Shown here: positions 1 through 64,000 of the stretch, piece after piece
Numbering within the stretch: position 1 is the stretch's first letter
How the letters are laid out: each line of letters starts with the position of its first letter
Source of the DNA: Emergencia sp. 1XD21-10
Lineage (GTDB): Bacteria > Bacillota > Clostridia > Peptostreptococcales > Anaerovoracaceae
Reading direction: 5' to 3'
DNA length: 64,000 nt
NCBI RefSeq assembly: GCF_009936045.1
Contig: NZ_QWEQ01000013.1
Location: forward strand, 62,001-126,000
Translations under genes and position numbers: made by a program
The notes under the pieces: generated by a model
The model's database searches: none
Seen by the model: only the letters and a program-made list of their open reading frames with translations
What the model was told of the DNA's origin: nothing

Positions 1-24
1 AATTTCGTATAGCTGATAGTCCAT
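1..24 (-). CDS. Start of an unidentified gene running off the left edge
   Basis: An ATG on the minus strand at 24-22 follows the stop of the YdcF-like gene by a few bases, with a GGAGAG-type ribosome binding site overlapping that stop. Only eight codons (MDYQLYEI) are inside the window, so no family can be assigned. The spacing suggests it is co-transcribed with the YdcF-like gene. Confidence 0.4.
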
Positions 25-28
25 TTCT

Positions 29-748
29 CTACTCTCCGTGTGATATGATACCGCTGCCGCTGATTGGAATCACTTCTCCCCCCAGCACCGATTCCGGTTT
101 CCCCATAACCTTAAAGTAATCCTTCACTCGTGCCATAACTTCCCTAATCTCTCTCATAGGCTGCCCCGCATAAGTAAACTGATCTGAAGCAGCGCCAAAT
201 ACATCCAGCCCCAGTTCATCACCGATATACAGTGCTCTGTATTCATGATAGGTCTGGGTCACTACAATGATAGTTTGTGCCGAAAAAATGTCCTTTGCCC
301 GGTACATGGAGTCATAAGTGGAAAATCCCGCATGGTCACAGAAAATGTCTTCTTCCGGCACACCGGCTTTCTTTACATAATTCAGCATGACATGAATCTC
401 ATTATGACTTTCCGTTCCGTTGTCGCCGGAAAGAAGAATCTTCGGCGCAACGCCCTCCTGGTAAAGCATAATGCCCAAGTCCAGTCTGTCCTTTAACATC
501 GGCGTCGGCGTTTCGTCATCTTTAATTCCCGCGCCCAGCACTAAAATGCAGTCTGCGCCTTTATCCTTAAGTCTCTCGATATCCGAAGAAGCAAGCACAG
601 GCTCCTCCTCAGTAACGGCGCACAGGATATTATCCTTCTGCGATTTTACGATATGGTTATTTATAGTCATACTGGCAATTCCGATGATGCAGCCAAGGGC
701 GATGACTGCAAAAATACATCTGCCTATGAATTTCTTAATTTTACTCAC
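29..748 (-). CDS. YdcF/SanA-like (DUF218) membrane-anchored protein
   Basis: The 239-residue protein has one N-terminal hydrophobic helix (about residues 9-30) and then a DUF218 fold as in SanA/ElyC/YdcF. Family marks are the VLGAGIKDD strand-loop, the LLSGDNG segment, a conserved N-E pair in SHNEIHVML, and STYDSMYRA. Homologues are linked to cell-envelope integrity, but the reaction is not settled. The start used is GTG at 748. Its GAGG sits too close to the codon for a standard ribosome site, so the true start may differ slightly. The gene is divergent from aroB and appears to continue into the gene at the window edge. Family call is firm, role is open. Confidence 0.8.
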   Translation of the reverse strand: MSKIKKFIGRCIFAVIALGCIIGIASMTINNHIVKSQKDNILCAVTEEEPVLASSDIERLKDKGADCILVLGAGIKDDETPTPMLKDRLDLGIMLYQEGVAPKILLSGDNGTESHNEIHVMLNYVKKAGVPEEDIFCDHAGFSTYDSMYRAKDIFSAQTIIVVTQTYHEYRALYIGDELGLDVFGAASDQFTYAGQPMREIREVMARVKDYFKVMGKPESVLGGEVIPISGSGIISHGE

Positions 749-764
749 CTCTTGTATATGGTTT

Positions 765-793
765 TTGCAAAAAACTGAAAAATATGTTACAAT
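765..793 (+). promoter_or_regulatory. Putative sigma-A promoter of aroB
   Basis: TTGCAA (765-770) and TACAAT (788-793) are separated by 17 bases, a near-consensus housekeeping promoter, 67 bases upstream of the aroB ATG. The same AT-rich gap must also hold the promoter for the divergent YdcF-like gene. Confidence 0.5.
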
Positions 794-860
794 CGTTTAT
801 AGTATAACATATGGGACTATATATTATCAATAACAGCCGTTGCGGCAGGAGCTCTACAAA

Positions 861-1907
861 ATGAAAAAATTTCTTATTTCAACTGAAAATCCTTACGAAG
901 TCTTAATCGGCGAAGCTTTACTCAAGGACGCAGGTGCTTATATCAGCACTTGTATTCCTCCTTGCCATCTTTGCATTATTACAGACAGCACGGTCAACAG
1001 TATTTATTCCCAGGTCATCATGACATCATTAATGGAGCACGGATACCGCACCTCCAAAGTAGTTTTTCCTGCAGGCGAACATTCCAAGAATTTGAACACT
1101 TACTCCAATATCCTGGAAGCTATGGCGGACGAAAGTCTCAACCGCTCCGACGGCATTATCGCCCTCGGCGGCGGCGTTGTCGGCGATATGGCAGGCTTTG
1201 TTGCTGCCACCTATATGCGCGGCATTCCGTACATTCAAATCCCGACCACTTATATGTCTGCTATAGATGCTGCTGTCGGCGGCAAAACGGGCATCAATCT
1301 GCTCTCCGGAAAAAATCTGGTCGGTGCTATCTGGCAGCCTTCCCTGGTACTGTGCGACTACAAAACCTTTGACAGTCTGCCGCCTTCCAAACTACAGGAT
1401 GGTGTTGCGGAAGCCATTAAATGCGCTGTCGTCGCAGAGTCATCTCTGATTGAACATATTAAAGCACAAGATTACGAATACGTCATTGAACGCTGCGTTT
1501 CTATCAAAAAATCCGTTGTCGAAGCTGATGAACGGGACATGGGTCTGCGCCAGATTCTAAACTTCGGTCATACTATCGGGCACGGTCTTGAGAAACTCAG
1601 TGCTTTTTCCATACCTCACGGAAAAGCCATCGCAAAAGGCATGGTCGTAGAAGCGAAAGCTGCTTTCAGGCAAGGCCTCACCAATGTAGATATCAGCGGC
1701 GATCTGACCGAAATTCTCACCAATCTCGGCTTCGATTTGTCTGTCGATTATCCCCTCGAGGATTTATACCGTTTCGCCTTGATGGACAAAAAAATCAGCG
1801 GTGACAAGATTACCATGATTATTCCCGAAGCTATCGGAAAATGCAGACTTCAGAAGATTTCCCTTTCAGAGCTTCACAAGTTCATAGAGCTGGGTCTGCA
1901 GCCATAA
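861..1907 (+). CDS. aroB: 3-dehydroquinate synthase
   Basis: AroB converts DAHP to 3-dehydroquinate, the second step of the shikimate pathway, using NAD and a divalent metal. The 348-residue protein shows the NAD-binding ALGGGVVGDMAGF motif, the PTTYMSAIDAAVGGKTGIN substrate region, the metal-ligand glutamate in DGVAEAIK, and the metal-binding histidines in LNFGHTIGHGLE and the later FSIPHGKA. The ATG at 861 is preferred because AGGAG lies 9 bases upstream; an in-frame TTG at 840 has no such site. It is a lone plus-strand gene between minus-strand neighbours, with its own promoter and terminator; no other shikimate gene is nearby. Confidence 0.96.
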   Translation: MKKFLISTENPYEVLIGEALLKDAGAYISTCIPPCHLCIITDSTVNSIYSQVIMTSLMEHGYRTSKVVFPAGEHSKNLNTYSNILEAMADESLNRSDGIIALGGGVVGDMAGFVAATYMRGIPYIQIPTTYMSAIDAAVGGKTGINLLSGKNLVGAIWQPSLVLCDYKTFDSLPPSKLQDGVAEAIKCAVVAESSLIEHIKAQDYEYVIERCVSIKKSVVEADERDMGLRQILNFGHTIGHGLEKLSAFSIPHGKAIAKGMVVEAKAAFRQGLTNVDISGDLTEILTNLGFDLSVDYPLEDLYRFALMDKKISGDKITMIIPEAIGKCRLQKISLSELHKFIELGLQP

Positions 1908-1925
1908 ATACGATTTAAAGTATAT

Positions 1926-1962
1926 AAAGAGCGTGAGTCACTGACAATACACGCTCTTTTCT
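1926..1962 (+). terminator. Rho-independent terminator after aroB
   Basis: AAAGAGCGTG (1926-1935) pairs perfectly with CACGCTCTTT (1950-1959) and is followed by a T-rich run. It lies between the convergent aroB and GNAT genes, so it may serve both. Confidence 0.85.
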
Positions 1963-1989
1963 TTTAACTTCTTATTAGGTGATACAGAC

Positions 1990-2535
1990 TTATTTGCTGT
2001 CTTTTCCCGCAAAAAATTCTTCTCTCAGCATGGAAAACACCATCGAATCACGCAGACTTCCATCATAGATTTTATAGTATCTGCGAATGGTACCCTCATA
2101 GGTAAAGCCACACTTTTCAATAATACGCTGAGAACGCCTGTTGACTCTGCTGGTACAGATTCCAACCTGATCCAGTCCCAGTTCCTCAAAGGCAAAACGA
2201 AGCACTTCCTTTGCCGCCTCTGTCATATATCCTTTGCCCCAGTGTTCCTCCGCCAGATTATATCCCAGTTCCCTGCTGTTAGCCTCAGGTCTGATATTAT
2301 CTGGCTCCAGCGCAATAACGCCGACCACTCTGTCATCGCCTTTAATACAAATCGCCCAAGCTTCAGGCGGCATAAAAATTTCCTCTATAATTTTTCTGGA
2401 ATCTTCCACGCTTTTATGAGGCGCCCAGCCTGCAGGCGGTCCTACGTTAGGATTGCTCGCATAAGCATACACATCTTCTGCGTCTTCAGGGGTAAACATT
2501 CTAAGGTTCAGTCGTTCTGTTTCCAAAGATTTCAT
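1990..2535 (-). CDS. GNAT family N-acetyltransferase, RimJ/RimL type
   Basis: The 181-residue single-domain protein opens with LETERLNLRMFTPEDAEDVYAYASNPNV, the usual start of RimJ/RimL-type acetyltransferases. Later it has the ELGYNLAEEHWGKGYMTEAAKEVLRFAFEEL acetyl-CoA binding segment with its pyrophosphate-loop pattern, and the N-x-x-S-x-R-I-I-E-K-CGF signature near residues 131-144. Members acetylate N-terminal or side-chain amines, often on ribosomal proteins or small molecules; the substrate here cannot be read from sequence. It is followed by the LTA-synthase-like gene upstream on the same strand. Confidence 0.88.
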   Translation of the reverse strand: MKSLETERLNLRMFTPEDAEDVYAYASNPNVGPPAGWAPHKSVEDSRKIIEEIFMPPEAWAICIKGDDRVVGVIALEPDNIRPEANSRELGYNLAEEHWGKGYMTEAAKEVLRFAFEELGLDQVGICTSRVNRRSQRIIEKCGFTYEGTIRRYYKIYDGSLRDSMVFSMLREEFFAGKDSK

Positions 2536-2554
2536 GGTTTTCCTCCGTTCGCGT

Positions 2555-4537
2555 TTACTCTGTAGTACTGATAATTTCTTTATTAGACTTATCTATCTGG
2601 CTGACCTTCATATTTTCTGCGTCAGCAGGGTCAACTTCCTCCTGCAGTCCCAGAAGACTCGGTCCAAGATAAATGGTTCTCAAGGTTTCTCCGTTAAGGG
2701 TTACCTTGCTGTATTCCGTAAAGTTCTGTCCTTTAATGTAATACTTTCCACCGATATTGACTACCTTATCAATTTTGATTTTCTTTACACCCAGAGTCAT
2801 TTTGGCCCTTTCAAACGGATTTTCTCCGCCGTAAATATAGCCTTTTCCATAGTACATATCATACCCCAGCGCTTTCAGATTATCCAGATAATCTGCTGCA
2901 TCATGGTCTTTTGTCTGATGATACTTTACAGTAGTTCCGGTATGAATATCTACCCGGTTCAAAACTTCTGCTGCAAGCTGATATGCCGCTAAATTTTTAT
3001 CCCTTTTTTCCATCGGGAAATTGCTCCACATGATATATTCCGTTTGGTACAGATTGTCCTCGGCATAAATATCTTCCGTTATATCCAGTGCCGGAATATG
3101 GTCACCGTACATAACCAGAATTACGTCCTCATCATAAGCTTCAAGGGCTTCCGTCAGTTCCTTAATGAACAAATCCATCTCATAAATCTGATTGACATAG
3201 TACTCATACTGCCATTTGATATCTTCATTCGGCGCATCCGTGACCTGGATTTTTGGATTCTTGATGATCTGCTCAGTCGGATATTTTCCATGTCCCTGTA
3301 CGGAAATGGTATAGATATAATCTCTTTCCTCAGTCAGCTCCATGGTTTCCAGAATTTGTTCCGTCAATATGCTATCCTTCGCCCAGTTTTTCGGCGTTTT
3401 CGGCACGTCACTCATGTATTCCAGTGAAGTAAAGCTGTCGTAACCGATATTGGCAAACACATCATTTCTGTTATAGAAAAGGGCTCTGTGGTTATGCACC
3501 GCATGGGTCTTATAGCCCAAGGATTTTAGGTCAAAGGCAAGGCTCTCCCCGGTCCTCTCTTTCAGAATGGACTTAAACGGATATTCGCCCGGTCCAAAGA
3601 ACTTAACGCTGATTCCGGTCATCACTTCAAATTCCGTGTTGGCAGTTCCCGCGCCGCAGGCAGGAACGGTGAGTTTGCCAGTGGTATATTTCTGCTTCAT
3701 TCTGCGGAAGTTCGGCACCGCGTCCGCTGAAAGCTCAATATGCTTAAACATGGATGGATCCACAAAAGATTCCAATTGAAGGAATAGAATATTCGGGTGA
3801 TTTTCATCCTCGTCACTTTCAACCAGCTTCATGGTACCATCTTCATTGTACTGATCCTTATCAAAGAGGCCCTTAATCATTTTTTCATCGTATCCTGCAG
3901 GCTTTGCAATTCCGGTATTGAGCCAGGTGTTCACAAAGCAGTACGGCACACCGTAGTCCTCATAGGCATACGCCAGATTTCCAAAAAAAGTACTCAGTAC
4001 TCCGATACGAATCAGCCCAAAAGTCATCACAAAGGTCAATGCAATGACTACAACTGCAGCGGTCAGATTCCTCTTCCATTGTATTGGCTCTTTCTTCTTC
4101 GGTCCCTTAATCCAAAGAAGCAGCAGCGCTGTTGCCGCCAGCAAAATGCCGCCAGCAATAAGAATAATTTCGGTTTTGCTGAAATAATTGGTTAAAATCG
4201 TTGCCCCGTCGGCGAGATTGCTCAAATCCTTTACTGTAAACGGTGTCATTCTCTGCATGAGAATAATACCGTTGGTAATGCCGATTCCCATCCATACGAT
4301 GGTGACCACCGTTACCACAAATACCCTTCGTTTAAAAAGGGTTGCAATAATCAAAGTTGCAAAGATCAGCAGCGTATTATAAAAGAATACAACCGGACTG
4401 TGCAGTAAAAACTCAAAACCTCCAAGACCTTTTCTTGCCAGTGTTTCTATGGCAAAGTTAAGTACAAAAGCCCATACTGCGCAGAAGGCAAAACTGTTTT
4501 TTAATCTTTTCTGATAAAATTGCTGCAATTTCTCCAT
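2555..4537 (-). CDS. LTA synthase-like membrane sulfatase-fold enzyme
   Basis: This is a lipoteichoic-acid synthase family protein: about five N-terminal membrane helices (residues ~10-190) followed by an extracellular alkaline-phosphatase/sulfatase domain. LtaS enzymes transfer glycerol phosphate from phosphatidylglycerol. Visible marks are NILFLQLESF (metal-binding Glu), GAGTANTEFE with the candidate catalytic Thr near residue 299, and VMYGDHIPALD with the metal-binding Asp/His near residue 476. The start at 4537 (660 residues) is chosen because GAGGGA lies 7 bases upstream and it clears the rsmA stop by 16 bases; a longer frame would overlap rsmA. The sequence identifies the superfamily, not the exact polymer made. 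Confidence 0.87.
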   Translation of the reverse strand: MEKLQQFYQKRLKNSFAFCAVWAFVLNFAIETLARKGLGGFEFLLHSPVVFFYNTLLIFATLIIATLFKRRVFVVTVVTIVWMGIGITNGIILMQRMTPFTVKDLSNLADGATILTNYFSKTEIILIAGGILLAATALLLLWIKGPKKKEPIQWKRNLTAAVVVIALTFVMTFGLIRIGVLSTFFGNLAYAYEDYGVPYCFVNTWLNTGIAKPAGYDEKMIKGLFDKDQYNEDGTMKLVESDEDENHPNILFLQLESFVDPSMFKHIELSADAVPNFRRMKQKYTTGKLTVPACGAGTANTEFEVMTGISVKFFGPGEYPFKSILKERTGESLAFDLKSLGYKTHAVHNHRALFYNRNDVFANIGYDSFTSLEYMSDVPKTPKNWAKDSILTEQILETMELTEERDYIYTISVQGHGKYPTEQIIKNPKIQVTDAPNEDIKWQYEYYVNQIYEMDLFIKELTEALEAYDEDVILVMYGDHIPALDITEDIYAEDNLYQTEYIMWSNFPMEKRDKNLAAYQLAAEVLNRVDIHTGTTVKYHQTKDHDAADYLDNLKALGYDMYYGKGYIYGGENPFERAKMTLGVKKIKIDKVVNIGGKYYIKGQNFTEYSKVTLNGETLRTIYLGPSLLGLQEEVDPADAENMKVSQIDKSNKEIISTTE

Positions 4538-4553
4538 GTTACTATCCCTCACT

Positions 4554-5408
4554 TTATTTCCCTTTTGCCAGGTGGTTTGCAATCGCTGCAAATTCACTCA
4601 ATGACAGAGTCTCAGCCCGTCTCTTTTCATCAATCCCAGTGCCTGCCAGACACGTTTTTATCTCTTCCTTTGTAAAATCGCCTAATTGCGATAATGAGTT
4701 AGAAAGGGTCTTTCTTCGCTGTCCAAAGCCCGCCTTAATGCAGCGGAAAAACAACTGCTCGTCCACAAGTTCTACCGGCTTTTCCAATCTAAGGTCAAGA
4801 CGCAGCACCGCTGAATCCACCTTCGGTGCAGGAAAGAACACTTCCTTTGGTACTGTTGCCACTGTCACCACCGTGCAGTAATACTGCACCGCTGCAGATA
4901 AAGCGCCGTAAGCCTTGGTGCCTGGCCCAGCCTTGATTCTGTCTGCCACTTCCTTTTGCATCATGATGGTAATGCTGTCCGCCGCTACATGGCTTTCCAA
5001 AAGCCCCATGATAATCGGCGTGGTAATATAGTAAGGCAGATTGCCTATAATTTTCGTTTTCTTACAGCCTGAAGCTGCAATAACTGCGTTTAAATCCGCT
5101 TTCAGCACATCTTTATTGATAATCTCAATGTTGTCAAACTCCTTCAGCGTATCCCGCAAAATCGGAATTAGATTCCTGTCGATTTCAACAGCGACAACCT
5201 TCTTCGCAAGCTGCGCCGCCTCTGCAGTCAAAACACCAATTCCCGGCCCGATTTCGATGACTAAATCCTCATCAGTAATTTCCGTGGCTTCAATAATCTT
5301 GTCGATGATGTTCTTGTCAGTCAAGAAATTCTGACCAAGACTTTTTGACAGCTTAAAACCGTATTTATCCTTAATTTCTCGAATGGTCGAGGGTGCATAT
5401 AATTTCAT
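4554..5408 (-). CDS. rsmA: 16S rRNA adenine dimethyltransferase
   Basis: RsmA (KsgA) dimethylates A1518 and A1519 of 16S rRNA, a late small-subunit maturation step. The 284-residue protein has the N-terminal SKSLGQNFL motif, the SAM-binding VIEIGPGIGVLT loop, the acidic VVAVEID strand and the catalytic NLPYYITTPI motif. It overlaps rnmV by 4 bases; this rnmV-rsmA order is conserved in Bacillota and couples 5S and 16S rRNA processing. Confidence 0.97.
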   Translation of the reverse strand: MKLYAPSTIREIKDKYGFKLSKSLGQNFLTDKNIIDKIIEATEITDEDLVIEIGPGIGVLTAEAAQLAKKVVAVEIDRNLIPILRDTLKEFDNIEIINKDVLKADLNAVIAASGCKKTKIIGNLPYYITTPIIMGLLESHVAADSITIMMQKEVADRIKAGPGTKAYGALSAAVQYYCTVVTVATVPKEVFFPAPKVDSAVLRLDLRLEKPVELVDEQLFFRCIKAGFGQRRKTLSNSLSQLGDFTKEEIKTCLAGTGIDEKRRAETLSLSEFAAIANHLAKGK

Positions 5409-5965
5409 GTAAGTTCCTTTACTCTCTGATAAAATTCCTCTTTTGTAATGTGAAACTGGTTCAGTTTCCGCAGGAATGTCTTCGTATTTCCATAGCCAAT
5501 GGAAAGAAGATTCCCAAGCTGTTCTCTCCGCTCCTTAGCCTCCGGCGTTCCCGCCAATCTGCAAGCAGTCAAATCCTCCATGGTAAAAAGCTGCTGAGAA
5601 TCGGACGCTGTACAGCGCGCGTGTTCCAGCGCTTCTATGATATCTTCAGGTTTTGCATTTTCTACGCCCACATTGCCTTTCTTCAGTGCCTTTCCCTTAG
5701 GCAGAAAGGCCTGCTTGCAGCCTGGAAAACGCTCCGCCACTTTTCTTCTAATTTTTTCGCCGGCATAATCCGGATCTGTAAATATAATTATGCCCTGTTC
5801 ATTATACGCCTTTTCGATGAGAGGCCACATAGAATCCGGCATACCGAAACCGTGCGTTTCAATGGTCATTGCTGACACTGCCCGCCTGATTGCCGCCGTA
5901 TCGTCTCTGCCCTCTACAATGATAGCCTCTTTAATTGTCTTTTTCGTCGTTTCCATTGCTGTCAT
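5405..5965 (-). CDS. rnmV: Ribonuclease M5 (5S rRNA maturase)
   Basis: RNase M5 cleaves 5S rRNA precursors when bound with ribosomal protein L18. The 186-residue protein carries an N-terminal TOPRIM domain with EAIIVEGRDD (catalytic Glu) and FTDPDYAGEKIRR (DxD), then the family segment GVENAKPEDIIEAL. The ATG at 5965 lies inside the end of the upstream DivIC-like gene, and a second in-frame ATG sits at 5956; AGGAC 4 bases before the first gives it a modest preference. It overlaps the rsmA start by 4 bases. Confidence 0.95.
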   Translation of the reverse strand: MTAMETTKKTIKEAIIVEGRDDTAAIRRAVSAMTIETHGFGMPDSMWPLIEKAYNEQGIIIFTDPDYAGEKIRRKVAERFPGCKQAFLPKGKALKKGNVGVENAKPEDIIEALEHARCTASDSQQLFTMEDLTACRLAGTPEAKERREQLGNLLSIGYGNTKTFLRKLNQFHITKEEFYQRVKELT

Positions 5966-6356
5966 CTTTGTCCTGTTCTTTATCTAAAACAAATAAAATT
6001 TCTCCTGGTTTAATCATGCGCAGCTGAATTCTCGCCTGTTCTTCAATATATTCCAAATCGTTTACATTTTCAAGTTCAGCTTCCAATGCTTCTTGCTGCT
6101 GCAAAAGATTTTGATTTTCTTCCTGCAGGCTTTTTTGCTCTGCCCTCAAATCAAAGACATTTTTTATGGACATTCCAACGACCGCTATTAGTATCACTAC
6201 TATAACGGTCAGGATTAATCTGCCTTGATTCAGTTTTACTCTTTTTTTCTTTCGGACAGTGCCGGCAGTGCTGACAGTTTCGGCTTTGCCTGTTTCACCT
6301 TTTCGCATTTCTGCTTCCGTAAACTGCTTAACTCTCCCTTTTTTCCTCTTCTTCAT
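5931..6356 (-). CDS. DivIC/FtsB-like septum formation initiator
   Basis: The product (141 residues from the chosen ATG at 6356) has a basic N-terminal cytoplasmic part, one membrane helix (LILTVIVVILIAVVGMSI), then an extracellular heptad-type coiled coil with Leu/Gln/Glu repeats and the DivIC-type YIEEQARIQLRMIKPGEILF motif. DivIC/FtsB proteins act with FtsL and DivIB in the divisome. A GTG at 6413 would extend it 19 residues into yabQ; the ATG is preferred because it leaves a normal 17-base gap. Its position next to yabQ-yabP matches the Bacillus yabP-yabQ-divIC order. Confidence 0.88.
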   Translation of the reverse strand: MKKRKKGRVKQFTEAEMRKGETGKAETVSTAGTVRKKKRVKLNQGRLILTVIVVILIAVVGMSIKNVFDLRAEQKSLQEENQNLLQQQEALEAELENVNDLEYIEEQARIQLRMIKPGEILFVLDKEQDKDDSNGNDEKDN

Positions 6357-6373
6357 ACCTGTGTACCCAACTT

Positions 6374-6664
6374 TTAGTTCTCTTTCAGTATACCACAAAT
6401 GCCTTTCTTCCACAAGAATATGCCGCCTAGCATAGCCGCAAGCCCATACAAAGTCACAACGCCATGAGACGCCCTATACAAAAACCTGTAGAACAGAAAC
6501 GCTGCAAATATCCAAAAAGCAAAGTAGATAACTATTTGAACCCGCCGTCTGTTTCCGCAGCATTTCATCAAATAATTCCTCGCTTCAAAGGTAATCATGA
6601 TGCCAATTCCACAGCCGAACATAATCAGCAGCTGAAACAGTTCTCTCTGAATCAGCGCTGTCAT
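6374..6664 (-). CDS. yabQ: Spore cortex biosynthesis protein YabQ
   Basis: A 96-residue integral membrane protein with about three to four hydrophobic segments and the YabQ-type arrangement of an ARNYLMK loop, a basic CCGNRRR patch and a later FYRFLYRASHG segment. In Bacillus YabQ is a mother-cell membrane protein of the outer forespore membrane needed for cortex formation. The start overlaps the yabP stop as ATGA, so translation is coupled. Its identity rests on size, membrane pattern and neighbours more than on strong motifs. Confidence 0.82.
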   Translation of the reverse strand: MTALIQRELFQLLIMFGCGIGIMITFEARNYLMKCCGNRRRVQIVIYFAFWIFAAFLFYRFLYRASHGVVTLYGLAAMLGGIFLWKKGICGILKEN

Positions 6665-6915
6665 TTTCGAAACCTGTCAAAAAGTTTTGTCTTTGCTTTT
6701 TTCTTTGTATAGGTCAGCGCTTCAATCTCGCCTGTGGCGACTAACTTCCCCTCTTCCAAATCCAGCACTTCAATATGCAAATTTTTTCCGGAAATTACTA
6801 GTCCCTCATCTGCTAAATCAGCCAGAATTGTTTCTTCATCAAATGCATCTACCGCTGTCACTGCGCTCACCATAAGCCGGCTCTTGTTTTCCAGCTCAAT
6901 CACATGATTTTCCAT
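6661..6915 (-). CDS. yabP: Sporulation protein YabP
   Basis: The 84-residue protein fits the YabP/YqfC family: HVIELENKSRLMVSAVTAVDAFDEETI, then a short beta-rich stretch with GKNLHIEVLDLEEGKLVATGEIEALTY and a basic tail. A perfect AGGAGG precedes the ATG. In Bacillus the gene is transcribed by the mother-cell sigma-E. Upstream on this strand, CATATACT follows a GAAAATT-type element, which loosely resembles a sigma-E promoter; that is suggestive only. Confidence 0.88.
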   Translation of the reverse strand: MENHVIELENKSRLMVSAVTAVDAFDEETILADLADEGLVISGKNLHIEVLDLEEGKLVATGEIEALTYTKKKAKTKLFDRFRK

Positions 6916-7027
6916 CGCACAGACCTCCTTTTATTGGTAAGTATATGCCGGAAAATCCGAAATTTTCCCGAAAAGACTTTGCCGCCTGCATTTAGGTACA
7001 TGCTGGTGTTCTTAAAAAACAGCGTAT

Positions 7028-8602
7028 TTATAAATAGTTAAATGGATCTACAGCAGTACCATTCTTTACAATCTCAAAGTGACAATGAGATCCGTAGCTG
7101 TTTCCTGTATTTCCTACTTCTCCGATTTTCTGACCCTGATATACTTTGTCACCCACGCTGACATTAATTGCACTGCAGTGTCCGTATCTGGTCCTCATTC
7201 CGCTGCCATGGTCAATTTCTATAAATAGCCCGTAGCCGCTATACCAGCCTGCGTAAACCACTGTACCTCCGTCTGAAGCATGAATCGGTGTACCTGTCGG
7301 ACATGCCAAATCCAGTCCGTCATGATTACGTCCCCATCTCCATCCGAATTCCGACGTCAGTGTATACCCAGATACCGGCATAATAAAGGTACCTGTCGGT
7401 GCCGTCTTCGGCAGTTTCTTGGTTCCTTTTATTACGATTTTCTTTACGGATTTTTTGATGGTTTCCGTCTTTAAAACTTCTTTTCCGACTTCTTCCCCGT
7501 TTTCTCTGATGATTCTAGCCGTCACCACTCGTTTTCCGTTGACGCCTTTCTGAATCACTTTAGTCACATTTTCGTACAGGGAATCATCTTCCCTATATTC
7601 TGTCTTATATTTTACCTTTTCCGCATAGGTTGCTTCTTCTTCCGTCACTACAGTTAATGCTGGAACTGCCTGAGAAATCAGGATTTCATCACCTGGGAAA
7701 AGAGAATCCTCTTTCAATTTTGGATTGTTTTCCTTTAGTTCTTCAAAGGTCGTATCAAACTTGCTGGTAATTCCCGAATAAGTGTCGCCTGCCTTTACTA
7801 CATAAACCTTCTCCTTGGAACCGCCGTCCATAATCTTTGATACGGCTTCCTTCTTGCCGCTGATATAAGCAAGCTTCGTGTCCATCTGCCTGATTTCTAC
7901 GTTTTCTTTAAAACCAACACGCAGATATTTTATCTCACCTTCACCGTCCATGAAAGATTTCTGCACATTGCGCAGTGCAGCATTAGCAGCATCCTTGCTT
8001 TCGCAGATGACAAAACACTGTCCGTCTATATAAATGCCGTAAGCCTGTGCTTCCATGTCGGTCATGTAAGTAAGTCTCTTCAGTACCGTGTCAATGTCAT
8101 CAATATCCTTATCCAAAACTACCACATTTTTGAAGCTGATGTTTTCATCAGCTTCAATATGAATCTGTGACCCGTACTCTTTACTCAGCTCGGCACTGAC
8201 CAAATCCAGAATCTTAATGACATCCTCCTGATTCTTTACATAGCCCAGTACTTTGCCGTTATAAGAATACTGAAAACCTGTAGCATAGTTGAACATAGCT
8301 ACCATGGCAACCGCTACCAGCACAAATCCTGCAAAGTGGCTTAAAATACTCTTTTTATGGTCGATAAAGCTCTTCCGGTTCCTGTGAATGGCGCTGGCTG
8401 TATGATATCTCATGATAAGCCACAGCCTGTCCACTCGTTCCTGTGTATGATCATGGAACGTCACGACGCCAGCTGCACCGCTAATGATGAGCTGCCAAAA
8501 GGAAACAAGCCATTTGTCGAAGCGAATCTGCGCCTCGTCATGCCAGGTAATAATCCCTGCCGCAACGTCCACTATTTTTCTAAACTTTTTTTCTTTATCC
8601 AT
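7028..8602 (-). CDS. Membrane-anchored M23 peptidase with LysM and G5 domains
   Basis: A 524-residue cell-wall protein. The N-terminal ~88 residues are cytoplasmic and contain two imperfect copies of AAG-(I/V)(I/V)T-(W/F)HD-x2-Q-x-R-x-D. A membrane helix follows at about 90-108, then an extracellular part with a LysM domain (about 266-312, VVKAGDTYSGI..PGDEILI), a G5 domain (about 320-395) and a C-terminal peptidase M23 domain. That domain has the zinc ligands H and D in NHDGLDLA and HxH in GSHCHFEIV, plus GHCS. M23 enzymes cut peptidoglycan cross-bridges. The start overlaps the end of the DnaD-like gene by 31 bases. Confidence 0.93.
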   Translation of the reverse strand: MDKEKKFRKIVDVAAGIITWHDEAQIRFDKWLVSFWQLIISGAAGVVTFHDHTQERVDRLWLIMRYHTASAIHRNRKSFIDHKKSILSHFAGFVLVAVAMVAMFNYATGFQYSYNGKVLGYVKNQEDVIKILDLVSAELSKEYGSQIHIEADENISFKNVVVLDKDIDDIDTVLKRLTYMTDMEAQAYGIYIDGQCFVICESKDAANAALRNVQKSFMDGEGEIKYLRVGFKENVEIRQMDTKLAYISGKKEAVSKIMDGGSKEKVYVVKAGDTYSGITSKFDTTFEELKENNPKLKEDSLFPGDEILISQAVPALTVVTEEEATYAEKVKYKTEYREDDSLYENVTKVIQKGVNGKRVVTARIIRENGEEVGKEVLKTETIKKSVKKIVIKGTKKLPKTAPTGTFIMPVSGYTLTSEFGWRWGRNHDGLDLACPTGTPIHASDGGTVVYAGWYSGYGLFIEIDHGSGMRTRYGHCSAINVSVGDKVYQGQKIGEVGNTGNSYGSHCHFEIVKNGTAVDPFNYL

Positions 8603-9849
8603 ATTTCCGCCTCTTCCGTACGCTGCTTAATACAAGAACAACGCTCTCCCAGATCTGTCATTCCAGTATCGCTGCACTTCTCACAAGCGTACTTTATGTC
8701 GGTGTAATCCATCTCAAAATTGTTTTCCGTCAGCACCACTGCACGTTCTGCTGCCAGCTCGTCCATAATGCTGTTTATCTTCTTACTCTCGTTCTCTGAA
8801 GAGCCTAAAATCAGCGCCTTAGAAAGCTGGGATCCCATCCTGCGGATTTCCTCATCAATGTCTTTAATTCTAGGCAGCTTCTGATAAACTTCCTGTTTTC
8901 TCTCTTCCGCCTCTTTCTCTGCCTTATCCCGCAAGTAATCGTAATACTGGTTGAGCACTGCCTGAGTCACCACAATCTTGGTGTTGACATCCACGCCTTT
9001 GCTCTGCGCTTCGTCTCTCCAGTTTTCTAAAACCTTGTTGACATAGTTAAAATTCGGACTGGATATACCGGCTGTCTTTGTACAGGCTTCCAACACCCTG
9101 TCCATAGAGTAGCCCATACGCTCAAACCAGTTATCCATCATTTCTTTTTCTGCTTCTGTAGCATTTCTGGTAAAACCAAGAGCTTTAAGCACTCTTCTGT
9201 AGCGGTAATATTTTTCGTCCATCTCCTGCAGTTTTTCGCTAATCTGATCTGTGGACTGAAGCCCTTCTTCGGTCCATCCTTTTACCACACTTTCGATATA
9301 CCGCATGCTGGTCTTGTTCTTGTCGATAGAATATTTTACTGCTGTAAAAACCACCTCAGGGCTAGCGCCGTAATCGGTAAGCCATTTCATAATCTGACCC
9401 AGCTCAGAAGAGTCCAGAGTCCGTCCCAAAGCTTTCTCGATATCTTTAAACATAACTTTGACTTCCGGATTTCCGAAGACATTGTCACCTTTCGGTCTGC
9501 TTGCTTCCCCCCGTACAGGTGCAGTGTTTTTCCCATACAGCTGCTCCTTCAGACTGAGAAATTCCACAATAAAGCTAACGTTGCCCTGTGTATCAAAGTA
9601 ACGCTTTCTTATAACGCCTCGCTCTTCCCAATATTCCCAGGCTTCCCGCACTTTCTCCTCAGAAAGTCCCAGCTGTTTTGCTATCGCTTTTTCCGTAATT
9701 TCAAGACCGTGTTCTGCATACATACTCGCATACAGATATACCTTCACAAAATCTCCGGGCGCGGATGGCATATATTCGTTGATAAAAATATTTTCTACTT
9801 TTGTATCCAGCAGAAAAAAGTCTTTGATTTTTTCTTTTATAAAGTTCAT
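8572..9849 (-). CDS. DnaD-domain primosome protein with a DnaC-type N-terminal domain at its C-terminus
   Basis: The first ~100 residues form a winged-helix DnaD/DnaB-type domain (YLYASMY.., ITEKAIAKQLGLSEEKVREAWEYWEERGVI). Residues ~130-300 contain two DnaD C-terminal-type modules with the family pattern FxxIEKALGR..S..E...I..W. From about residue 320 the sequence changes to what is normally the start of clostridial DnaC/DnaI helicase loaders: VYQKLPRIKDIDEEIRRMG, SKALI, and a zinc-ribbon YACEKCSDTG..GERCSCIKQ (about 385-405). It stops before any AAA+ ATPase domain. It probably helps load the dnaB helicase encoded 0.2 kb upstream; see the finding on the missing ATPase. Confidence 0.85.
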   Translation of the reverse strand: MNFIKEKIKDFFLLDTKVENIFINEYMPSAPGDFVKVYLYASMYAEHGLEITEKAIAKQLGLSEEKVREAWEYWEERGVIRKRYFDTQGNVSFIVEFLSLKEQLYGKNTAPVRGEASRPKGDNVFGNPEVKVMFKDIEKALGRTLDSSELGQIMKWLTDYGASPEVVFTAVKYSIDKNKTSMRYIESVVKGWTEEGLQSTDQISEKLQEMDEKYYRYRRVLKALGFTRNATEAEKEMMDNWFERMGYSMDRVLEACTKTAGISSPNFNYVNKVLENWRDEAQSKGVDVNTKIVVTQAVLNQYYDYLRDKAEKEAEERKQEVYQKLPRIKDIDEEIRRMGSQLSKALILGSSENESKKINSIMDELAAERAVVLTENNFEMDYTDIKYACEKCSDTGMTDLGERCSCIKQRTEEAEIWIKKKSLEK

Positions 9850-9861
9850 AAATACTCGCCC

Positions 9862-10053
9862 TTATGCTTCTTTATTCAGCGCGCAAAGCAATTCTTCTAT
9901 GTCAAGACCATGTCCCTCTGCCGCTTCATGCAAAGTTTCCTGCACTGCTCCGGGACAACCGGTGCAAAGCAGTCCATACTCTTCAAAAATCAATTCCATC
10001 TCTTCGTTAAGATTCAAAACATCACAAACCTTCATATCCCCTGTAATTTTCAT
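9862..10053 (-). CDS. DUF1858 domain protein
   Basis: A 63-residue protein consisting of one DUF1858 domain: KITGDMKVCDVL, then IFEEYGLLCTGCPGAVQETL and AAEGHGLDIEELLCALN. The CxxC pair (CTGC) sits at the start of a helix, as in the N-terminal extension of ScdA/RIC-type and hybrid-cluster-associated proteins. It may bind a metal or sense redox state, but its role is unknown. The ATG at 10053 has AAGAGAG 6 bases upstream and is preferred to the in-frame TTG at 10059. It lies between dnaB and the DnaD-like gene. Confidence 0.82.
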   Translation of the reverse strand: MKITGDMKVCDVLNLNEEMELIFEEYGLLCTGCPGAVQETLHEAAEGHGLDIEELLCALNKEA

Positions 10054-10087
10054 AAGCAACTCTCTTTCAGATACAAATCACTATAAA

Positions 10088-11404
10088 CTACGCTTTATCA
10101 CTGAACTTGGTGTATCTTGCCACCCAAGTCAAATCAAAGGTTTCGGTCGGCCCACTTCTGTGTTTTGCAAGATTCACCTCACAGACACCCGGTTTTTCTG
10201 AGTTTTCCTTATTATAATAGTCGTCACGATACAGGAACATAACCATATCGGCGTCCTGTTCGATAGATCCGGATTCACGCAGGTCAGACAGAATCGGTCT
10301 ATGATCCTGTCTTTGTTCCGGTGCACGGGAAAGCTGAGAAAGTACCATTACAGGACAATCCATCTCTCTTGCCAGCAATTTTAAATATCTGGACAGATTA
10401 CTGATTTCCTGCTGTCTGCTGTCTGCTCTCCCCTCTGCCTTCATCAGCTGCAGATAGTCGATAATGACAAGATCCAGACCCTTTTCAGATTTCAGTCTTC
10501 GGCACTTATTTTTCATTTCAAGTACACTGATACCTGGTGTATCGTCAATATGTAAATTGGTTTTGGACAAAGAGTCCAGCGCCATATTAATTCTGTCCCA
10601 GTCGTTTCGCTCCAGACTTCCCGTTTTCAACTTCTGCATTTCTACGCGGGACTCCATAGCCAGAAGTCTCTGTCCAAGCTGTTCTTTGGACATTTCCAAA
10701 CTGAAAATCAGCACGCTGGCACCGGATTTTACTGCTGCGTTCTGGGCGATATTCAAAACAAAGGCAGTCTTTCCCATAGCAGGTCTTGCCGCAATAATAA
10801 CAAGGTCAGATCGCTGCAACCCGCTTGTCAGCTCATCCAGCCGTTTAAATCCCGTGGAAAGTCCGATGACCTGTCCCTGCGTCTGTATTGCTCTGTCTAT
10901 CATCGCTACATTTTCTATGAGAACTTCTTTAATAGGCGCAAAATCGCTGCGCTGACCTTTCTGGGCGATTTCAAAAATGCCCTTTTCAGCGTAGTCCAAA
11001 ATATCAGAAGCCGCCATGGATTCTTCATAGCCTTTCTCTCTGATATCCTCAGCGGTCTGAATCAGTCTGCGCATAGAGGCTTTTTCAGAAACAATCTTGG
11101 CATACTCCGCAGCACTGCTGGGTGCAGGAGCAACCGATGACAAGCTGGCGATATAGACTCTGCCGCCGACCATTTCAAGCGACTTTCTCTTGCGCAGTTC
11201 CTCACAGACCGTTACAATGTCCACCGGTACATTATTTCTGAATAGCTCAATCATCACAGTGAAAATCTCTTTATGCGCTGCGTCATAAAAATCCTCTGGT
11301 GTAATATGGTCAATAACATCGGAAAGCGCGTCCTTGCTCAGCATGGCTGAGCCTAAAACAGACTTCTCCGCTTCCGTATTATGGGGTGGAATTTTCTCAA
11401 CCAT
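10088..11404 (-). CDS. dnaB: Replicative DNA helicase
   Basis: The 438-residue protein is the ring-shaped replicative helicase that unwinds DNA ahead of the fork (named DnaC in Bacillus). It has the N-terminal domain (PPHNTEAEKSVLGSAML), a linker, and a RecA-like motor with Walker A in AARPAMGKTAF, Walker B in LVIIDYLQLM and the SQLSRAPEQR and LRESGSIEQDAD motifs. Length is normal and no intein is visible. It lies in the conserved gdpP-rplI-dnaB order and is co-directional with rplI 34 bases away. Confidence 0.97.
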   Translation of the reverse strand: MVEKIPPHNTEAEKSVLGSAMLSKDALSDVIDHITPEDFYDAAHKEIFTVMIELFRNNVPVDIVTVCEELRKRKSLEMVGGRVYIASLSSVAPAPSSAAEYAKIVSEKASMRRLIQTAEDIREKGYEESMAASDILDYAEKGIFEIAQKGQRSDFAPIKEVLIENVAMIDRAIQTQGQVIGLSTGFKRLDELTSGLQRSDLVIIAARPAMGKTAFVLNIAQNAAVKSGASVLIFSLEMSKEQLGQRLLAMESRVEMQKLKTGSLERNDWDRINMALDSLSKTNLHIDDTPGISVLEMKNKCRRLKSEKGLDLVIIDYLQLMKAEGRADSRQQEISNLSRYLKLLAREMDCPVMVLSQLSRAPEQRQDHRPILSDLRESGSIEQDADMVMFLYRDDYYNKENSEKPGVCEVNLAKHRSGPTETFDLTWVARYTKFSDKA

Positions 11405-11438
11405 GTAGATTCCTCTCTATACTATCAGTCAATCAGTT

Positions 11439-11882
11439 TTAGTCGGTTACTTCAACGGTCAGCTTACCGGATACTTCCGGATACAATTTCACATCAATTT
11501 CAAATCTGCCAATACTCTTAATTGGGTTTTTCATCTGAATTTTTTTCTTATCGATGGTAAGACCGGTCTGCTTTTTCGTTTCGTCAGCAATATCCTTGGA
11601 AGTAATGGAGCCGAAAAGTCTGCCGCCTTCACCGGACTTAGTCTTGATAATAACAGTTACATCTTCCAGCTTCTTTGCAAGTTCTTCTGCCGCCGCTTTT
11701 TCTTCTGCCTTTTTCTGTGCCAGCAGTTCTTTCTGCTTCTCAAGACTTCTGATATTGCCATCGGTCGCCTCGGTTGCATACCCTTTCGGCAGCAGCATGT
11801 TTCTTGCGTATCCATCGCTGACTTTTACTACATCACCAGCTTTACCAGTACCTTTTACATCTCTATTTAAAATTACAATCAT
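11439..11882 (-). CDS. rplI: 50S ribosomal protein L9
   Basis: L9 is a two-domain ribosomal protein that bridges the L1 region and limits frameshifting. The 147-residue product shows the N-terminal signature VILNRDVKGTGKAGDVVKVSDGYARNMLLPKGYA, a central charged helix rich in Lys/Glu/Ala, and the C-terminal GRLFGSITSKDIAD domain. It sits 14 bases after the GdpP-like gene and before dnaB, as in most Bacillota. Confidence 0.98.
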   Translation of the reverse strand: MIVILNRDVKGTGKAGDVVKVSDGYARNMLLPKGYATEATDGNIRSLEKQKELLAQKKAEEKAAAEELAKKLEDVTVIIKTKSGEGGRLFGSITSKDIADETKKQTGLTIDKKKIQMKNPIKSIGRFEIDVKLYPEVSGKLTVEVTD

Positions 11883-11896
11883 CTTTATCTCTCCTT

Positions 11897-13645
11897 TTAT
11901 TTTAGTAATTCCAACACTTTCTCTATAACTTCCTCAGGGCTGCCGTCCACCTGCGCACCCGCCGTGGTTAGATGTCCGCCCCCGCCCAGTTTTTCCATAA
12001 TTACTTGTACGTTGATTTCCCCCAAAGATCTGGCGCTTATTACTGTTTTTCCCTGTGAAGTTCTTCCTGCCACAAAGGAAGCTTTAATGTCCTTGATAGT
12101 CAAAAGCTCATCTGCAACCTGAGAATTTACTACCTGCGCATCTTCATTGCAGCCTTCACAGATGGAGGTTGCAACGCCTTTTTCGTGAAAGTCCGCAGCT
12201 GCAATACACTTTGCACGAATCTTAAATGCCTCCAGATCAGTCTGGAAAAATCGCTTTACTTCTGCAGTGTCTGCGCCGGATCGTCTGAGCCATGCCGCAG
12301 CCTCAAAAGTTCTGACGCCGGTCTTTACAGCAAAGCGGTTAGTATCGATTGTCATTCCTGCAAGGAGCGCTTCTGCCTCCAGCTTAATAAGTGTTTTCTT
12401 TGGCGCTGCATACTGCAGAATCTCGCTGACCAGCTCTGCTGTTGAAGAAGCGTAGGATTCAATATAGGACAAAATCGGATTTTCCACATAATCCTCTGCT
12501 TTTCTGTGATGATCGATAACCACAATTCGCTCTGTCATTGTAAGCAAATTTCTGTTTTCAACATAACTAGGTCTATGGGTATCTACTATAATCAACAGCG
12601 TGTCTTCATCAGCCAGGCTTTCAGCTTTTTTGTTGTTAACAAAAATATAATTATCGCTTTCTTTAGCCTGCTCATAAATTTCCTGCAAAGATCCTATCAC
12701 TTCGTCAAGAAGAATATATGCAGTTCTGCCGCACATAGCGCACAGTCTGTGAATGCCCAGCGCCGAGCCAAAGCAGTCCATATCCGGGTGAACATGACCC
12801 ATGATGATCACTTTCTTTGACTGCTCAATCAGCTGTTTCAATGCATGGGCGATAACTCTGGATTTTCCTTTGTTTCCCTTCTCTACAGTCTGCATTTTCC
12901 CGCCATAATACTCGATTTTGCTGACACGTTTAATGACAGCCTGATCGCCTCCGCGTCCTCGTGCAAGATCCATAGCGGCTCTGGAGTATTCCTCTGTGGT
13001 AATCAGGTTCTTTCCTCCAACGCCTACCCCGATACTCAGACTCATCGGAAAATCCGCTTCCGTCTCAATCTGTCTAATCTCGTCCAAAATACCAAACTTA
13101 TTTTCGATAATATTCTCTAAATGAGAATACTGGCAGTACATGACATACTGTGAATTGTTCAGTTTGTTGATAGAGCCTTCGTTTTTGGCAGCCCACTGAC
13201 GAATCACACTATCGGCAGCAGCGGTAATGCGCATCCGCATTTCTGGCAGAGTGCTGGCCTCAAACTCATCGTAATTATCTATAACGATTCTAAGCACGCA
13301 TACGCGTTCATCGTTATACCGATCTTTCAAATTCTCAAAGTTGGTTATATCATAGAAAAATACCAAAAGGTTCGCGTCCTCTTCCCCACTTTCTCTACTG
13401 ATAATCAGCTTAAATTGCTTCCCGTTTCTTTCCAGAAAGAAGTGTGTTCCCTCGTCCACCTTGCTATATAAATCAGAGGTCTTTATTCCGGTTAAGGCAA
13501 AAAAGTCCGCATCTTCAATTCCGTCATAAATAAACACATCTCCGATGTGCTCATTGGCGCTTACCACTTTCCCTTTACTGTTAATAATGCAGACAGGTAA
13601 AGGTATTTTAGATGAAATTTCTTTTTCAAACAAAATTTTTGCCAT
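11897..13645 (-). CDS. gdpP: GdpP-like DHH/DHHA1 cyclic-di-AMP phosphodiesterase lacking membrane helices
   Basis: GdpP hydrolyses the second messenger c-di-AMP. The 582-residue protein has a PAS-like domain (about 12-110: LPVCIINSKGKVVSANEHIGDVF), a degenerate GGDEF-like domain (about 115-255) and DHH plus DHHA1 domains (about 270-582). Catalytic marks are GHVHPDMDCFGSA (about 284-295), IIVDTHRP, VIDHHRK (about 377) and GGGGHLTTAGAQ (about 557). Typical GdpP proteins are longer and start with two membrane helices; none is visible here and the ATG begins directly before the PAS domain. Gene order with rplI and dnaB supports orthology. Confidence 0.92.
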   Translation of the reverse strand: MAKILFEKEISSKIPLPVCIINSKGKVVSANEHIGDVFIYDGIEDADFFALTGIKTSDLYSKVDEGTHFFLERNGKQFKLIISRESGEEDANLLVFFYDITNFENLKDRYNDERVCVLRIVIDNYDEFEASTLPEMRMRITAAADSVIRQWAAKNEGSINKLNNSQYVMYCQYSHLENIIENKFGILDEIRQIETEADFPMSLSIGVGVGGKNLITTEEYSRAAMDLARGRGGDQAVIKRVSKIEYYGGKMQTVEKGNKGKSRVIAHALKQLIEQSKKVIIMGHVHPDMDCFGSALGIHRLCAMCGRTAYILLDEVIGSLQEIYEQAKESDNYIFVNNKKAESLADEDTLLIIVDTHRPSYVENRNLLTMTERIVVIDHHRKAEDYVENPILSYIESYASSTAELVSEILQYAAPKKTLIKLEAEALLAGMTIDTNRFAVKTGVRTFEAAAWLRRSGADTAEVKRFFQTDLEAFKIRAKCIAAADFHEKGVATSICEGCNEDAQVVNSQVADELLTIKDIKASFVAGRTSQGKTVISARSLGEINVQVIMEKLGGGGHLTTAGAQVDGSPEEVIEKVLELLK

Positions 13646-13669
13646 TTCTCGTCCCTCTTTTTAGCGCAT

Positions 13670-13713
13670 AAAACCAGTGCAATATACATTAATATATCAC
13701 ATTAGCTGGTTTT
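13670..13713 (-). terminator. Possible terminator between the SprT-like and gdpP genes
   Basis: AAAACCAG (13670-13677) can pair with CTGGTTTT (13706-13713) around a long AT-rich loop. The T-run is only the stem itself, so termination is uncertain. The rest of the 13646-13783 gap holds a TATACT-like -10 on the minus strand and a CCCTAGGG palindrome, but no gene. Confidence 0.3.
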
Positions 13714-13783
13714 CTTCGTGTTGTTTCTGTGATAATTCCCTAGGGATTACTCATAGGGTTTACAGTATAGTATACCACATTTT

Positions 13784-14317
13784 CTAAATTTGGTCTACCT
13801 CTAATGCACCACCGCACTTTGCACACCGGTATTTTTGCGGTTCATCCACGACCCTGCTTTTTCTCATACGATAGCTGGTACTACCGCATCTTTTGCAGCG
13901 AATACAATATTTATAATGAACCCTTTGCTCCGCTGCCGGAGTTGTTATTCCCAGCTCTTCTGAGGTGCTCATTCTTTGTATGTGGTATCCGTATGTCTGA
14001 TTCACCATTTTAGCCAGTTTTTTCCATTTTGTTCCATGGTTGAAGCAGCCTGGACAGGTGTGGAGCAACTCATGAAGGATGACCTGCTTCAAAGCTTTAT
14101 CTCTGGCATCTGCTAGCGCAGTGGAAATCTCAATTCGGAAAACCTGTCCAAGACCTTTTTTCTCTACCTTGCAGCAGCCAAGTCTCTTTTTGGCCCTGTG
14201 GTTCGCTTTAATTTCCAGTATTTTACTTGAAGGTTTAATACCTATGCTGCGCAGTTCTTCCTCTGCCTCTTTCATCAACACTCTGATTCTATGTTCAAAT
14301 TCTATCATACTCTTCAT
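13784..14317 (-). CDS. SprT-like zinc metalloprotease-fold protein
   Basis: The protein (177 residues from ATG 14317; another ATG at 14308 is equally possible) has an SprT-like domain with the HELLHTCPGCFNHGTKW zinc-binding motif, in which HExxH and a later His are complete. A C-terminal zinc ribbon follows, with C-x2-C (YCIRCKRCG) and C-x2-C (YRCAKCGG). SprT/Spartan-type proteins include DNA-protein crosslink proteases, but bacterial SprT-like members are mostly uncharacterised. A strong hairpin lies only about 14 bases upstream of the start, so expression probably depends on readthrough from parB. Confidence 0.85.
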   Translation of the reverse strand: MKSMIEFEHRIRVLMKEAEEELRSIGIKPSSKILEIKANHRAKKRLGCCKVEKKGLGQVFRIEISTALADARDKALKQVILHELLHTCPGCFNHGTKWKKLAKMVNQTYGYHIQRMSTSEELGITTPAAEQRVHYKYCIRCKRCGSTSYRMRKSRVVDEPQKYRCAKCGGALEVDQI

Positions 14318-14329
14318 CCTGATATAGCA

Positions 14330-14356
14330 AAATGCCTCTTGCTTCAAGAGGCATTT
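14330..14356 (-). terminator. Terminator after parB, or leader hairpin of the SprT-like gene
   Basis: A perfect 12-bp stem (AAATGCCTCTTG / CAAGAGGCATTT) with a 3-base loop ends in TTTT on the minus strand. It follows the parB stop by 26 bases and precedes the next start by about 14 bases. Confidence 0.7.
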
Positions 14357-14362
14357 CCTTGA

Positions 14363-14378
14363 TGTTTCATGTGAAACA
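14363..14378. promoter_or_regulatory. parS-like site with one central change
   Basis: TGTTTCATGTGAAACA matches the parS consensus TGTTNCACGTGAAACA except that the central CACG is CATG, which makes the two half-sites slightly unequal. It sits just downstream of parB and may bind Spo0J/ParB. Confidence 0.75.
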
Positions 14379-14382
14379 AATA

Positions 14383-15285
14383 TTATAATTCCACAGATTT
14401 CAATAATTCTATTAAACGATTTAATTCTTCCGCACTATAATACTCTAATTCAATCTTTCCTTTTTTCCCTTTTTGCTCGATGGAAACTCTAGTGCCGAAA
14501 ATGTTTTTTAGTTCATTCTCTACGTGAACCGTATCTGCACCCTTCACTTTTTTTACAGGTCGCTTCTTTGGTTTTCCCGCAGCCTGTACCAACTGCTCTA
14601 TCTTACGAACAGACAGTCCTTCTTCTATTATTTTTCTGCAAAGCTCTGCCTGCAACTTTTTATCGCTTATCGAAATGAGCGCTCTTGCATGTCCGGTTGA
14701 AATTTTTCCTTCCGTTACCAAATCCTGAATCTGAGGCGGCAGTTTTAAAAGACGCAGCGCATTGGTAATGTACGGTCTGCTTTTGCTGACACTTTTGGAA
14801 ACTTCCTCCTGCGTCAAGCCGTAGGTTTTAATCATCTGATTCAGTCCTTCCGCTTCCTCAATCGGATTCAGATCTTCACGCTGCATATTCTCTATAATTG
14901 CAATGAGCATATTCTCTTCATCGTTAAACTTACGAATCAGACATGGGACTTCTTTCAGTGCTGCTTTTCTGGCAGCTCGCCATCTTCTTTCACCGGCAAC
15001 AATCTCATACCCAGTACTGCTCTTTCTAACTACCAGTGGCTGAATGATTCCATGTTCTAAAATTGAATCAGACAGCTCGCTGATTTTTTCCTCATTGAAT
15101 ACCTTTCGTGGTTGATTTTCGTTGGGTTTGATATCATTAATATTAATATATACTACTGCGTTTTCTTCATCTGCCATAGTAGGTGCTTTCACAGTCTCTT
15201 CTGGCTGCACCACTGGCGCCTGATCAGCAAACAGCGCATCAAGTCCTCTTCCCAGTCCCCTGTTCTTTGTCTTTCCTGATGCCAT
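14383..15285 (-). CDS. parB: Chromosome partitioning protein ParB (Spo0J)
   Basis: ParB binds parS, hydrolyses CTP and spreads on origin-proximal DNA to recruit ParA and condensin. The 300-residue protein has the N-terminal RGLGRGLDALF segment, the CTP-binding GERRWRAARKA motif, ENMQREDLNPIEEA, a helix-turn-helix (GLTQEEVSKSVSKSRPYITNALRLL) and a C-terminal dimerisation region ending in ELNRLIELL. Its ATG overlaps the parA stop by one base (TAATG). Confidence 0.97.
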   Translation of the reverse strand: MASGKTKNRGLGRGLDALFADQAPVVQPEETVKAPTMADEENAVVYININDIKPNENQPRKVFNEEKISELSDSILEHGIIQPLVVRKSSTGYEIVAGERRWRAARKAALKEVPCLIRKFNDEENMLIAIIENMQREDLNPIEEAEGLNQMIKTYGLTQEEVSKSVSKSRPYITNALRLLKLPPQIQDLVTEGKISTGHARALISISDKKLQAELCRKIIEEGLSVRKIEQLVQAAGKPKKRPVKKVKGADTVHVENELKNIFGTRVSIEQKGKKGKIELEYYSAEELNRLIELLKSVEL

Positions 15286-16058
15286 TATTTATTTTCCTCC
15301 CACTCCAGAAATTCTTCCGCAAAGTCACGATATGCTTCTGCTCCCTTAGATTTTGGGTCATACTCTGTAATTGCCATACCGAAACTAGGTGCTTCTGCCA
15401 GTCTGATGTTTCTAGGAATTACTGTTGAATAAACTTTAGAGCCGAAATACTTCTTTACTTCCTGTACAACCTGAATAGATAAATTTGTTCTGCCGTCGAA
15501 CATACTTAAAATAACTCCTTCAATTTCCAGGGAAGTATTGAGGCTCTTTTTTACAAGTTCAATTGTATTCACCAGCTGACTTACACCTTCCAGCGCATAA
15601 AACTCACACTGAATTGGAATCAGCACACTTTCTACAGCTGTCAACGAGTTTATCGTCAAAAGTCCCAGCGATGGGGGGCAGTCGATAAAGATATAGTCAT
15701 AGAAGTCCTTAACCTTCTCTATCGCTTTTCGCAGACGTCTTTCTCTGCCTTCCAGGGCTACCATTTCAATTTCTGCACCAACTAAATCAATGCTGGCCGG
15801 AATAATATCCAGATTTTCTATATTCGTATGAATAATCGCTTTGCGGGTGTCAAAGTTATCTTCAATGAGCAGGTCATATACCGTATAAGGTAAATCCTTT
15901 TTAGAAATACCGATTCCGCTGGTAGTATTTCCCTGCGGGTCTATATCCAGCATTAGGATTTTCTTATCTTTCAGCGCCAAACTTGCACCTAAATTGATAT
16001 TGGTTGTAGTCTTACCTACGCCACCCTTCTGATTAAATATTGCAATTGCTTTTCCCAA
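15285..16058 (-). CDS. parA: Chromosome partitioning ATPase ParA (Soj)
   Basis: ParA/Soj is a Walker-type ATPase that works with ParB in origin segregation and modulates DnaA. The deviant Walker A motif KGGVGKTTTN, the LMLDIDPQGNTTSG segment and FIDCPPSLGLLT are all present. A longer reading to 16142 is open, but the start is placed at TTG 16058 because a perfect AGGAGG lies 7 bases upstream and this gives the normal 257-residue length beginning (M)GKAIAIFNQKGG. Translation of parB is coupled to its end. Confidence 0.95.
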   Translation of the reverse strand: MGKAIAIFNQKGGVGKTTTNINLGASLALKDKKILMLDIDPQGNTTSGIGISKKDLPYTVYDLLIEDNFDTRKAIIHTNIENLDIIPASIDLVGAEIEMVALEGRERRLRKAIEKVKDFYDYIFIDCPPSLGLLTINSLTAVESVLIPIQCEFYALEGVSQLVNTIELVKKSLNTSLEIEGVILSMFDGRTNLSIQVVQEVKKYFGSKVYSTVIPRNIRLAEAPSFGMAITEYDPKSKGAEAYRDFAEEFLEWEENK

Positions 16059-16132
16059 TGTTTTTCCTCCTGCAAAGAATGTACTATAGACATTATATAT
16101 GATTCGCTGCAATTTTGCTACTGTTTTACGAA

Positions 16133-16174
16133 AAAAAATCAATGATGTTTCACGTGAAACATCATTGATTTTTT
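16133..16174. promoter_or_regulatory. Consensus parS inside a 42-bp perfect palindrome that also forms the noc terminator
   Basis: TGTTTCACGTGAAACA (16146-16161) is a perfect parS. The symmetry continues outward for 13 further bases on each side, giving two perfect 21-base arms centred at 16153/16154. On the minus strand the palindrome follows and includes the noc stop codon and runs into eight T residues, so the transcript folds as an intrinsic terminator. Confidence 0.92.
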
Positions 16175-16944
16175 GGTATCACGATTTTTAGTTCTATATA
16201 TGCACCCTTATCCTCTTCTGTCATCTTAGAATTCTCCTCCATATCGTGAATTTGTGCAAAAGCTTTTCGAATTGTGTTAGTATAAATTTTATAGCTGATA
16301 TAATTAATTTTTCTTCTGTTCCTATATTCTGCTTCATCTTTTGTCAGATAATCATCAATCAGTTTTTCTGTCTGCTTTACATTGAGATTGTGACTGATTA
16401 CCCTTTGAAGAATTTTTTCTCGAATTACTGAATCCTCTATTTTAAGCAGCGCTCTGGCGTGTCGTTCCGTCAGCTTTGCTTCAATCAGCTTTTGCTGTAT
16501 ATCAGGTGGAAGCGTAAGGATTCTCAATTTGTTAGAAATTGTAGACTGGCGCTTTCCAATCTTCTCAGAAAGTTCTCCTTGTGTCAGACCAAAATCCTCG
16601 ATCAGTTTTCTATAAGCATAAGCTTCTTCTATGTAGCTGAGATTCTCTCTTTGAACATTTTCTACTACCGCAATCAATGCTGTATCCTTATCGTCGAAGT
16701 CTTTAATTAGAGCTGGTATCTTCGTGAGCCCTGCAAGCTTTGCAGCACGAAGTCTTCTCTCCCCTGCAATAAGAAAAAAAGACCCACTTTTATCTTTTTT
16801 GACAATTATCGGCTGCAATACCCCATATTCAGCAATAGAATTTTTAAGATCGTTCAATTCCTCTTCCGCAAAATGCTTTCTCGGTTGCTCCGGATTGGCT
16901 CTGATAGAACCTATGGGCAGTTCTACACTTTTCCTTTGTAACAT
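16162..16944 (-). CDS. noc: Noc-like ParB-family nucleoid occlusion protein
   Basis: A second ParB-family protein of 260 residues, located between rsmG and parA where Noc lies in other Bacillota. It has the GERRLRAAKLAG CTP-binding motif, ENVQRENLSYIEEA, a helix-turn-helix (GLTQGELSEKIGKRQSTISNKLRIL) and a lysine-rich C-terminal region. Noc binds its own NBS sites near the membrane to keep division away from the nucleoid. The ATG at 16944 is used because AAGGGGG lies about 7 bases upstream. Noc versus a second ParB is decided by context, so the symbol is likely rather than certain. Confidence 0.85.
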   Translation of the reverse strand: MLQRKSVELPIGSIRANPEQPRKHFAEEELNDLKNSIAEYGVLQPIIVKKDKSGSFFLIAGERRLRAAKLAGLTKIPALIKDFDDKDTALIAVVENVQRENLSYIEEAYAYRKLIEDFGLTQGELSEKIGKRQSTISNKLRILTLPPDIQQKLIEAKLTERHARALLKIEDSVIREKILQRVISHNLNVKQTEKLIDDYLTKDEAEYRNRRKINYISYKIYTNTIRKAFAQIHDMEENSKMTEEDKGAYIELKIVIPKNQ

Positions 16945-17032
16945 ATAATCCCCCTTTCTTTTCCTAATAACAGCATACCATGTTTTCCAGGGAAATGTAG
17001 AAAAAATGCCCAACAAAAAAACCCATATTCTA

Positions 17033-17737
17033 TCACAATATGGGCTCTTTCACCGGAGTTCCTGCTTTTCTAGGATATTTCGCAGGAGTATCTTTAATCT
17101 TTTCAATTACGACTATATTATGTTCGTATCCTTCCAGCGGCGTTGATTCTATTCGTATAATTTTTCCGCCAAGTATTTTAATAGCTTTTTCCGCATTCTT
17201 CAGTTCCTCTTCTGCATCAGGTCCTTTATATGCAAGGAGATATCCACCCTTTCTGATAAAAGGAAGACAATATTCTGCAAGTACTGCCATATTAGCAACA
17301 GCTCTGGAAACACAAAGATCAAATCGCGCCCTGTAATTCTTATTTCTTGCTAGCTCTTCTGCTCTTCCATGAATCGTTTCAACATTATATATTCCCAGCT
17401 TGCCAGTCAAATCGTCGATTACTTTCAATCTTTTGTTCAGAGAATCCGCCAAAAGGAACCCCTTATCAGGACTAACGATAGAAAGGGGTACACCCGGAAA
17501 CCCTGCTCCTGTCCCTACATCTATGATGCTCTCACTGTTTTGGTATTCTGGAAAACCAACGCAAAGTATGGAATCGACCAAATGCTTTACTATAAATTCA
17601 TCTCTGTCTTTAATCGCAGTCAGATTAATCTTTTCGTTCCATTCCAAAATGCCTTCCATATAGCCGACAAATTTCTCTTCCATATCCTGTTCCCATGGAA
17701 TCTGCAATTGTTCAAATGCTTCAGTTAATGCTTTCAT
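17033..17737 (-). CDS. rsmG: 16S rRNA guanine-527 N7-methyltransferase
   Basis: RsmG (GidB) methylates G527 of 16S rRNA, a site tied to streptomycin sensitivity. The 234-residue protein shows NEKINLTAIKDRDEFIVKHLVDSI, the SAM-binding IIDVGTGAGFPGVPL loop and the CVSRAVANMAVLAEYCLPF segment. It starts one base after the mnmG stop, so the pair is coupled. Confidence 0.97.
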   Translation of the reverse strand: MKALTEAFEQLQIPWEQDMEEKFVGYMEGILEWNEKINLTAIKDRDEFIVKHLVDSILCVGFPEYQNSESIIDVGTGAGFPGVPLSIVSPDKGFLLADSLNKRLKVIDDLTGKLGIYNVETIHGRAEELARNKNYRARFDLCVSRAVANMAVLAEYCLPFIRKGGYLLAYKGPDAEEELKNAEKAIKILGGKIIRIESTPLEGYEHNIVVIEKIKDTPAKYPRKAGTPVKEPIL

Positions 17738-17738
17738 A

Positions 17739-19619
17739 TTATGCTTTCTTTCTTCTAATCTTTTCTAAATAAACTAAAATTACATTAATATCTGCCGGGG
17801 ATACACCGGAAATGCGAGATGCCTGCCCTACTGATCTAGGTTTCAGCTGGTTCAGCTTCTGCACTGCTTCCAGACGAAGTCCTTCAATGTCAGTATAGTC
17901 TAGTTTCTCATCAAGGGCCTTATTCTCAAGTTTTTTAAACTTTTCAATCTGCGCCATTTGCTTGGCAATATATCCTTCATATTTGATCTGCACTTCCAGC
18001 TGAGTCTTTGCATGAGAAGTCAGCACTCTTCGAGAAAAATCTATCACTGCCATATTTTCATAGGTTACTTCTGGCCGTTTCAGAAGTTCTGCCAAAGTTG
18101 CCTTATTCTGCAGCGGTGCGCTGCCTACACTTTCTAAAAAGGCATTCGCATCTTTCGGATAAATATAAGTCGTTTCCATTCTCTGACGTTCTTCTTCAAC
18201 GATTCTCTTCTTTTCGAGAAATTTGTCATATCTTTCTTTATCTGCCAATCCTAACCTGTAAGATTTTTCCGTTAAACGCAAATCTGCATTGTCTTGCCTC
18301 AAAACCAGCCTATATTCCGCTCTGCTGGTCATAATTCTGTAAGGTTCATTTGTACCTTTAGTCACGAGATCGTCGATGAGAACGCCAATATAAGCCTCAC
18401 TTCTGTCCAGAACAAGCGGTTCTTTTCCATTTATTTCCAAGGAAGCGTTGATTCCCGCCAACAATCCCTGTGCAGCTGCTTCCTCATAACCGGAACTTCC
18501 ATTAAACTGGCCAGCGCAAAATAAATTCTTAATCATTCTATTTTCTAAATTAGGCTTTAAATCAAGTGGGTCAATGCAATCATATTCAATTGCATAAGCA
18601 GGTCTTGTTATAATAATATTTTCAAGTCCTGGTATAGTATGATAAAATTTCTCTTGTACATCTTCAGGTAAACTGGAAGACATACCTTGGATATACATTT
18701 CTTCAGTATCCAGTCCCTCTGGCTCAATAAATGTCTGATGTCTCTCTTTATCTGCAAACCTGTTAATTTTATCTTCGATAGATGGACAATATCTAGGTCC
18801 TACACCTTCTATTTGTCCTCCAAATAAAGCAGATCGATGAAAGTTATTTCGAATTACAGTATGGGTTTCTTCATTGGTGTAAGTGAGCCAGCAAGAAACC
18901 TGTTCTTTTTCCAGTTCATCGTTCATAAAAGAAAAAGGTACAATTCTTTCATCGCCTTTCTGTTCTGTCATCTTTGTATAATCAAAGGTAGAAGCAAGCG
19001 CTCTTGCCGGTGTTCCGGTTTTGAATCTGCGCAGCTTCATGCCATGTTTTTTCAGATTATCTGCCAGCTCTATAGAAGGTGCGAGTCCATTTGGACCGCT
19101 TGCATAAGCGCTGTCTCCAATAAAAATTTTACCGCGCAAGAACGTGCCTGTAGCCAGCACCACTGCCTTCGCCTTATAATATGTATGCGTCATTGTAACT
19201 ACACCGCATACTTTTCCCTCTTCTATGATCAAATCCACAATTTCAGCCTGCTTTACATGCAGATTTTCCTGCTGTTCTATGGTTTTCTTCATTTCGGTAT
19301 GATATCTATGTTTATCAGCCTGCGCACGCAGCGAGTGCACCGCCGGTCCTTTTGCTGTATTTAACATTCTGCTTTGTATAAAGGTTTTATCAATATTTTT
19401 TCCCATTTCGCCGCCAAGAGCATCAATTTCTCGAACCAAGTGACCTTTACCAGTTCCTCCAATAGATGGATTGCAAGGCATCATGGCGATTGCTTCCAGA
19501 TTAATGGTAAACAGCATTGTGCGATTACCCATACGTGCAGAAGCCAGTGCAGCTTCACATCCTGCGTGACCTGCACCAACAACAATAATATCGTATTCAC
19601 CCATAAATACTTGTTCCAT
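17739..19619 (-). CDS. mnmG: tRNA uridine-5-carboxymethylaminomethyl modification enzyme MnmG
   Basis: MnmG (GidA) is the FAD-binding partner of MnmE in making the cmnm5 group at wobble U34 of tRNAs. The 626-residue protein has the FAD Rossmann motif [21 protein letters not shown], the [23 protein letters not shown] motif, KTGTPAR, and the C-terminal [15 protein letters not shown] region. The ATG at 19619 has AGGAG closely upstream; a second ATG five codons in has no site. It lies 12 bases after mnmE. Confidence 0.97.
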
Positions 19620-19631
19620 ATTTCTCCTAAC

Positions 19632-21002
19632 TTACTTTCCTAAACAAAATCTTGAAAAAACTTCATTGATAATATCATCCTGAACTGTCTCGCCTATAAT
19701 CTCACCAAGAGATGCGTAGGCGCTGTTAATGTCAATTTCAATAAACTCTAAAGCCTCTCCCATCTGTGTCATATTAATAGCATCACCCAAAGATTTTTCA
19801 GCTTTAACCAAAATATCTTTATGTCTTACATTAGTTACGATGAGACTATTATTTTGACTCACCTTTCCATCATACACCATAGAAACAATTTTTTCTTCGA
19901 TGTCACCGATTCCCTCTTGCGTTTCCATAGAAGTTTTCATCACATAAGCATTTGGTAAAATGTCTCTAACTGCACTTTCATCAATTTTCGCAGGGAGATC
20001 AATTTTATTTAAAACTACAATTGTTTTCTTTTCATCAATTTGCTCCATAATTTCTCTGTCTTCCGCAGAAAAATCTTTACTGCAGTCTAAAATGAAAATA
20101 ACTAAATCGGCTTGATTGAAAGACTCCTTTGATTTTTCAATACCAATTTGCTCTATAATATCACTGGTTTCTCTGATGCCGGCGGTATCGGTCAGTCTTA
20201 CAGGGATTCCCTTTACACTGAGATACTCTTCAATGGTATCTCTGGTAGTTCCAGGAATTTCAGTTACAATAGCTCTGGACTCACGAAGAAGACTATTCAT
20301 CAGTGAAGATTTTCCAACGTTAGGTTTTCCTATAATTGCTACTGCAAGTCCATCCTTTATCATTCTTCCTGTTTCTGCGCTTGCCAGCAAACGATTCACT
20401 TCAGATTTTACTTCTATTAAATCCTTTTCTAACTTTTCATAAGTAATTTCTTCGATATCCTCATCAGGATAATCTATATTGACTGTGACATTTACTAAAA
20501 TATCTACCAGTTTTTTTCTAATCTCTTTAATGGTACCAGAAAATACGCCTTCCAGCTGATTCATTGCAACATCAAAGGTCTTATCGGTCTTTGCGCGAAT
20601 CACATCGATAACAGCCTCTGCCTGAGACAAATCCAGACGACCATTTAAAAATGCACGCTTGGTAAACTCTCCCGGCTCTGCCATTCTTGCACCACTTTGC
20701 AGTACCAGTTCCAAAGTCTTGCGCAGCGGCACCATGCCACCATGGCAGTTGATTTCTACCACATCCTCTGTAGTATAGGTCTTTGGACCTTTCATATAGA
20801 CACAAAGTACTTCATCTATGATACTATTTGTCTGTGGATTTAGTATATGTCCATAGGACATTTTTCTATTTTCTAAGGATTCAGGATGTGCAGGACGAAA
20901 TACACGTCTTAATATATTATAAGCATGTTCTCCACTGATTCTGATAATTCCAATACCGCCCTCTCCTGGTGCGGTTGCAATTGCAGCAATTGTATCTTCC
21001 AT
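19632..21002 (-). CDS. mnmE: tRNA modification GTPase MnmE
   Basis: MnmE (TrmE) is a GTPase that acts with MnmG on tRNA U34. The 456-residue protein has the N-terminal tetrahydrofolate-binding domain (TIAAIATAPGEGGIGIIRISG), a helical domain, an inserted G domain with GKPNVGKSSLMN, DTAG and NKID, and the C-terminal FCLGK motif with its catalytic Cys. Confidence 0.97.
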   Translation of the reverse strand: MEDTIAAIATAPGEGGIGIIRISGEHAYNILRRVFRPAHPESLENRKMSYGHILNPQTNSIIDEVLCVYMKGPKTYTTEDVVEINCHGGMVPLRKTLELVLQSGARMAEPGEFTKRAFLNGRLDLSQAEAVIDVIRAKTDKTFDVAMNQLEGVFSGTIKEIRKKLVDILVNVTVNIDYPDEDIEEITYEKLEKDLIEVKSEVNRLLASAETGRMIKDGLAVAIIGKPNVGKSSLMNSLLRESRAIVTEIPGTTRDTIEEYLSVKGIPVRLTDTAGIRETSDIIEQIGIEKSKESFNQADLVIFILDCSKDFSAEDREIMEQIDEKKTIVVLNKIDLPAKIDESAVRDILPNAYVMKTSMETQEGIGDIEEKIVSMVYDGKVSQNNSLIVTNVRHKDILVKAEKSLGDAINMTQMGEALEFIEIDINSAYASLGEIIGETVQDDIINEVFSRFCLGK

Positions 21003-21013
21003 TTATTTCTCCT

Positions 21014-21044
21014 TGAAAAAAGAAGCCCGCATCTGCTGCGGGCT
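21014..21044 (-). terminator. Intrinsic terminator after khpB
   Basis: AGCCCGC (21024-21030) pairs with GCGGGCT (21038-21044) and is followed on the minus strand by a T-rich run. It separates the rpmH-to-khpB group from mnmE, which must have its own promoter or rely on readthrough. Confidence 0.8.
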
Positions 21045-21049
21045 ATAAA

Positions 21050-21871
21050 TTATTTGAGCTCAATGATAACCCTTCTGTACGGATCTTGTCCCTCGCTTCT
21101 TGTTGTAACGCGGGAATTATGCTGAAGAGTTGCATGAATAACCTTACGTTCATAAGGATTCATCGGTTCAAGTCTTACACTTCTCTTAGTTTTTACTACT
21201 TTGTCGGCAAGTCTATTTGCTAATTTTTCGAGAGTCTTTTCTCTTTTAGCTCTGTAATTCTCTGCATCGACAACGACTCTAATGTAGTTTTCTGTATCTT
21301 TATTTACAACCAGACTTGTTAAATACTGAATTGCATCAAGGGTTTGTCCTCTTTTACCGATGATGGTACCAGAGTCTTTACCCTGAATATCAATAAATAC
21401 ATTTTCTTCATTTGCTCTTGCAGATATTTCAATTTCTAAACCCATCTGCTCTGTTACTTCATAAAGAAATTCCAGGGCGATATGATTTTCTACGGGAAAA
21501 AGTTCTCCTGCTTCTTTTTCTACAGAAGATTTTCTCTCAGGTCTTGCCTTTTTTTCAGTCTTCTCAGTTTTTGGCGCTTTTCTCGCCTCAGCCTTTGGTT
21601 TTTTGATTTCTTCAGAAGCCGGTTTCTTTACTTCAGAAACTACTTCTTTTACAGCAGGCTTTTCTTTTGGTTCTTCTACCGGTTTCTTCTTCTCAACTCT
21701 GACTAATGCCAGTTTAGAACCAATTCCAAAAAAACCTCTGGAAGGTTCTTCTAAAACCTTTACATCAACTTCGTCTATGGTCAATTTGAGTTCATCCAAT
21801 GCCAGCTTTACAGCTGTTTCCACATCGGTTCCCCATTTTTCCGAAAACTCCATATTAATTTTTTCCTCCAT
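21050..21871 (-). CDS. khpB: RNA-binding protein KhpB/Jag (EloR)
   Basis: The 273-residue protein has a Jag-N domain (about 4-55, with EPSRGFFGIGSKLALVRV), a long Lys/Glu/Pro-rich linker (about 60-125), a KH domain with DIQGKDSGTIIGKRGQTLDAIQYL, and an R3H domain ending NPYERKVIHATLQHN. KhpB with KhpA binds RNA and affects cell-wall synthesis and elongation in streptococci and other Bacillota. It follows yidC as in most members of the phylum. Confidence 0.95.
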   Translation of the reverse strand: MEEKINMEFSEKWGTDVETAVKLALDELKLTIDEVDVKVLEEPSRGFFGIGSKLALVRVEKKKPVEEPKEKPAVKEVVSEVKKPASEEIKKPKAEARKAPKTEKTEKKARPERKSSVEKEAGELFPVENHIALEFLYEVTEQMGLEIEISARANEENVFIDIQGKDSGTIIGKRGQTLDAIQYLTSLVVNKDTENYIRVVVDAENYRAKREKTLEKLANRLADKVVKTKRSVRLEPMNPYERKVIHATLQHNSRVTTRSEGQDPYRRVIIELK

Positions 21872-21879
21872 AGCTCTTA

Positions 21880-22584
21880 CTACTTCTTTTTCTTTTTGTT
21901 ATTTTTTTTATTTTCTTTCAGAGCCTTTCTAAGCATGTTAAAACGCAAATTAAAGAAAATCTGAATAAACTGACTCATAAACCAGTAAATTGCAAGCCCA
22001 GAAGGATAAGATCTTGCTAACCATACAATCATAATCGGGAAGAAGTACTTCATCATGTTAGTCATGAAGTTACCTCCAGCCATCTGATTAGGATTGGTCT
22101 GCTGATTCATCCAGAAAGAGAAGAAAGTAGCAATACCAGCCGCTATTGGCAAAATCCACAAATCAGGCTGACTTAGATCTTTAATCCACAAAAATGGTTC
22201 ATGTATTGCAAAATACATACTTTCATCCGAAATAAAAATCATAGGGTTTCTGAGCAGTGCAAAGAGTCCCATAATGATAATCATCTGCACAATCATAGGC
22301 AGACAACCGCTCATAGGGTTAAAACCTTCCTCTTTGTAAAGCTCTGCCATCTTTTCATTCAGAACTTCTTTTTGATTTGCATATCTCCTCTGAAGCTCCT
22401 GAATCTTTGGCTGCATTTCAGCCATACCCGCAGTCGAAAAAATCTGTTTCTTATACACTGGATAAAGGGCAATTTTCACGATTAAGGTAACAATAATCAA
22501 ACAAATGCCGTAATTTCCAATGATATTATACAGCTGCGTCAGAAGCCATCCCAAAGGAGTAGCTAATATGTTAAAGATAAACAT
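21880..22584 (-). CDS. yidC: Membrane protein insertase YidC/SpoIIIJ
   Basis: A 234-residue integral membrane insertase of the Oxa1/YidC family. It begins with a short amphipathic segment and lacks the lipoprotein signal peptide found in Bacillus SpoIIIJ. The core is intact: YGICLIIVTLIVKIALYP, KIQELQRRYANQKEVLNEKMAELYKEEGFNPMSGCLPMIVQM, and three further helices, with a lysine-rich C-terminal tail that can contact ribosomes. It sits between yidD and khpB. Confidence 0.95.
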   Translation of the reverse strand: MFIFNILATPLGWLLTQLYNIIGNYGICLIIVTLIVKIALYPVYKKQIFSTAGMAEMQPKIQELQRRYANQKEVLNEKMAELYKEEGFNPMSGCLPMIVQMIIIMGLFALLRNPMIFISDESMYFAIHEPFLWIKDLSQPDLWILPIAAGIATFFSFWMNQQTNPNQMAGGNFMTNMMKYFFPIMIVWLARSYPSGLAIYWFMSQFIQIFFNLRFNMLRKALKENKKNNKKKKK

Positions 22585-22597
22585 TAAATTTCCTCCG

Positions 22598-22828
22598 TTA
22601 TTTTAAAGGGTCATAGCCGCCGGGATTTCCCGGATGACACTTTAAAATTCGTTTTATTCCTAAGTAACTACCTTTGATTGCCCCGTATTTTTGCAGAGCC
22701 TGTATAAAATAGGTGGAGCAAGTAGGATAAAACCTACAGGTAGGCGGAAACAAGGGCGAAATACATTTCTGATATACCCGAATCAGGAAAATCATGATTC
22801 CTTTAAAAAATCTGCTGATATATTTCAT
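22598..22828 (-). CDS. yidD: Membrane protein insertion efficiency factor YidD
   Basis: YidD helps YidC-dependent membrane insertion. The 76-residue protein shows the whole family signature: [31 protein letters not shown], followed by [26 protein letters not shown]. The ATG at 22828 overlaps the rnpA stop as ATGA; a longer frame would run into rnpA without a ribosome site. Confidence 0.96.
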
Positions 22829-23166
22829 GCTTTTTTCGTTACCCCGGTTCTTTTCAGTGCTGATTCTAAAGACTTCTTCACATCTTGGCACTTAGCGTTG
22901 ACAATAGTATTTCTAGCAATAAAAATCAAATCATAGCCTTCCGGAATTCTAAAATCTGTCAGTCTAAAACTTTCTTTCATTAAACGTCTGGCTCTATTTC
23001 TTTTGACACTATTGCCAACTTTCTTGCTAGCTAAAAAAGCTTTTCTGGTGTAGGGAAGGTTATTTTTTCTGTAAAAAACGACCACATATCTGTCCCCTAC
23101 AGATTTACCTCTATTATAAATAGACGTAAAGTCACTTTTTCTTCTTAAAACATTTTTTTTAAGCAT
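22825..23166 (-). CDS. rnpA: Ribonuclease P protein component
   Basis: RnpA is the protein cofactor of RNase P, which removes 5' leaders from tRNA precursors. The 113-residue product has [17 protein letters not shown] and the basic RNR-type signature [19 protein letters not shown]. It follows rpmH by 7 bases and precedes yidD with a 4-base overlap. Confidence 0.97.
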
Positions 23167-23173
23167 TTCAAAA

Positions 23174-23308
23174 TTAAGCAGTTAATTTTTTTCTGCCTTT
23201 TGCTCTTCTTCTCTTAAGAACGTTTCTGCCATTCTTGGTGCTCATTCTTTTTCTGAAGCCGTGCTCTTTCATTCTCTGTCTTTTTTTAGGCTGATAAGTC
23301 TGTTTCAT
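23174..23308 (-). CDS. rpmH: 50S ribosomal protein L34
   Basis: A 44-codon gene reading [18 protein letters not shown], then [20 protein letters not shown], then RKKLTA, which is the complete conserved L34 sequence. An AGGAGG-type site precedes the ATG. It is the first gene of the leftward origin-proximal operon and is divergent from dnaA, the usual arrangement at a bacterial oriC. Confidence 0.98.
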
Positions 23309-23379
23309 TGGTTTTACCTCCTTATAAATTGTAAACTCATACGCAATCTAAATTCCAATATGCGCACATATGCCCTACT

Positions 23380-23408
23380 ATTATACTTACAAAGGCTTGG
23401 CTTGTCAA
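23380..23408 (-). promoter_or_regulatory. Sigma-A promoter of the rpmH operon
   Basis: On the minus strand TTGACA (23408-23403) and TATAAT (23385-23380) are separated by exactly 17 bases, a full consensus match, 72 bases before the rpmH start. Confidence 0.85.
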
Positions 23409-23423
23409 TGATTTTGTCTTTTT

Positions 23424-23452
23424 TTGTTCTTAAATTGCCATGCTGCTATATA
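23424..23452 (+). promoter_or_regulatory. Putative dnaA promoter
   Basis: TTGTTC (23424-23429) and TATATA (23447-23452) are spaced by 17 bases and face dnaA. DnaA boxes lie just downstream, which would allow autorepression. Confidence 0.55.
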
Positions 23453-23473
23453 AAAACAGGTATGTGCGTAAAA

Positions 23474-23548
23474 TTATCCACAAGATATGGATAACTATAT
23501 GGAAATTTTATTTTTCAACCTTTTAAATTTGTACTTGTATATGGATAA
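23474..23548. promoter_or_regulatory. DnaA-box cluster upstream of dnaA
   Basis: A consensus box TTATCCACA lies at 23474-23482 on the plus strand. TTATCCATA variants, one mismatch from consensus, are on the minus strand at 23486-23494 and 23540-23548. This is the position of the first half of the bipartite origin in Bacillota. Confidence 0.8.
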
Positions 23549-23593
23549 CTTATTAGGTACAATAAAACTACACCATGAAATTGAGGGCAGAAA

Positions 23594-24931
23594 ATGAAAA
23601 GTATATGGAATCAAGTTTTAAATATCATTGAAGAAAATACAACATCAATCAGCTATAATACCTGGTTTAAACCACTTAAAATCAACAACATTGACAAAAA
23701 TGTAAAAATCGTCTATTTAGAAACCGATGAAGATTTCATTATCAAAGTTTTAAAAGACCGTTATTTACAGCTGATTGAGTCCAGTTTCAAAACTGTAACC
23801 GGAGAAGAATACCGCGTTGTAATCAAAAATAGCAGCGACTATGAATCCAGTAAGGAGGAGGCTCCGCAGCAGCCAGTTTTAATGGATCCAAAGCTGCGCA
23901 AGCAGAAAATTTTTAATCCAAGATACACCTTTGATAATTTTGTTGTAGGCGGCAGCAATAAGTATGCCCATGCAGCAGCCCTTGCCGTTGCCGAATCTCC
24001 ATCGGAAGCATATAACCCGCTGTTCATCTATGGCGGTTCCGGACTTGGAAAAACGCATCTGATGAATGCTATTGGTATTTATCTTCTGGAAAACAACGAG
24101 AATCTCAACGTTCTCTACGTATCTTCCGAGATGTTTACCAATGAGTTTATCAAGGCGCTGGGAGAAAACAAAACCAGAGAATTTAAAAACAAATACAGAA
24201 AAGTCGATGTTCTTCTCATCGATGATATTCAGTTCCTGGAGGGAAAAGATACCATGCAGGAAGAATTCTTCCATACCTTTAATTCTCTGTATGATCTAAA
24301 TAAGCAGATTGTCATTTCCAGTGACCGGGCGCCGAATAAACTGGACAAACTGGAAGAACGACTGAGATCCAGATTTATGTGGAACCTGATTGCTGATTTA
24401 CAGCCGGCTGACTATGAAACCAGAGTTGCAATTTTAATGAAAAAAGCAGAAAATGCCAACATTGAAATGGACGACGAATTATACGAAGTCATTTGTCTCA
24501 TCGCTGAAAAAATCAAAGATAACATCAGAGAACTGGAAGGTGCCTTTAATAGAATCGTTAGTTTTTCCACCCTTATGGAAGAAAAAATCGATAAAACCTT
24601 TGCAAAAAGAATTCTCAAGGACATCATTCAAAACAACGGAACCAGTCCTACTCCTGAGAAAATCAAAACAATTGTCAGCAGATACTTTAAAATCAAGGTT
24701 TCTGATATGGAGAGCTCTAAGAGAACCAGCAATATTGCATTTCCAAGACAGATTGCCATGTATCTCTGTAGAGAATTAACCGATTATTCCCTTCCTAAGA
24801 TTGGAAATCTCTTTGGCGGCAGACACTACACTACAGTTATGCATGCCTGTGACAAAATTCAGGATGAAATAAAAAGCAATGAATCAGTCAAAGAAATTAT
24901 AGAAAACCTAAAAAAGGATATTTCTGAATAA
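23594..24931 (+). CDS. dnaA: Chromosomal replication initiator protein DnaA
   Basis: DnaA binds oriC boxes and melts the origin. The 445-residue protein has domain I (WNQVLNIIEENTTSISYNTWFKPL), a short linker, the AAA+ domain III with Walker A GGSGLGKTHLMNAIG and Walker B VDVLLIDDIQFL, and the domain IV helix-turn-helix with the signature GGRHYTTVMHACDKI. GAGGG lies just before the ATG. Confidence 0.98.
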   Translation: MKSIWNQVLNIIEENTTSISYNTWFKPLKINNIDKNVKIVYLETDEDFIIKVLKDRYLQLIESSFKTVTGEEYRVVIKNSSDYESSKEEAPQQPVLMDPKLRKQKIFNPRYTFDNFVVGGSNKYAHAAALAVAESPSEAYNPLFIYGGSGLGKTHLMNAIGIYLLENNENLNVLYVSSEMFTNEFIKALGENKTREFKNKYRKVDVLLIDDIQFLEGKDTMQEEFFHTFNSLYDLNKQIVISSDRAPNKLDKLEERLRSRFMWNLIADLQPADYETRVAILMKKAENANIEMDDELYEVICLIAEKIKDNIRELEGAFNRIVSFSTLMEEKIDKTFAKRILKDIIQNNGTSPTPEKIKTIVSRYFKIKVSDMESSKRTSNIAFPRQIAMYLCRELTDYSLPKIGNLFGGRHYTTVMHACDKIQDEIKSNESVKEIIENLKKDISE

Positions 24932-24941
24932 CTTTTACAGC

Positions 24942-25043
24942 TTATCCACAAATTTTTAACTTTAAATTTTTAAGATATTGCAAGGGGCAGAAAAGTTATC
25001 CACAGAATCCACAGCCCCTACTACTATTACTACTAAATTAATA
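24942..25043. other. oriC unwinding region: DnaA boxes, GC-rich block and DnaA-trios
   Basis: Between dnaA and dnaN are two perfect DnaA boxes, TTATCCACA at 24942-24950 and 24996-25004, followed by an AATCCACAG near-box and a GCCCC block. Then come five consecutive 3-base units CTA-CTA-TTA-CTA-CTA (25018-25032), which are 3'-GAT/AAT-5' DnaA-trios on the other strand, and an AT-rich tract. This is the order of the Bacillus basal origin unwinding system. Confidence 0.9.
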
Positions 25044-25076
25044 TAAGAAAAAGATGGCATTTCGGAGGTTTTAAGT

Positions 25077-26192
25077 ATGAAATTCACATGCAACCAATCA
25101 GTTCTCACCAAAGCATTAAATATCGTGTCCAAAGCGGTCACATCGAGAACCACTATTCCAATTTTAAAAGGTATCCTTTTAGAAGTATCTGATAACGGCA
25201 CATTAAAAATGTCAGCCTCAGATTTAGATATTACGATAGAAGAAACAATTGAAGTTGAAAACACCGAAAGCGGTTCCATTGTAGTACAGTCAAAACTTTT
25301 TGGCGATATTATCAGAAAGCTTCCTAATGCCGATGTCAGTGTGGAACAGGAAGAAGGAAATGTAATCATCAAATGCATGAATTCTCAGTTCAGTATCATA
25401 GGTCTTTCTCCTGATGAATTTCCAAATATAAAAGATATAGAAGAAAATCAAGACAATATCGTATTCAATAAAACAATTTTAAAAGAGATGATTAGAAAAA
25501 CATCTTTTGCTGCCAGCATTGATGAATCAAAAGGTGTTATTACAGGTATTCTTATTGAGCTTTTAGCAGATGGTATAAACATGGTTGCAATCGATGGCTA
25601 CAGAATGGCAATCACCAGAGAAGCTATGATTAATAAAGAAGAAAAGAACGTCATTATTTCTGCAAAAATTATGAACGAAATCAGTAAGATTTTAAGTGAT
25701 GCATCAGAAGAAGATGAAAATGTAAAACTTTTCATGAGTGATAAAAAAGCTATCTTTATGATTGGCAGCGTAAAGGTTGTCCTCAGACTTCTTGACGGTG
25801 AGTTCATCAAATACAAGGATGTGCTTCCAAAAGACAATAAAATAAAAGTGAAAGTCAACAAAGGAGATTTGATGGAAAGTATAGAAAGAGCTTCCTTGCT
25901 TTCTAAAGAAGGAAAGAACAATCTCATTAAAATGTCCATCAAAGATACCATCGTTACCATCACTTCTAAGTCTGAAGAGGGAAATGTAAAAGAAGAAGTT
26001 ATCATTTCTAAAGAAGGAGAAGATTTGGATATCGGATTCAATGCAAAATATGTCCTCGACGTGATGAAATCTATCGATGATGAAGAAGTATATATGTACT
26101 TCAACACACCAATTACCCCTTGCCTTGTAGAGCCAATTGAAGGGGAAGCATTTGAATACTTGATTCTTCCTGTTAGAATCACCAACAATTAA
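25077..26192 (+). CDS. dnaN: DNA polymerase III beta subunit (sliding clamp)
   Basis: The 371-residue protein is the processivity clamp, built of three similar domains. It starts MKFTCNQSVLTKALNIVSKAV with TIPILKGILLEV, contains DGYRMAITRE in the middle domain and ends with FNAKYVLDVMKSIDDEEVYMYFNTPITPCLVEP and the C-terminal LILPVRI strand. A GGAGG site precedes the ATG. Confidence 0.98.
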   Translation: MKFTCNQSVLTKALNIVSKAVTSRTTIPILKGILLEVSDNGTLKMSASDLDITIEETIEVENTESGSIVVQSKLFGDIIRKLPNADVSVEQEEGNVIIKCMNSQFSIIGLSPDEFPNIKDIEENQDNIVFNKTILKEMIRKTSFAASIDESKGVITGILIELLADGINMVAIDGYRMAITREAMINKEEKNVIISAKIMNEISKILSDASEEDENVKLFMSDKKAIFMIGSVKVVLRLLDGEFIKYKDVLPKDNKIKVKVNKGDLMESIERASLLSKEGKNNLIKMSIKDTIVTITSKSEEGNVKEEVIISKEGEDLDIGFNAKYVLDVMKSIDDEEVYMYFNTPITPCLVEPIEGEAFEYLILPVRITNN

Positions 26193-26194
26193 TT

Positions 26195-27292
26195 ATGTAC
26201 ATTAAAAATATAGAGTTAACTAATTTTAGAAATTATAACCATTTAAAAGTGGATTTTAATAAAAATGTAAATCTTTTCCTGGGTAATAACGCCCAGGGAA
26301 AGACTAATTTACTGGAAAGTATATACATTACTTCTATTGGTAAATCTTTTAGAACCAATAAGGACAGCGATCTTGTAAAATTTGATCAATCCATAGCAAA
26401 AGTTAAGGTAGAAGCTGAAAAAGAAGTCTTTGACACTTCTGTAGAAATTACCATTAAAAAAGACGCCAAGAAATCCATAAAAAAAGACGGCATCAATATC
26501 AAACGAACGTCTGAACTTCTTGAAAATATCCTGATTGTAATTTTTTCGCCGGAGGATTTGAAAATCGTCAAAGATGAGCCGGAAAAGAGAAGAAAGTTCA
26601 TAGATAGAGAGCTTTGTCAGATACAACCTCTCTATTATGACAGCTTGACTAACTATAAGAAAACATTGGTTCAGCGAAACACTTATCTGAAAGAAGAAAA
26701 TATAGATAGCAGCATTTTGGATTTGTGGGATACCCAGCTTGCTCATTACGGCGCACGAATCATTCATATTAGAGAAAAGTTCATCAAAAAAATCAGTAAT
26801 TTCAGTGGAAAGATCCACAGCAGCATTACTAATGGAAAAGAGAGTCTTTTTCTGGAGTATAATCCTAATGTTGCATATATGGAATCGCTAGAAGATTTGG
26901 AAGGTTTTTTTTATGATGAAATCAAAAAAGCCTTTAAAAATGATTTTCGCCAGCGCACTACTACAAAAGGACCTCATAAAGATGATATTTCATTTTATGT
27001 CAATGGGATTGATATGAGAAGTTTTGGTTCTCAGGGTCAGCAGCGTACCTGTGCTCTTTCACTGAAGCTGGCTGAGCTGAATCTGATTAAAGAAGAAACC
27101 GAAGAAGATGCGATTCTGCTCCTTGACGATGTGATGAGTGAACTGGATATTGAAAGACAGGAATATCTAATCAAAACCTTGAAAAATAATCAGCTTTTTA
27201 TTACTACGACTGATATTTCCGGTGAAATTTTAAAATCCTTTCCCGAAGCAAAAGTGATTTACATCGAGAAAGGGGAAATGAGAGAAAATTAA
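26195..27292 (+). CDS. recF: DNA replication and repair protein RecF
   Basis: RecF is an SMC-like ATPase that helps load RecA at gaps. The 365-residue protein has Walker A in LGNNAQGKTNLLESIY, the ABC-type signature region SFGSQGQQRTCALSLKLAEL and Walker B in AILLLDDVMSELD. It starts two bases after the dnaN stop with no clear ribosome site, so translation is probably coupled to dnaN. The S4-domain gene (yaaA/rlbA) often found between dnaN and recF is absent. Confidence 0.96.
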   Translation: MYIKNIELTNFRNYNHLKVDFNKNVNLFLGNNAQGKTNLLESIYITSIGKSFRTNKDSDLVKFDQSIAKVKVEAEKEVFDTSVEITIKKDAKKSIKKDGINIKRTSELLENILIVIFSPEDLKIVKDEPEKRRKFIDRELCQIQPLYYDSLTNYKKTLVQRNTYLKEENIDSSILDLWDTQLAHYGARIIHIREKFIKKISNFSGKIHSSITNGKESLFLEYNPNVAYMESLEDLEGFFYDEIKKAFKNDFRQRTTTKGPHKDDISFYVNGIDMRSFGSQGQQRTCALSLKLAELNLIKEETEEDAILLLDDVMSELDIERQEYLIKTLKNNQLFITTTDISGEILKSFPEAKVIYIEKGEMREN

Positions 27293-27340
27293 ACCTATTA
27301 AGAATTACGATATATATCGACAGTTTTTAATAGGTTTTTT
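27291..27340 (+). terminator. Terminator after recF
   Basis: AAACCTATTAA (27291-27301) pairs perfectly with TTAATAGGTTT (27327-27337), followed by T residues. The loop holds a second small palindrome, CGATATATATCG (27308-27319). Confidence 0.8.
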
Positions 27341-27411
27341 CGTACTAAATTAACGTTTCTGCGGCTTTTTTAATAGAGTTAAGGTGAAAATGATAAAATA
27401 CACTTATTTTC

Positions 27412-27440
27412 TTGTAAAATCGCTTGTTTTAGTGTATAAT
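27412..27440 (+). promoter_or_regulatory. Promoter of gyrB-gyrA
   Basis: TTGTAA (27412-27417) and a perfect TATAAT (27435-27440) are 17 bases apart, 57 bases before the gyrB ATG. Confidence 0.75.
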
Positions 27441-27485
27441 GGAAAAAGCGCTTAAAATTAACAGAGAAAATAAAAATTGATATAA

Positions 27486-29429
<1,944 letters not shown>

Positions 29430-29446
29430 GAAAGGAGGGCAAAAAT

Positions 29447-31954
29447 ATGAATACATTATTAGAAGATACAAAATTAGAACAGCATGAGATATCTAAAGAA
29501 ATGAAAAAATCCTACATCGACTACTCCATGAGTGTTATTGTAGGACGTGCCCTTCCTGATGTCAGAGACGGACTGAAGCCGGTTCACAGAAGAATTCTTT
29601 ACGGTATGAGCCAGCTGGGCGTTACACCGGATAAACCGCATAAAAAATCCGCCCGTATTGTCGGTGAAGTAATGGGTAAATATCACCCACACGGCGATAG
29701 CTCTATTTACGATGCTATGGTAAGACTGGCACAAGATTTTTCTACCAGATATATGTTGGTAGATGGTCACGGAAACTTCGGTTCCGTCGATGGTGACGGC
29801 GCCGCTGCAATGCGTTATACAGAAGCAAGAATGACGCCGTTTTCTCTGCAGATGATCAGGGATATTGAAAAAGAAACGGTAAACTTTGTAGATAATTTTG
29901 ACGGTGAAGAAAAAGAACCAGTAGTGCTGCCAAGTAGATTTCCTAACCTTTTAGTAAATGGTTCCAACGGTATCGCCGTAGGTATGGCAACTTCCATTCC
30001 GCCGCATAATCTCAGTGAAGTCATCGATGCTACAGTAGAGTTGATTGATAACGAAGAAGCAACTGTAGAAGATTTGATGAAATATGTCAAAGGACCAGAT
30101 TTTCCAACGGGTGCGACTATCCTTGGAAAGAACGGCGTAAGAGAAGCCTACAAAACCGGTATCGGTAAGGTAAAGGTTCGTTCCTGTTGCGAAATTGAAG
30201 AAACTGATAGAGGGCGTTCACAAATTATTGTAACGGAAATTCCTTATCAGGTAAACAAAGCTAGACTCATCGAAAAGATGGCAGAACTTGTAAAGGATAA
30301 GAGAATCGAAGGCATTTCTGCAATCCGAGATGAATCCAATCGTAACGGTATGCGTATCGTCATCGAACTGAAGAGAGATGCAAATCCTCAGATTACGCTG
30401 AACAGATTATATAAGCATACACAGCTGCAGGAAAGCTACAGCATGATTATGATTGCTTTGGTAGACGGTCGTCCAAAGGTTCTTAATCTCTATGACATTA
30501 TTTCAGAGTACTTGAAATTCCAGAAGGAAGTTGTAACCAGAAGAACTCAATTTGACCTGAAAAAAGCCGAAGCCAGAGCCCACATCTTAGAAGGTCTGCG
30601 TATCGCTCTTGATAATATTGATGAAATTATTAAAATCATCAGAAGCGCATATAATGACGCAAGAGAAAAGTTGATGGAACGTTTCGGACTTTCAGAAATT
30701 CAGGCTCAGGCAATTTTGGATATGAGACTTGCCAGACTGCAAGGACTGGAAAGAGAAAAAATCGACAAAGAGTATGCTGAGCTGATGGAAAGAATCGCTT
30801 ACTTTAATTCGCTGCTTGCTGATGAAAAACTGCTCATGGGTGTTGTAAAAGATGAACTTCTGGAAATCAAAGAAAAATACGGTGATGACAGAAGAACCAA
30901 GATGGTTGCAGATGTAGATGAATTTGACGATGAAGACTTAGTTGCAGAAGAAAAAGTAGCGATTACTTTGACGCATCTTGGATATATCAAGAGAGTTCCG
31001 GCTGACACCTATAAAGCACAGAGACGTGGCGGTAAGGGCATTACAGGCATTACGACCAGAGAAAACGACTTTGTAAAAGACCTGATTATGACCTCTACTC
31101 ACGACTATCTCATGTTCTTTACCAATACAGGAAAAGCGCATAAGATTAAAGCATTTGAAATTCCAGAAGCGACAAGAACAGCTAAGGGTACGCCGGCTGT
31201 CAACTTCCTGAATCTGATGCAGAGAGAAAGAATTACAGCAATTATTCCGGTACAGGAATTTGCAGATGATAAATTCCTCATTGCTGTAACTAAGAACGGT
31301 ACGATTAAGAAGACACCGCTTTCTCAGTTTGATACGCAGAGAAAGACTGGTCTTATTGCTATCAACTTAAAGGATGACGACCAGTTAATCGGTATCAAAG
31401 AAACTACTGGAAGCAACAATGTAATCATAGTAACCAAAAATGGTAAATGTATCTGCTTCTCTGAAGAAGATGTAAGAAGCATGGGTAGAATTGCCGGTGG
31501 TGTTCGTGCAATTAAGCTTGAAAAAGATGATGAAGTTGTAGCAATGGAACTTGTTGAACCGGGTCAGGAGCTGCTGGTAGTAACAGAAAATGGTTACGGT
31601 AAAAGAACTCCTGTAGAAGACTATAAGATTCAGGTGCGCGGCGGTAAAGGTCTTTTGACTTATGATAAATCCAAGTTCAAAAAGACCGGTGCTCTTATCG
31701 GTGCAATGGTTGTCGATGAAGATGACGAAGCTCTGATGATTAATTCAGATGGAATCATCATCAGAATCAGAGCTGGAGAAGTATCCAAACTGGGCAGAGC
31801 AACCCAGGGTGTAAAGATTATGAAGGTCGAAGACGAAGTAAAAATTGTCGCTATGGCAAAAGTAATCAAAGAAGATGAGGAAGAGGAAGTAAAAGAAAAA
31901 CCTGCAAAGGAAGAAGCACCGAAAGAAGACGGTGACGAACAGCTTACTCTGTAA
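29447..31954 (+). CDS. gyrA: DNA gyrase subunit A
   Basis: GyrA is the DNA-cutting and wrapping subunit. The 835-residue protein has the quinolone-region helix with [19 protein letters not shown], the catalytic tyrosine in [11 protein letters not shown], and a C-terminal beta-pinwheel with the GyrA box QRRGGKG, which marks it as gyrase rather than topoisomerase IV. The last ~30 residues are strongly acidic ([10 protein letters not shown]...). It follows gyrB by 17 bases with an AAGGAGGG site. Confidence 0.98.
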
Positions 31955-31965
31955 TTAAAAATAAA

Positions 31966-32020
31966 AGGCTGTCGCACAGTTTAAAGATTCGTTTAGATGG
32001 AGCGACAGCTTTCTTCTTTT
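31966..32020 (+). terminator. Terminator after gyrA
   Basis: GCTGTCGC (31969-31976 region) pairs with GCGACAGC (32002-32009), with flanking A and T tracts and a 26-base loop. Confidence 0.8.
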
Positions 32021-32337
32021 TGGCGCTGCACATCGTTTCTTTTCACTTATATTTTTCTGTACATATTTTGGAGGATTTTGTCGATAATATGCACTCCTGT
32101 GTGCATATTTTAAGAAAAAATGCCTTTAATATGCACATTTGCGCAGCTAAGAACTAAAAAAGCTGCCGAATGAACAATGAAATTGCCTTTCAACAGCTTT
32201 GACTGTAAATATTTTTGAAAGTTTTTAAAAAAATATGCAGAGCGTTATGCATATTTTTGGGATTTTTTGCGAATATATGTACATTCACAGCCAGTTATTG
32301 GATTTATAAAAATTATGCTGATAGAGGAGTTATTTAA
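32021..32337. repeat. Gene-free AT-rich stretch with repeated AATATGCA dyads
   Basis: No gene is seen here. Two inverted repeats share the same half-site: AATATGCAC/GTGCATATT (32087-32095 and 32102-32110) and AATATGCA/TGCATATT (32232-32239 and 32248-32255). A third AATATGCAC copy is at 32129-32137. A wider pair, TGTACATATT near 32060 and AATATATGTACA near 32272, flanks them. A separate hairpin, AAAGCTG/CAGCTTT, lies near 32159-32202. These could be operator sites for the downstream anti-sigma/sigma operon. Confidence 0.6.
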
Positions 32338-32736
32338 ATGGATCAGTTAAAATTTACAATACCGGGAAAACCGGAATATCTGACAATGCTGCGTCTTGCA
32401 ATCAGCTCGGTAGCAGTAACTGCAGGCTTTGATCTTGATGGAGCTGAAGATATAAAAACAGCTGTATCGGAGGCTTGCAAACTGGTATCCTGCCATGGTT
32501 TTGACGGATTTTCCGACAAGTACGAACTGCAATGCAGCGTAGAGGAAGGGAGGATTGAAATCATCATAGAAGACAGATGTGAAAATCATACCCTTGAAAA
32601 ACTGCATAAACCTTGCAAAAACTGCCCAACTGAAGGAAATATCGGTGTTTATGTTATTCAAACACTGATGAATGAAGTAGAAATTAATGTTTTAGAGAAC
32701 GGACAAAAGTCAATAAAAATGGTGAAATATTTATGA
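32338..32736 (+). CDS. RsbW/SpoIIAB-like anti-sigma factor
   Basis: The 132-residue protein has the GHKL serine-kinase fold of anti-sigma factors: IPGKPEYLTMLRLAISSVA, then the N-box-like EDIKTAVSEACKLV, where the usual Asn of EAxxN is replaced by Lys, and a G-rich C-terminal GNIGVYVIQTLMNEVEI. Such proteins bind and silence a SigB- or SigF-type sigma factor until an anti-anti-sigma frees it. Its end overlaps the sigma gene by 4 bases. No anti-anti-sigma (RsbV/SpoIIAA) gene is adjacent. Because the two operon genes lack the third, I do not assign rsbW or spoIIAB. Confidence 0.88.
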   Translation: MDQLKFTIPGKPEYLTMLRLAISSVAVTAGFDLDGAEDIKTAVSEACKLVSCHGFDGFSDKYELQCSVEEGRIEIIIEDRCENHTLEKLHKPCKNCPTEGNIGVYVIQTLMNEVEINVLENGQKSIKMVKYL

Positions 32737-33467
32737 TGGAACAAGAATTGTTTATCAAATACAAAGACAATCCCACCAGAGAACTTCGTAACGAAATTGT
32801 AGAAAAACATCTTTACATGGTAGACATTCTGATTCGGAAATATCTAGGAAAAGGCGTAGAATATGACGATCTTTATCAGGTTGGCGCTCTTGCTCTTGTT
32901 TCTGCTGTGGAGCGCTTTGATCCGGAAAAAGGATATGAGTTCAGCTCTTTTGCAACACCAACTATTTTGGGAGAAATCAAAAAATATTTCCGGGACAAGC
33001 AATGGAGTTTAAAGGTTCCCCGCCGCCTGAAAGAGATTGCCGCGAAGGTGCAGGAAACTAAGGAAACACTTTACACGGAGTATCATCGTAAACCGACGGT
33101 GGAAGAAATCAGCAAGGCTACAGGCTTTTCAAAGGAGCAGATTATCGAGGCACAGGAAAGTTCCCAGGCTTACGGTACTTATTCTCTTGATAAAACCTTT
33201 GATGACATGGGAGAAGATGGGGAAAGTCCGCTTCTCGAAAAGTATGCCGGTTTTGTGGAAAAAGGCTATGAACGGATTGAAATCTCTGAGATTATCAAAA
33301 AGGTCATGGCTACTTTCAGTGAGCAGCAGCTTTACATATGCAAGCAGCGGTTTATCCATAACCGCTCTCAAGCAGAAATTGCAAAGGCTCTCGGCGTTTC
33401 CCAGATGACCGTGTCGCGGGCTGAGAAAAATATTATCAGCCGGTTTCAGGAGGAACTGAAACACTAG
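32733..33467 (+). CDS. SigB/SigF/SigG-type RNA polymerase sigma factor
   Basis: The 244-residue sigma-70 family protein has region 2 (YDDLYQVGALALVSAVERFDPEKGYEFSSFATPTILGEIKKYFRD), region 3 (RRLKEIAAKVQETKETL..., PTVEEISKATGF) and region 4 with the helix-turn-helix SQAEIAKALGVSQMTVSRAEK. The TILGEIKKYFRD segment is typical of the SigB/F/G group. It could direct general stress or sporulation transcription. Pairing with only an anti-sigma gene leaves the choice open. It starts inside the stop of the anti-sigma gene (ATGA overlap). Confidence 0.9.
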   Translation: MMEQELFIKYKDNPTRELRNEIVEKHLYMVDILIRKYLGKGVEYDDLYQVGALALVSAVERFDPEKGYEFSSFATPTILGEIKKYFRDKQWSLKVPRRLKEIAAKVQETKETLYTEYHRKPTVEEISKATGFSKEQIIEAQESSQAYGTYSLDKTFDDMGEDGESPLLEKYAGFVEKGYERIEISEIIKKVMATFSEQQLYICKQRFIHNRSQAEIAKALGVSQMTVSRAEKNIISRFQEELKH

Positions 33468-33468
33468 A

Positions 33469-33497
33469 AAAGAGCCGCATAAATTTGCGGCTCTTTA
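33469..33497. terminator. Bidirectional terminator
   Basis: AAAGAGCCGC (33469-33478) pairs perfectly with GCGGCTCTTT (33487-33496) around an 8-base loop, between the convergent sigma-factor and racemase-like genes. Confidence 0.85.
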
Positions 33498-33508
33498 AGG
33501 TTTTGTAT

Positions 33509-34237
33509 TTACAGCCTTAAAATTTTAGCTGAAGCAATCTGTGGACTGATAGAAACGGAATTGTCATATCCCAGCATAACCATAGTTTCCAGGAATTTTA
33601 TAGCATTTGCCATGGGTTCGATAACGGTTATATTTATGTGCTCCTCTTTCAGCCTTGCATTGAGGGTATTTGCAATATAAAACATTCCAGTACATCCCAG
33701 GCAAACTGCCTTGATGCCGTAATCGTCAGACATTTTTTTGCAGATAGAAAGCAGTCTGTCTATCAGGAAATTCGCCTGTTCACGAATATCGTTTACTTCT
33801 AAATCAACAGGGATAATAGAGGCGATATGGTCCAGCATACCTATTTGCTTTGCCTTTCGTTCTTCGTGAATAATTCCCGCTGTGTCGGTGGTAATAATAC
33901 CAATTTTATCTGCGAGAATCAGCGCAGAATGTATTGCCGCCTGATATGGACCGATAACGGGAGTAATGGCAAGTTCTCTGCAAGCAGATACGCCCGGATC
34001 ATCAAAGCAATTCACATATATGCCATCGTAGGATTTACTCAGCGTTTTTACCAGATTTACAGTTTGCCAGCCGTTGTAAATATCCTGTAAATCCGATTCA
34101 ATAGAAGTGTATCCTTGCGGAATTTGTGCAAATTCGATGACTGTATCTGGATGAAGATAGGGCTGAAGATATGAAAGAATATCAGTTTTTTTGTTCTCAT
34201 ATTCCGCAGTCACAGGGATTAAAAATAAAAGTTTCAT
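33509..34237 (-). CDS. Asp/Glu/hydantoin racemase family protein
   Basis: The 242-residue protein fits the two-domain cofactor-free racemase superfamily. Two cysteines sit in the expected places: one in YVNCFDDPGV and one in VCLGCTGMFY, with the intervening TPVIGPYQAAIHSALILADKIGIIT segment typical of hydantoin-racemase/AroM-type members. The start at 34237 has GAGAGG upstream; an ATG-less extension is possible. It follows DUF917 by 11 bases, the association expected for hydantoin-type metabolism. The substrate is not known. Confidence 0.82.
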   Translation of the reverse strand: MKLLFLIPVTAEYENKKTDILSYLQPYLHPDTVIEFAQIPQGYTSIESDLQDIYNGWQTVNLVKTLSKSYDGIYVNCFDDPGVSACRELAITPVIGPYQAAIHSALILADKIGIITTDTAGIIHEERKAKQIGMLDHIASIIPVDLEVNDIREQANFLIDRLLSICKKMSDDYGIKAVCLGCTGMFYIANTLNARLKEEHINITVIEPMANAIKFLETMVMLGYDNSVSISPQIASAKILRL

Positions 34238-34248
34238 CAGCGCTCCTC

Positions 34249-35337
34249 TCAATCAATATAAATTTCATCAATATATTTTTGCATTTCGATATTTAGAATG
34301 TTTTCGATTCTCTGATATACGTCTCGGTATAAAAGACCTTTTCCAAGCAGCATATGCTCTTTTGATGCGGCAACTACTGTAATATTGCAGCCATTTTCAA
34401 TTTGTGCAGTAGTCAGAATTTCTCCCGTTTGTGTATCTATCGTTGTAATCAAATCAGGGAACGTTTGCAGCCTTTCCCCATTTTTATCAACGGCCATATA
34501 TTCATTAAAAAAGTATAGCTGATATTTGTCGTTTTCGCTGCAAACTGTAAAAGAACCATGATCCAACGCGTTTTCAGTGCAGAGAGTGTGATTCTCTACC
34601 CTGCCCTGGCAAATTATATTTCCTTCTACTACGGAACATGCTGCTGCAATCTTTTCTTCCACTGTTTTTCCAGTTAAATATGCTTCGCCCAGTCTGTATG
34701 CTAAATCATATGCTCCCGTTGCACCGGAAGTTTCAAGCCATGACGGAGCGACAGGATTTCTTGCGACAGCTATAGCGCCGCCTGCCTTTGCTGCGGCGTT
34801 TCTGATCAGGTCAGAGGTAGTTTCTATGGAGCCGGTTAAAAGTACTTCAACATATGTATTGGTAGATTCTCTGCCACCAGCCCCAGCTTGCACCGTGATA
34901 TTTTTATCACCTTTCTCAAGACCCAGAGATCCCATAATCCCAAAGGGATGTGCTCTGCCGTCACAGGCAGAATTAATGACGGGAATATTTAAGCGAGCAG
35001 CTGGAATAAAGGGCTCAAAAGAAGATGAAGCACCCATTTCGCAGGGAATAAAACCTATAATTTTTTTCTTTTCCTGAGATTGAATTAGATAAAGAATTTT
35101 TTCGTAAACGTCCTCTGAATAGTAAGCGGTATCCGATGCGGGAGAGCCAACGCCGGATATGGTAAGAATGACGCCTTCCTTTTCGCTGACTTCGGAAAGG
35201 GGAATAATCTGCACTTCTCCCAATTCCAAAGCGCGCCTTGCGGTTGAAAGACCTTCACGAATATCTCCGCCACCGCCTCCGCCGAGAAAGAGACTTCCGA
35301 TTGCAATTTTCTTAACATCTTCAAGATTTACTAACAT
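34249..35337 (-). CDS. DUF917 family protein
   Basis: The 362-residue protein shows the DUF917 start, with a glycine-rich stretch (FLGGGGGGDIREGL) and VILTISGVGSPASDTAYYSEDVYEKIL. The central segment has GFIPCEMGASSSFEPFIPAARLNIPVINSACDGRAHPFGIMGSLGLEKG. Members are found with hydantoinase/oxoprolinase genes and are annotated as S-methyl-thiohydantoin desulfurase-like in some databases. The reaction here is unknown. It heads a two-gene operon with the racemase-like gene. Confidence 0.85.
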   Translation of the reverse strand: MLVNLEDVKKIAIGSLFLGGGGGGDIREGLSTARRALELGEVQIIPLSEVSEKEGVILTISGVGSPASDTAYYSEDVYEKILYLIQSQEKKKIIGFIPCEMGASSSFEPFIPAARLNIPVINSACDGRAHPFGIMGSLGLEKGDKNITVQAGAGGRESTNTYVEVLLTGSIETTSDLIRNAAAKAGGAIAVARNPVAPSWLETSGATGAYDLAYRLGEAYLTGKTVEEKIAAACSVVEGNIICQGRVENHTLCTENALDHGSFTVCSENDKYQLYFFNEYMAVDKNGERLQTFPDLITTIDTQTGEILTTAQIENGCNITVVAASKEHMLLGKGLLYRDVYQRIENILNIEMQKYIDEIYID

Positions 35338-35367
35338 ATTAGTGGTACCTCCATGTAATAATGCAAG

Positions 35368-35382
35368 TACCGGAATTACACA
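35368..35382 (+). promoter_or_regulatory. 15-bp element TACCGGAATTACACA, copy A
   Basis: This sequence occurs again, identical over all 15 bases, at 38594-38608 upstream of DUF1177. Here it lies between the divergent DUF917 and OPT genes, 64 bases upstream of the OPT -35 box. It is not a palindrome. Confidence 0.7.
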
Positions 35383-35445
35383 CTGCCAGTATACTGGGTT
35401 CAGAGGCGAAAGTCAACCTATATTTTTTGAAATTTCAAAAAGTCC

Positions 35446-35474
35446 TTGACACCAAATCGAAGCCATGATACATT
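35446..35474 (+). promoter_or_regulatory. Promoter of the OPT transporter gene
   Basis: TTGACA (35446-35451) and TACATT (35469-35474) are 17 bases apart. A minus-strand promoter for DUF917 can overlap it face to face: TTGACA at 35494-35489 and TATCAT at 35470-35465, spacing 18. Confidence 0.65.
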
Positions 35475-35481
35475 AAATTTA

Positions 35482-35496
35482 GTTAAAATGTCAATA
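35482..35496. promoter_or_regulatory. 15-bp element GTTAAAATGTCAATA, copy A
   Basis: The reverse complement (TATTGACATTTTAAC) recurs exactly at 38656-38670. Here it covers the expected transcription start of the OPT gene and the -35 of the candidate DUF917 promoter. Confidence 0.65.
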
Positions 35497-35552
35497 TTCA
35501 TAATGTTCTCGTTAGCAGTTTGATTTGTGAATCAAAACAAAAGGAGAAAGTT

Positions 35553-37259
35553 ATGAATAACACAGAAAGTAAGCAGAACAATATTCTGCTTGAGGAACAA
35601 AAAGAAATTGACAGACATAAGATTACTGCAGATCAGATGCCAAAAGTAAAAGAGCCTGCAGTTTTTGTTGTTGCTATTATTGTTGCGATTCTCGGGTGTA
35701 TTGTAGGACTTCAGGTACAGATTCATACAGGTACTACACCAGATACATCTATTGTCGGCGCTATTTTTGCTATTCTTATTGCGCAAATTCCTCTCAGATG
35801 GCTAAAACCTTTTAAAAACATTCACCGGCAGAATCTGGTACAGACGACGATTTCCGGTGCGACGTTTGCTTCTGCAAATTGTATGTTCTTAACTATGGGT
35901 ATCCCTGTTATCATGGGATGGCCGCAGTTGATGGTTCCTATGTTAATTGGTGCAACTCTTGCCACTATTGTGGATGCAACGATTTTATACAAGTCCTTTG
36001 GATCTCCAATGTTTCCGGCTGAAGGTGCGTGGCCTCCGGGAATTGCTGTAGCCGAATCTATTTATGCTATGGCTGACAAAGGAAAACGAGCGCTTTTGCT
36101 GCTTGTAGGTTCTGTTGCCGGATGGATTGGTGCAATGATTGGAATTCCAATGGATTTAGTTGGAGTAGTATGGGTTGGAAGTTTAGTAGCGATGGGTGCT
36201 TTTGGTGTAGGTGCTTTGTTGAAAGGTATTTTATCTACGAACGAATTTTCTCTCACCTTTGCAGGTCACACCGGAACTTTTGCAACAGATATTTTCGGAT
36301 CGGATTTCTCATTTGCCGACAGCGTTTCTCTTTCCTATCTTGGTCATGGCGCGATGATTGGTGCCGGAATTATTTCTTTATTGCAGTGTGCACGAATTTT
36401 ATTTAAAAAAGAAGAAAATGGAACTTCTGCCGCATCCAGATTCGGAACAAGTCTCAGTGATATGAAAAACGCTTTGAGCAAAGGCTTTATTGCATATATT
36501 GTTATTGCAATCGGTCTTGCAATTGCGACAGGTCTGTACTATGAAATGGGTATAGTGAAGCTAATCGCATGGGTCATCTTTGCTGCAGTCGCAGCGTTGG
36601 TATCTGAGCTTATCGTAGGTGTTTCCGCGATGCATTCAGGCTGGTTTCCGGGATTTGCTACTGCACTGCTATTTTTGATTATTGGTATGATGATTGGCTT
36701 CCCTACACTGCCGCTGGCAATTCTTGCAGGATTTACAGCTGCTACAGGTCCGGCTTTCTCTGATATGGGAAACGATTTAAAGGCAGGATGGATATTGCGT
36801 GGTAAAGGCGCAGATATGGAGTTAGAAAAAGTAGGAAGAAAACAGCAGTACTATGCAGAATTGCTCGGGTTTGGCGTTGCCTTTGTCATGGTAGCAATTT
36901 TTGCGAAGGGTTATTTCAATCAGGGTATGTTTGCGCCGATTAACTTTGTTTATCAGTCGACTATTGAAGCGGGATCTACCGTTGAAGTAATGAAGTGGCT
37001 TGCGATTTGGGCAATTCCAGGTGCACTGATTCAGCTTTTGGGCGGAAATCATCAGGCAGGAATTCTGTTTGCAACTGGTTTTTTGGTTGGATGGACTGAG
37101 GCCGGTGTTGTCATTCTGATTGCAATTTCAATCAGAGCGATTGTTATCCATAAAAATCCTGAAAGAGACAGCATTTTTGCAATCCTTGGCGCAGGTGCTC
37201 TTGTGGGATCCGCGCTTCGGGATTTCTCCACTTCCATGCTTGGATTATTTAAGAAATAG
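35553..37259 (+). CDS. OPT family oligopeptide transporter
   Basis: A 568-residue membrane protein with about 14-16 hydrophobic segments and OPT/YSL family marks such as GLQVQIHTGTTPDTSIVGAI near the start, FPAEGAWPPGIAVAESIYA in the middle and FPTLPLAILAGFTAATGPAFSDMGNDLKAGWILRG towards the C-terminus. OPT proteins import peptides or metal chelates by proton coupling. The ATG at 35553 has AAGGAG upstream and is preferred over the longer frame from 35520. Neighbouring peptidase and hydantoin-type genes suggest it brings in their substrate; that is inference. Confidence 0.9.
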   Translation: MNNTESKQNNILLEEQKEIDRHKITADQMPKVKEPAVFVVAIIVAILGCIVGLQVQIHTGTTPDTSIVGAIFAILIAQIPLRWLKPFKNIHRQNLVQTTISGATFASANCMFLTMGIPVIMGWPQLMVPMLIGATLATIVDATILYKSFGSPMFPAEGAWPPGIAVAESIYAMADKGKRALLLLVGSVAGWIGAMIGIPMDLVGVVWVGSLVAMGAFGVGALLKGILSTNEFSLTFAGHTGTFATDIFGSDFSFADSVSLSYLGHGAMIGAGIISLLQCARILFKKEENGTSAASRFGTSLSDMKNALSKGFIAYIVIAIGLAIATGLYYEMGIVKLIAWVIFAAVAALVSELIVGVSAMHSGWFPGFATALLFLIIGMMIGFPTLPLAILAGFTAATGPAFSDMGNDLKAGWILRGKGADMELEKVGRKQQYYAELLGFGVAFVMVAIFAKGYFNQGMFAPINFVYQSTIEAGSTVEVMKWLAIWAIPGALIQLLGGNHQAGILFATGFLVGWTEAGVVILIAISIRAIVIHKNPERDSIFAILGAGALVGSALRDFSTSMLGLFKK

Positions 37260-37273
37260 GTTGCCGCAAGGCG

Positions 37274-38437
37274 CTATGTCAACGCTTTCATTTTCATAAT
37301 TTTGTACAGAAAATACAGCGTTTGCGTAAAGTCAAGAGAGCTCCTTCCATACGGAATCAGCTCTCTAATTTTATTTAGGCGGTAGCGTACCGTATTAACA
37401 TGAATATGCAGCAGTTTTCCCGTTTTTACATGATCAAGGTCACATTCAATAAAGGCTGTCATTGTTTCAATCAAGTTGGAATGGTATTTCTTGTCATGTT
37501 CAGCAATGGGCGAATATAACTCATTAAAGTAGTCCTCAAGAAGTGGATTTGAAAGGAGTTTGACGAGCAGTTTTGATAATCCGATATCTCTGAAATACAC
37601 TGTGCCGTTGATATCGTGTGCGCCGGATAAACTTGCCATAGATGCCTGCACAATCACTTCGTCTAACTGCTTTAGTGGAAGCAGCTCGCTGATTCCTATG
37701 ACTGCATTGGGCAGCATTCTGCGAATAAACTGGATTTCATCTTCGCAGGACGAAATATTTGCCGCAGTGTGATAGGACCGGATAATCAACATCCCTTTTT
37801 TATAGTGGCATCCTAAGGCGAATTTGTTTTCTCTGATTTTATTCAGCAAGTATACTTCGTTGCTGATTGCTGTGATTTTGTTGGAGGAGAGGTCGGTATT
37901 GACGCAGTAAAAGGCTCTAATATAGGAATGAAAATTCTTATTGAGCAGAGGAATAATCTCTAGTTTTCTCTCTTCTTTACATTGGGAGGAAACTAGTTCA
38001 TGGATTAGATTTTCATGAAGTTCAGATTCATGATAGGATAGTTTAAGCTCCATGATGGAAGAAATAATCAGTGCATATGGGGTACTTGAGTCGATAAAAA
38101 TAATGGGAAGCTTGTGTGTGTTTGCTAATTCATATGCACTTTCTGGAAGCTCGTCCAAGTATTCGTCAATGATAAAAAGGGCGGAAACCTTCATGTCAAT
38201 AAAATGCCGAATCAGCACATTGATGTATTTCTCGTTGTCCACTCCGTAAGCCATTGACGTCAAATATAGATTCTGCCCGTAATTTACTGGTGTAGACTCT
38301 GAATCTGTTTCATCATAATAGTTATCCAGCACATTAACGTACGATACGATGTTAGATAGCCCGTTCTGGCCAGCTTTCAGCTCTGCATTTGCCATGATTG
38401 GCAGGTGCAGAACATCTAATACGGTAATATCCTTCAT
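37274..38437 (-). CDS. PucR family transcriptional regulator
   Basis: The 387-residue protein begins ITVLDVLHLPIMANAELKAGQNGL, the N-terminal PucR sensor domain, then a variable middle region. It ends with the PucR C-terminal helix-turn-helix AFIECDLDHVKTGKLLHIHVNTVRYRLNKIRELIP. Family members activate nitrogen, purine or peptide catabolic genes in response to substrate. Start 38437 has AAGGAAGG upstream. It is convergent with OPT, only 14 bases away, and divergent from DUF1177, so it is the likely regulator of this cluster. Confidence 0.92.
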   Translation of the reverse strand: MKDITVLDVLHLPIMANAELKAGQNGLSNIVSYVNVLDNYYDETDSESTPVNYGQNLYLTSMAYGVDNEKYINVLIRHFIDMKVSALFIIDEYLDELPESAYELANTHKLPIIFIDSSTPYALIISSIMELKLSYHESELHENLIHELVSSQCKEERKLEIIPLLNKNFHSYIRAFYCVNTDLSSNKITAISNEVYLLNKIRENKFALGCHYKKGMLIIRSYHTAANISSCEDEIQFIRRMLPNAVIGISELLPLKQLDEVIVQASMASLSGAHDINGTVYFRDIGLSKLLVKLLSNPLLEDYFNELYSPIAEHDKKYHSNLIETMTAFIECDLDHVKTGKLLHIHVNTVRYRLNKIRELIPYGRSSLDFTQTLYFLYKIMKMKALT

Positions 38438-38461
38438 ATATGCAACCTTCCTTTTCGTCTT

Positions 38462-38487
38462 GATTCTGTCATAATTATAACAGAATC
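38462..38487 (-). promoter_or_regulatory. pucR promoter with an overlapping 26-bp palindrome
   Basis: GATTCTGT (38462-38469) and ACAGAATC (38480-38487) flank an inner ATAATTAT. The whole 26 bp is symmetric except for one base pair. On the minus strand TATAAT of the pucR -10 lies inside it, with TTGCGA 16 bases upstream as the -35. The layout suggests autoregulation. Confidence 0.6.
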
Positions 38488-38509
38488 TCAAAAAATCGCA
38501 AATAGAATT

Positions 38510-38556
38510 ATATGTCCATACAATAATTAATAAAGAATTTTATATGAACATACAAT
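38510..38556. repeat. Two direct repeats ATATG-N2-C-ATACAAT, 32 bp apart
   Basis: ATATGTCCATACAAT (38510-38524) and ATATGAACATACAAT (38542-38556) repeat at three helical turns in the pucR-DUF1177 gap. They are candidate PucR binding sites. Confidence 0.55.
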
Positions 38557-38593
38557 TCTTTTCGATTTTTCTGTTTGCTAAAATGAACATTAA

Positions 38594-38670
38594 TACCGGA
38601 ATTACACAAACAGGAAGAACGCAGATCGTGTGCTGCAAATTAGAACAATACCGAGTATTGACATTTTAAC
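38594..38670. promoter_or_regulatory. Copies B of both 15-bp cluster elements
   Basis: TACCGGAATTACACA at 38594-38608 and TATTGACATTTTAAC at 38656-38670 match the elements at 35368-35382 and, inverted, at 35482-35496. They lie upstream of DUF1177. No clear sigma-A -10 follows the TTGACA in the second element. Confidence 0.7.
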
Positions 38671-38703
38671 GACTAACTAAAAACGAATTTCAGGAGGTAC
38701 ATA

Positions 38704-39642
38704 ATGGTATTCAAGCAAATGATTGAGGTATATGATATTCTCGATGATATCCATGCAAATGGTGAGAGAATGGCTAATTATTTTAGATCCATTAAATCGG
38801 ATGCAGATGTTGAAGTGAAGACAATTTACGGAGATAAAGGAAAGACCGACTTGGTAAAGGTTACGATTCCGGGAACGAATGGACGGATAAAAGGGGGCGA
38901 CGCCCCTACCCTCGGCTTAATAGGCCGTCTGGGGGGACTAGGTGCTAGACCTGAGAGAATCGGTTTTGTATCTGATGGAGATGGTGCGCTTACGGTGTTG
39001 ACTGCAGCGGCAAAACTTCTTGATATGCAGAAAAAAGGAGATACACTGGAAGGAGATGTCATTGCGGTTACCCACATCTGCAGCGATGCGCCTACCGAAC
39101 CCCATGAACCTGTAGACTTTATGGATTCTCCTATCAGCATGAAGCAGTGCAATGATGAAGAGGTTTGTGAAGAAATGGAAGCAATTTTGACTGTCGATAC
39201 CACAAAGGGAAACAGAGTCATCAATACAATGGGTTTTGCGATTTCTCCAACGGTAAAGGAGGGATATATTCTGCGAACCAGTGAAGATCTGTTGGATTTA
39301 ATGGAAATGACGACGGGTCGTCTGCCAAAGGTTTTCCCTGTTACGACACAGGATATCACCCCTTATGGAAATGACCTGTATCATTTGAACAGTGTACTGC
39401 AGCCTGCTGTTTCCACAAACGCTCCTGTTGTTGGAGTTGCAATTACAACGGAAGTTCCTGTTCCGGGATGCGGAACCGGCGCAACTCACGCAGCAGACGT
39501 AGAGATGACTATAAGATTTGTCTTAGAAGCCGCCAAGGCCTATGGAAGAAAACAGTGCAGTTTTTATGACGAAGCCGAATTTAATCATTTAGTAGAACTC
39601 TACGGCTCCATGACGCAGCTGCAGACAATGGGAATGAAGTAA
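38704..39642 (+). CDS. DUF1177 family protein
   Basis: The 312-residue protein matches DUF1177: FKQMIEVYDILDDIHANGE, VKVTIPGTNG, IGRLGGLGARPERIGFVSDGDGALTVLTAAAKLLDM, VIAVTHICSDAPTEPHEPVDFMDSPI and the C-terminal VGVAITTEVPVPGCGTGATHAADVEMTIRFVLEAAKAYG. Function is unknown; the glycine-rich, His/Asp-containing segments look like an enzyme and may recall peptidase-like folds, but I see no defined catalytic set. AGGAGG precedes the ATG. It heads the operon with AroM and the aminopeptidase. Confidence 0.85.
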   Translation: MVFKQMIEVYDILDDIHANGERMANYFRSIKSDADVEVKTIYGDKGKTDLVKVTIPGTNGRIKGGDAPTLGLIGRLGGLGARPERIGFVSDGDGALTVLTAAAKLLDMQKKGDTLEGDVIAVTHICSDAPTEPHEPVDFMDSPISMKQCNDEEVCEEMEAILTVDTTKGNRVINTMGFAISPTVKEGYILRTSEDLLDLMEMTTGRLPKVFPVTTQDITPYGNDLYHLNSVLQPAVSTNAPVVGVAITTEVPVPGCGTGATHAADVEMTIRFVLEAAKAYGRKQCSFYDEAEFNHLVELYGSMTQLQTMGMK

Positions 39643-39643
39643 G

Positions 39644-40315
39644 ATGAAGAAAATTGGTTTTATCACGATCGGTCAGTCCCCTAGAGATGATATCATGAAA
39701 GACATTCTTCCAATAATCGGAGATGATATAGAAATTTTACAGAAAGGGGCTTTGGACAACCTTTCAGAGGAAGAATTGGAGGAAATCGCACCGCTGTCTG
39801 GCGACACAGTTCTTGTTTCATCCCTTAGAGATGGGCGGTCTGTTTCCATGGCGGAAGAAAAAATTATCGTGCATCTTCAGCGGTGTATCGATGAATTGGA
39901 AGTTTGCGGTGTGAGTGGGATTATGTTCCTATGTACGGGAGATTTCAAAGATCTTCTCACTGCACATGTTCCTCTGATATATCCAAACCGTCTTTTGAGG
40001 GCGATTATCCCCGCCATATGTGATAGAAAAAGGCTTGTAGTTCTCGTTCCCGAAGAGGAACAGAAATCTGAGGCTATGGCGCAATGGGAAGGTATCGGCA
40101 TGGAGACCAGCGTTTTTTCTATCTCGCCGTATACTGCTGCCGAAGAGAATTTCGCGGCGCTGGCTCTTACGTTAAAAGACATTGACTGCGACTGCATTCT
40201 GATGGACTGCATGGGATACTCCGCAGAGATGAAGTATATCCTTTGTAGCCGCAGCGGTAAAAATGTATTGCTTCCGCGTACTTTTTCTGCCGCTGTGCTG
40301 AAAGAACTGATTTAA
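39644..40315 (+). CDS. AroM family protein
   Basis: The 223-residue protein begins KKIGFITIGQSPRDDIM, the AroM signature, and has SGIMFLCTGDF and the C-terminal CILMDCMGYSAEMK with cysteines where racemase-fold enzymes carry catalytic ones. E. coli AroM has no established function. It starts one base after the DUF1177 stop and ends 9 bases before the aminopeptidase gene, so the three are one operon. Confidence 0.87.
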   Translation: MKKIGFITIGQSPRDDIMKDILPIIGDDIEILQKGALDNLSEEELEEIAPLSGDTVLVSSLRDGRSVSMAEEKIIVHLQRCIDELEVCGVSGIMFLCTGDFKDLLTAHVPLIYPNRLLRAIIPAICDRKRLVVLVPEEEQKSEAMAQWEGIGMETSVFSISPYTAAEENFAALALTLKDIDCDCILMDCMGYSAEMKYILCSRSGKNVLLPRTFSAAVLKELI

Positions 40316-40324
40316 GGAGCAAAT

Positions 40325-41269
40325 ATGAAATCACTTATAGAAATATCAAAGGACATTTTAACAGGTTGCATGGATTTAAAAAAGGAAGAGACGCTGCTTG
40401 TTATCACCGATACGTTAAAATTCGAAATCGGAAAAGCCCTATATCAGGCGGGTCTTGAACTCGGGTGCGAATCTCTTCTCATGTCCATGGAAGCTCGCTC
40501 TGTTTCCGGAGAGGAACCTCCTGAGGCTGTAGCAAATGCAATGCTGGGTGCAGATGTTATCATCTGTCCCACAGAAGAGTCTCTAACCCATACGAGTGCA
40601 AAAGTAGAGGCCGTCAAAAAAGGCGCCCGTGTAGGTACTATGCCGGGTATTACAGAGGAAATGTTTACACAGGGTGCAATTACCGCTGATTTTAAAGAAG
40701 TTGAAAAACGTACGTTGGAATTGACGCAAATGCTCACCGAGGCGAACGAAGCTGTAATTGAAAAGGATGGTTTGGTGATGAGGCTAAATCTGCAGAATAG
40801 AGATGGCGTCCCAAGTACTGGCGTATATAGACATCGTGGAAGTAGCGGAAACCTGCCCTCAGGAGAAGCGTATATTGCACCGAAGGAAGACGGGTGTGAT
40901 GGTGAAACTCTGATTGACGGTTCAATGGTAGGCGTTGGAACGCTTGTCGAGCCCCTTCACGTTACAGTGAAGGACGGTCAGCTTCAGAAAATCACAGGCA
41001 CAGGTTCTGAAAAACTGGAAATCTTATTTACTAAACCGGAGAACGGCATTGTGGCTGAGCTTGGCATCGGCACAAATGAAAAAGCGCTGCTCTGTGGAAA
41101 TACACTGGAAGATGAAAAAGTCTATGGAACGGTACATATCGCCTTTGGAACCAATACCTCTTTTGGCGGAAAAAATAAGGCAGACTGCCATATGGATGGC
41201 ATCATCTTGAAGCCTACGCTGTATTTGGATGGCAAAAAAATCATTGCAGACGGAGAGTTTGTCTATTAA
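40325..41269 (+). CDS. M29-type (thermophilic metalloprotease-like) aminopeptidase
   Basis: The 314-residue protein ends in the M29 metal-binding pattern: LPSGEAYIAPKEDGCDGE, VAELGIGTNEKALLCGNTLEDEKVYGTVHIAFGTNTSFGG and KADCHMDGIILKPTLYL, with Glu, His, His and Asp ligands in the expected order. Related proteins include leucyl aminopeptidases and ring-opening dioxygenases of the same fold, so hydrolysis of a peptide is likely but not certain. It is the last gene of the DUF1177-AroM operon and precedes a strong terminator. Confidence 0.82.
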   Translation: MKSLIEISKDILTGCMDLKKEETLLVITDTLKFEIGKALYQAGLELGCESLLMSMEARSVSGEEPPEAVANAMLGADVIICPTEESLTHTSAKVEAVKKGARVGTMPGITEEMFTQGAITADFKEVEKRTLELTQMLTEANEAVIEKDGLVMRLNLQNRDGVPSTGVYRHRGSSGNLPSGEAYIAPKEDGCDGETLIDGSMVGVGTLVEPLHVTVKDGQLQKITGTGSEKLEILFTKPENGIVAELGIGTNEKALLCGNTLEDEKVYGTVHIAFGTNTSFGGKNKADCHMDGIILKPTLYLDGKKIIADGEFVY

Positions 41270-41297
41270 ACTTTCAGCTGAGAAATCTGTTCAAAGG

Positions 41298-41338
41298 AAA
41301 ACCTCCCGTAGGAAAGGTGTTTAAACGGGAGGTTTTTT
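41298..41338 (+). terminator. Terminator ending the DUF1177 operon
   Basis: AAAACCTCCCGT (41298-41309) pairs perfectly with ACGGGAGGTTTT (41325-41336) and runs into T residues. Confidence 0.9.
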
Positions 41339-41367
41339 AGTATGACATTTTGTAATTCGCTAAATAA

Positions 41368-41841
41368 TTAGTAGAACATACCGGTCGGACCACAGGTTAA
41401 AGTGACGGTTTTTGTAATACTTTCTCTTGCTGTACCGTTTTGATAGTGAGTGCCGGTTGCTGTGGCTGTCGCTTTATTTCCAGATTTACCGCCTGTAATA
41501 TTGGACACTTTCCAGTTTGAGTCTAAAGATGCGGCAGATGGGGTTGCAGAGGTACATCTGGCAGTACCATCTCCATAGGTAAATGTACCGGTAACTCTGA
41601 CGTACCATACGGATTTGCCTGCTGAATTTTCGTAATATACGGTTTTAGATTTGGTTTCAGTGGTTCTGTCAAAAGGCTGAATGCCCGGTGTAGGCACATT
41701 TTCTATTACAGTTACGAAGCGGCTGCCGTCAGGCAGTTCTTCGATATCTACAGAAATTACGTTGCTCTGTGCAAACGCAGGCTGCAATGTAAGTACTAAA
41801 ATCATGCTAATAATAGCGAGCAATGTGGTGAATTTTTTCAT
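41368..41841 (-). CDS. Secreted protein of unknown function
   Basis: A 157-residue protein with a clear signal peptide (KK start, hydrophobic core, AFAQS cleavage site near residue 25) and a mature part rich in Thr, Gly and Ser. A lone Cys pair (ARCTSATP and TLTCGP) could form a disulfide. I do not recognise the family. It is the last gene of an operon with the HAAS-like membrane protein and PadR regulator. The three may form a secretion or envelope-stress unit. Confidence 0.75.
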   Translation of the reverse strand: MKKFTTLLAIISMILVLTLQPAFAQSNVISVDIEELPDGSRFVTVIENVPTPGIQPFDRTTETKSKTVYYENSAGKSVWYVRVTGTFTYGDGTARCTSATPSAASLDSNWKVSNITGGKSGNKATATATGTHYQNGTARESITKTVTLTCGPTGMFY

Positions 41842-41856
41842 ATTTAAGTCCCCTTT

Positions 41857-42243
41857 CTATTCAATGACAACTCTTTCATGTGTTATGATAGTGTTTTTAT
41901 ATTCTAAATATGATATATAATGGAAAATAATTCTAATTGAACATGTCGCAATTGCGGCAAGAACAATGATGATAATCGCTCTTTTAATCGTTTTTCTCAG
42001 AGAAATCTTTTTGCAAAGCTCATGCTGGTCTAAACAGGAAATATAGTTAAAAACAACATCAGCAGGTTCCTCGAATCGCTCCAAAATTTCTTCATAGGTG
42101 CAGTTTGGATTGGATTCGATATACTCGTCGACTGATTTTCTAAGGTCGTTAATAAATATTTTCTCCTCTTTAGAATAAATAGGAAGCAGTAATTTTATTT
42201 CTTTGAAATACTGTTTGAGTGCTTTAGCCCTAATCTGCTGCAT
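41857..42243 (-). CDS. HAAS/DUF1700-like membrane protein
   Basis: The 128-residue protein has a soluble N-terminal half with YSKEEKIFINDLRKSVDEYIE and TYEEILERFEEPADVVFNYI, the pattern of HAAS/DUF1700-type domains, then one membrane helix (AIIIIVLAAIATCSIRIIF) and a short outer tail. Such proteins are usually encoded directly after PadR regulators, as here, with a 14-base overlap. Confidence 0.75.
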   Translation of the reverse strand: MQQIRAKALKQYFKEIKLLLPIYSKEEKIFINDLRKSVDEYIESNPNCTYEEILERFEEPADVVFNYISCLDQHELCKKISLRKTIKRAIIIIVLAAIATCSIRIIFHYISYLEYKNTIITHERVVIE

Positions 42244-42592
42244 AATACTCCTCCGGCAGTTTTTTACAGGCGAGAATTAAATCTGTACCGATTCTGTTGG
42301 TTTCATAGTCTTCCAGTAAATCGGCAAGACGCTTCCTGCCAGCCTCTTCCAAATGATAGTAGACGCGAACACGTCTCTTTCCAATCGGTACCTCTATATC
42401 CGTAATAAAGTTGTTATTCTTTAGTTTATAAAGTGTTGGATATAGAGAACTCTCTGTAATAACGACCTTTCCGTCGGAAAGCGTCTCAATCAGCGTTGTC
42501 AGCTGATAACCATATAAATCACTTTTTTCCAGCAGGAACAGAACGATTAGCTCCACTGTTCCCATCTTAAAACTACTTCTACCTCTGGCCAC
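42230..42592 (-). CDS. PadR family transcriptional regulator
   Basis: The 120-residue protein has the PadR winged helix: GTVELIVLFLLEKSDLYGYQL, ITESSLYPTLYKLKNNNFI and a two-residue wing with RRVRVYYHLEEAGRKRLADLLEDY. The start is GTG at 42592 with AAGGAGG upstream. A consensus promoter lies at 42631-42659. It probably represses its own operon with the HAAS-like and secreted proteins. Confidence 0.92.
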   Translation of the reverse strand: MARGRSSFKMGTVELIVLFLLEKSDLYGYQLTTLIETLSDGKVVITESSLYPTLYKLKNNNFITDIEVPIGKRRVRVYYHLEEAGRKRLADLLEDYETNRIGTDLILACKKLPEEYYAAD

Positions 42593-42630
42593 TTAGAAGC
42601 CTCCTTACAAGTTGTCTTCTTACAATGCAA

Positions 42631-42659
42631 AGTATATATAAAAACTTCTGTAGTGTCAA
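42631..42659 (-). promoter_or_regulatory. Promoter of the PadR operon
   Basis: On the minus strand TTGACA (42659-42654) and TATACT (42636-42631) are 17 bases apart. Two TTACAA copies nearby (42605-42622) may be PadR operator half-sites. Confidence 0.75.
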
Positions 42660-42698
42660 TCATATTTAAAAAATGTATTATGAAAAACAATATAATAG

Positions 42699-42727
42699 TT
42701 GACAGATTTACAGAAATTTAGTATGAT
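42699..42727 (+). promoter_or_regulatory. Promoter of the first leader/secreted-protein unit
   Basis: TTGACA (42699-42704) and TATGAT (42722-42727) are 17 bases apart. The transcript would begin near 42734 and contain a GAATCAA/TTGATTC hairpin (42746-42771) before the leader repeat. Confidence 0.7.
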
Positions 42728-42810
42728 ATAGAAAAGTCAGAAAATGAATCAAATCATTTGGCAATTGATTCGTTTCTGTCGGTATTGGGATTTTATCTTT
42801 GGAAGGAGTG

Positions 42811-42975
42811 ATGCGTATGAGAGCTGAGGATGAAAATGAGATTTCAAAATGGGGATTTGGGAAAAGAGAAAAGTTAGAGTCGAAAGATTGTTCTTTAGAA
42901 TAAAAGAGAGCTTTTCAGAAATACGTCGTGAATGCAAGCACAAAACATATTTTAAGAAAAACTCTACAATTATTA
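42811..42975 (+). repeat. Leader repeat, copy 1
   Basis: About 160 bases here are repeated at 43926-44090, near-identical over the first ~95 bases and more diverged after. Each copy lies upstream of a secreted-protein gene. The remainder of the 42593-43075 gap holds the two opposite promoters and a hairpin but no larger gene. Confidence 0.85.
42817..42903 (+). CDS. Small reading frame in leader copy 1, 28 residues
   Basis: The peptide is MRAEDENEISKWGFGKREKL followed by ESKDCSLE. AAGGAG lies 8 bases upstream of the ATG, a good ribosome site. The second copy at 43932 encodes a 28-residue version with four changed residues and one silent change in 29 codons, so protein-level selection is not evident. 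It may be a leader peptide or part of a structured RNA. Confidence 0.45.
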   Translation: MRAEDENEISKWGFGKREKLESKDCSLE

Positions 42976-43075
42976 TAAACAACAATAACGAAAAAAGCAA
43001 TCATAAAAATAATAAATATTAGATAATATAACTTATATTTAACTATTTATTATAAATTATTTAAGGAGGAAAATT

Positions 43076-43612
43076 ATAAAAGTAACATCATTTAAAAGAA
43101 TTATGATTGTACTTTGTATAGCAGTAATTGTAAGTTTACTGCCATGTACTTCTTTTGCTGCAGAGAATGTAGGAAATTTACCACAAGGATATGGAAACAC
43201 TTATTCATATGTTGAACCGCAAGATGGAGGATTTAATGGGTATTATTATACCAAGAAAAATCCAGTAGTAACTTATGAATGGAGTACCGTCAAAAGGATA
43301 TCTGATGATTTAGAAACAGGTCCTGCGGGTGGTAGTATCACTTCGAATAAAAGTGTAACTTTTACTGCTCAAATTGGATCTAGCGCAAAAGGATTAACCT
43401 TTTCCGGTTCAACATCAATTTCGAGTGCTATTGGATACACATTACACGTCGGCGGAAACCGAAAGGCGTATATGGGGTATAAGGTATACTATAGGGTAGA
43501 AACAGGCATTAGAGAGAAGCGCTCAATGACAACTAGTAAAGTCGTTAGTACAAATACATACACTGTAAAAACAATTGATCACGGTTCATATTGTCTGGTT
43601 AATGTTAATTAA
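43076..43612 (+). CDS. Secreted protein with a probable ATA start codon
   Basis: The conventional ATG at 43103 has no ribosome site and would cut the n-region of the signal peptide. In the same frame a perfect AAGGAGG (43063-43069) lies 6 bases before ATA at 43076, giving (M)KVTSFKRIMIVLCIAVIVSL and a SFAAEN cleavage site. The next paralogue-like gene starts with ATG at the matching place. The mature part of about 150 residues is Ser/Thr/Gly/Tyr-rich beta-type sequence of unknown family. It is followed 16 bases later by a small membrane protein gene. Confidence 0.7.
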   Translation: MKVTSFKRIMIVLCIAVIVSLLPCTSFAAENVGNLPQGYGNTYSYVEPQDGGFNGYYYTKKNPVVTYEWSTVKRISDDLETGPAGGSITSNKSVTFTAQIGSSAKGLTFSGSTSISSAIGYTLHVGGNRKAYMGYKVYYRVETGIREKRSMTTSKVVSTNTYTVKTIDHGSYCLVNVN

Positions 43613-43628
43613 AAAATAGGAGGATATC

Positions 43629-43844
43629 ATGAAAAAGATAATCATCGGAGGATTTCTGACTCTTCTAGGCGGAATATGGCATTCTACTATTGTTATCATT
43701 ATTAACAATTCGTATGGAGGATTTATTGAAGGTGGGATCATGACTTCAATTACCCAGTCAGGCTGGATGTTCACCTATGTGTGCTCATGGATATTCCTGA
43801 TTGTGGGAATCGTCTTGATGATTAAAGGATATAAAGATTCATAA
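43629..43844 (+). CDS. Small membrane protein, 71 residues
   Basis: Two hydrophobic helices (about 4-25 and 44-63) with a short loop between them and a charged C-terminus. AGGAGG precedes the ATG. Family unknown. It appears to be in one operon with the secreted protein before it and is followed by a terminator; a small immunity or export partner is one possibility. Confidence 0.7.
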   Translation: MKKIIIGGFLTLLGGIWHSTIVIIINNSYGGFIEGGIMTSITQSGWMFTYVCSWIFLIVGIVLMIKGYKDS

Positions 43845-43864
43845 GGTTATATATCCTAAAAACC

Positions 43865-43902
43865 AAAACCAGGGAGAGCAGAGCTGTAATCCCTGGTTTT
43901 TG
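43865..43902 (+). terminator. Terminator ending the first secreted-protein unit
   Basis: AAAACCAGGGA (43865-43875) pairs perfectly with TCCCTGGTTTT (43890-43900). Confidence 0.85.
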
Positions 43903-43925
43903 AAAGGAATGCAAAATAAAAGATG

Positions 43926-44090
43926 ATGTTTATGAGAGTGGAAAATGAAAATGAGACTTCAAAATGGGGATTTGGGAAAAGAGAAAAGTTAGAGTTGAAA
44001 GATTGTTCTTTAGAATAAAAAAAGAGCTTTTCAAAAGTATGATGTGGTAGTGCCACAAAATATATATTAAGAAAAACTCCAAGTTTATTC
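43926..44090 (+). repeat. Leader repeat, copy 2
   Basis: Second copy of the block at 42811-42975, upstream of the gene at 44150. It starts 24 bases after a terminator and I see no strong promoter before it. The 43845-44149 gap otherwise holds nothing but the small frame. Confidence 0.85.
43932..44018 (+). CDS. Small reading frame in leader copy 2, 28 residues
   Basis: It reads MRVENENETSKWGFGKREKL followed by ELKDCSLE, collinear with the frame in copy 1. The ribosome site is weak here, unlike copy 1, so translation is doubtful. Confidence 0.35.
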   Translation: MRVENENETSKWGFGKREKLELKDCSLE

Positions 44091-44149
44091 TGATTTACAG
44101 GGAAGTCAAAGTCAAGCTATAAAGATAACTTAATTGAAAGGAAAAAATT

Positions 44150-45208
44150 ATGAAGAGTCTAAGAAAAGGAATAATATTAGTTATGGCTTTCTTTTTAGTT
44201 TTAGGGTCAACAGTTAGTTCATATGCTGCATCAGGAACAGTGCATTATAAGTATGAAAATAACCATGTATTTATGCTTGGTCAAGAAATGAATCCGCCAA
44301 TTGTTTCAAGTGTGGGAGTAACAATCAATGCAGGAGCAGATTTTTCTTATGGATCAAGTGATACGCAGTCAAGAACATACAATAAAGAAGAATGGTGGTT
44401 AATTGCGAAGAGTATTAATGCACCCGAAGTAACAAATGATATAACCTGCAGTATTGGAGCACTAAAAGTATATCCAATAAATGCAAGTGCTAAAACTTGT
44501 ACTGTCACTTATCATCCAAGTATGTGGAGTGATCCTAATTGGATTTCTACGCAAGCTAACGGAAGTAAAACGTCAGTTAAAATAATGAAATCAGGTGGAA
44601 ATTCATATGGAACATTCACCTATTCAGTAAGAGTTCCGAAATCTGTAAGCGGGGGAACAAAAAAAACTTTAAAATTTAATAGTTTAGGTACGGCATCAGG
44701 GACGGTTACAGTAAATAGTGCCAATAGTGATATAATGGGAAATGAAATGATTACTGTAGTAGATAATGATAAGCTGACAAGATCCGAGATTGAGGAGATG
44801 AGTAAATTTATAAAGGCTCATATTGAAAATAAGGACCAACAGAAAATTATCATTCAACAGAATAAAGAATATCAGGCTTTACTAAAATATGCAAAACAGG
44901 AAAACTTATCTGTTGGTGATGAGGAAGTTGAACAATACTTAGAAGAGTTATTCGCAATATACCAAAAGGCTGATAATATGGAGGAGATTAAATCAGCATG
45001 TAATATGGCCGGAACGACTTATGAAGAACTGATTAAGAATGATTTTGAAGGATACAGAGTTTTATTAACTGAAGAAAAGGTTTACAATGATTTTTTGAAA
45101 AAATATAATGTGTCAAGAAATCTATATATAAATACTCTATCTTATGAATCATACCAAACACAGTTAAAAGCAGATTGGGAAAAATTTAAAGAGAATTTAG
45201 TAGCTTAA
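44150..45208 (+). CDS. Secreted protein with a C-terminal SurA/PrsA-N-like helical domain
   Basis: A 352-residue protein with a signal peptide (SSYAAS near residue 27). Residues ~28-200 are a Thr/Ser-rich beta-type region of unknown family, with only one obvious charged cluster. Residues ~215-345 are helical and charged; the pattern LLKYAKQENLSVGDEEVEQYL..., NMAGTTYEELIKNDFEGYRVLLTEEKVY resembles the N-terminal chaperone domain of SurA/PrsA-type foldases, without a PPIase domain. AAAGGA precedes the ATG. It lies after leader copy 2 and before a putative lipoprotein gene. Confidence 0.65.
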   Translation: MKSLRKGIILVMAFFLVLGSTVSSYAASGTVHYKYENNHVFMLGQEMNPPIVSSVGVTINAGADFSYGSSDTQSRTYNKEEWWLIAKSINAPEVTNDITCSIGALKVYPINASAKTCTVTYHPSMWSDPNWISTQANGSKTSVKIMKSGGNSYGTFTYSVRVPKSVSGGTKKTLKFNSLGTASGTVTVNSANSDIMGNEMITVVDNDKLTRSEIEEMSKFIKAHIENKDQQKIIIQQNKEYQALLKYAKQENLSVGDEEVEQYLEELFAIYQKADNMEEIKSACNMAGTTYEELIKNDFEGYRVLLTEEKVYNDFLKKYNVSRNLYINTLSYESYQTQLKADWEKFKENLVA

Positions 45209-45220
45209 AAGGATACCAAA

Positions 45221-46069
45221 ATGAAAAAGAGCATTATAGTAATATTTTATATGTTATTGACAATTAGCTTAATCTTTTCTTTTGGCTGCGAAAATGATTT
45301 TTTAGAAACCGATGAACTGGCTCCCAGTGAGGAGATGAACGCGGCCCATCGCCTGATAGAAGAAAAGTTTAAAACATCTCCGGATAATTTTGCGATAATG
45401 TCATATGAGATTAATTCGGCGGAGGAATTCCGTTTTATTGAGATGAAGGATGATATGTATGTGATTCGCGGAGGCTTTCAATGCAGCTATGGCTGGTCGA
45501 AAGAGAAGTCGGTTCTAGAGATGGAGGTGGAAGCTGATTATACGCTGAAACGAAGCGTGGAAGGGAATTGGAGCATCGAAGGTATTACGCCTGTCAGAAT
45601 TGAAAGCGATGCGGAAAAGAAAGGCAAAGGCTGGATTACTTCCGTTGATGAAAGCAGCTTAGTTCCGTTTATTTCCACAAAAGAGGTGGAAGAAGGGAAG
45701 ATGCAGATTCCAAGTATTGCGCAGAACTTATTAGGGAAGTTGATGGTAGAATTCTCAAATTACGAAAGGGAAAAAGCAACGTTTCTTTTAGCAGTGGCAT
45801 CCAGTTCGGCCTTAAATCTGGAACAGATTAAAGTGCCGGAAGGGTGGAATGATGTCAAAGCTTGCTGGAAAATTGAAGAGGGCATTAACGGATCGTATTT
45901 AGGTTATATTGAAGGATTGGGATATATGTCCCCCATGCTGCAGACGGACTTTGAAAGCCAAAATATGACATTAAACCAGAAACCTCTTTATTTGGTAAAA
46001 AAGCAGGACGGATATTATTTGGAGACTTTCGCTGTATTTGAGGGAGGTATAAAAGGGGAGATTTTTTAA
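45221..46069 (+). CDS. Putative lipoprotein of unknown function
   Basis: The 282-residue product has a Lys-Lys start, a hydrophobic helix and SFGC near residue 23, a weak lipobox. The mature part has no motif I know; it contains YVIRGGFQCSYGWSKEKSVLEMEVEADYTLKRSVEGNWSIEGI, suggesting a beta-rich fold. It starts 12 bases after the previous stop, so the two are probably one operon. Confidence 0.65.
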   Translation: MKKSIIVIFYMLLTISLIFSFGCENDFLETDELAPSEEMNAAHRLIEEKFKTSPDNFAIMSYEINSAEEFRFIEMKDDMYVIRGGFQCSYGWSKEKSVLEMEVEADYTLKRSVEGNWSIEGITPVRIESDAEKKGKGWITSVDESSLVPFISTKEVEEGKMQIPSIAQNLLGKLMVEFSNYEREKATFLLAVASSSALNLEQIKVPEGWNDVKACWKIEEGINGSYLGYIEGLGYMSPMLQTDFESQNMTLNQKPLYLVKKQDGYYLETFAVFEGGIKGEIF

Positions 46070-46294
46070 GGGATTTTAAGATATGATATGATTCAATAAG
46101 GTTCAAAGGATAGACCATTTGATTTTACAAACCCGTCATTTCGCCCAATGTAGACAGAAAAACTGTAAAAAAATCCGAATTTTAACCAGTTATTGAAAAA
46201 ACGACCACTTATTTCTTTTTTGTTGCAACGAAAGCAAAGTTCTCGTGTAATAAGGAATCAATTAATTATAACACTTTAGCGAAAGGAGAATTTT

Positions 46295-46873
46295 ATGAAA
46301 GCAAAGAGAAGAATATGTCTCCTTATGCTTCTTCTCTTGGTTATAGGAATTTGCGCTACATTTACCCTTTTTTCTGGAGAGAAGCCACAAAAGGAACCCC
46401 AGCATGTTAATGTAAGTGCAAAAGTAGATTTTTATACTGATACAGATGCCTTAGTCTCAGACTCAGAAATTATTGCAGTATGCGAAAAAATTTCTGAAGA
46501 TGAACCTGTAGTACAAAAAGATGGAGCAGGAAATATTCTTGCAGTTTATACTCTTTCCACGGTTCGAGTTAAATCTGTGAAAAAAGGTGATGTTTCTATT
46601 GGAGACGAATTAATCGTCATGGAAAATCAGGGTTATGACGAAACGTCAAATATTGTTTATCATATTGCCAATTATCAGGCAATGCAGTCTAATCATGAAT
46701 ATTTACTGTTGTTGCGTAGTTCAACTTCTGATTCTTGGTATATTCCATTAGCTGTAAATGCAGGTAAAATACCAATGGATGAGAAGGAAAGTATCTTATC
46801 ACCGGGAACAGAAGAAAATTTGGAATTGGAAACAAGAGTATTATATGACAATATAAAAGAGGAATTGCTATAG
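46295..46873 (+). CDS. Exported or membrane-anchored protein of unknown function
   Basis: A 192-residue protein with one N-terminal hydrophobic helix (about 7-27) and a soluble part with the strand patterns DALVSDSEIIAVCEKISED and YTLSTVRVKSVKKGDVSIGDELIVMENQGYD, reminiscent of a small beta-barrel. No cysteine lipobox. AAAGGAG precedes the ATG. It stands upstream of the broken amidase gene. Confidence 0.65.
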   Translation: MKAKRRICLLMLLLLVIGICATFTLFSGEKPQKEPQHVNVSAKVDFYTDTDALVSDSEIIAVCEKISEDEPVVQKDGAGNILAVYTLSTVRVKSVKKGDVSIGDELIVMENQGYDETSNIVYHIANYQAMQSNHEYLLLLRSSTSDSWYIPLAVNAGKIPMDEKESILSPGTEENLELETRVLYDNIKEELL

Positions 46874-46939
46874 TTAATTATAAAAACAAAGCTTTTAAAT
46901 GGCGAAGCATTTTGAAATTCAGAAAAAACCTATAAAAGG

Positions 46940-47423
46940 ATGATGCTAATAATTTTAAGGGCGGAAAGTTACAATTCACCCGCATATGAAAGTTATTTAA
47001 AAGACTGCACAAACTTTGTTTCACAATGCCTTGTGGCAGGTGGAAAAAACATGGTTAAACCATCCAACTATAAGGATTTGGGATCAATGTATGGAACTAC
47101 ATCTTATTGGTACTCTATGCATTGGACAGAAATTTCACCGTATCACAGGTATGCAGTGTGTAAATGCCGGAGACTTTTTTACATATTGGAAAACTCGAGG
47201 AGGGTTGGTTACTACAGGACTTTCCAAATCACAGCTCCAGTCAAAAGCTAAGAAAGGAGACATTGTACAATTAAAAAAAGATGGATCTTGGTACCATTCC
47301 ATTATCATAACAAGCGGAACAACAGGTAATTGGAATTATTGTGGGCATACTTCAAATAGAAAGGATAAGCCAATTTCAGCTATAACAGAGGCGACGGAAT
47401 ATAGAATTTTAAGATTTGCATAA
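46940..47423 (+). pseudogene. Frameshifted amidase (Amidase_6-like) remnant
   Basis: Two overlapping frames together make one amidase-type domain. The first (46940-about 47150) has YNSPAYESYLKDCTNFVSQCL with the catalytic Cys. The second (about 47150-47423) has GDFFTYWKTRGG, KKGDIVQLKKDGSWYHSIIIT with the catalytic His, and WNYCGHTSN. A shift between about 47130 and 47165 joins them. No signal peptide or good start precedes the first part, so the 5' end is also lost. Confidence 0.8.
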
Positions 47424-47440
47424 GTAAAGGAGTACATTTT

Positions 47441-47878
47441 ATGAATCTGGACAAGAAAACTGCAAAACGACTGATTTTGCTTTGTGCCGTAGTCCTTGTG
47501 ATTGCAATGCTTTGCATTGGAGTTGTGCCCAAAGTAGAACTGAAGTCAGTAGATGGCCATTGGCGTGCAGTATTTTTTTCAGAATATCAGGACTGTGGAT
47601 GGGAAGGAATGTTGGTTTATGAAGGCAAAGGAGATGTGAGGAATCTTCATGTAGAACTTTTATATAACGGTGAAGAGAAAATAGTTGATATGAAGATATT
47701 GGAAGAGTTTCATGGAAAGTTGAAAAATAAAGTGAGATTAGCACTGAGAGTTAATGAAGATGAACCTGTTTTTTGTGAAATGATTGCATTCGCAGACGAA
47801 CCCAAAGAAATCACAGTTCTAATACAGTGGGAAGAAAACGGGAAGAAATACGAAACTACACTGGAATATTCAAAGTAA
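47441..47878 (+). CDS. Membrane-anchored protein of unknown function
   Basis: A 145-residue protein with one N-terminal helix (about 9-27) and a soluble beta-rich domain with GHWRAVFFSEYQDCGWEGMLVYEG and TVLIQWEENGKKYETTLEYSK. No family recognised. It follows the amidase remnant by 17 bases with AAAGGAG upstream of the ATG, so it may have been in an operon with it. Confidence 0.65.
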   Translation: MNLDKKTAKRLILLCAVVLVIAMLCIGVVPKVELKSVDGHWRAVFFSEYQDCGWEGMLVYEGKGDVRNLHVELLYNGEEKIVDMKILEEFHGKLKNKVRLALRVNEDEPVFCEMIAFADEPKEITVLIQWEENGKKYETTLEYSK

Positions 47879-48317
47879 TACAGCATAAATTTATAACAAA
47901 TTACATAATATAATTATAATATAAAATATACAAAATATTATATACATTTAATATCCATACAAATAGAAAAGAATTTTATAATTTATGCACAAATCAAGAT
48001 ATAGTACACATAAATTCTCATACAAAGGAGGATCTGTAAGTTTTTATACCGAAATGTAAAGAGTAGTGGTAAGCCAAAAAAATTTCTAGGAGCTTCATAA
48101 ATTTGAAGTGCCAGTATGGATGGTGAAGTAATCAAGATTTGGCGACTACTGCTATATGGTAGGAAAGGTTATAGGTTTGTACTAAAGTGACCTAGAAGTT
48201 CTTAGAAATGAGGATTTCTAGGTTATTCAGATTGTTATTTCAATTCAATTATCGTATAGCTGAATAGCACGTATGTGAGAAGGGCGGCTTATAAGGATTA
48301 CTAGATGGGAGGTATTT
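47879..48317. other. AT-rich gene-free gap with decayed features
   Basis: No gene is supported. A perfect AAGGAGG-type site near 48024 is not followed by a reading frame, suggesting a lost gene start. Hairpins are visible: CTTCA/TGAAG near 48094 and ACCTAGAA/TTCTAGGT (48190-48197 and 48216-48223). AGTAGT near 48061 and ACTACT near 48145 could pair, so a structured RNA is possible but weakly supported. Confidence 0.4.
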
Positions 48318-49721
48318 ATGAGAAAGCAAAAGATAATCATTATATTTTTATATACAATAACTTTCTTCCTTTATTCCTGCAGTGAACCCGACAATTTGTC
48401 CGTAAAAATTTCCGAAACGCCGTCAGATATAGTTGTACAGGGTGCAAATGATTTTGGAACGTTTTCTGCAGGCGAATCAGGAATATTATACATCGAAGAT
48501 AACCATTTTCTATTTTTTGATTACGAATCAAAGAAGGATTATGTGGTTTGTAGCAGGGCAAACTGCAGGCACAATGATAGTAGTTGCAGTGGTTGGTATG
48601 ACGGGTATCATGGGGCTTTAGGACTTGCTGAATATGGAGGCAAACTGTATTGTTTTGTCAAGCGGCAGGAAAAAAATTTATATGAATTTATTCAGATGGA
48701 TTTGGATGGAAATAATCGAAAGGTAATTGCAAAAATTGATTGTGGAGACAGTTTGCCTGGAAACTGGGAGGCAAATCTAGACTTATCATATACATATTAT
48801 ACAAACTATAAGGTAATTACAGTTTTGAACTGGTTATATAATCCAAAAGAAAACTCTGAAGAAATCATTCAGACCCAGCAATGCATTTCCGTGGATTTGC
48901 TGTCAGGTGAAATTATTGAAATTATGGAAAGAACAGAAGAACCTGTGCAATGCACTATTGAGGCGGTTTCAAAGGATTACAGTATAATCAAGGTGACAGG
49001 GCATGCTGAGCAGCGTTTTACAGAAGATGAATTCTACACTCGGTATGAGCAGGGAGAATTTGCAGATTATGTTCAAATTATGAAGGCAGAGAATCCTTAT
49101 GAGGCATATTGTGATTGGTATTTTGATGAAGTAACATGTTGGTATAAGTATCTGATTTTTGATATAGATAAAAAAGAAACAGATGTATTGCAAATGGGAG
49201 ATTTAGAAAAAGTCAAGGATGAAAATGGAAAAACAACAGCCATAAAGCCACCGTTTTATATCATAGGTGTATATAAGAATGATTTGGTGATTGAAAAGCT
49301 TGAAGAAGGGGTTATTGAGGATGAAGAGTATCCCGGTATTATTAAAGAACAAGTCTATAGGTGGGATTTGCAGAAGAATACAAAAGAAAAAATTCTTCAT
49401 ATAGATGATGGCTATGTTTTTGATGCCGGAGGATTAGATTGTAGCAGTATTGTTGACCATGATAAACTTCTATTTCTAAGAAGAAAGCCAAACGGAAAGG
49501 CCGTCTATTACTATTATTGTTTTGAAACAGAACAGGAAGAACAGATGTATGAGACAGTTCGGAATGTACCATATCGGATTGTAGGGGAAATGAAAAATTG
49601 TTTCATCTATTACACGGCAGATGAAACAAAGAAGTCTATGTATATGCTTGATAAAGATGATTATTATAAAGGGAATTTTGAAAAATCTATCCGCATTGAA
49701 ACAATGGATGAGTATTTCTAG
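48318..49721 (+). CDS. Lipoprotein with CxxxxCxH motif, module 1
   Basis: A 467-residue lipoprotein with lipobox LYSC at residues ~18-21. Near residue 75, after a short beta strand, is VVCSRANCRHNDSSCSGW: C-x4-C-x-H-x4-C, the same arrangement as in the paralogue at 61194 (YLCNSPGCKHDTQEC). The rest is a beta-propeller-like series of strands ending with a YGDKV-type segment; ligand unknown. It starts an operon with ABC ATPase and permease genes, so a substrate-binding or signal-sensing role for the transporter is inferred. Confidence 0.75.
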   Translation: MRKQKIIIIFLYTITFFLYSCSEPDNLSVKISETPSDIVVQGANDFGTFSAGESGILYIEDNHFLFFDYESKKDYVVCSRANCRHNDSSCSGWYDGYHGALGLAEYGGKLYCFVKRQEKNLYEFIQMDLDGNNRKVIAKIDCGDSLPGNWEANLDLSYTYYTNYKVITVLNWLYNPKENSEEIIQTQQCISVDLLSGEIIEIMERTEEPVQCTIEAVSKDYSIIKVTGHAEQRFTEDEFYTRYEQGEFADYVQIMKAENPYEAYCDWYFDEVTCWYKYLIFDIDKKETDVLQMGDLEKVKDENGKTTAIKPPFYIIGVYKNDLVIEKLEEGVIEDEEYPGIIKEQVYRWDLQKNTKEKILHIDDGYVFDAGGLDCSSIVDHDKLLFLRRKPNGKAVYYYYCFETEQEEQMYETVRNVPYRIVGEMKNCFIYYTADETKKSMYMLDKDDYYKGNFEKSIRIETMDEYF

Positions 49722-49730
49722 GGAGGATTT

Positions 49731-50597
49731 ATGCAACTTGAGATAAAGGATTTACATAAGTGTTATGGGAAGAAAGAGGCGTTGAAAAATGTTTCTTTTT
49801 CCATGACGCCAGGAATTTACGGCCTTTTAGGACCCAATGGAGCAGGTAAATCAACATTGATTGGTATATTGACAGGAAATTTAAAAGCCGATAGGGGAAC
49901 CATATATTTCAATGGAGAAAATGTGAATGAAATAGATCAAGATTATAGAAGAAAGCTTGGTTATATGCCACAACAGCAAGCATTGTATCCGGCATTTCGT
50001 GTGGGAGAGTTTTTGAGTTATATGGCAGCTTTAAAGGGTATGGAAAAAAAAGAAGCCAAACGACAGATACCGGAAATTTTGAAATTAGTTGATCTCTCGG
50101 AACATATGGGAAGTAGAATAAAAACTCTTTCTGGAGGTATGAAGCAGCGACTTTTAATTGCACAGGCAATTTTAAGCAATCCGGATATCCTCATCCTAGA
50201 TGAGCCGACTGCAGGACTGGATCCGAAACAAAGAATTGGGGTACGTAATCTGATTTCTCGCATTGCTGTTAATAAAATCGTTCTTATCGCTACCCATGTA
50301 GTTTCAGATGTAGAATTTATCGCAAAAGAGTTGATTCTTATGGGGGAAGGTGAAATTCTTAAGAAAGATTGTAAGGAAAAAATTTTAAGCCAATTGTATG
50401 GTCTGGTGTATGAAACTGAGCTGACGGAAGCACAGTATAAGGATTTACCGGCTACATGGTGTATTGCGGGTGTTTCACAGATGGATCAAAAGATTATTGC
50501 TAGAGTGATTACAAAAAAGCCTGATTCGGTATGGAACTGTAGAGAAGTAAGACCATCGCTGGAAGATGTGTATCTCTATTATTTTGGAGGATTTTGA
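49731..50597 (+). CDS. ABC transporter ATP-binding protein, module 1
   Basis: The 288-residue protein has Walker A GPNGAGKST, Q-loop YMPQQQALYP, signature LSGGMKQRL, Walker B DILILDEPTAGLDP and switch His in IATHV. It belongs to the drug/antimicrobial-peptide export type (BcrA/CcmA-like). After about residue 210 it has a C-terminal extension found in such ATPases. It lies 9 bases after the lipoprotein gene and 80% of its core is close to the ATPase at 62586. Confidence 0.93.
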   Translation: MQLEIKDLHKCYGKKEALKNVSFSMTPGIYGLLGPNGAGKSTLIGILTGNLKADRGTIYFNGENVNEIDQDYRRKLGYMPQQQALYPAFRVGEFLSYMAALKGMEKKEAKRQIPEILKLVDLSEHMGSRIKTLSGGMKQRLLIAQAILSNPDILILDEPTAGLDPKQRIGVRNLISRIAVNKIVLIATHVVSDVEFIAKELILMGEGEILKKDCKEKILSQLYGLVYETELTEAQYKDLPATWCIAGVSQMDQKIIARVITKKPDSVWNCREVRPSLEDVYLYYFGGF

Positions 50598-50599
50598 GA

Positions 50600-52600
50600 G
50601 TGGGGAATCTGATAAAATTTGAATGGAAAAAACTCTTCCAATGGAGATTTCTTTTTATTTTTCTACCACTGATTTTTATTTTAAATGGAATATTAGTTTT
50701 AGAACAGATTACAGGTGACTTTGAAAAAAAAGAAACTTTCCAGGAAGATAGTTGGACAGAAAATAGAAGTGAAAATAAAAATGAGTCTTATGAAGCATTT
50801 CTCTTAAGCATTGAATTGCAAGCAGAAGATATGCAGAATACTGCTATTTTTAATACAAGTTACTTCAATAGAAAAAACTTGGAAAAAACTAAAAACGCAT
50901 ATAGTCGGCTTCACGGAATTGAGTTGGAACCTGATTATCCGACAGGATTACGTTATGTGACGGATTATCGTATGACAGATTGTCTTCTTCTCTTTTCTGT
51001 TTTAGCACTGTTGATTCAGCTTATGCTACAGGAAAGAGCAGAAGGTCTATTGCATTTGCTTAAGCCCACTCTAAATGGAAAGGGCAGACTGATTTTTGCT
51101 AAGTATGTGACATTTGTTTTAGGAGCACTGATTCTTACTATTTTGTTTTATGGTACAAATTATTTTCTAGCTGCGGTAATAAATTCACTAGGGAAAGGAG
51201 ATGCGGCAATTCAATCTTTAGAAGGATATTTGGCAAGTCCTTTTGCAATCAATATCCGAACATATTTTTGGTTGTTCCTTTTGTGTAAATGGCTTGCTGT
51301 TACTGCAATTAACAGTATATTTTTCCTTTTTTGTATTTATTGCCGTAATCATGTTTATGCTATATTGTGCAGTATTTTAACCCTTAGTGTAGAACTGTTG
51401 CTTTGGCTAACCGTAAAAGACTATGCATGGCTCAGTCCTGTTAAGCATTTTAATTTAGCGGCCATTTTAGATACTTCACATTTTTTTAATGATTATACGA
51501 ATTTTAACTTTTTAGGAATACCGGTTTCTGCTGTAATGGCGGGACTGGTTACAAGTATTTTGTCAATTATAATTTCTTTGACTTGGTCAATAAAACTGTT
51601 TATATCAGAAGCTTCTTCAGAAGCCAAAAAGAGTAGATGGTTGAAAAAATTTCGAATGAAAGCATGTGGAACTAGAATTTCTGTAAATTTGTTTAGCATA
51701 GAATGTAAAAAAATGTTATTTATGCAGAAGGGGTTGTTTCTTCTCTTAGCGCTACTCGTTATACAGGCATTATTTTATTATGAAAATTATTTTTTCTCTG
51801 ACCAAGAAGAAGCCTACTACCAAAGATATTCGCAGGTTCTAGCAGGAGAATTATCAAAGGAGAAAGCTGATTGGATAGAACGGAAGGAAGAATATTTCAG
51901 GAGTTTAGATGAAGAACTTGAAAAGCAATATCAGCGATATCAGCAAGGTCTAATTAGTGCTACTGTATTGGACTATTACATTAAGAAGTTGACACCCAGA
52001 CAGGCGGAACAAATTGGGTTTGATAGAGCGAAAACTCAGTACCAATATGTGGAAGAACAGAGGAAAAATGGATTAAATGTGGCCTATCTGTATGATACGG
52101 GATGGAATAAATTGTTAGGTTCGGAAGGAAGGCGAGAAGAACTCCTCGACTTTGCAAAGCTTTTTTTGATAATGATTTTGGCATTGTCATCTCTTGGAAC
52201 TATAGAAAAAACGTCTTCTGTAGAACTCTTGATTTTACCGTCTGCAAAGGGAATTAAAGGCATCAATCACATAAAAACCATTTTGTGTACAATGTATTCT
52301 CTTGTTGCTGCAGCAATTACTTTTGTATGGAGACCGATGCAGATTTTAAATTACTATGAAATGTCTGGAAGCCAGTACAGTGTGCAAAGTTTGCTTCTTT
52401 TCTCTCAAATAAAATGGCAGATGTCGTTGGGAGTTTATGTAACTTTAATCTATTTGTTAAAAGGTGTGATAGCCATTTTGGTCGGGCAGTTCCTGTTTTA
52501 CTTATCTAGGAAATGCACACATGACAGTACAGTATTGTTTTTAAGCAGTCTGCTTCTTGTAGTGCCTGTTGTAGCAGTGTGGTTTTATTTAGGATTATGA
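50600..52600 (+). CDS. ABC-2 type permease with two fused halves, module 1
   Basis: A 666-residue membrane protein with about 12 helices. The second half (from about residue 370) begins again with a LFSIECKKMLFMQKGLFLLLALLVIQALFYY segment like the protein's start (LIKFEWKKLFQWRFLFIFLPLIF) and like the permease at 63307. The protein therefore looks like two ABC-2 halves joined. The GTG at 50600 lies 9 bases after GGAGG; a TTG at 50594, overlapping the ATPase stop, is the alternative start. Confidence 0.85.
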   Translation: MGNLIKFEWKKLFQWRFLFIFLPLIFILNGILVLEQITGDFEKKETFQEDSWTENRSENKNESYEAFLLSIELQAEDMQNTAIFNTSYFNRKNLEKTKNAYSRLHGIELEPDYPTGLRYVTDYRMTDCLLLFSVLALLIQLMLQERAEGLLHLLKPTLNGKGRLIFAKYVTFVLGALILTILFYGTNYFLAAVINSLGKGDAAIQSLEGYLASPFAINIRTYFWLFLLCKWLAVTAINSIFFLFCIYCRNHVYAILCSILTLSVELLLWLTVKDYAWLSPVKHFNLAAILDTSHFFNDYTNFNFLGIPVSAVMAGLVTSILSIIISLTWSIKLFISEASSEAKKSRWLKKFRMKACGTRISVNLFSIECKKMLFMQKGLFLLLALLVIQALFYYENYFFSDQEEAYYQRYSQVLAGELSKEKADWIERKEEYFRSLDEELEKQYQRYQQGLISATVLDYYIKKLTPRQAEQIGFDRAKTQYQYVEEQRKNGLNVAYLYDTGWNKLLGSEGRREELLDFAKLFLIMILALSSLGTIEKTSSVELLILPSAKGIKGINHIKTILCTMYSLVAAAITFVWRPMQILNYYEMSGSQYSVQSLLLFSQIKWQMSLGVYVTLIYLLKGVIAILVGQFLFYLSRKCTHDSTVLFLSSLLLVVPVVAVWFYLGL

Positions 52601-52951
52601 CGTTGACTCATTTAAAGAGAGTGATGATTGGAAGCTTAAATCTATAGAATCTGTATGGATTGAAAATCCTGATGATGAAGACCAAGCTTTTTTGGGATCA
52701 ATAAGCCTTTGGATTCGCAGTGAAAGAAAGCTAGAATATGTGGTGCATGGTGACCTATATAATAAAGCTGATATAGAAGTTGAATTTCAAAAAGCGGGCA
52801 GAGGATATTGTACCGGGTCTTTGCAGGGAGCATCTATTTACACGGTGAACCAAGGGAGGGACTTGCATTTTCTCGGGATTATATAGTCGAAACAGGAACT
52901 GTTAAAGGTGACATAGATATGAAATGTTTTGAATTTCATGGAAAAAAATAA
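52593..52951 (+). pseudogene. 5'-truncated, frameshifted gene fragment
   Basis: Open from the end of the permease gene, the frame reads DYDVDSFKESDDWKLKSIES and on to GASIYTVNQGRD, then continues in a different frame as FSRDYIVETGTVKGDIDMKC and stops at 52951. There is no start codon with a ribosome site. The beta-rich, charged sequence has no family I recognise; it may be the tail of a lost lipoprotein. Confidence 0.65.
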
Positions 52952-52987
52952 ATACTTCTAATAAGATTTTTGAGGAAGGAAGATTAT

Positions 52988-53155
52988 ATGAGATATGTAA
53001 TTATTCCAGTTTCATTCTTTCTAGGTTTTTTTGGAATGTGGATAGATGCAGCATTATTCAGGGGTGAGGCAAATATCTTCGGGATTTTTTGTTTCTTATT
53101 ACCTTCGGTTTTTTGTTTGGGGAAACTTTATGATGAATTTTTTAATAAGGATTAA
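52988..53155 (+). CDS. Small membrane protein, 55 residues
   Basis: Two hydrophobic helices with a RGEAN loop between. The ATG at 52988 has AGGAAGGA about 7 bases upstream, so it is preferred to the longer frame. Function unknown. Confidence 0.55.
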   Translation: MRYVIIPVSFFLGFFGMWIDAALFRGEANIFGIFCFLLPSVFCLGKLYDEFFNKD

Positions 53156-53161
53156 AAATAA

Positions 53162-53362
53162 TTTTTAGATCTTGTTGGTATTTTGCAGTCTCTTGATTAT
53201 GATAGTTGTATTTTATACAACTATCCGTTAACTACGTTGATTGAAAGTCTTTCCATTAAGAAATCCCGGAAAGCTTGTCTTGCTGACCTGCTGGAAGATT
53301 ACGAGGATAACAGGATAATCAATTATAGTATTTTGTTGAAAGGAGAGGACCATGTTTTTTAG
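53162..53362 (+). pseudogene. C-terminal gene fragment without a start
   Basis: An open frame with no start reads DLVGILQSLDYDSCILYNYP, then LTTLIESLSIKKSRKA and an acidic LEDYEDNRIINYSILLKG segment. It looks like the tail of a soluble protein. Family unknown. Confidence 0.45.
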
Positions 53363-53462
53363 AGATTTGAAAAACACTTACAGGGATTTTTTACTTGTTC
53401 TTTTGGGGATTATTCTACTTATAACCTTATTGGACGTATTTAGTTTGGTCGTTTTTTTTTAA
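53352..53462 (+). CDS. Small single-helix membrane protein, 36 residues
   Basis: Starts MFFRDLKNTYRDFLLVLLGI and continues as a hydrophobic helix to a stop at 53462. AAAGGAGAGGAC lies just before the ATG, a good ribosome site. It overlaps the end of the preceding fragment. Confidence 0.45.
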   Translation: MFFRDLKNTYRDFLLVLLGIILLITLLDVFSLVVFF

Positions 53463-53478
53463 ATCGTAATCAGTATGA

Positions 53479-53604
53479 CTGCTGTTGATTTCGTCTGTCT
53501 TTAAGTTCGCCGGTGCGGTGCGGCTGATTAGCTCGCTGCTGGGTAGCGTGTATATTGCAATCGTTGTGGTTGTATTGAAAAGACAGAGTTGCATTAAATA
53601 CTGA
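53479..53604 (+). pseudogene. Membrane-protein C-terminal fragment
   Basis: With no start codon, the frame reads LLLISSVFKFAGAVRLISSL, then LGSVYIAIVVVVLKRQSCIK, stopping at 53604. It resembles the last helices of a permease but cannot be assigned. Confidence 0.4.
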
Positions 53605-53638
53605 AAATATGCTATAGTAAATAAAAAGGAGTGATTTC

Positions 53639-53941
53639 ATGTATACGGTAGAATTCATAAAAGAAAAGATCATACCTGTTGCTGAGTCATACGGCATTAA
53701 GAGCATGAGTTTATTTGGCTCCTATGCAAGAGGGGAAGCGGACGATGATAGCGATGTAGATTTGCTTATAGATAAAGGGGATTTACAAGGATTAATCCAA
53801 TATTTTTCATTTGTGCATGAGTTGGAAGACACCTTGAATTGTCATGTTGATGTAGTTACGACATGTATTAAGGATAAGGATTTTTTAAATAGAATTATGG
53901 GAGAGGAGATTTTTCTATATGAAAAGAGATCCAATGGATGA
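53639..53941 (+). CDS. MntA-like nucleotidyltransferase antitoxin
   Basis: The 100-residue protein is a minimal nucleotidyltransferase with the LFGSYARGEADDDSDVDLLID motif (GSxxRGxxxxxSDxDL), complete catalytic Asp pair and a third Asp in HVDVVT. Such proteins AMPylate and silence HEPN toxins encoded next to them. It overlaps the toxin gene by 23 bases. Confidence 0.88.
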   Translation: MYTVEFIKEKIIPVAESYGIKSMSLFGSYARGEADDDSDVDLLIDKGDLQGLIQYFSFVHELEDTLNCHVDVVTTCIKDKDFLNRIMGEEIFLYEKRSNG

Positions 53942-54266
53942 TGTCATAACTATTCGTAAAATGCTTAGTTATTGTAAGGATATTGAAGCATTAATGAATA
54001 AATATGAGAGAAATTTTGAGTTATATCAAACTGACATCTCATATCAATATTCTTGTAATATGTGCATTATCCAAATTGGAGAACTTGGTTCGCGTTTAAG
54101 TGAAGAGTTTTTGGAAAAGCATTCAGAAATCCCTTGGTATGCAATCAAGGCAATGCGTAATCTTCACGCACATGACTATGACAATATTAACTTTGAAATT
54201 GTTTGGGAAACATTAATAAAAGATATCCCTGAACTTGGAGACGCTTTACAAAAAATCACTATTTAA
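53919..54266 (+). CDS. HepT-like HEPN toxin
   Basis: The 115-residue helical protein has the HepT active site R-x4-H-x-Y in MRNLHAHDY near residue 82, followed by INFEIVWETLIKDIPEL as in DUF86/HepT proteins. Members are RNases. The paired nucleotidyltransferase upstream is the usual antitoxin. The start at 53919 has GAGAGGAG 10 bases before it. Confidence 0.88.
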   Translation: MKRDPMDDVITIRKMLSYCKDIEALMNKYERNFELYQTDISYQYSCNMCIIQIGELGSRLSEEFLEKHSEIPWYAIKAMRNLHAHDYDNINFEIVWETLIKDIPELGDALQKITI

Positions 54267-54366
54267 AAAGATTTGCACAAGAGCGATAGCGTTTGGAGTT
54301 TGTTAAAATCGGCAATTTGTTTGTAAAATAGCAAATATTTTGCTAAATCAACAAACTTTGCCGATC

Positions 54367-55758
54367 TTAGAGGACCCTCTCAGTAACAGAACTTCCGAGG
54401 GGCAGCACAACTGTAAACTTGCTGCCATAGCCGAACTTACTCTCCGCACTGACGCTGCCGCCGTGGGTTTCAGCAATCCATTTTACCATAGAAAGACCCA
54501 GTCCAAAACTGCCGTCGTCTGCAGTTCTGGCTTTATCGACTTTATAAAACCTGTTGAAAATATTCGGCAGGTCTTCTTTTTTGATTCCGATTCCATTGTC
54601 TTCCACTGTAATTACGATGTTGTCGCTGCGGCGCAAGGTCAGCTTTACATAGGAATCCACTTGTTCTCTGCGATATTTGATGCTGTTGGTAATCAGGTTC
54701 ATAATCATGCGCATGAGTAGCGTCTCATCGGCATAAATAGAAATTTCCGGAGCAATGTCACACTGCAGGGTAGTTCCTTTTTCTTCTGCCATCAGAGAAA
54801 GCTCGCTGACAATGCTTTCGCAAAGAATAGACAGGTCAAAGGTTTCCTGTTCGATAGCGTCTGCGCGATTAATCGTGCGGGAAATCTGCAAAAGCTGCTG
54901 AATCAGCGACATGGTGCGCTTACACTGCTTCTGAATCGTTTCGAGGGATTCTTGGTATTCCGCTGCACTGCGATTTTGCTGCAAGGTGTATTCACACTCC
55001 GTCAAAATAACGGAAATCGGTGTTTTCAGTTCATGAGAAACGTCGGAAGAAAATTCTTTCTCAGCCAGAAAGGCGTTTTCCAGCCGCTCCATCATGTCGT
55101 TTAAAGTCTGTGATAAATCGTAAAGCTCGTCTTTCACCTCGCCCTGCGGAAGCCGTTTGGACAGATCCTGTCCAGTGCCGATGGTGTTTGCGGCGGCGGT
55201 AATTTTCGCAACAGGAACAAAGGCTCGATTGGTAATTCTGCGCCCTGCTAAAATAGCTGCAAGAAGCAGCAGCGGAAGTGCAACCAAAGTGACATAAATA
55301 ATTGTACGCAAAGTTTGCAGGGTGCCGTCCATGGCATAAATGCCTCTGACCCAAATGCCCTGTCCATTTTCGAAAGTATTATATAAATCATAAATTAGCC
55401 AGATATCCTCGCCGGAATCAAATTCCTGATAATCACCGTTTTGCAGTGGCATATAGGAAGGAAAATCCCGCGGCGTGGAACCCTTTATTAGAGTGCCGCC
55501 TTCACTGTAAATGAGCAGAGTGACGCCTTTGGTGTAAGCGTCAAAATCGTTGTCGACCTGAATAATATTGTCTTTGCATTCGATGTCATCAAAGGAGTTT
55601 TGTACAGCGCCCATAAGGGTGTCCTTGGAAACTAGTGTCACCTGCCTGCTGGCGGTGAGAAGAAATACACCTGTCAGGAGCAACGTAATGAGAATCAGGA
55701 CGAGAGAGTAGTACAGCGTAACCCGTTTTTTGATGGAACTGTTTTTCATCCTTATCAT
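54367..55758 (-). CDS. Sensor histidine kinase, first two-component system
   Basis: A 463-residue kinase with two membrane helices (about 12-31 and 155-175), an extracellular loop between them, a HAMP domain, HisKA with the phospho-accepting His in DVSHELKTP (about residue 241) and a HATPase domain with NLITNSIKYR, DNGIGI and FGLGLSMVKWIAE. The extracytoplasmic loop of about 120 residues would sense the signal. Its start follows the regulator stop directly. It is convergent with the toxin-antitoxin pair. Confidence 0.93.
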   Translation of the reverse strand: MIRMKNSSIKKRVTLYYSLVLILITLLLTGVFLLTASRQVTLVSKDTLMGAVQNSFDDIECKDNIIQVDNDFDAYTKGVTLLIYSEGGTLIKGSTPRDFPSYMPLQNGDYQEFDSGEDIWLIYDLYNTFENGQGIWVRGIYAMDGTLQTLRTIIYVTLVALPLLLLAAILAGRRITNRAFVPVAKITAAANTIGTGQDLSKRLPQGEVKDELYDLSQTLNDMMERLENAFLAEKEFSSDVSHELKTPISVILTECEYTLQQNRSAAEYQESLETIQKQCKRTMSLIQQLLQISRTINRADAIEQETFDLSILCESIVSELSLMAEEKGTTLQCDIAPEISIYADETLLMRMIMNLITNSIKYRREQVDSYVKLTLRRSDNIVITVEDNGIGIKKEDLPNIFNRFYKVDKARTADDGSFGLGLSMVKWIAETHGGSVSAESKFGYGSKFTVVLPLGSSVTERVL

Positions 55759-56436
55759 TTATGTTTCGTCCTTTATTACATAGCCAAGACCGCGAACGGT
55801 CTGAATCAACTTCACCTCAAAGTCAGCGTCAATCTTGTTTCGCAAAGTGCGAATGTACACATCGATGATGTTGCTGCTGCCCTCGTAGTCGTAGTTCCAG
55901 ATGTGGTTCATCATTTTGTCTCTGGAAAGGACAATGCCTTTGTTGTGCATGAGATATTCTAAAATGGCGTATTCTTTTGCAGTGAGGGGAATTTCTTTTC
56001 CTTCACGCAGCGCAACCTTTCTGTCTGTATCCAGGGTCAGAGGACCTGCGGAAATCTGACTGTCTACCCTTTCGATTCCGCTTCTGCGTATCATGACACG
56101 AATTCTTGCGGAAAGCTCTTCCAGCGAAAAAGGTTTAGTCAGGTAATCGTCTGCGCCACTGTCAAGACCTTTTACTTTATCTTCAATGGTATTTTTTGCA
56201 GTGAGCAAAAGCACCGGCGTTTTTACCTTTTGGCTTCGCATGGTTTTTAGTACTGAAATGCCATCAAGTCCGGGCAGCATGATGTCCAAAATGACTGCGT
56301 CGTATTCGGTTCCTGCCATATAGTCGAAAGCGTCTTTTCCGTCATGGCAAAAATCCACCGCATAACCCTCTGCCTTCAGGTGTTTGGCGACCGTCTGGCA
56401 AAGTCTTTTCTCATCTTCTACAATAAGTAATTTCAT
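55759..56436 (-). CDS. OmpR-family response regulator, first two-component system
   Basis: A 225-residue regulator with an N-terminal receiver domain (LIVEDEKRL, DAVILDIMLPG with phospho-Asp, LTAKN, KPFS) and a C-terminal winged helix (LTAKEYAILEYLMHNKG, VYIRTLRNKID, VRGLGYVI). The ATG at 56436 has GGAG about 9 bases upstream and is preferred over the TTG at 56451. It lies before its kinase gene. CTTG repeats at an 11-base spacing lie upstream (56503-56517) and could be its own operator. Confidence 0.93.
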   Translation of the reverse strand: MKLLIVEDEKRLCQTVAKHLKAEGYAVDFCHDGKDAFDYMAGTEYDAVILDIMLPGLDGISVLKTMRSQKVKTPVLLLTAKNTIEDKVKGLDSGADDYLTKPFSLEELSARIRVMIRRSGIERVDSQISAGPLTLDTDRKVALREGKEIPLTAKEYAILEYLMHNKGIVLSRDKMMNHIWNYDYEGSSNIIDVYIRTLRNKIDADFEVKLIQTVRGLGYVIKDET

Positions 56437-56571
56437 AATAGTTTTCTCCAAATCAGTTACACTAGAATTACACTTTTATTATATTTTATCTGTGAAAAAA
56501 TACAAGTTTTTTTCAAGAATCCATAAAAGAACCAAAAAATCTTGAATTCGTGAAATAAAGGAGATGAGGAC

Positions 56572-57759
56572 ATGAAAAGGAAGCTATATAACAAGATTTT
56601 AGAGTGGAAAGAAACTGATAAGGGACAGACTGCTTTGCTAATTGATGGTGCACGCCGCGTTGGCAAAAGTTACATTGCAGAGGCATTTGCTAAGGCAGAA
56701 TACAAAAGCTATATTTTGATTGACTTTAACCACGTCAGCAAAGAGATTAAATATCTTGTCGCAGACAGTCGTTATGATTATATTGAAACAGGCGCCTTGA
56801 TGACAATTAAGAAAAATGTGCAGGATATTTTAATACCTTCTGAAGAACGCCATATGAAAATGTTTCCTTTTGATTTTGAAGAATTTTTATGGGCGTTGGG
56901 GAATGAAACGATAATGGATTATATAAGAAATCGTTTTAATGAGAAGAAACCTGTGGGTCAGGCATTTCATCGGAAGGCAATGGATTACTTCAGGCAGTAT
57001 CTTATTGTTGGTGGAATGCCTCAGGCGGTAGCAGCTTATGTGCAAGGACGCGATTTCGACAGAGTTGATCGAATAAAGCGCGATATATTGGAGCTATATC
57101 GTGCTGACATTATGAAGCATGCGGCGGGCTATGAAATGAAAGTTGCACAAATTTTTGACGATATTCCTGCACAGCTGCAAAAACATGATAAGAAATTTAA
57201 ATTACCCTCCTTAAAAAAAGAAGCTCGCTATCGGGAGTATGAGGATGCTTTGTTCTGGCTAAATGACGCAATGATTGTAAACATATGCTATAATTCCACG
57301 GAACCCAATATTGGTCTGCGTCTGAAATGTTATATGGCAGATACAGGGCTTCTAATCAGCCATGCTTTTGATGAAAACGGCATAGTAAGTGAGGAAATTT
57401 ATAAGAAACTTTTATTTGATAAACTGGAAGTAAACAAAGGCATGATTGTAGAAAACATCGTAGCGCAGATGCTTGCGGCAAGCGGGCATAAGCTTTATTT
57501 TTACACAAATTCTTCCAGAGAAGATGCGGCATCTCGTATGAAAATTGATTTTCTGATTGCAAAAAGCAAAATTAGCACAAGACATAATATTTCACCAATA
57601 GAGGTGAAATCAGGTAAAAATTATACTTTGGTTTCTTTACAGAAATTCAAGAATAAATATAAAGAATAGCTGCATGTGGCTTATGTATTACATGGAGGAG
57701 ATTTAAAGGAAGAAAATGGGATTTTATTCTTACCGCTGTATATGACACCGCTTTTATAA
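56572..57759 (+). pseudogene. Degraded DUF4143/AAA_14 ATPase gene
   Basis: The frame begins like typical AAA_14 ATPases, with Walker A DGARRVGKSY (about residues 25-34), but jumps from YILIDFNHVSKE directly to IKYLVADSRYDYIETG. About 50 residues with the Walker B FDEVQ segment are missing. Later parts (FPFDFEEFLWALGN, YLIVGGMPQAV, IEVKSGKNYTL) are normal. A TAG at 57667-57669 interrupts the end; the frame continues after it with AYVLHGGDLKEENG, ILFLPLYMTP, as in intact relatives, to a stop at 57759. Confidence 0.8.
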
Positions 57760-57781
57760 ATTTTTCCCAAACTCGAAAAAA

Positions 57782-57801
57782 TTTCATTTTCCTTTCATTT
57801 T
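57782..57801 (+). promoter_or_regulatory. Direct repeats TTTCATTTT at 11-bp spacing
   Basis: TTTCATTTT at 57782-57790 and 57793-57801, upstream of the PepSY protein gene, have the spacing of OmpR-family regulator half-sites. A regulator cannot be assigned. Confidence 0.5.
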
Positions 57802-57868
57802 TCGGGTGTATTCTATCCACATAATCGGGAGAATAAACCTAAGGGAAAAATTCTTATGGAGGTATAGT

Positions 57869-59020
57869 ATGGATAAATTTGTGAACAAAAAAACCGGCAT
57901 TGCAGCAGCAATTGTTGCTGTAGTCGTGATTGCCGCTATCGTTGTATCGACATCTTTTACACAGGCGCTGACCTTAGATGAAGCGAAGGAAATTGCCAAA
58001 GGCTACGTGCCGGAAACAGCAACTTTTGTGACCAGCGAGGAGGAACAGAACAAATACGAGGTTATGTTCCGCGATGACAGCAACAGCGAAAGCTTTGAGG
58101 TAGAAGTCAGCAAGAACACGAAAAAAGTGAAAAAGGTGGAAAGTCAGCTGGATGACGACATGGGTAGCGAGAAGGTAGAGCTGAAGGAAGCCGATGTGGA
58201 AAAGATTATTAAAGAAAAATTTGCCGGCGTTACCAGCGTCAGTGTAACCTTAAAGAAAGACAATGGACTGTATGAATATCAGGCGGATTTTAAGTCTAAT
58301 GACTTTTATGGTGATGCTGAAGTGCATCCGGTGAAGGGCGTTATTTTGGAAAGTACTGTAAAATACGGCACAGCAGTGACCATTCCTACTGATGACAAAG
58401 ACGATAGTCAGAGCGGAGAGTTCCTTTCCTACGGCGAAGTTGAAAAGGCTGTGTTGCAAGCTGCTGGCGGTGGTTTTATCAAGGATATTGACCTAGACAA
58501 AAAGAACGGAACCTATTATTACGAGGTTGAGCTGGTAAAGGACGGTATCGAATACGACTATATCGTGGACGCTAAGACCGGAAAAGTTACCTTAGAGAAT
58601 GAGCATGACGCTTACCTTAACTACGATGACAAAGATGATTGGAGTGATGATACGAATAACGGAAGCACCAATAACGGAAATGGTGGAAACAATAATCAAA
58701 ACTCCAGCAATGGAAATTCTCAGGGAAGCAGTACTTCCGGCGGAAATGAAAGTGGAAAAATTTCTTTCGAAAAAGCGAAAGCTATCGTTCTTGCAAAGAT
58801 TCCGGGTGCAACCATCACAGAACTGAAGCTGGAAAGGGACGATGGAATCTATATCTATGAAGGCGAAGCAGTTTTGGGTAATTATGAGTATGAATTTGAA
58901 ATTAACGCTTCCTCAGGGGTGATTATTGACTGGGATAAGGAACGCATTGATGATGATGACGATTGGGATGATGATTGGGATGACGATGATGACTGGGACG
59001 ATGACGACTGGGATGACTAA
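57869..59020 (+). CDS. PepSY-repeat membrane protein with an acidic Asp/Trp tail
   Basis: A 383-residue protein with one N-terminal helix (about 11-30) and four PepSY-type units (roughly 35-95, 100-160, 185-245 and 290-355), each with a (F/L)xEAK or similar start and a G-(I/V/T) strand. An Asn/Gly/Ser-rich linker (about 252-290) joins the last unit. The C-terminus is built of DDDWDD-like repeats. The ATG at 57869 has GGAGG upstream. PepSY domains are often found in peptidase inhibitors or envelope sensors; this one lies next to two-component genes. Confidence 0.88.
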   Translation: MDKFVNKKTGIAAAIVAVVVIAAIVVSTSFTQALTLDEAKEIAKGYVPETATFVTSEEEQNKYEVMFRDDSNSESFEVEVSKNTKKVKKVESQLDDDMGSEKVELKEADVEKIIKEKFAGVTSVSVTLKKDNGLYEYQADFKSNDFYGDAEVHPVKGVILESTVKYGTAVTIPTDDKDDSQSGEFLSYGEVEKAVLQAAGGGFIKDIDLDKKNGTYYYEVELVKDGIEYDYIVDAKTGKVTLENEHDAYLNYDDKDDWSDDTNNGSTNNGNGGNNNQNSSNGNSQGSSTSGGNESGKISFEKAKAIVLAKIPGATITELKLERDDGIYIYEGEAVLGNYEYEFEINASSGVIIDWDKERIDDDDDWDDDWDDDDDWDDDDWDD

Positions 59021-59044
59021 AACAGAATAAAGATGAGTAAGTGT

Positions 59045-59083
59045 GGTCTGCCAAAGAAATTATATGGCAGACCGTATTTTTTT
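59045..59083 (+). terminator. Terminator after the PepSY gene
   Basis: GGTCTGCCA (59045-59053) pairs perfectly with TGGCAGACC (59065-59073), then a T-rich run. Confidence 0.85.
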
Positions 59084-59088
59084 CTTTT

Positions 59089-59122
59089 TCTTGACAAAAT
59101 CTTGACTTTTCTTTGGTAAAAT
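59089..59122 (+). promoter_or_regulatory. Promoter/operator of the second two-component system
   Basis: TCTTGAC occurs at 59089-59095 and 59100-59106 (11-base period), followed 10 bases later by TAAAAT (59117-59122). The same layout lies upstream of the lipoprotein/ABC operon at 61128-61159. Confidence 0.75.
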
Positions 59123-59152
59123 TAAAGAAAAGAGTAGGAAAGGAAGAGAGCA

Positions 59153-59836
59153 ATGACAGCCATGACACGAAAGCTTTTAGTGGTAGATGATGAAAGAAGC
59201 CTGACAGAGCTTCTTGCGAATCATTTTCGGGAAAAGGGATATCTGGTTTACACGGCGCTAAACGGGGACGAGGCGCTTGCACAGCTTTCTGTAAAACCGG
59301 ATTTAATTCTACTTGATATTAACATGCCAGGCATCGACGGACTGGAGTTCTGTAAACAGGTCAGAGGTCTGGTATGTTGTCCGATTTTGTTTCTGACCGC
59401 ACGAATTACAGAGCAGGACAAGGTCAATGGGCTTTCTATTGGTGGGGATGATTATATTACAAAGCCATTTAGTTTGGCAGAACTAACGGCACGGGTGGAG
59501 GCACATTTGCGCAGGGATGCCAGAGGAACAAAGAAAATTTCTCTTTTGACGTCACAAAACCTGATGGTAGACTTGACAGGGCAGAAAGCAACCTATATGG
59601 GGAAAGAAATTCCTCTTTCTAAAAGGGAATTCTTAATTATAGGATTTTTGCTTGAAAATGCTGGACAAATTTTTGACAGGGAAAGAATTTATGAGGAAGT
59701 ATGGGGATTTGCAGCAGAGGGTGACAGCGCAGTGGTAAAGGAACACATTCGCAAAATCAGGGCTAAGCTTGTGAAAGCGACAGGGAAAGAGTATATAGAA
59801 ACCATTTGGGGAATGGGTTACAGGTGGAATAAATGA
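59153..59836 (+). CDS. OmpR-family response regulator, second two-component system
   Basis: A 227-residue regulator with receiver motifs LVVDDERSL, DLILLDINMPGIDG, LTARI and KPFS, and a winged helix with LSKREFLIIGFLLENAG, VVKEHIRKIRAKL and WGMGYRW. AAGGAAGAGAG precedes the ATG at 59153; an ATG three codons later is also possible. The stop overlaps the kinase start (ATGA). Confidence 0.93.
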   Translation: MTAMTRKLLVVDDERSLTELLANHFREKGYLVYTALNGDEALAQLSVKPDLILLDINMPGIDGLEFCKQVRGLVCCPILFLTARITEQDKVNGLSIGGDDYITKPFSLAELTARVEAHLRRDARGTKKISLLTSQNLMVDLTGQKATYMGKEIPLSKREFLIIGFLLENAGQIFDRERIYEEVWGFAAEGDSAVVKEHIRKIRAKLVKATGKEYIETIWGMGYRWNK

Positions 59837-61113
59837 GGAAAGAAAAATCTTTGAAGCATACCTTTATCAGTACCATGCTGATAGCAGTTGCAGTTATTGC
59901 CAGTCTGTCCGTTGTAACAATATGGGGTTGTGGTAGGCTGCAGAAGGCCATTTTGCCGGACGCTAACGCAGCCTATCTTCATATATTGACTGTCGATGAA
60001 AGCGGGAATCAGAAAGAACAGAAACTACGGTTGGAATTTGGTGAAAAAGTGAAAGCGCCAACCTTAGAGGAACAGCTTGACGCGATTTTGGTTCAAATCG
60101 GAAGAGAAGTGACTACTTATTCCATCGAGAAAATTGAACGAAGTTATGACTCTTTGTCACCGAAAAGGAAAGTAGCGTATTCTGGGCTCTCCACCTGCAA
60201 GGTATTGTTGCCCGCGCTGTATTCTATTGCCGGAACGCTGATTTCCGCCCTTTGGTTTTATCGGAAGAAGCTAGATCCGCCTATTAAGATTTTGACAGAA
60301 GCGACAGAAAATATCGCAGAGGAGAATTTGGATTTTGAGGTGTACTATGAAAGCCGAGATGAGATGGGCAGGCTCTGTGATTCCTTTGAAGCCATGCGGA
60401 AAGCTATGTATGAAAACAACAGGGTTTTGTGGCACATGCTGGAGGAACGGAGAGTGCTGCAGGCGTCTCTTGCCCACGATTTGCGAAACCCGATTGCAAT
60501 TATCGAAGGGTATACGGAATATTTGCAGGAGAAAGCCCAGACCGGCAGTCTATCTTCTGAGAAGCTTGGACATACGCTTGCGAATCTTTCCGCCGCCGCA
60601 AAGAGGCTCAGCCGCTATACCGAATCAATCTGTGATATTCAGCGTCTTGAGGATTTGGAAATACAAAAAAGACCCTGTAGACTTCCGGATTTACTTTCTG
60701 ACATGACGGAGGATTTTGCCAATATGGTGGACCAAAAATGGCTTTCTGTAGAAACTGAGATTTCCATAGAACCATGCTCTATCATGGTGGATAGCCAGAT
60801 TCTTTACCGTATTTTAGAAAACATTGTTACCAACGCATTGCGATTCGCGAAAGAAAAAATCTGGATTCATGCGGCGTTTTACGATGAAATGCTGCGGATT
60901 TCTGTCTCTGACGATGGGCCTGGGTTCTCATCGGAGGTGTTGAAAGTGAAAAATCGATATAATCTGGCGGTAAATCAGGAGGGCGCTCACATGGGAATGG
61001 GACTGATTATTTGCCGAATTCTCTGCGAAAAGCACGGCGGCGCGCTGAAGATTTCTAATCGTCCGGAAGGCGGGGGACAGGTTGAAATAACAATTCTCGC
61101 GAAAAAAGAATAA
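59833..61113 (+). CDS. Sensor histidine kinase, second two-component system
   Basis: A 426-residue kinase with membrane helices at about 11-33 and 119-141, a short outer loop, a HAMP domain, HisKA with the His in ASLAHDLRNPIAII (about residue 214) and a HATPase domain with ILENIVTNALRFAKE, SDDGPGF and MGMGLIICRILCEKHGG. It is translated together with the regulator and followed 80 bases later by the lipoprotein/ABC operon. Confidence 0.93.
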   Translation: MRKEKSLKHTFISTMLIAVAVIASLSVVTIWGCGRLQKAILPDANAAYLHILTVDESGNQKEQKLRLEFGEKVKAPTLEEQLDAILVQIGREVTTYSIEKIERSYDSLSPKRKVAYSGLSTCKVLLPALYSIAGTLISALWFYRKKLDPPIKILTEATENIAEENLDFEVYYESRDEMGRLCDSFEAMRKAMYENNRVLWHMLEERRVLQASLAHDLRNPIAIIEGYTEYLQEKAQTGSLSSEKLGHTLANLSAAAKRLSRYTESICDIQRLEDLEIQKRPCRLPDLLSDMTEDFANMVDQKWLSVETEISIEPCSIMVDSQILYRILENIVTNALRFAKEKIWIHAAFYDEMLRISVSDDGPGFSSEVLKVKNRYNLAVNQEGAHMGMGLIICRILCEKHGGALKISNRPEGGGQVEITILAKKE

Positions 61114-61127
61114 AAAGAAGGAAAACC

Positions 61128-61159
61128 TTGACGGAATTTTGACTTTTTCTTATTAAAAT
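61128..61159 (+). promoter_or_regulatory. Promoter/operator of the module 2 lipoprotein/ABC operon
   Basis: TTGAC at 61128-61132 and 61139-61143 (11-base period), then a 10-base gap and TAAAAT (61154-61159). Same order and spacing as at 59089-59122. Confidence 0.75.
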
Positions 61160-61193
61160 CTCCTCAGAAGATGAAAATATGAGGAGGTTTTTT

Positions 61194-62573
61194 ATGAGGA
61201 AAAAACTGTTTTTGACATTGCTTTGCGCAGTACTTGCAGCAGGTACGGTGGGAACGCTGACAGGCTGTAAAAGCGGCGGAGGAACTGGAGGCGTAGGAGA
61301 AAAGGGAAATGCTGACAGCGAAATCAGGGGAGAATTATCTCTTTTAACGTCAGAATCTATTTACAATGACTGCGAGGCAGACCACGGCTATTACTACATC
61401 AATGGAGAAGGCACCAACCTGATGTACATCGACTATGAGAGCAAGCAGGAGGTATACCTTTGCAACAGTCCCGGCTGCAAGCACGATACGCAGGAATGTA
61501 CTTCCTATATCGGCGGAGACAATGTGGGAATGGAAAACTCGCTGTTTTATTATAAGGATTATTTGTATTTATTTACCCATTCTTATGATAATGATGGAGT
61601 GACGTCGACTACAATCAGCTATGATGACAGCGCTATCGCTGACGGATCTCCAATTGACAATTCACTGGCGTGCGAACCGGCAGTCCTTTACAGAATGAAA
61701 CCTGATGGCACGCAGCGGGAAAAAGTTTATACCTTTGAGGAGGGGTTGACGATAGAGAAGACGATTCTCAATGATGACAACGGACTGTATTTTATCGCAA
61801 AGGAATTAAAAAGCGAGAAAAAGGACGCAAACACTACTTCCGTATCCTCAGAGGGTAGACGACTGCTCAGAGTGGATATAGATAGCTGGAAAGAAGAGAA
61901 GATTTGCGATATGGAGCAAGATAGTGGAATCGTTGGCTGTTACGAAAATCAGCTGCTACTCAGTTACATGCAGTATGATCACGAATTGACGGAAGAAGAA
62001 AAGGATGATGACGATAAGATGCGAGAGGCCCTTTTGGCATCAGAATCGGTGTATATGCTCTTTGATGTTGAGAGCGGTGAGAAAAAAGAGATTTATAGGC
62101 ACAAGAACGATAAACTGGGAAATTTGTTCAGCAAAGGGCAGTACCTCTATATAGCCAATGAAGGGGAGGATATCATCTGGAAAATGGATATCGAAACTGG
62201 GAAGAAAGAGGAGTTTTGCAAGACGCCTTACAACAATCTCAACGATATTTATGATGACGTGCTGATTTGCTGGCCGTGGGGAAGCGATGACAATGGAGTC
62301 CTGACCGATCCAATTAACTATTTTATCCATTTGGACGACGGGTCTTTAGAAAAGTCCGGGCTAAAAAATCACTATGGAAATTACGGATTGGAAATCAGGG
62401 CTGAAACGCCGACTCAATTCCTGGTCGTCTATGATTACGACGCGGAAATCGATCCAATCTATCCGGATCAGGATAACATTCACGCCAATAAATTCGCTTT
62501 AATTGATAAGGAAGACCTTTACAGCGGTAAAGAAAAATATGAGAAAATCAAGATGACCAGTAATGGCATGTAA
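61194..62573 (+). CDS. Lipoprotein with CxxxxCxH motif, module 2
   Basis: A 459-residue lipoprotein with lipobox LTGC near residue 25 and a Gly/Ser linker. Near residue 85 is YLCNSPGCKHDTQECTSY: C-x4-C-x-H-x4-C. The rest is a beta-strand-rich domain with WDRxY-like propeller strands such as VYMLFDVESGEKKEIYR and IIWKMDIETGKKEEF. The start at 61194 has AGGAGG upstream; the longer frame from 61179 would begin in that site. It is a paralogue of the lipoprotein at 48318. Confidence 0.78.
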   Translation: MRKKLFLTLLCAVLAAGTVGTLTGCKSGGGTGGVGEKGNADSEIRGELSLLTSESIYNDCEADHGYYYINGEGTNLMYIDYESKQEVYLCNSPGCKHDTQECTSYIGGDNVGMENSLFYYKDYLYLFTHSYDNDGVTSTTISYDDSAIADGSPIDNSLACEPAVLYRMKPDGTQREKVYTFEEGLTIEKTILNDDNGLYFIAKELKSEKKDANTTSVSSEGRRLLRVDIDSWKEEKICDMEQDSGIVGCYENQLLLSYMQYDHELTEEEKDDDDKMREALLASESVYMLFDVESGEKKEIYRHKNDKLGNLFSKGQYLYIANEGEDIIWKMDIETGKKEEFCKTPYNNLNDIYDDVLICWPWGSDDNGVLTDPINYFIHLDDGSLEKSGLKNHYGNYGLEIRAETPTQFLVVYDYDAEIDPIYPDQDNIHANKFALIDKEDLYSGKEKYEKIKMTSNGM

Positions 62574-62585
62574 TAGGAGGGGAAT

Positions 62586-63329
62586 ATGTTAGAGATATGC
62601 GAGGTAACTAAAAAATATGGGAAAAAATATGCGCTGCAGGGTGTAAGCCTGCAGCTTTCCGAAGGAGTTTACGGACTGCTTGGCCCCAACGGAGCGGGAA
62701 AATCCACGCTGATGAATATCATTACAGGAAACCTGACACCTGATACGGGGCAGGTGCTGTGGAACGGAAAAACGCTGAAAGCTTTGGGCGTGGATTACCG
62801 GCGGATTTTGGGGTACGCACCCCAGCAGCAGGGGCTTTATGAGGGCTTCACAGGCCGCAGATTTCTCAGCTATCTGGGCGTGCTGAAAGAGATTCCGAAG
62901 AAGGGGCTTTCCGCGGAAATTGAAAGCGCGGCGGCTTCTGTAAATTTGACAAATAAGCTGGATTATCCTATCGGGACCTATTCCGGCGGTATGAAACAGC
63001 GACTGCTGATTGCTCAGGCGATGATGGGAAATCCTGCGATGCTGATTCTTGATGAACCGACAGCGGGACTTGATCCCAAAGAGAGGGTGCGGATCAGGGA
63101 AAAAATTCAGGAACTTTCCAAGGGGAAAATTATCCTCATTGCGACCCATGTAGTGTCCGACGTGCAGTCTATTGCCAGGGAAATTGTTTTCCTAAAGTCC
63201 GGCGAAATTGCCGACGCGGACAGTGTGGACGCTCTAAAAGCCCGCTATGGCGCAGAGAACTTGGAGGATATATATATGGAGATTTTCGGAGAGGAGGCAG
63301 CAGATCATGGTGAAGCTGATACCCTTTGA
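62586..63329 (+). CDS. ABC transporter ATP-binding protein, module 2
   Basis: A 247-residue ATPase with Walker A GPNGAGKST, Q-loop YAPQQQGLYE, signature YSGGMKQRL, Walker B AMLILDEPTAGLDP and His in IATHV. The permease gene starts 23 bases before its stop. It is close to the ATPase at 49731 and lacks that protein's C-terminal extension. Confidence 0.93.
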   Translation: MLEICEVTKKYGKKYALQGVSLQLSEGVYGLLGPNGAGKSTLMNIITGNLTPDTGQVLWNGKTLKALGVDYRRILGYAPQQQGLYEGFTGRRFLSYLGVLKEIPKKGLSAEIESAAASVNLTNKLDYPIGTYSGGMKQRLLIAQAMMGNPAMLILDEPTAGLDPKERVRIREKIQELSKGKIILIATHVVSDVQSIAREIVFLKSGEIADADSVDALKARYGAENLEDIYMEIFGEEAADHGEADTL

Positions 63330-64000
63330 GATCCGCAAATTCTGGGGAAAGAAAAATTTCTGCTTGGTCATGCTGTTGATTTTCTTTGTCAATCTATTTT
63401 TTCTATGGTTTTTAAGTCAACCGGGGGATTTTTCGCCGGGGCTTTCCGACTATAAAAAGCTGAATCAGGATTTGTCGGGGGTCAATGCTGGGCAGCGGTG
63501 CGAGTGGCTGGCTCAGCGCCATGAAGAAATTGAGAACTATAGCGTGGTGGCAGAAATGCTCAACTTGCGTTCCCGCAGCGATGACTTCGCGAAACGGATG
63601 GAAAAAGCGCTGACGGAGGAGCATCCGGGAGTTTTTGAAAAGTACCACGAGAAGTATCTTTCCGGAACGTATCTGCGTTATACGAATTCTTTGGAAAAAG
63701 AATCGGCAATGCTTAAAGGTGTATATGGGGATTTTCAGAAAGTAGAGAACTATGGGGATTTCCTGAAAGAAATCGCGAAGAAGAAGGAAAATTTGTCTGG
63801 AATTTCAATTTTTGCGGCGGATACGACCTCTTTTGCGGCGAGAAATATGGAAAAGGAGTCGGAAGACTATGAGACGATGAAAAAAATTACGCCTGTAGCG
63901 CAGCTGGCGACGCCGGTTTCCTTTGCCTTGGAATTTCCCGTATCGGATTTGCTGTTATATCTGGCGGTCCTTTTCTTTGGCGGCGCGCTGATTTACGAGG
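63307..64000 (+). CDS. ABC-2 type permease, module 2 (3' end outside window)
   Basis: Read from ATG 63307, the frame stays open to the right edge: MVKLIPFEIRKFWGKKNFCL, a membrane helix (MLLIFFVNLFFLWFL), a long extracellular charged region with LSGVNAGQRCEWLAQRHEEI and a second helix beginning near the end. It resembles the second half of the module 1 permease. At least the C-terminal helices are beyond the window. Confidence 0.85.
   Translation, partial: MVKLIPFEIRKFWGKKNFCLVMLLIFFVNLFFLWFLSQPGDFSPGLSDYKKLNQDLSGVNAGQRCEWLAQRHEEIENYSVVAEMLNLRSRSDDFAKRMEKALTEEHPGVFEKYHEKYLSGTYLRYTNSLEKESAMLKGVYGDFQKVENYGDFLKEIAKKKENLSGISIFAADTTSFAARNMEKESEDYETMKKITPVAQLATPVSFALEFPVSDLLLYLAVLFFGGALIYE

Follow-up and report, generated by a model that had tools for sequence, protein, structure and literature searches.

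Gene content and regulatory gaps

Our window, the whole stretch of 64,000 nucleotides analysed from Emergencia sp. 1XD21-10, holds seven ORFs in 7.8 kb between positions 33,509 and 41,269 (Table 1). The seven genes named for this interval in the original prediction are all present where it had placed them, and their Pfam families (Asp_Glu_race, S-Me-THD_N/C, OPT, PucR+HTH_30, DUF1177, AroM and Peptidase_M29) agree with those names, S-Me-THD_N/C being the current name of DUF917 in Pfam. The TTG-started ORFs of the racemase-like, OPT and PucR genes likely begin at internal ATG codons, as read from the sequence.

Table 1. Features of the gene cluster, in window coordinates.
Feature	Position	Strand	Remarks
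Terminator-like stem-loop	33469..33496		11 pairs; left border of cluster
Hydantoin/allantoin-racemase-like protein (PF01177)	33509..34252	-	Pfam 2.3e-28; PDB 3qvj, 9qbx matches
DUF917 / S-Me-THD-like protein, candidate ring-acting enzyme	34249..35337	-	Pfam; profile match PDB 2o3i 4.8e-16
Regulatory gap 1 (DUF917 start to OPT start)	35338..35552		Aligned with three relatives
Element A TACCGGAATTACACA, copy 1 (gap 1)	35368..35382	+	15 bases, exact
Element B GTTAAAATGTCAATA, copy 1 (gap 1)	35482..35496	+	15 bases, exact
OPT-family transporter	35520..37259	+	Pfam PF03169 2.9e-16; likely ATG start 35553
PucR-type regulator	37274..38491	-	Pfam PucR 1.8e-17, HTH_30 3e-12; likely ATG start 38437
Regulatory gap 2 (PucR start to DUF1177 start)	38439..38703		Aligned with relatives
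Element A TACCGGAATTACACA, copy 2 (gap 2)	38594..38608	+	Same strand as copy 1
Element B GTTAAAATGTCAATA, copy 2 (gap 2)	38656..38670	-	Opposite strand to copy 1
DUF1177	38704..39642	+	Pfam 8.4e-133; predicted metallo-aminopeptidase (M28/M42/M20-like) fold
AroM	39644..40315	+	Pfam 4.7e-69; predicted Asp/Glu/hydantoin-racemase fold
M29-family metallopeptidase-like protein, NicX-like sequence	40325..41269	+	Pfam; PDB NicX 7cn3, PepS 4icq

Common sequence elements had been predicted for both regulatory gaps, and this was borne out by two exact 15-base words, elements A and B; a longest common word of 15 bases arose in 1 of 2000 dinucleotide-shuffled gap pairs. Read on the reverse strand, the first copy of element B gives TTGACA-18-TATCAT directed toward DUF917, and the second copy faces DUF1177 in the same way. 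A 14-base core of element A recurs with at most one mismatch in both gaps of the relatives L028, L029 and L030, the last of them the cluster of Emergencia timonensis. Element B has no mismatch in either gap of L028 or L029 and is weakened in L030 (four mismatches in gap 1, two in gap 2); the rest of the gap sequence drifts among relatives. A further element match in L030, at 4885, was discounted as it falls inside the DUF917 gene. From the shared elements we infer that the operons of the cluster are co-regulated.

Co-occurrence, importers and spread

The DUF1177 family has at least 553 relatives confirmed by scan. We surveyed 80 DUF1177 loci, those scoring highest against the window's DUF1177, and nearby lineages are therefore over-represented in the counts; some of these loci are short contigs, and in four of the 80 no DUF1177 frame was called. 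Near DUF1177 lie AroM (56 of 80), M29 (42), a PucR regulator (40), an M20 peptidase (35), OPT and DUF917 (32 each) and the racemase (29), and gene orders are conserved among the locus maps. Across 391 genomes of the class, confident AroM and DUF1177 matches occur in 11 and 13, respectively, and together in nine versus 0.37 expected (p 7e-14, computed without correction for relatedness); in seven of these nine the two genes lie no more than 1 kb apart on one contig. Two AroM matches were excluded from the count, one (G019) because it coincides with the racemase gene there and the other (G109) because it is below the cut-off. A lack of co-occurrence of DUF1177, AroM, DUF917 and OPT in other genomes had been set beforehand as the refuting outcome, and the cluster clearly survived this test. 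No support was found for a chance neighbourhood of unrelated genes, a reading already refuted by this co-occurrence and further opposed by the conserved gene orders and by two close relatives in which DNA similarity ends at the cluster borders.

The seven genes form one movable unit, to which clusters in other bacteria and in an archaeon are related; some of the related gene sets are found on plasmids, one conjugative and one archaeal. The window racemase and DUF917 are 18-25% and 33-39% identical, respectively, to those of aligned non-Emergencia clusters, suggesting that their specificity may differ.

Two types of peptide uptake alternate among the DUF1177 loci, with OPT only in 30, a Dpp-type ABC importer only in 23, both in two and neither in 25. 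When partial sets are included, OPT or Dpp-type genes are present in 57 of the 80 loci; the count is 55 when either OPT or the two Dpp permeases together are required. Where OPT occurs and a Dpp-type importer does not (30 loci), AroM (28), M29, DUF917 and the racemase (25 each) are usually nearby. DUF917 is found in none of the 23 Dpp-only loci, to which the archaeal plasmid cluster is a counter-case, carrying DUF917 together with an aspartoacylase-like gene. The peptidases differ between loci (M29, M20, and the S51-family PepE, seen in L091 and on Klebsiella and Sodalis plasmids), as would suit a pathway in which a peptide bond is hydrolysed. Frequent peptidases and peptide importers, Dpp-only loci without DUF917 and the archaeal aspartoacylase-like gene would also suit the uptake and breakdown of linear D- or beta-linked peptides, with racemases fixing the configuration and no ring involved; we regard this as improbable, since it leaves unexplained both DUF917 in 25 of the 30 OPT-only loci and the cyclodipeptide-oxidase genes found in five loci (see below).

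OPT/YSL relatives are known for metal-chelate import, and OPT/YSL and Dpp-like importers might accordingly take up an opine or nicotianamine-type metallophore that the enzymes degrade to free the metal. In the plasmid stretches the annotated regulators belong to the IclR, MurR/RpiR, HTH and Lrp types, of which none has a name referring to metals, and the oxidase link points elsewhere, which makes such a role very unlikely.

Predicted folds and conserved residues

The DUF1177 sequence has no match among PDB sequences up to E 1. Its AF2 model (pLDDT 87) is predicted to have a metallo-aminopeptidase (M28/M42/M20-like) fold with changed active-site residues, based on structure comparison with Foldseek (4.7e-9, TM 0.53) and VIA-align (Z 17.8, rmsd 3.3, 232 aligned). 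The predicted fold is common to M28, M42, M20 and M17 metallopeptidases, but their typical His and Glu ligands are not evident in DUF1177. Asp91 and Asp165, present in 48 of 48 sequences, were matched to the M28 ligands (H, D, E, D, H) by chain order and not by superposition; placed in the same way, the likely first-His position is Arg75 (48 of 48), whereas the position likely to correspond to Glu is variable, with Asp128 in 33 of 48. The catalytic Glu of M28 has no clear counterpart in DUF1177, which may not be a hydrolase. Profile comparison with M42, M20 and M29 gave no alignment usable for residue-level matching. The transferrin receptor, a non-enzyme with an M28-type fold, also ranks high against the model in VIA-align, so that the fold alone is no sign of DUF1177 activity.

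The AroM model (AF2, pLDDT 95) is predicted to have an Asp/Glu/hydantoin-racemase fold, aligning with hydantoin racemase 2eq5 at Z 16.4 (rmsd 3.1, 194 aligned) and, over the 50 structure matches listed, at Z 16.5 to 14.5 (rmsd 2.7-3.9, 183-196 residues aligned). Its Cys97 and Cys189 are invariant in 37 of 37 sequences, a pair supportive of a putative racemase activity. AroM had been sequenced in E. coli by 1986, according to a title in the reference list of PMC11055893, and a passage of that paper calls it not experimentally characterised in 2024.

The racemase-like protein matches allantoin racemase 3qvj (5.6e-20) and OpaE 9qbx (3.9e-4) in the PDB. It has the two catalytic cysteines of hydantoin/allantoin racemases (Cys82 and Cys187, kept in 23 of 23 aligned sequences), like KpAllR (3qvj), NozR and OpaE, the latter two being described in a passage of PMC12661438 as racemase-family enzymes for diketopiperazine-type scaffolds. 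DUF917 aligns over nearly its whole length with S-methyl thiohydantoin and thiohydantoin desulfurases, yet scores 255.5 and 247.5 bits against NCBIfam cut-offs of 440 and 450, and an assignment as thiohydantoin desulfurase was rejected. The phrase "thiohydantoin desulfurase" was not found in open-licence PMC literature, and among the open-licence PMC passages found, DUF917 function is discussed in PMC11055893 only.

These nearest structures of the racemase and named relatives of DUF917 are consistent with a hydantoin or N-carbamoyl pathway, in which DUF917 would open a hydantoin-like ring, the racemase would act as a genuine hydantoin racemase, and the proteins with a peptidase fold would strip off the carbamoyl group or hydrolyse an N-carbamoyl dipeptide. 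Pointing the same way are DUF1177 locus L016, with an NCS1-type permease and a CN-hydrolase gene (the L017 pair resembles it by first residues), and a Planococcus plasmid on which DUF1177 occurs together with DUF917, a cytosine permease and hydantoinase A/B genes. We nevertheless consider this pathway rather unlikely given the OPT or Dpp-type genes in most loci, the cyclic dipeptides used by the oxidases discussed below, and position 14 of the window racemase, which is Val in 23 of 23 sequences whereas allantoin/hydantoin racemases have Asn/Asp at the column, equated by motif only, of KpAllR Asn12 (passage in PMC12661438).

The best single-sequence PDB match of the M29 protein is the dioxygenase NicX (7cn3), and profiles match NicX as well as the M29 aminopeptidases PepS (4icq), AmpS and AmpT, the window protein being shorter (314 aa). 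The five metal-ligand positions of M29 peptidases (E, E, H, H, D) are all kept, as Glu181, Glu245, His271, His289 and Asp291 in 8 of 8 sequences. Four of the five align to PepS in the profile, although the alignment is weak around the last two, and His271 was placed by its HIAFG motif. The NicX residue aligned to Glu245 is a His, indicating that the NicX-type iron site is not kept, and a role as NicX-type dioxygenase was dropped.

Cyclodipeptide oxidases and a proposed catabolic route

According to a 2024 Nat Commun paper (PMC11055893), the surroundings of cyclodipeptide oxidases (CDOs) are enriched in genes for hydantoin racemase, DUF917 and AroM and also include OPT genes. CDO-containing clusters without CDPS genes are described there as having a PF01177 racemase, DUF917, AroM, OPT or Dpp importers and peptidases; the oxidases studied so far act on cyclic dipeptides, and the function of the clusters is left open in that paper. 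Four of these companions, PF01177, DUF917, AroM and OPT, are all in the window by Pfam. CDO subunit B, which the CDO-containing clusters carry, belongs to family PF19585, for which the window's own genome (assembly rated 98.66% complete) has no match. A search for PF19585 in 78 DUF1177 genomes (L089 and L100 left out) found it in five, every time within the DUF1177 locus, 3 to 4 kb downstream of DUF1177 and adjoining or fused with a nitroreductase-like gene; one run of the genome searches gave no match anywhere. As the other 73 genomes and that of the window gave no match, the oxidase is optional, and the CDO was rejected as a defining feature of the cluster.

We propose, with a probability of roughly 0.45, that the cluster is a movable catabolic unit for a small peptide-like compound. 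A 2,5-diketopiperazine, the cyclic form of a dipeptide, or a similar ring compound, for instance a dipeptide capped by a hydantoin, is likeliest; no result separates diketopiperazines from hydantoins. The analysis shows which genes are present and conserved, that their surroundings change, which elements the gaps share, and which folds are predicted and residues kept; we infer the substrate, step order, regulator targets and every catalytic assignment as follows. The OPT protein would import the compound, and PucR would sense it or a product and switch on both catabolic operons via the shared elements. The hydantoin-type racemase and AroM would use their cysteine pairs to shift the alpha-proton and so set right residues that are D-configured or epimerised, before the ring is opened by DUF917 and/or DUF1177; the Dpp-only loci argue that not every cluster would use DUF917 for this step. 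The linear dipeptide would then be split into amino acids by M29, perhaps with the aid of DUF1177. A bolder extension, which we hold to be doubtful, is that DUF1177 represents a new enzyme class, a peptidase fold whose active site has been rebuilt for oxygen-independent opening of cyclic dipeptides, partnered by AroM as a second cysteine-pair racemase, the plasmid-borne unit then being a transferable route of diketopiperazine use in bacteria and archaea.

The original prediction, that a compound resembling a peptide or a hydantoin is imported and broken down, is thus the best-fitting reading in light of the five CDO loci and the predicted folds, short of proof. The accompanying claim of a new pathway holds in part: the racemase, DUF917, AroM and OPT had already been reported around CDOs in PMC11055893, whereas DUF1177 has a single mention in the open-licence PMC passages found, in work on another protein family, and PMC11055893 is not among its literature matches. 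The present analysis adds the core membership of DUF1177 and its predicted fold, the form of the cluster that lacks the oxidase, the elements common to both gaps, and the spread on plasmids and to an archaeon. If true, the proposed route would give DUF1177 and AroM their first functions. Cyclic dipeptides occur widely, both in food that has been heated and among the products of microbes. Their degradation was called little known in 2013 (passage in PMC3852281), and a compact seven-gene cluster in a gut anaerobe, with plasmid relatives, makes the question testable in a few constructs.

Two of the five PF19585-positive DUF1177 genomes are near-identical. L039 and L045 have an identical PF19585 stretch, in a locus without racemase or DUF917. 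Among the 391 genomes of the class, PF19585 also occurs in five, with DUF1177 in none of these five loci within the stretch retrieved; PucR is adjacent in all five, four carry Dpp genes and an M29-like gene, and the fifth has the racemase and DUF917.

Conservation and mobility of the gene cluster

All seven families named in the original prediction were matched by Pfam in the window (Table), whose assembly comprises 3.39 Mb in 116 contigs with a completeness of 98.66%. A public-genome scan with the window DUF1177, which shares 92% identity with proteins from Emergencia sp. and Eubacterium sp. records and 88% with the Emergencia timonensis protein, confirmed at least 553 relatives. Neighbours at the best 80 loci were AroM (56/80), M29 (42/80), PucR (40/80), M20 peptidase (35/80), OPT and DUF917 (32/80 each), the PF01177 racemase-like protein (29/80) and both Dpp-type permeases (25/80). 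Among the 391 genomes of the class sample, 13 encode DUF1177, 11 a confident AroM and nine both, versus 0.37 expected (p = 7e-14, uncorrected for genome relatedness). The two genes lie no more than 1 kb apart on one contig in seven of these nine genomes, sometimes with one gene in between, and on separate contigs in two. The 80-locus counts and the class sample thus establish the co-occurrence elsewhere, and the cluster is no chance neighbourhood. Three AroM stretches without DUF1177 (L133-L135) all contain DUF917, and two contain a racemase. In six gut Firmicutes loci (L062, L063, L078, L080, L084, L101) DUF1177 adjoins another conserved gene (group c16) with no AroM in the map, which may represent a separate use of DUF1177.

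Features of the window and of related loci (window positions unless a locus is named)
Feature	Position	Strand
Seven-gene cluster	33509-41269	
Racemase, then DUF917	left end of cluster	minus
OPT	next after DUF917	plus
PucR	between OPT and DUF1177	minus
DUF1177, AroM, M29 (in order)	right end of cluster	plus
Gap 1 (DUF917 to OPT starts)	35338-35552	
Gap 2 (PucR to DUF1177 starts)	38439-38703	
Element A TACCGGAATTACACA, exact in both gaps	35368; 38594	plus; plus
Element B GTTAAAATGTCAATA, exact in both gaps	35482; 38656	plus; minus
GC skew sign switch	22000-26000	
gyrA-like gene	29447	
Hydantoinase_A matches, own genome	G000:C71:45505-45921; G000:C15:14705-15124	
Klebsiella plasmid cluster	L117:6559-11966	
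Single-frame oxidase	L031:13276-14148	
Extra protein (~280-300 aa)	L019:8777-9631; L022:9051-9947; L047:10931-11764; L064:12607-13440	
Extra protein ahead of AroM, single frame	L021:2535-4055	

DNA similarity (blastn) between the window and two close relatives, L028 and L029, starts at 33552/33553 and ends at 41270/41271. No further match to the 64-kb window outside the cluster was found at E 1e-10 in the available flanks (4.8 kb and 8.4 kb for L028; 4.9 kb and only 0.3 kb for L029), and within the class sample DUF1177 was not found in G097, the only further representative of the genus. DUF1177 is present in seven plasmid records. On a conjugative Klebsiella pneumoniae plasmid from cattle faeces the order is IclR-OPT-DUF1177-AroM-PepE-racemase, flanked on either side by transposase genes. 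In the archaeon Salinigranum rubrum, a plasmid carries Dpp genes, DUF917, DUF1177, AroM, an aminopeptidase and a racemase. Profiles matched all of PucR, racemase, OPT, DUF917, DUF1177, AroM and M29 in an unannotated stretch of a Niallia plasmid record, and additional variants occur on Sodalis, Paenibacillus and Planococcus plasmids. Judged from sequence, the seven genes almost certainly form one functional, mobile unit.

Shared elements of the regulatory gaps

The elements predicted to be common to both regulatory gaps are present as two exact 15-base words. Among 2000 shuffled gap pairs the longest common word was 15 in one pair and 14 in two. The whole window contains three copies of the element A core (14 bases) with up to two mismatches, both gap copies included (0.32 expected), and two of element B (0.35 expected; 5/100 shuffles reach two). 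L028, L029 and L030 (E. timonensis) each carry element A in both gaps with at most one mismatch. Element B is unchanged in the two gaps of L028 and in those of L029, and in L030 it has two mismatches in gap 2 and four in gap 1; gap sequence outside the elements has drifted among these relatives. In gap 1 element B faces DUF917, and in gap 2 it faces DUF1177; its leftward reading gives a TTGACA-18-TATCAT site towards DUF917 that scores highest among 21 promoter-like sites, a number not in excess of the 17.8 expected. The shared elements suggest that both operons are under common control. In E. timonensis, OPT and PucR are separated by two additional ORFs of 149 and 152 aa.

Association with cyclodipeptide oxidases

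Genes for hydantoin racemase, DUF917 and AroM are reported to be enriched around cyclodipeptide oxidases, where genes for peptide importers, OPT and peptidases also occur, with Blautia among the carriers (PMC11055893). We identified oxidase subunit B (PF19585) in 5 of 78 genomes with a DUF1177 locus (5/28 and 0/50 in two batches; L089 and L100 left out), but not in the window's own genome. All five matches fall inside DUF1177 loci. Two (L042, L044) have the order DUF917-DUF1177-AroM-M29-racemase-nitroreductase-like-PF19585, and in L031 the nitroreductase-like and PF19585 parts share one reading frame, an apparently fused oxidase resembling those described in PMC11055893. In L039 and L045, PF19585 follows DUF1177-M29-Mem_trans-nitroreductase-like without racemase or DUF917; these two share an identical PF19585 stretch and therefore count as about one case. 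PF19585 is also present in 5 of the 391 class-sample genomes, at loci whose fetched stretches lack DUF1177 (0/5). In four of these (L128-L131) the oxidase pair is accompanied by PucR, Dpp genes and a long gene of M29-like type, one stretch also reaching DUF917, and the fifth has PucR, racemase and DUF917. The cluster families are thus reassorted around one theme, with the oxidase as an optional part. OpaE, which acts on an oxepinamide, and NozR, which has a part in making cyclo-D-Trp-D-Trp, are tied to the allantoin-hydantoin racemase subfamily and provide a precedent for epimerising diketopiperazine-type rings (PMC12661438). The substrate of the cluster is probably peptide-like, and a cyclic dipeptide is the best single reading, at slightly below even odds (about 0.45).

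Predicted proteins and rival substrates

DUF1177 had no match to PDB sequences up to E 1. Its AF2 model (pLDDT 87, pTM 0.90, 48 sequences; residues 255-259 poor) resembles metallo-aminopeptidases (Foldseek 4.7e-9, TM 0.53), including LapB 5gne (VIA-align Z 17.8, rmsd 3.3, 232 aligned). D91, D93, H134, D165 and H227 are present in 48/48 sequences, C126 in 47 and H124 in 46; in a wider set of 14, D91, D93, C126 and H227 are present in all, D165 and H124 in 13, H134 in 12 and R75 in 11. Since profile alignment gave no usable match, we infer ligand placing from chain order, by which D91 and D165 would fit two M28 metal ligands, R75 occupies the expected first-His place and no Glu pair is apparent. 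The M29 protein matches NicX and PepS, and E181, E245, H271, H289 and D291, which we take to be the metal-binding residues of M29 enzymes, are present in 8/8 sequences. Modified linear peptides are a serious rival to the cyclic dipeptide as substrate.

The AroM model (pLDDT 95) matches hydantoin racemase 2eq5 (Z 16.4) and 2dgd (Z 16.5), with Cys97 and Cys189 in 37/37 sequences, in agreement with a remark on AroM in PMC11055893. The window racemase matches allantoin racemase 3qvj (5.6e-20) and OpaE 9qbx (3.9e-4) and has both cysteines in 23/23 sequences, while DUF917 matches the hypothetical protein 2o3i and, with a score under the cut-off, thiohydantoin desulfurases. Hydantoin-type rings are likewise a serious rival to the cyclic dipeptide reading. 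Two Hydantoinase_A matches lie away from the cluster in the window's own genome, and proteins of this kind could open a ring.

Several related clusters encode an extra protein, not seen in the cluster of the window, that has no match in Pfam (L019 copy) or in NCBIfam (copies from L019 and L047); its fusion to AroM in L021 hints that the two work together.

Elsewhere in the window, the sign switch of GC skew, shortly ahead of a gyrA-like gene (named by eye), suggests a replication origin.
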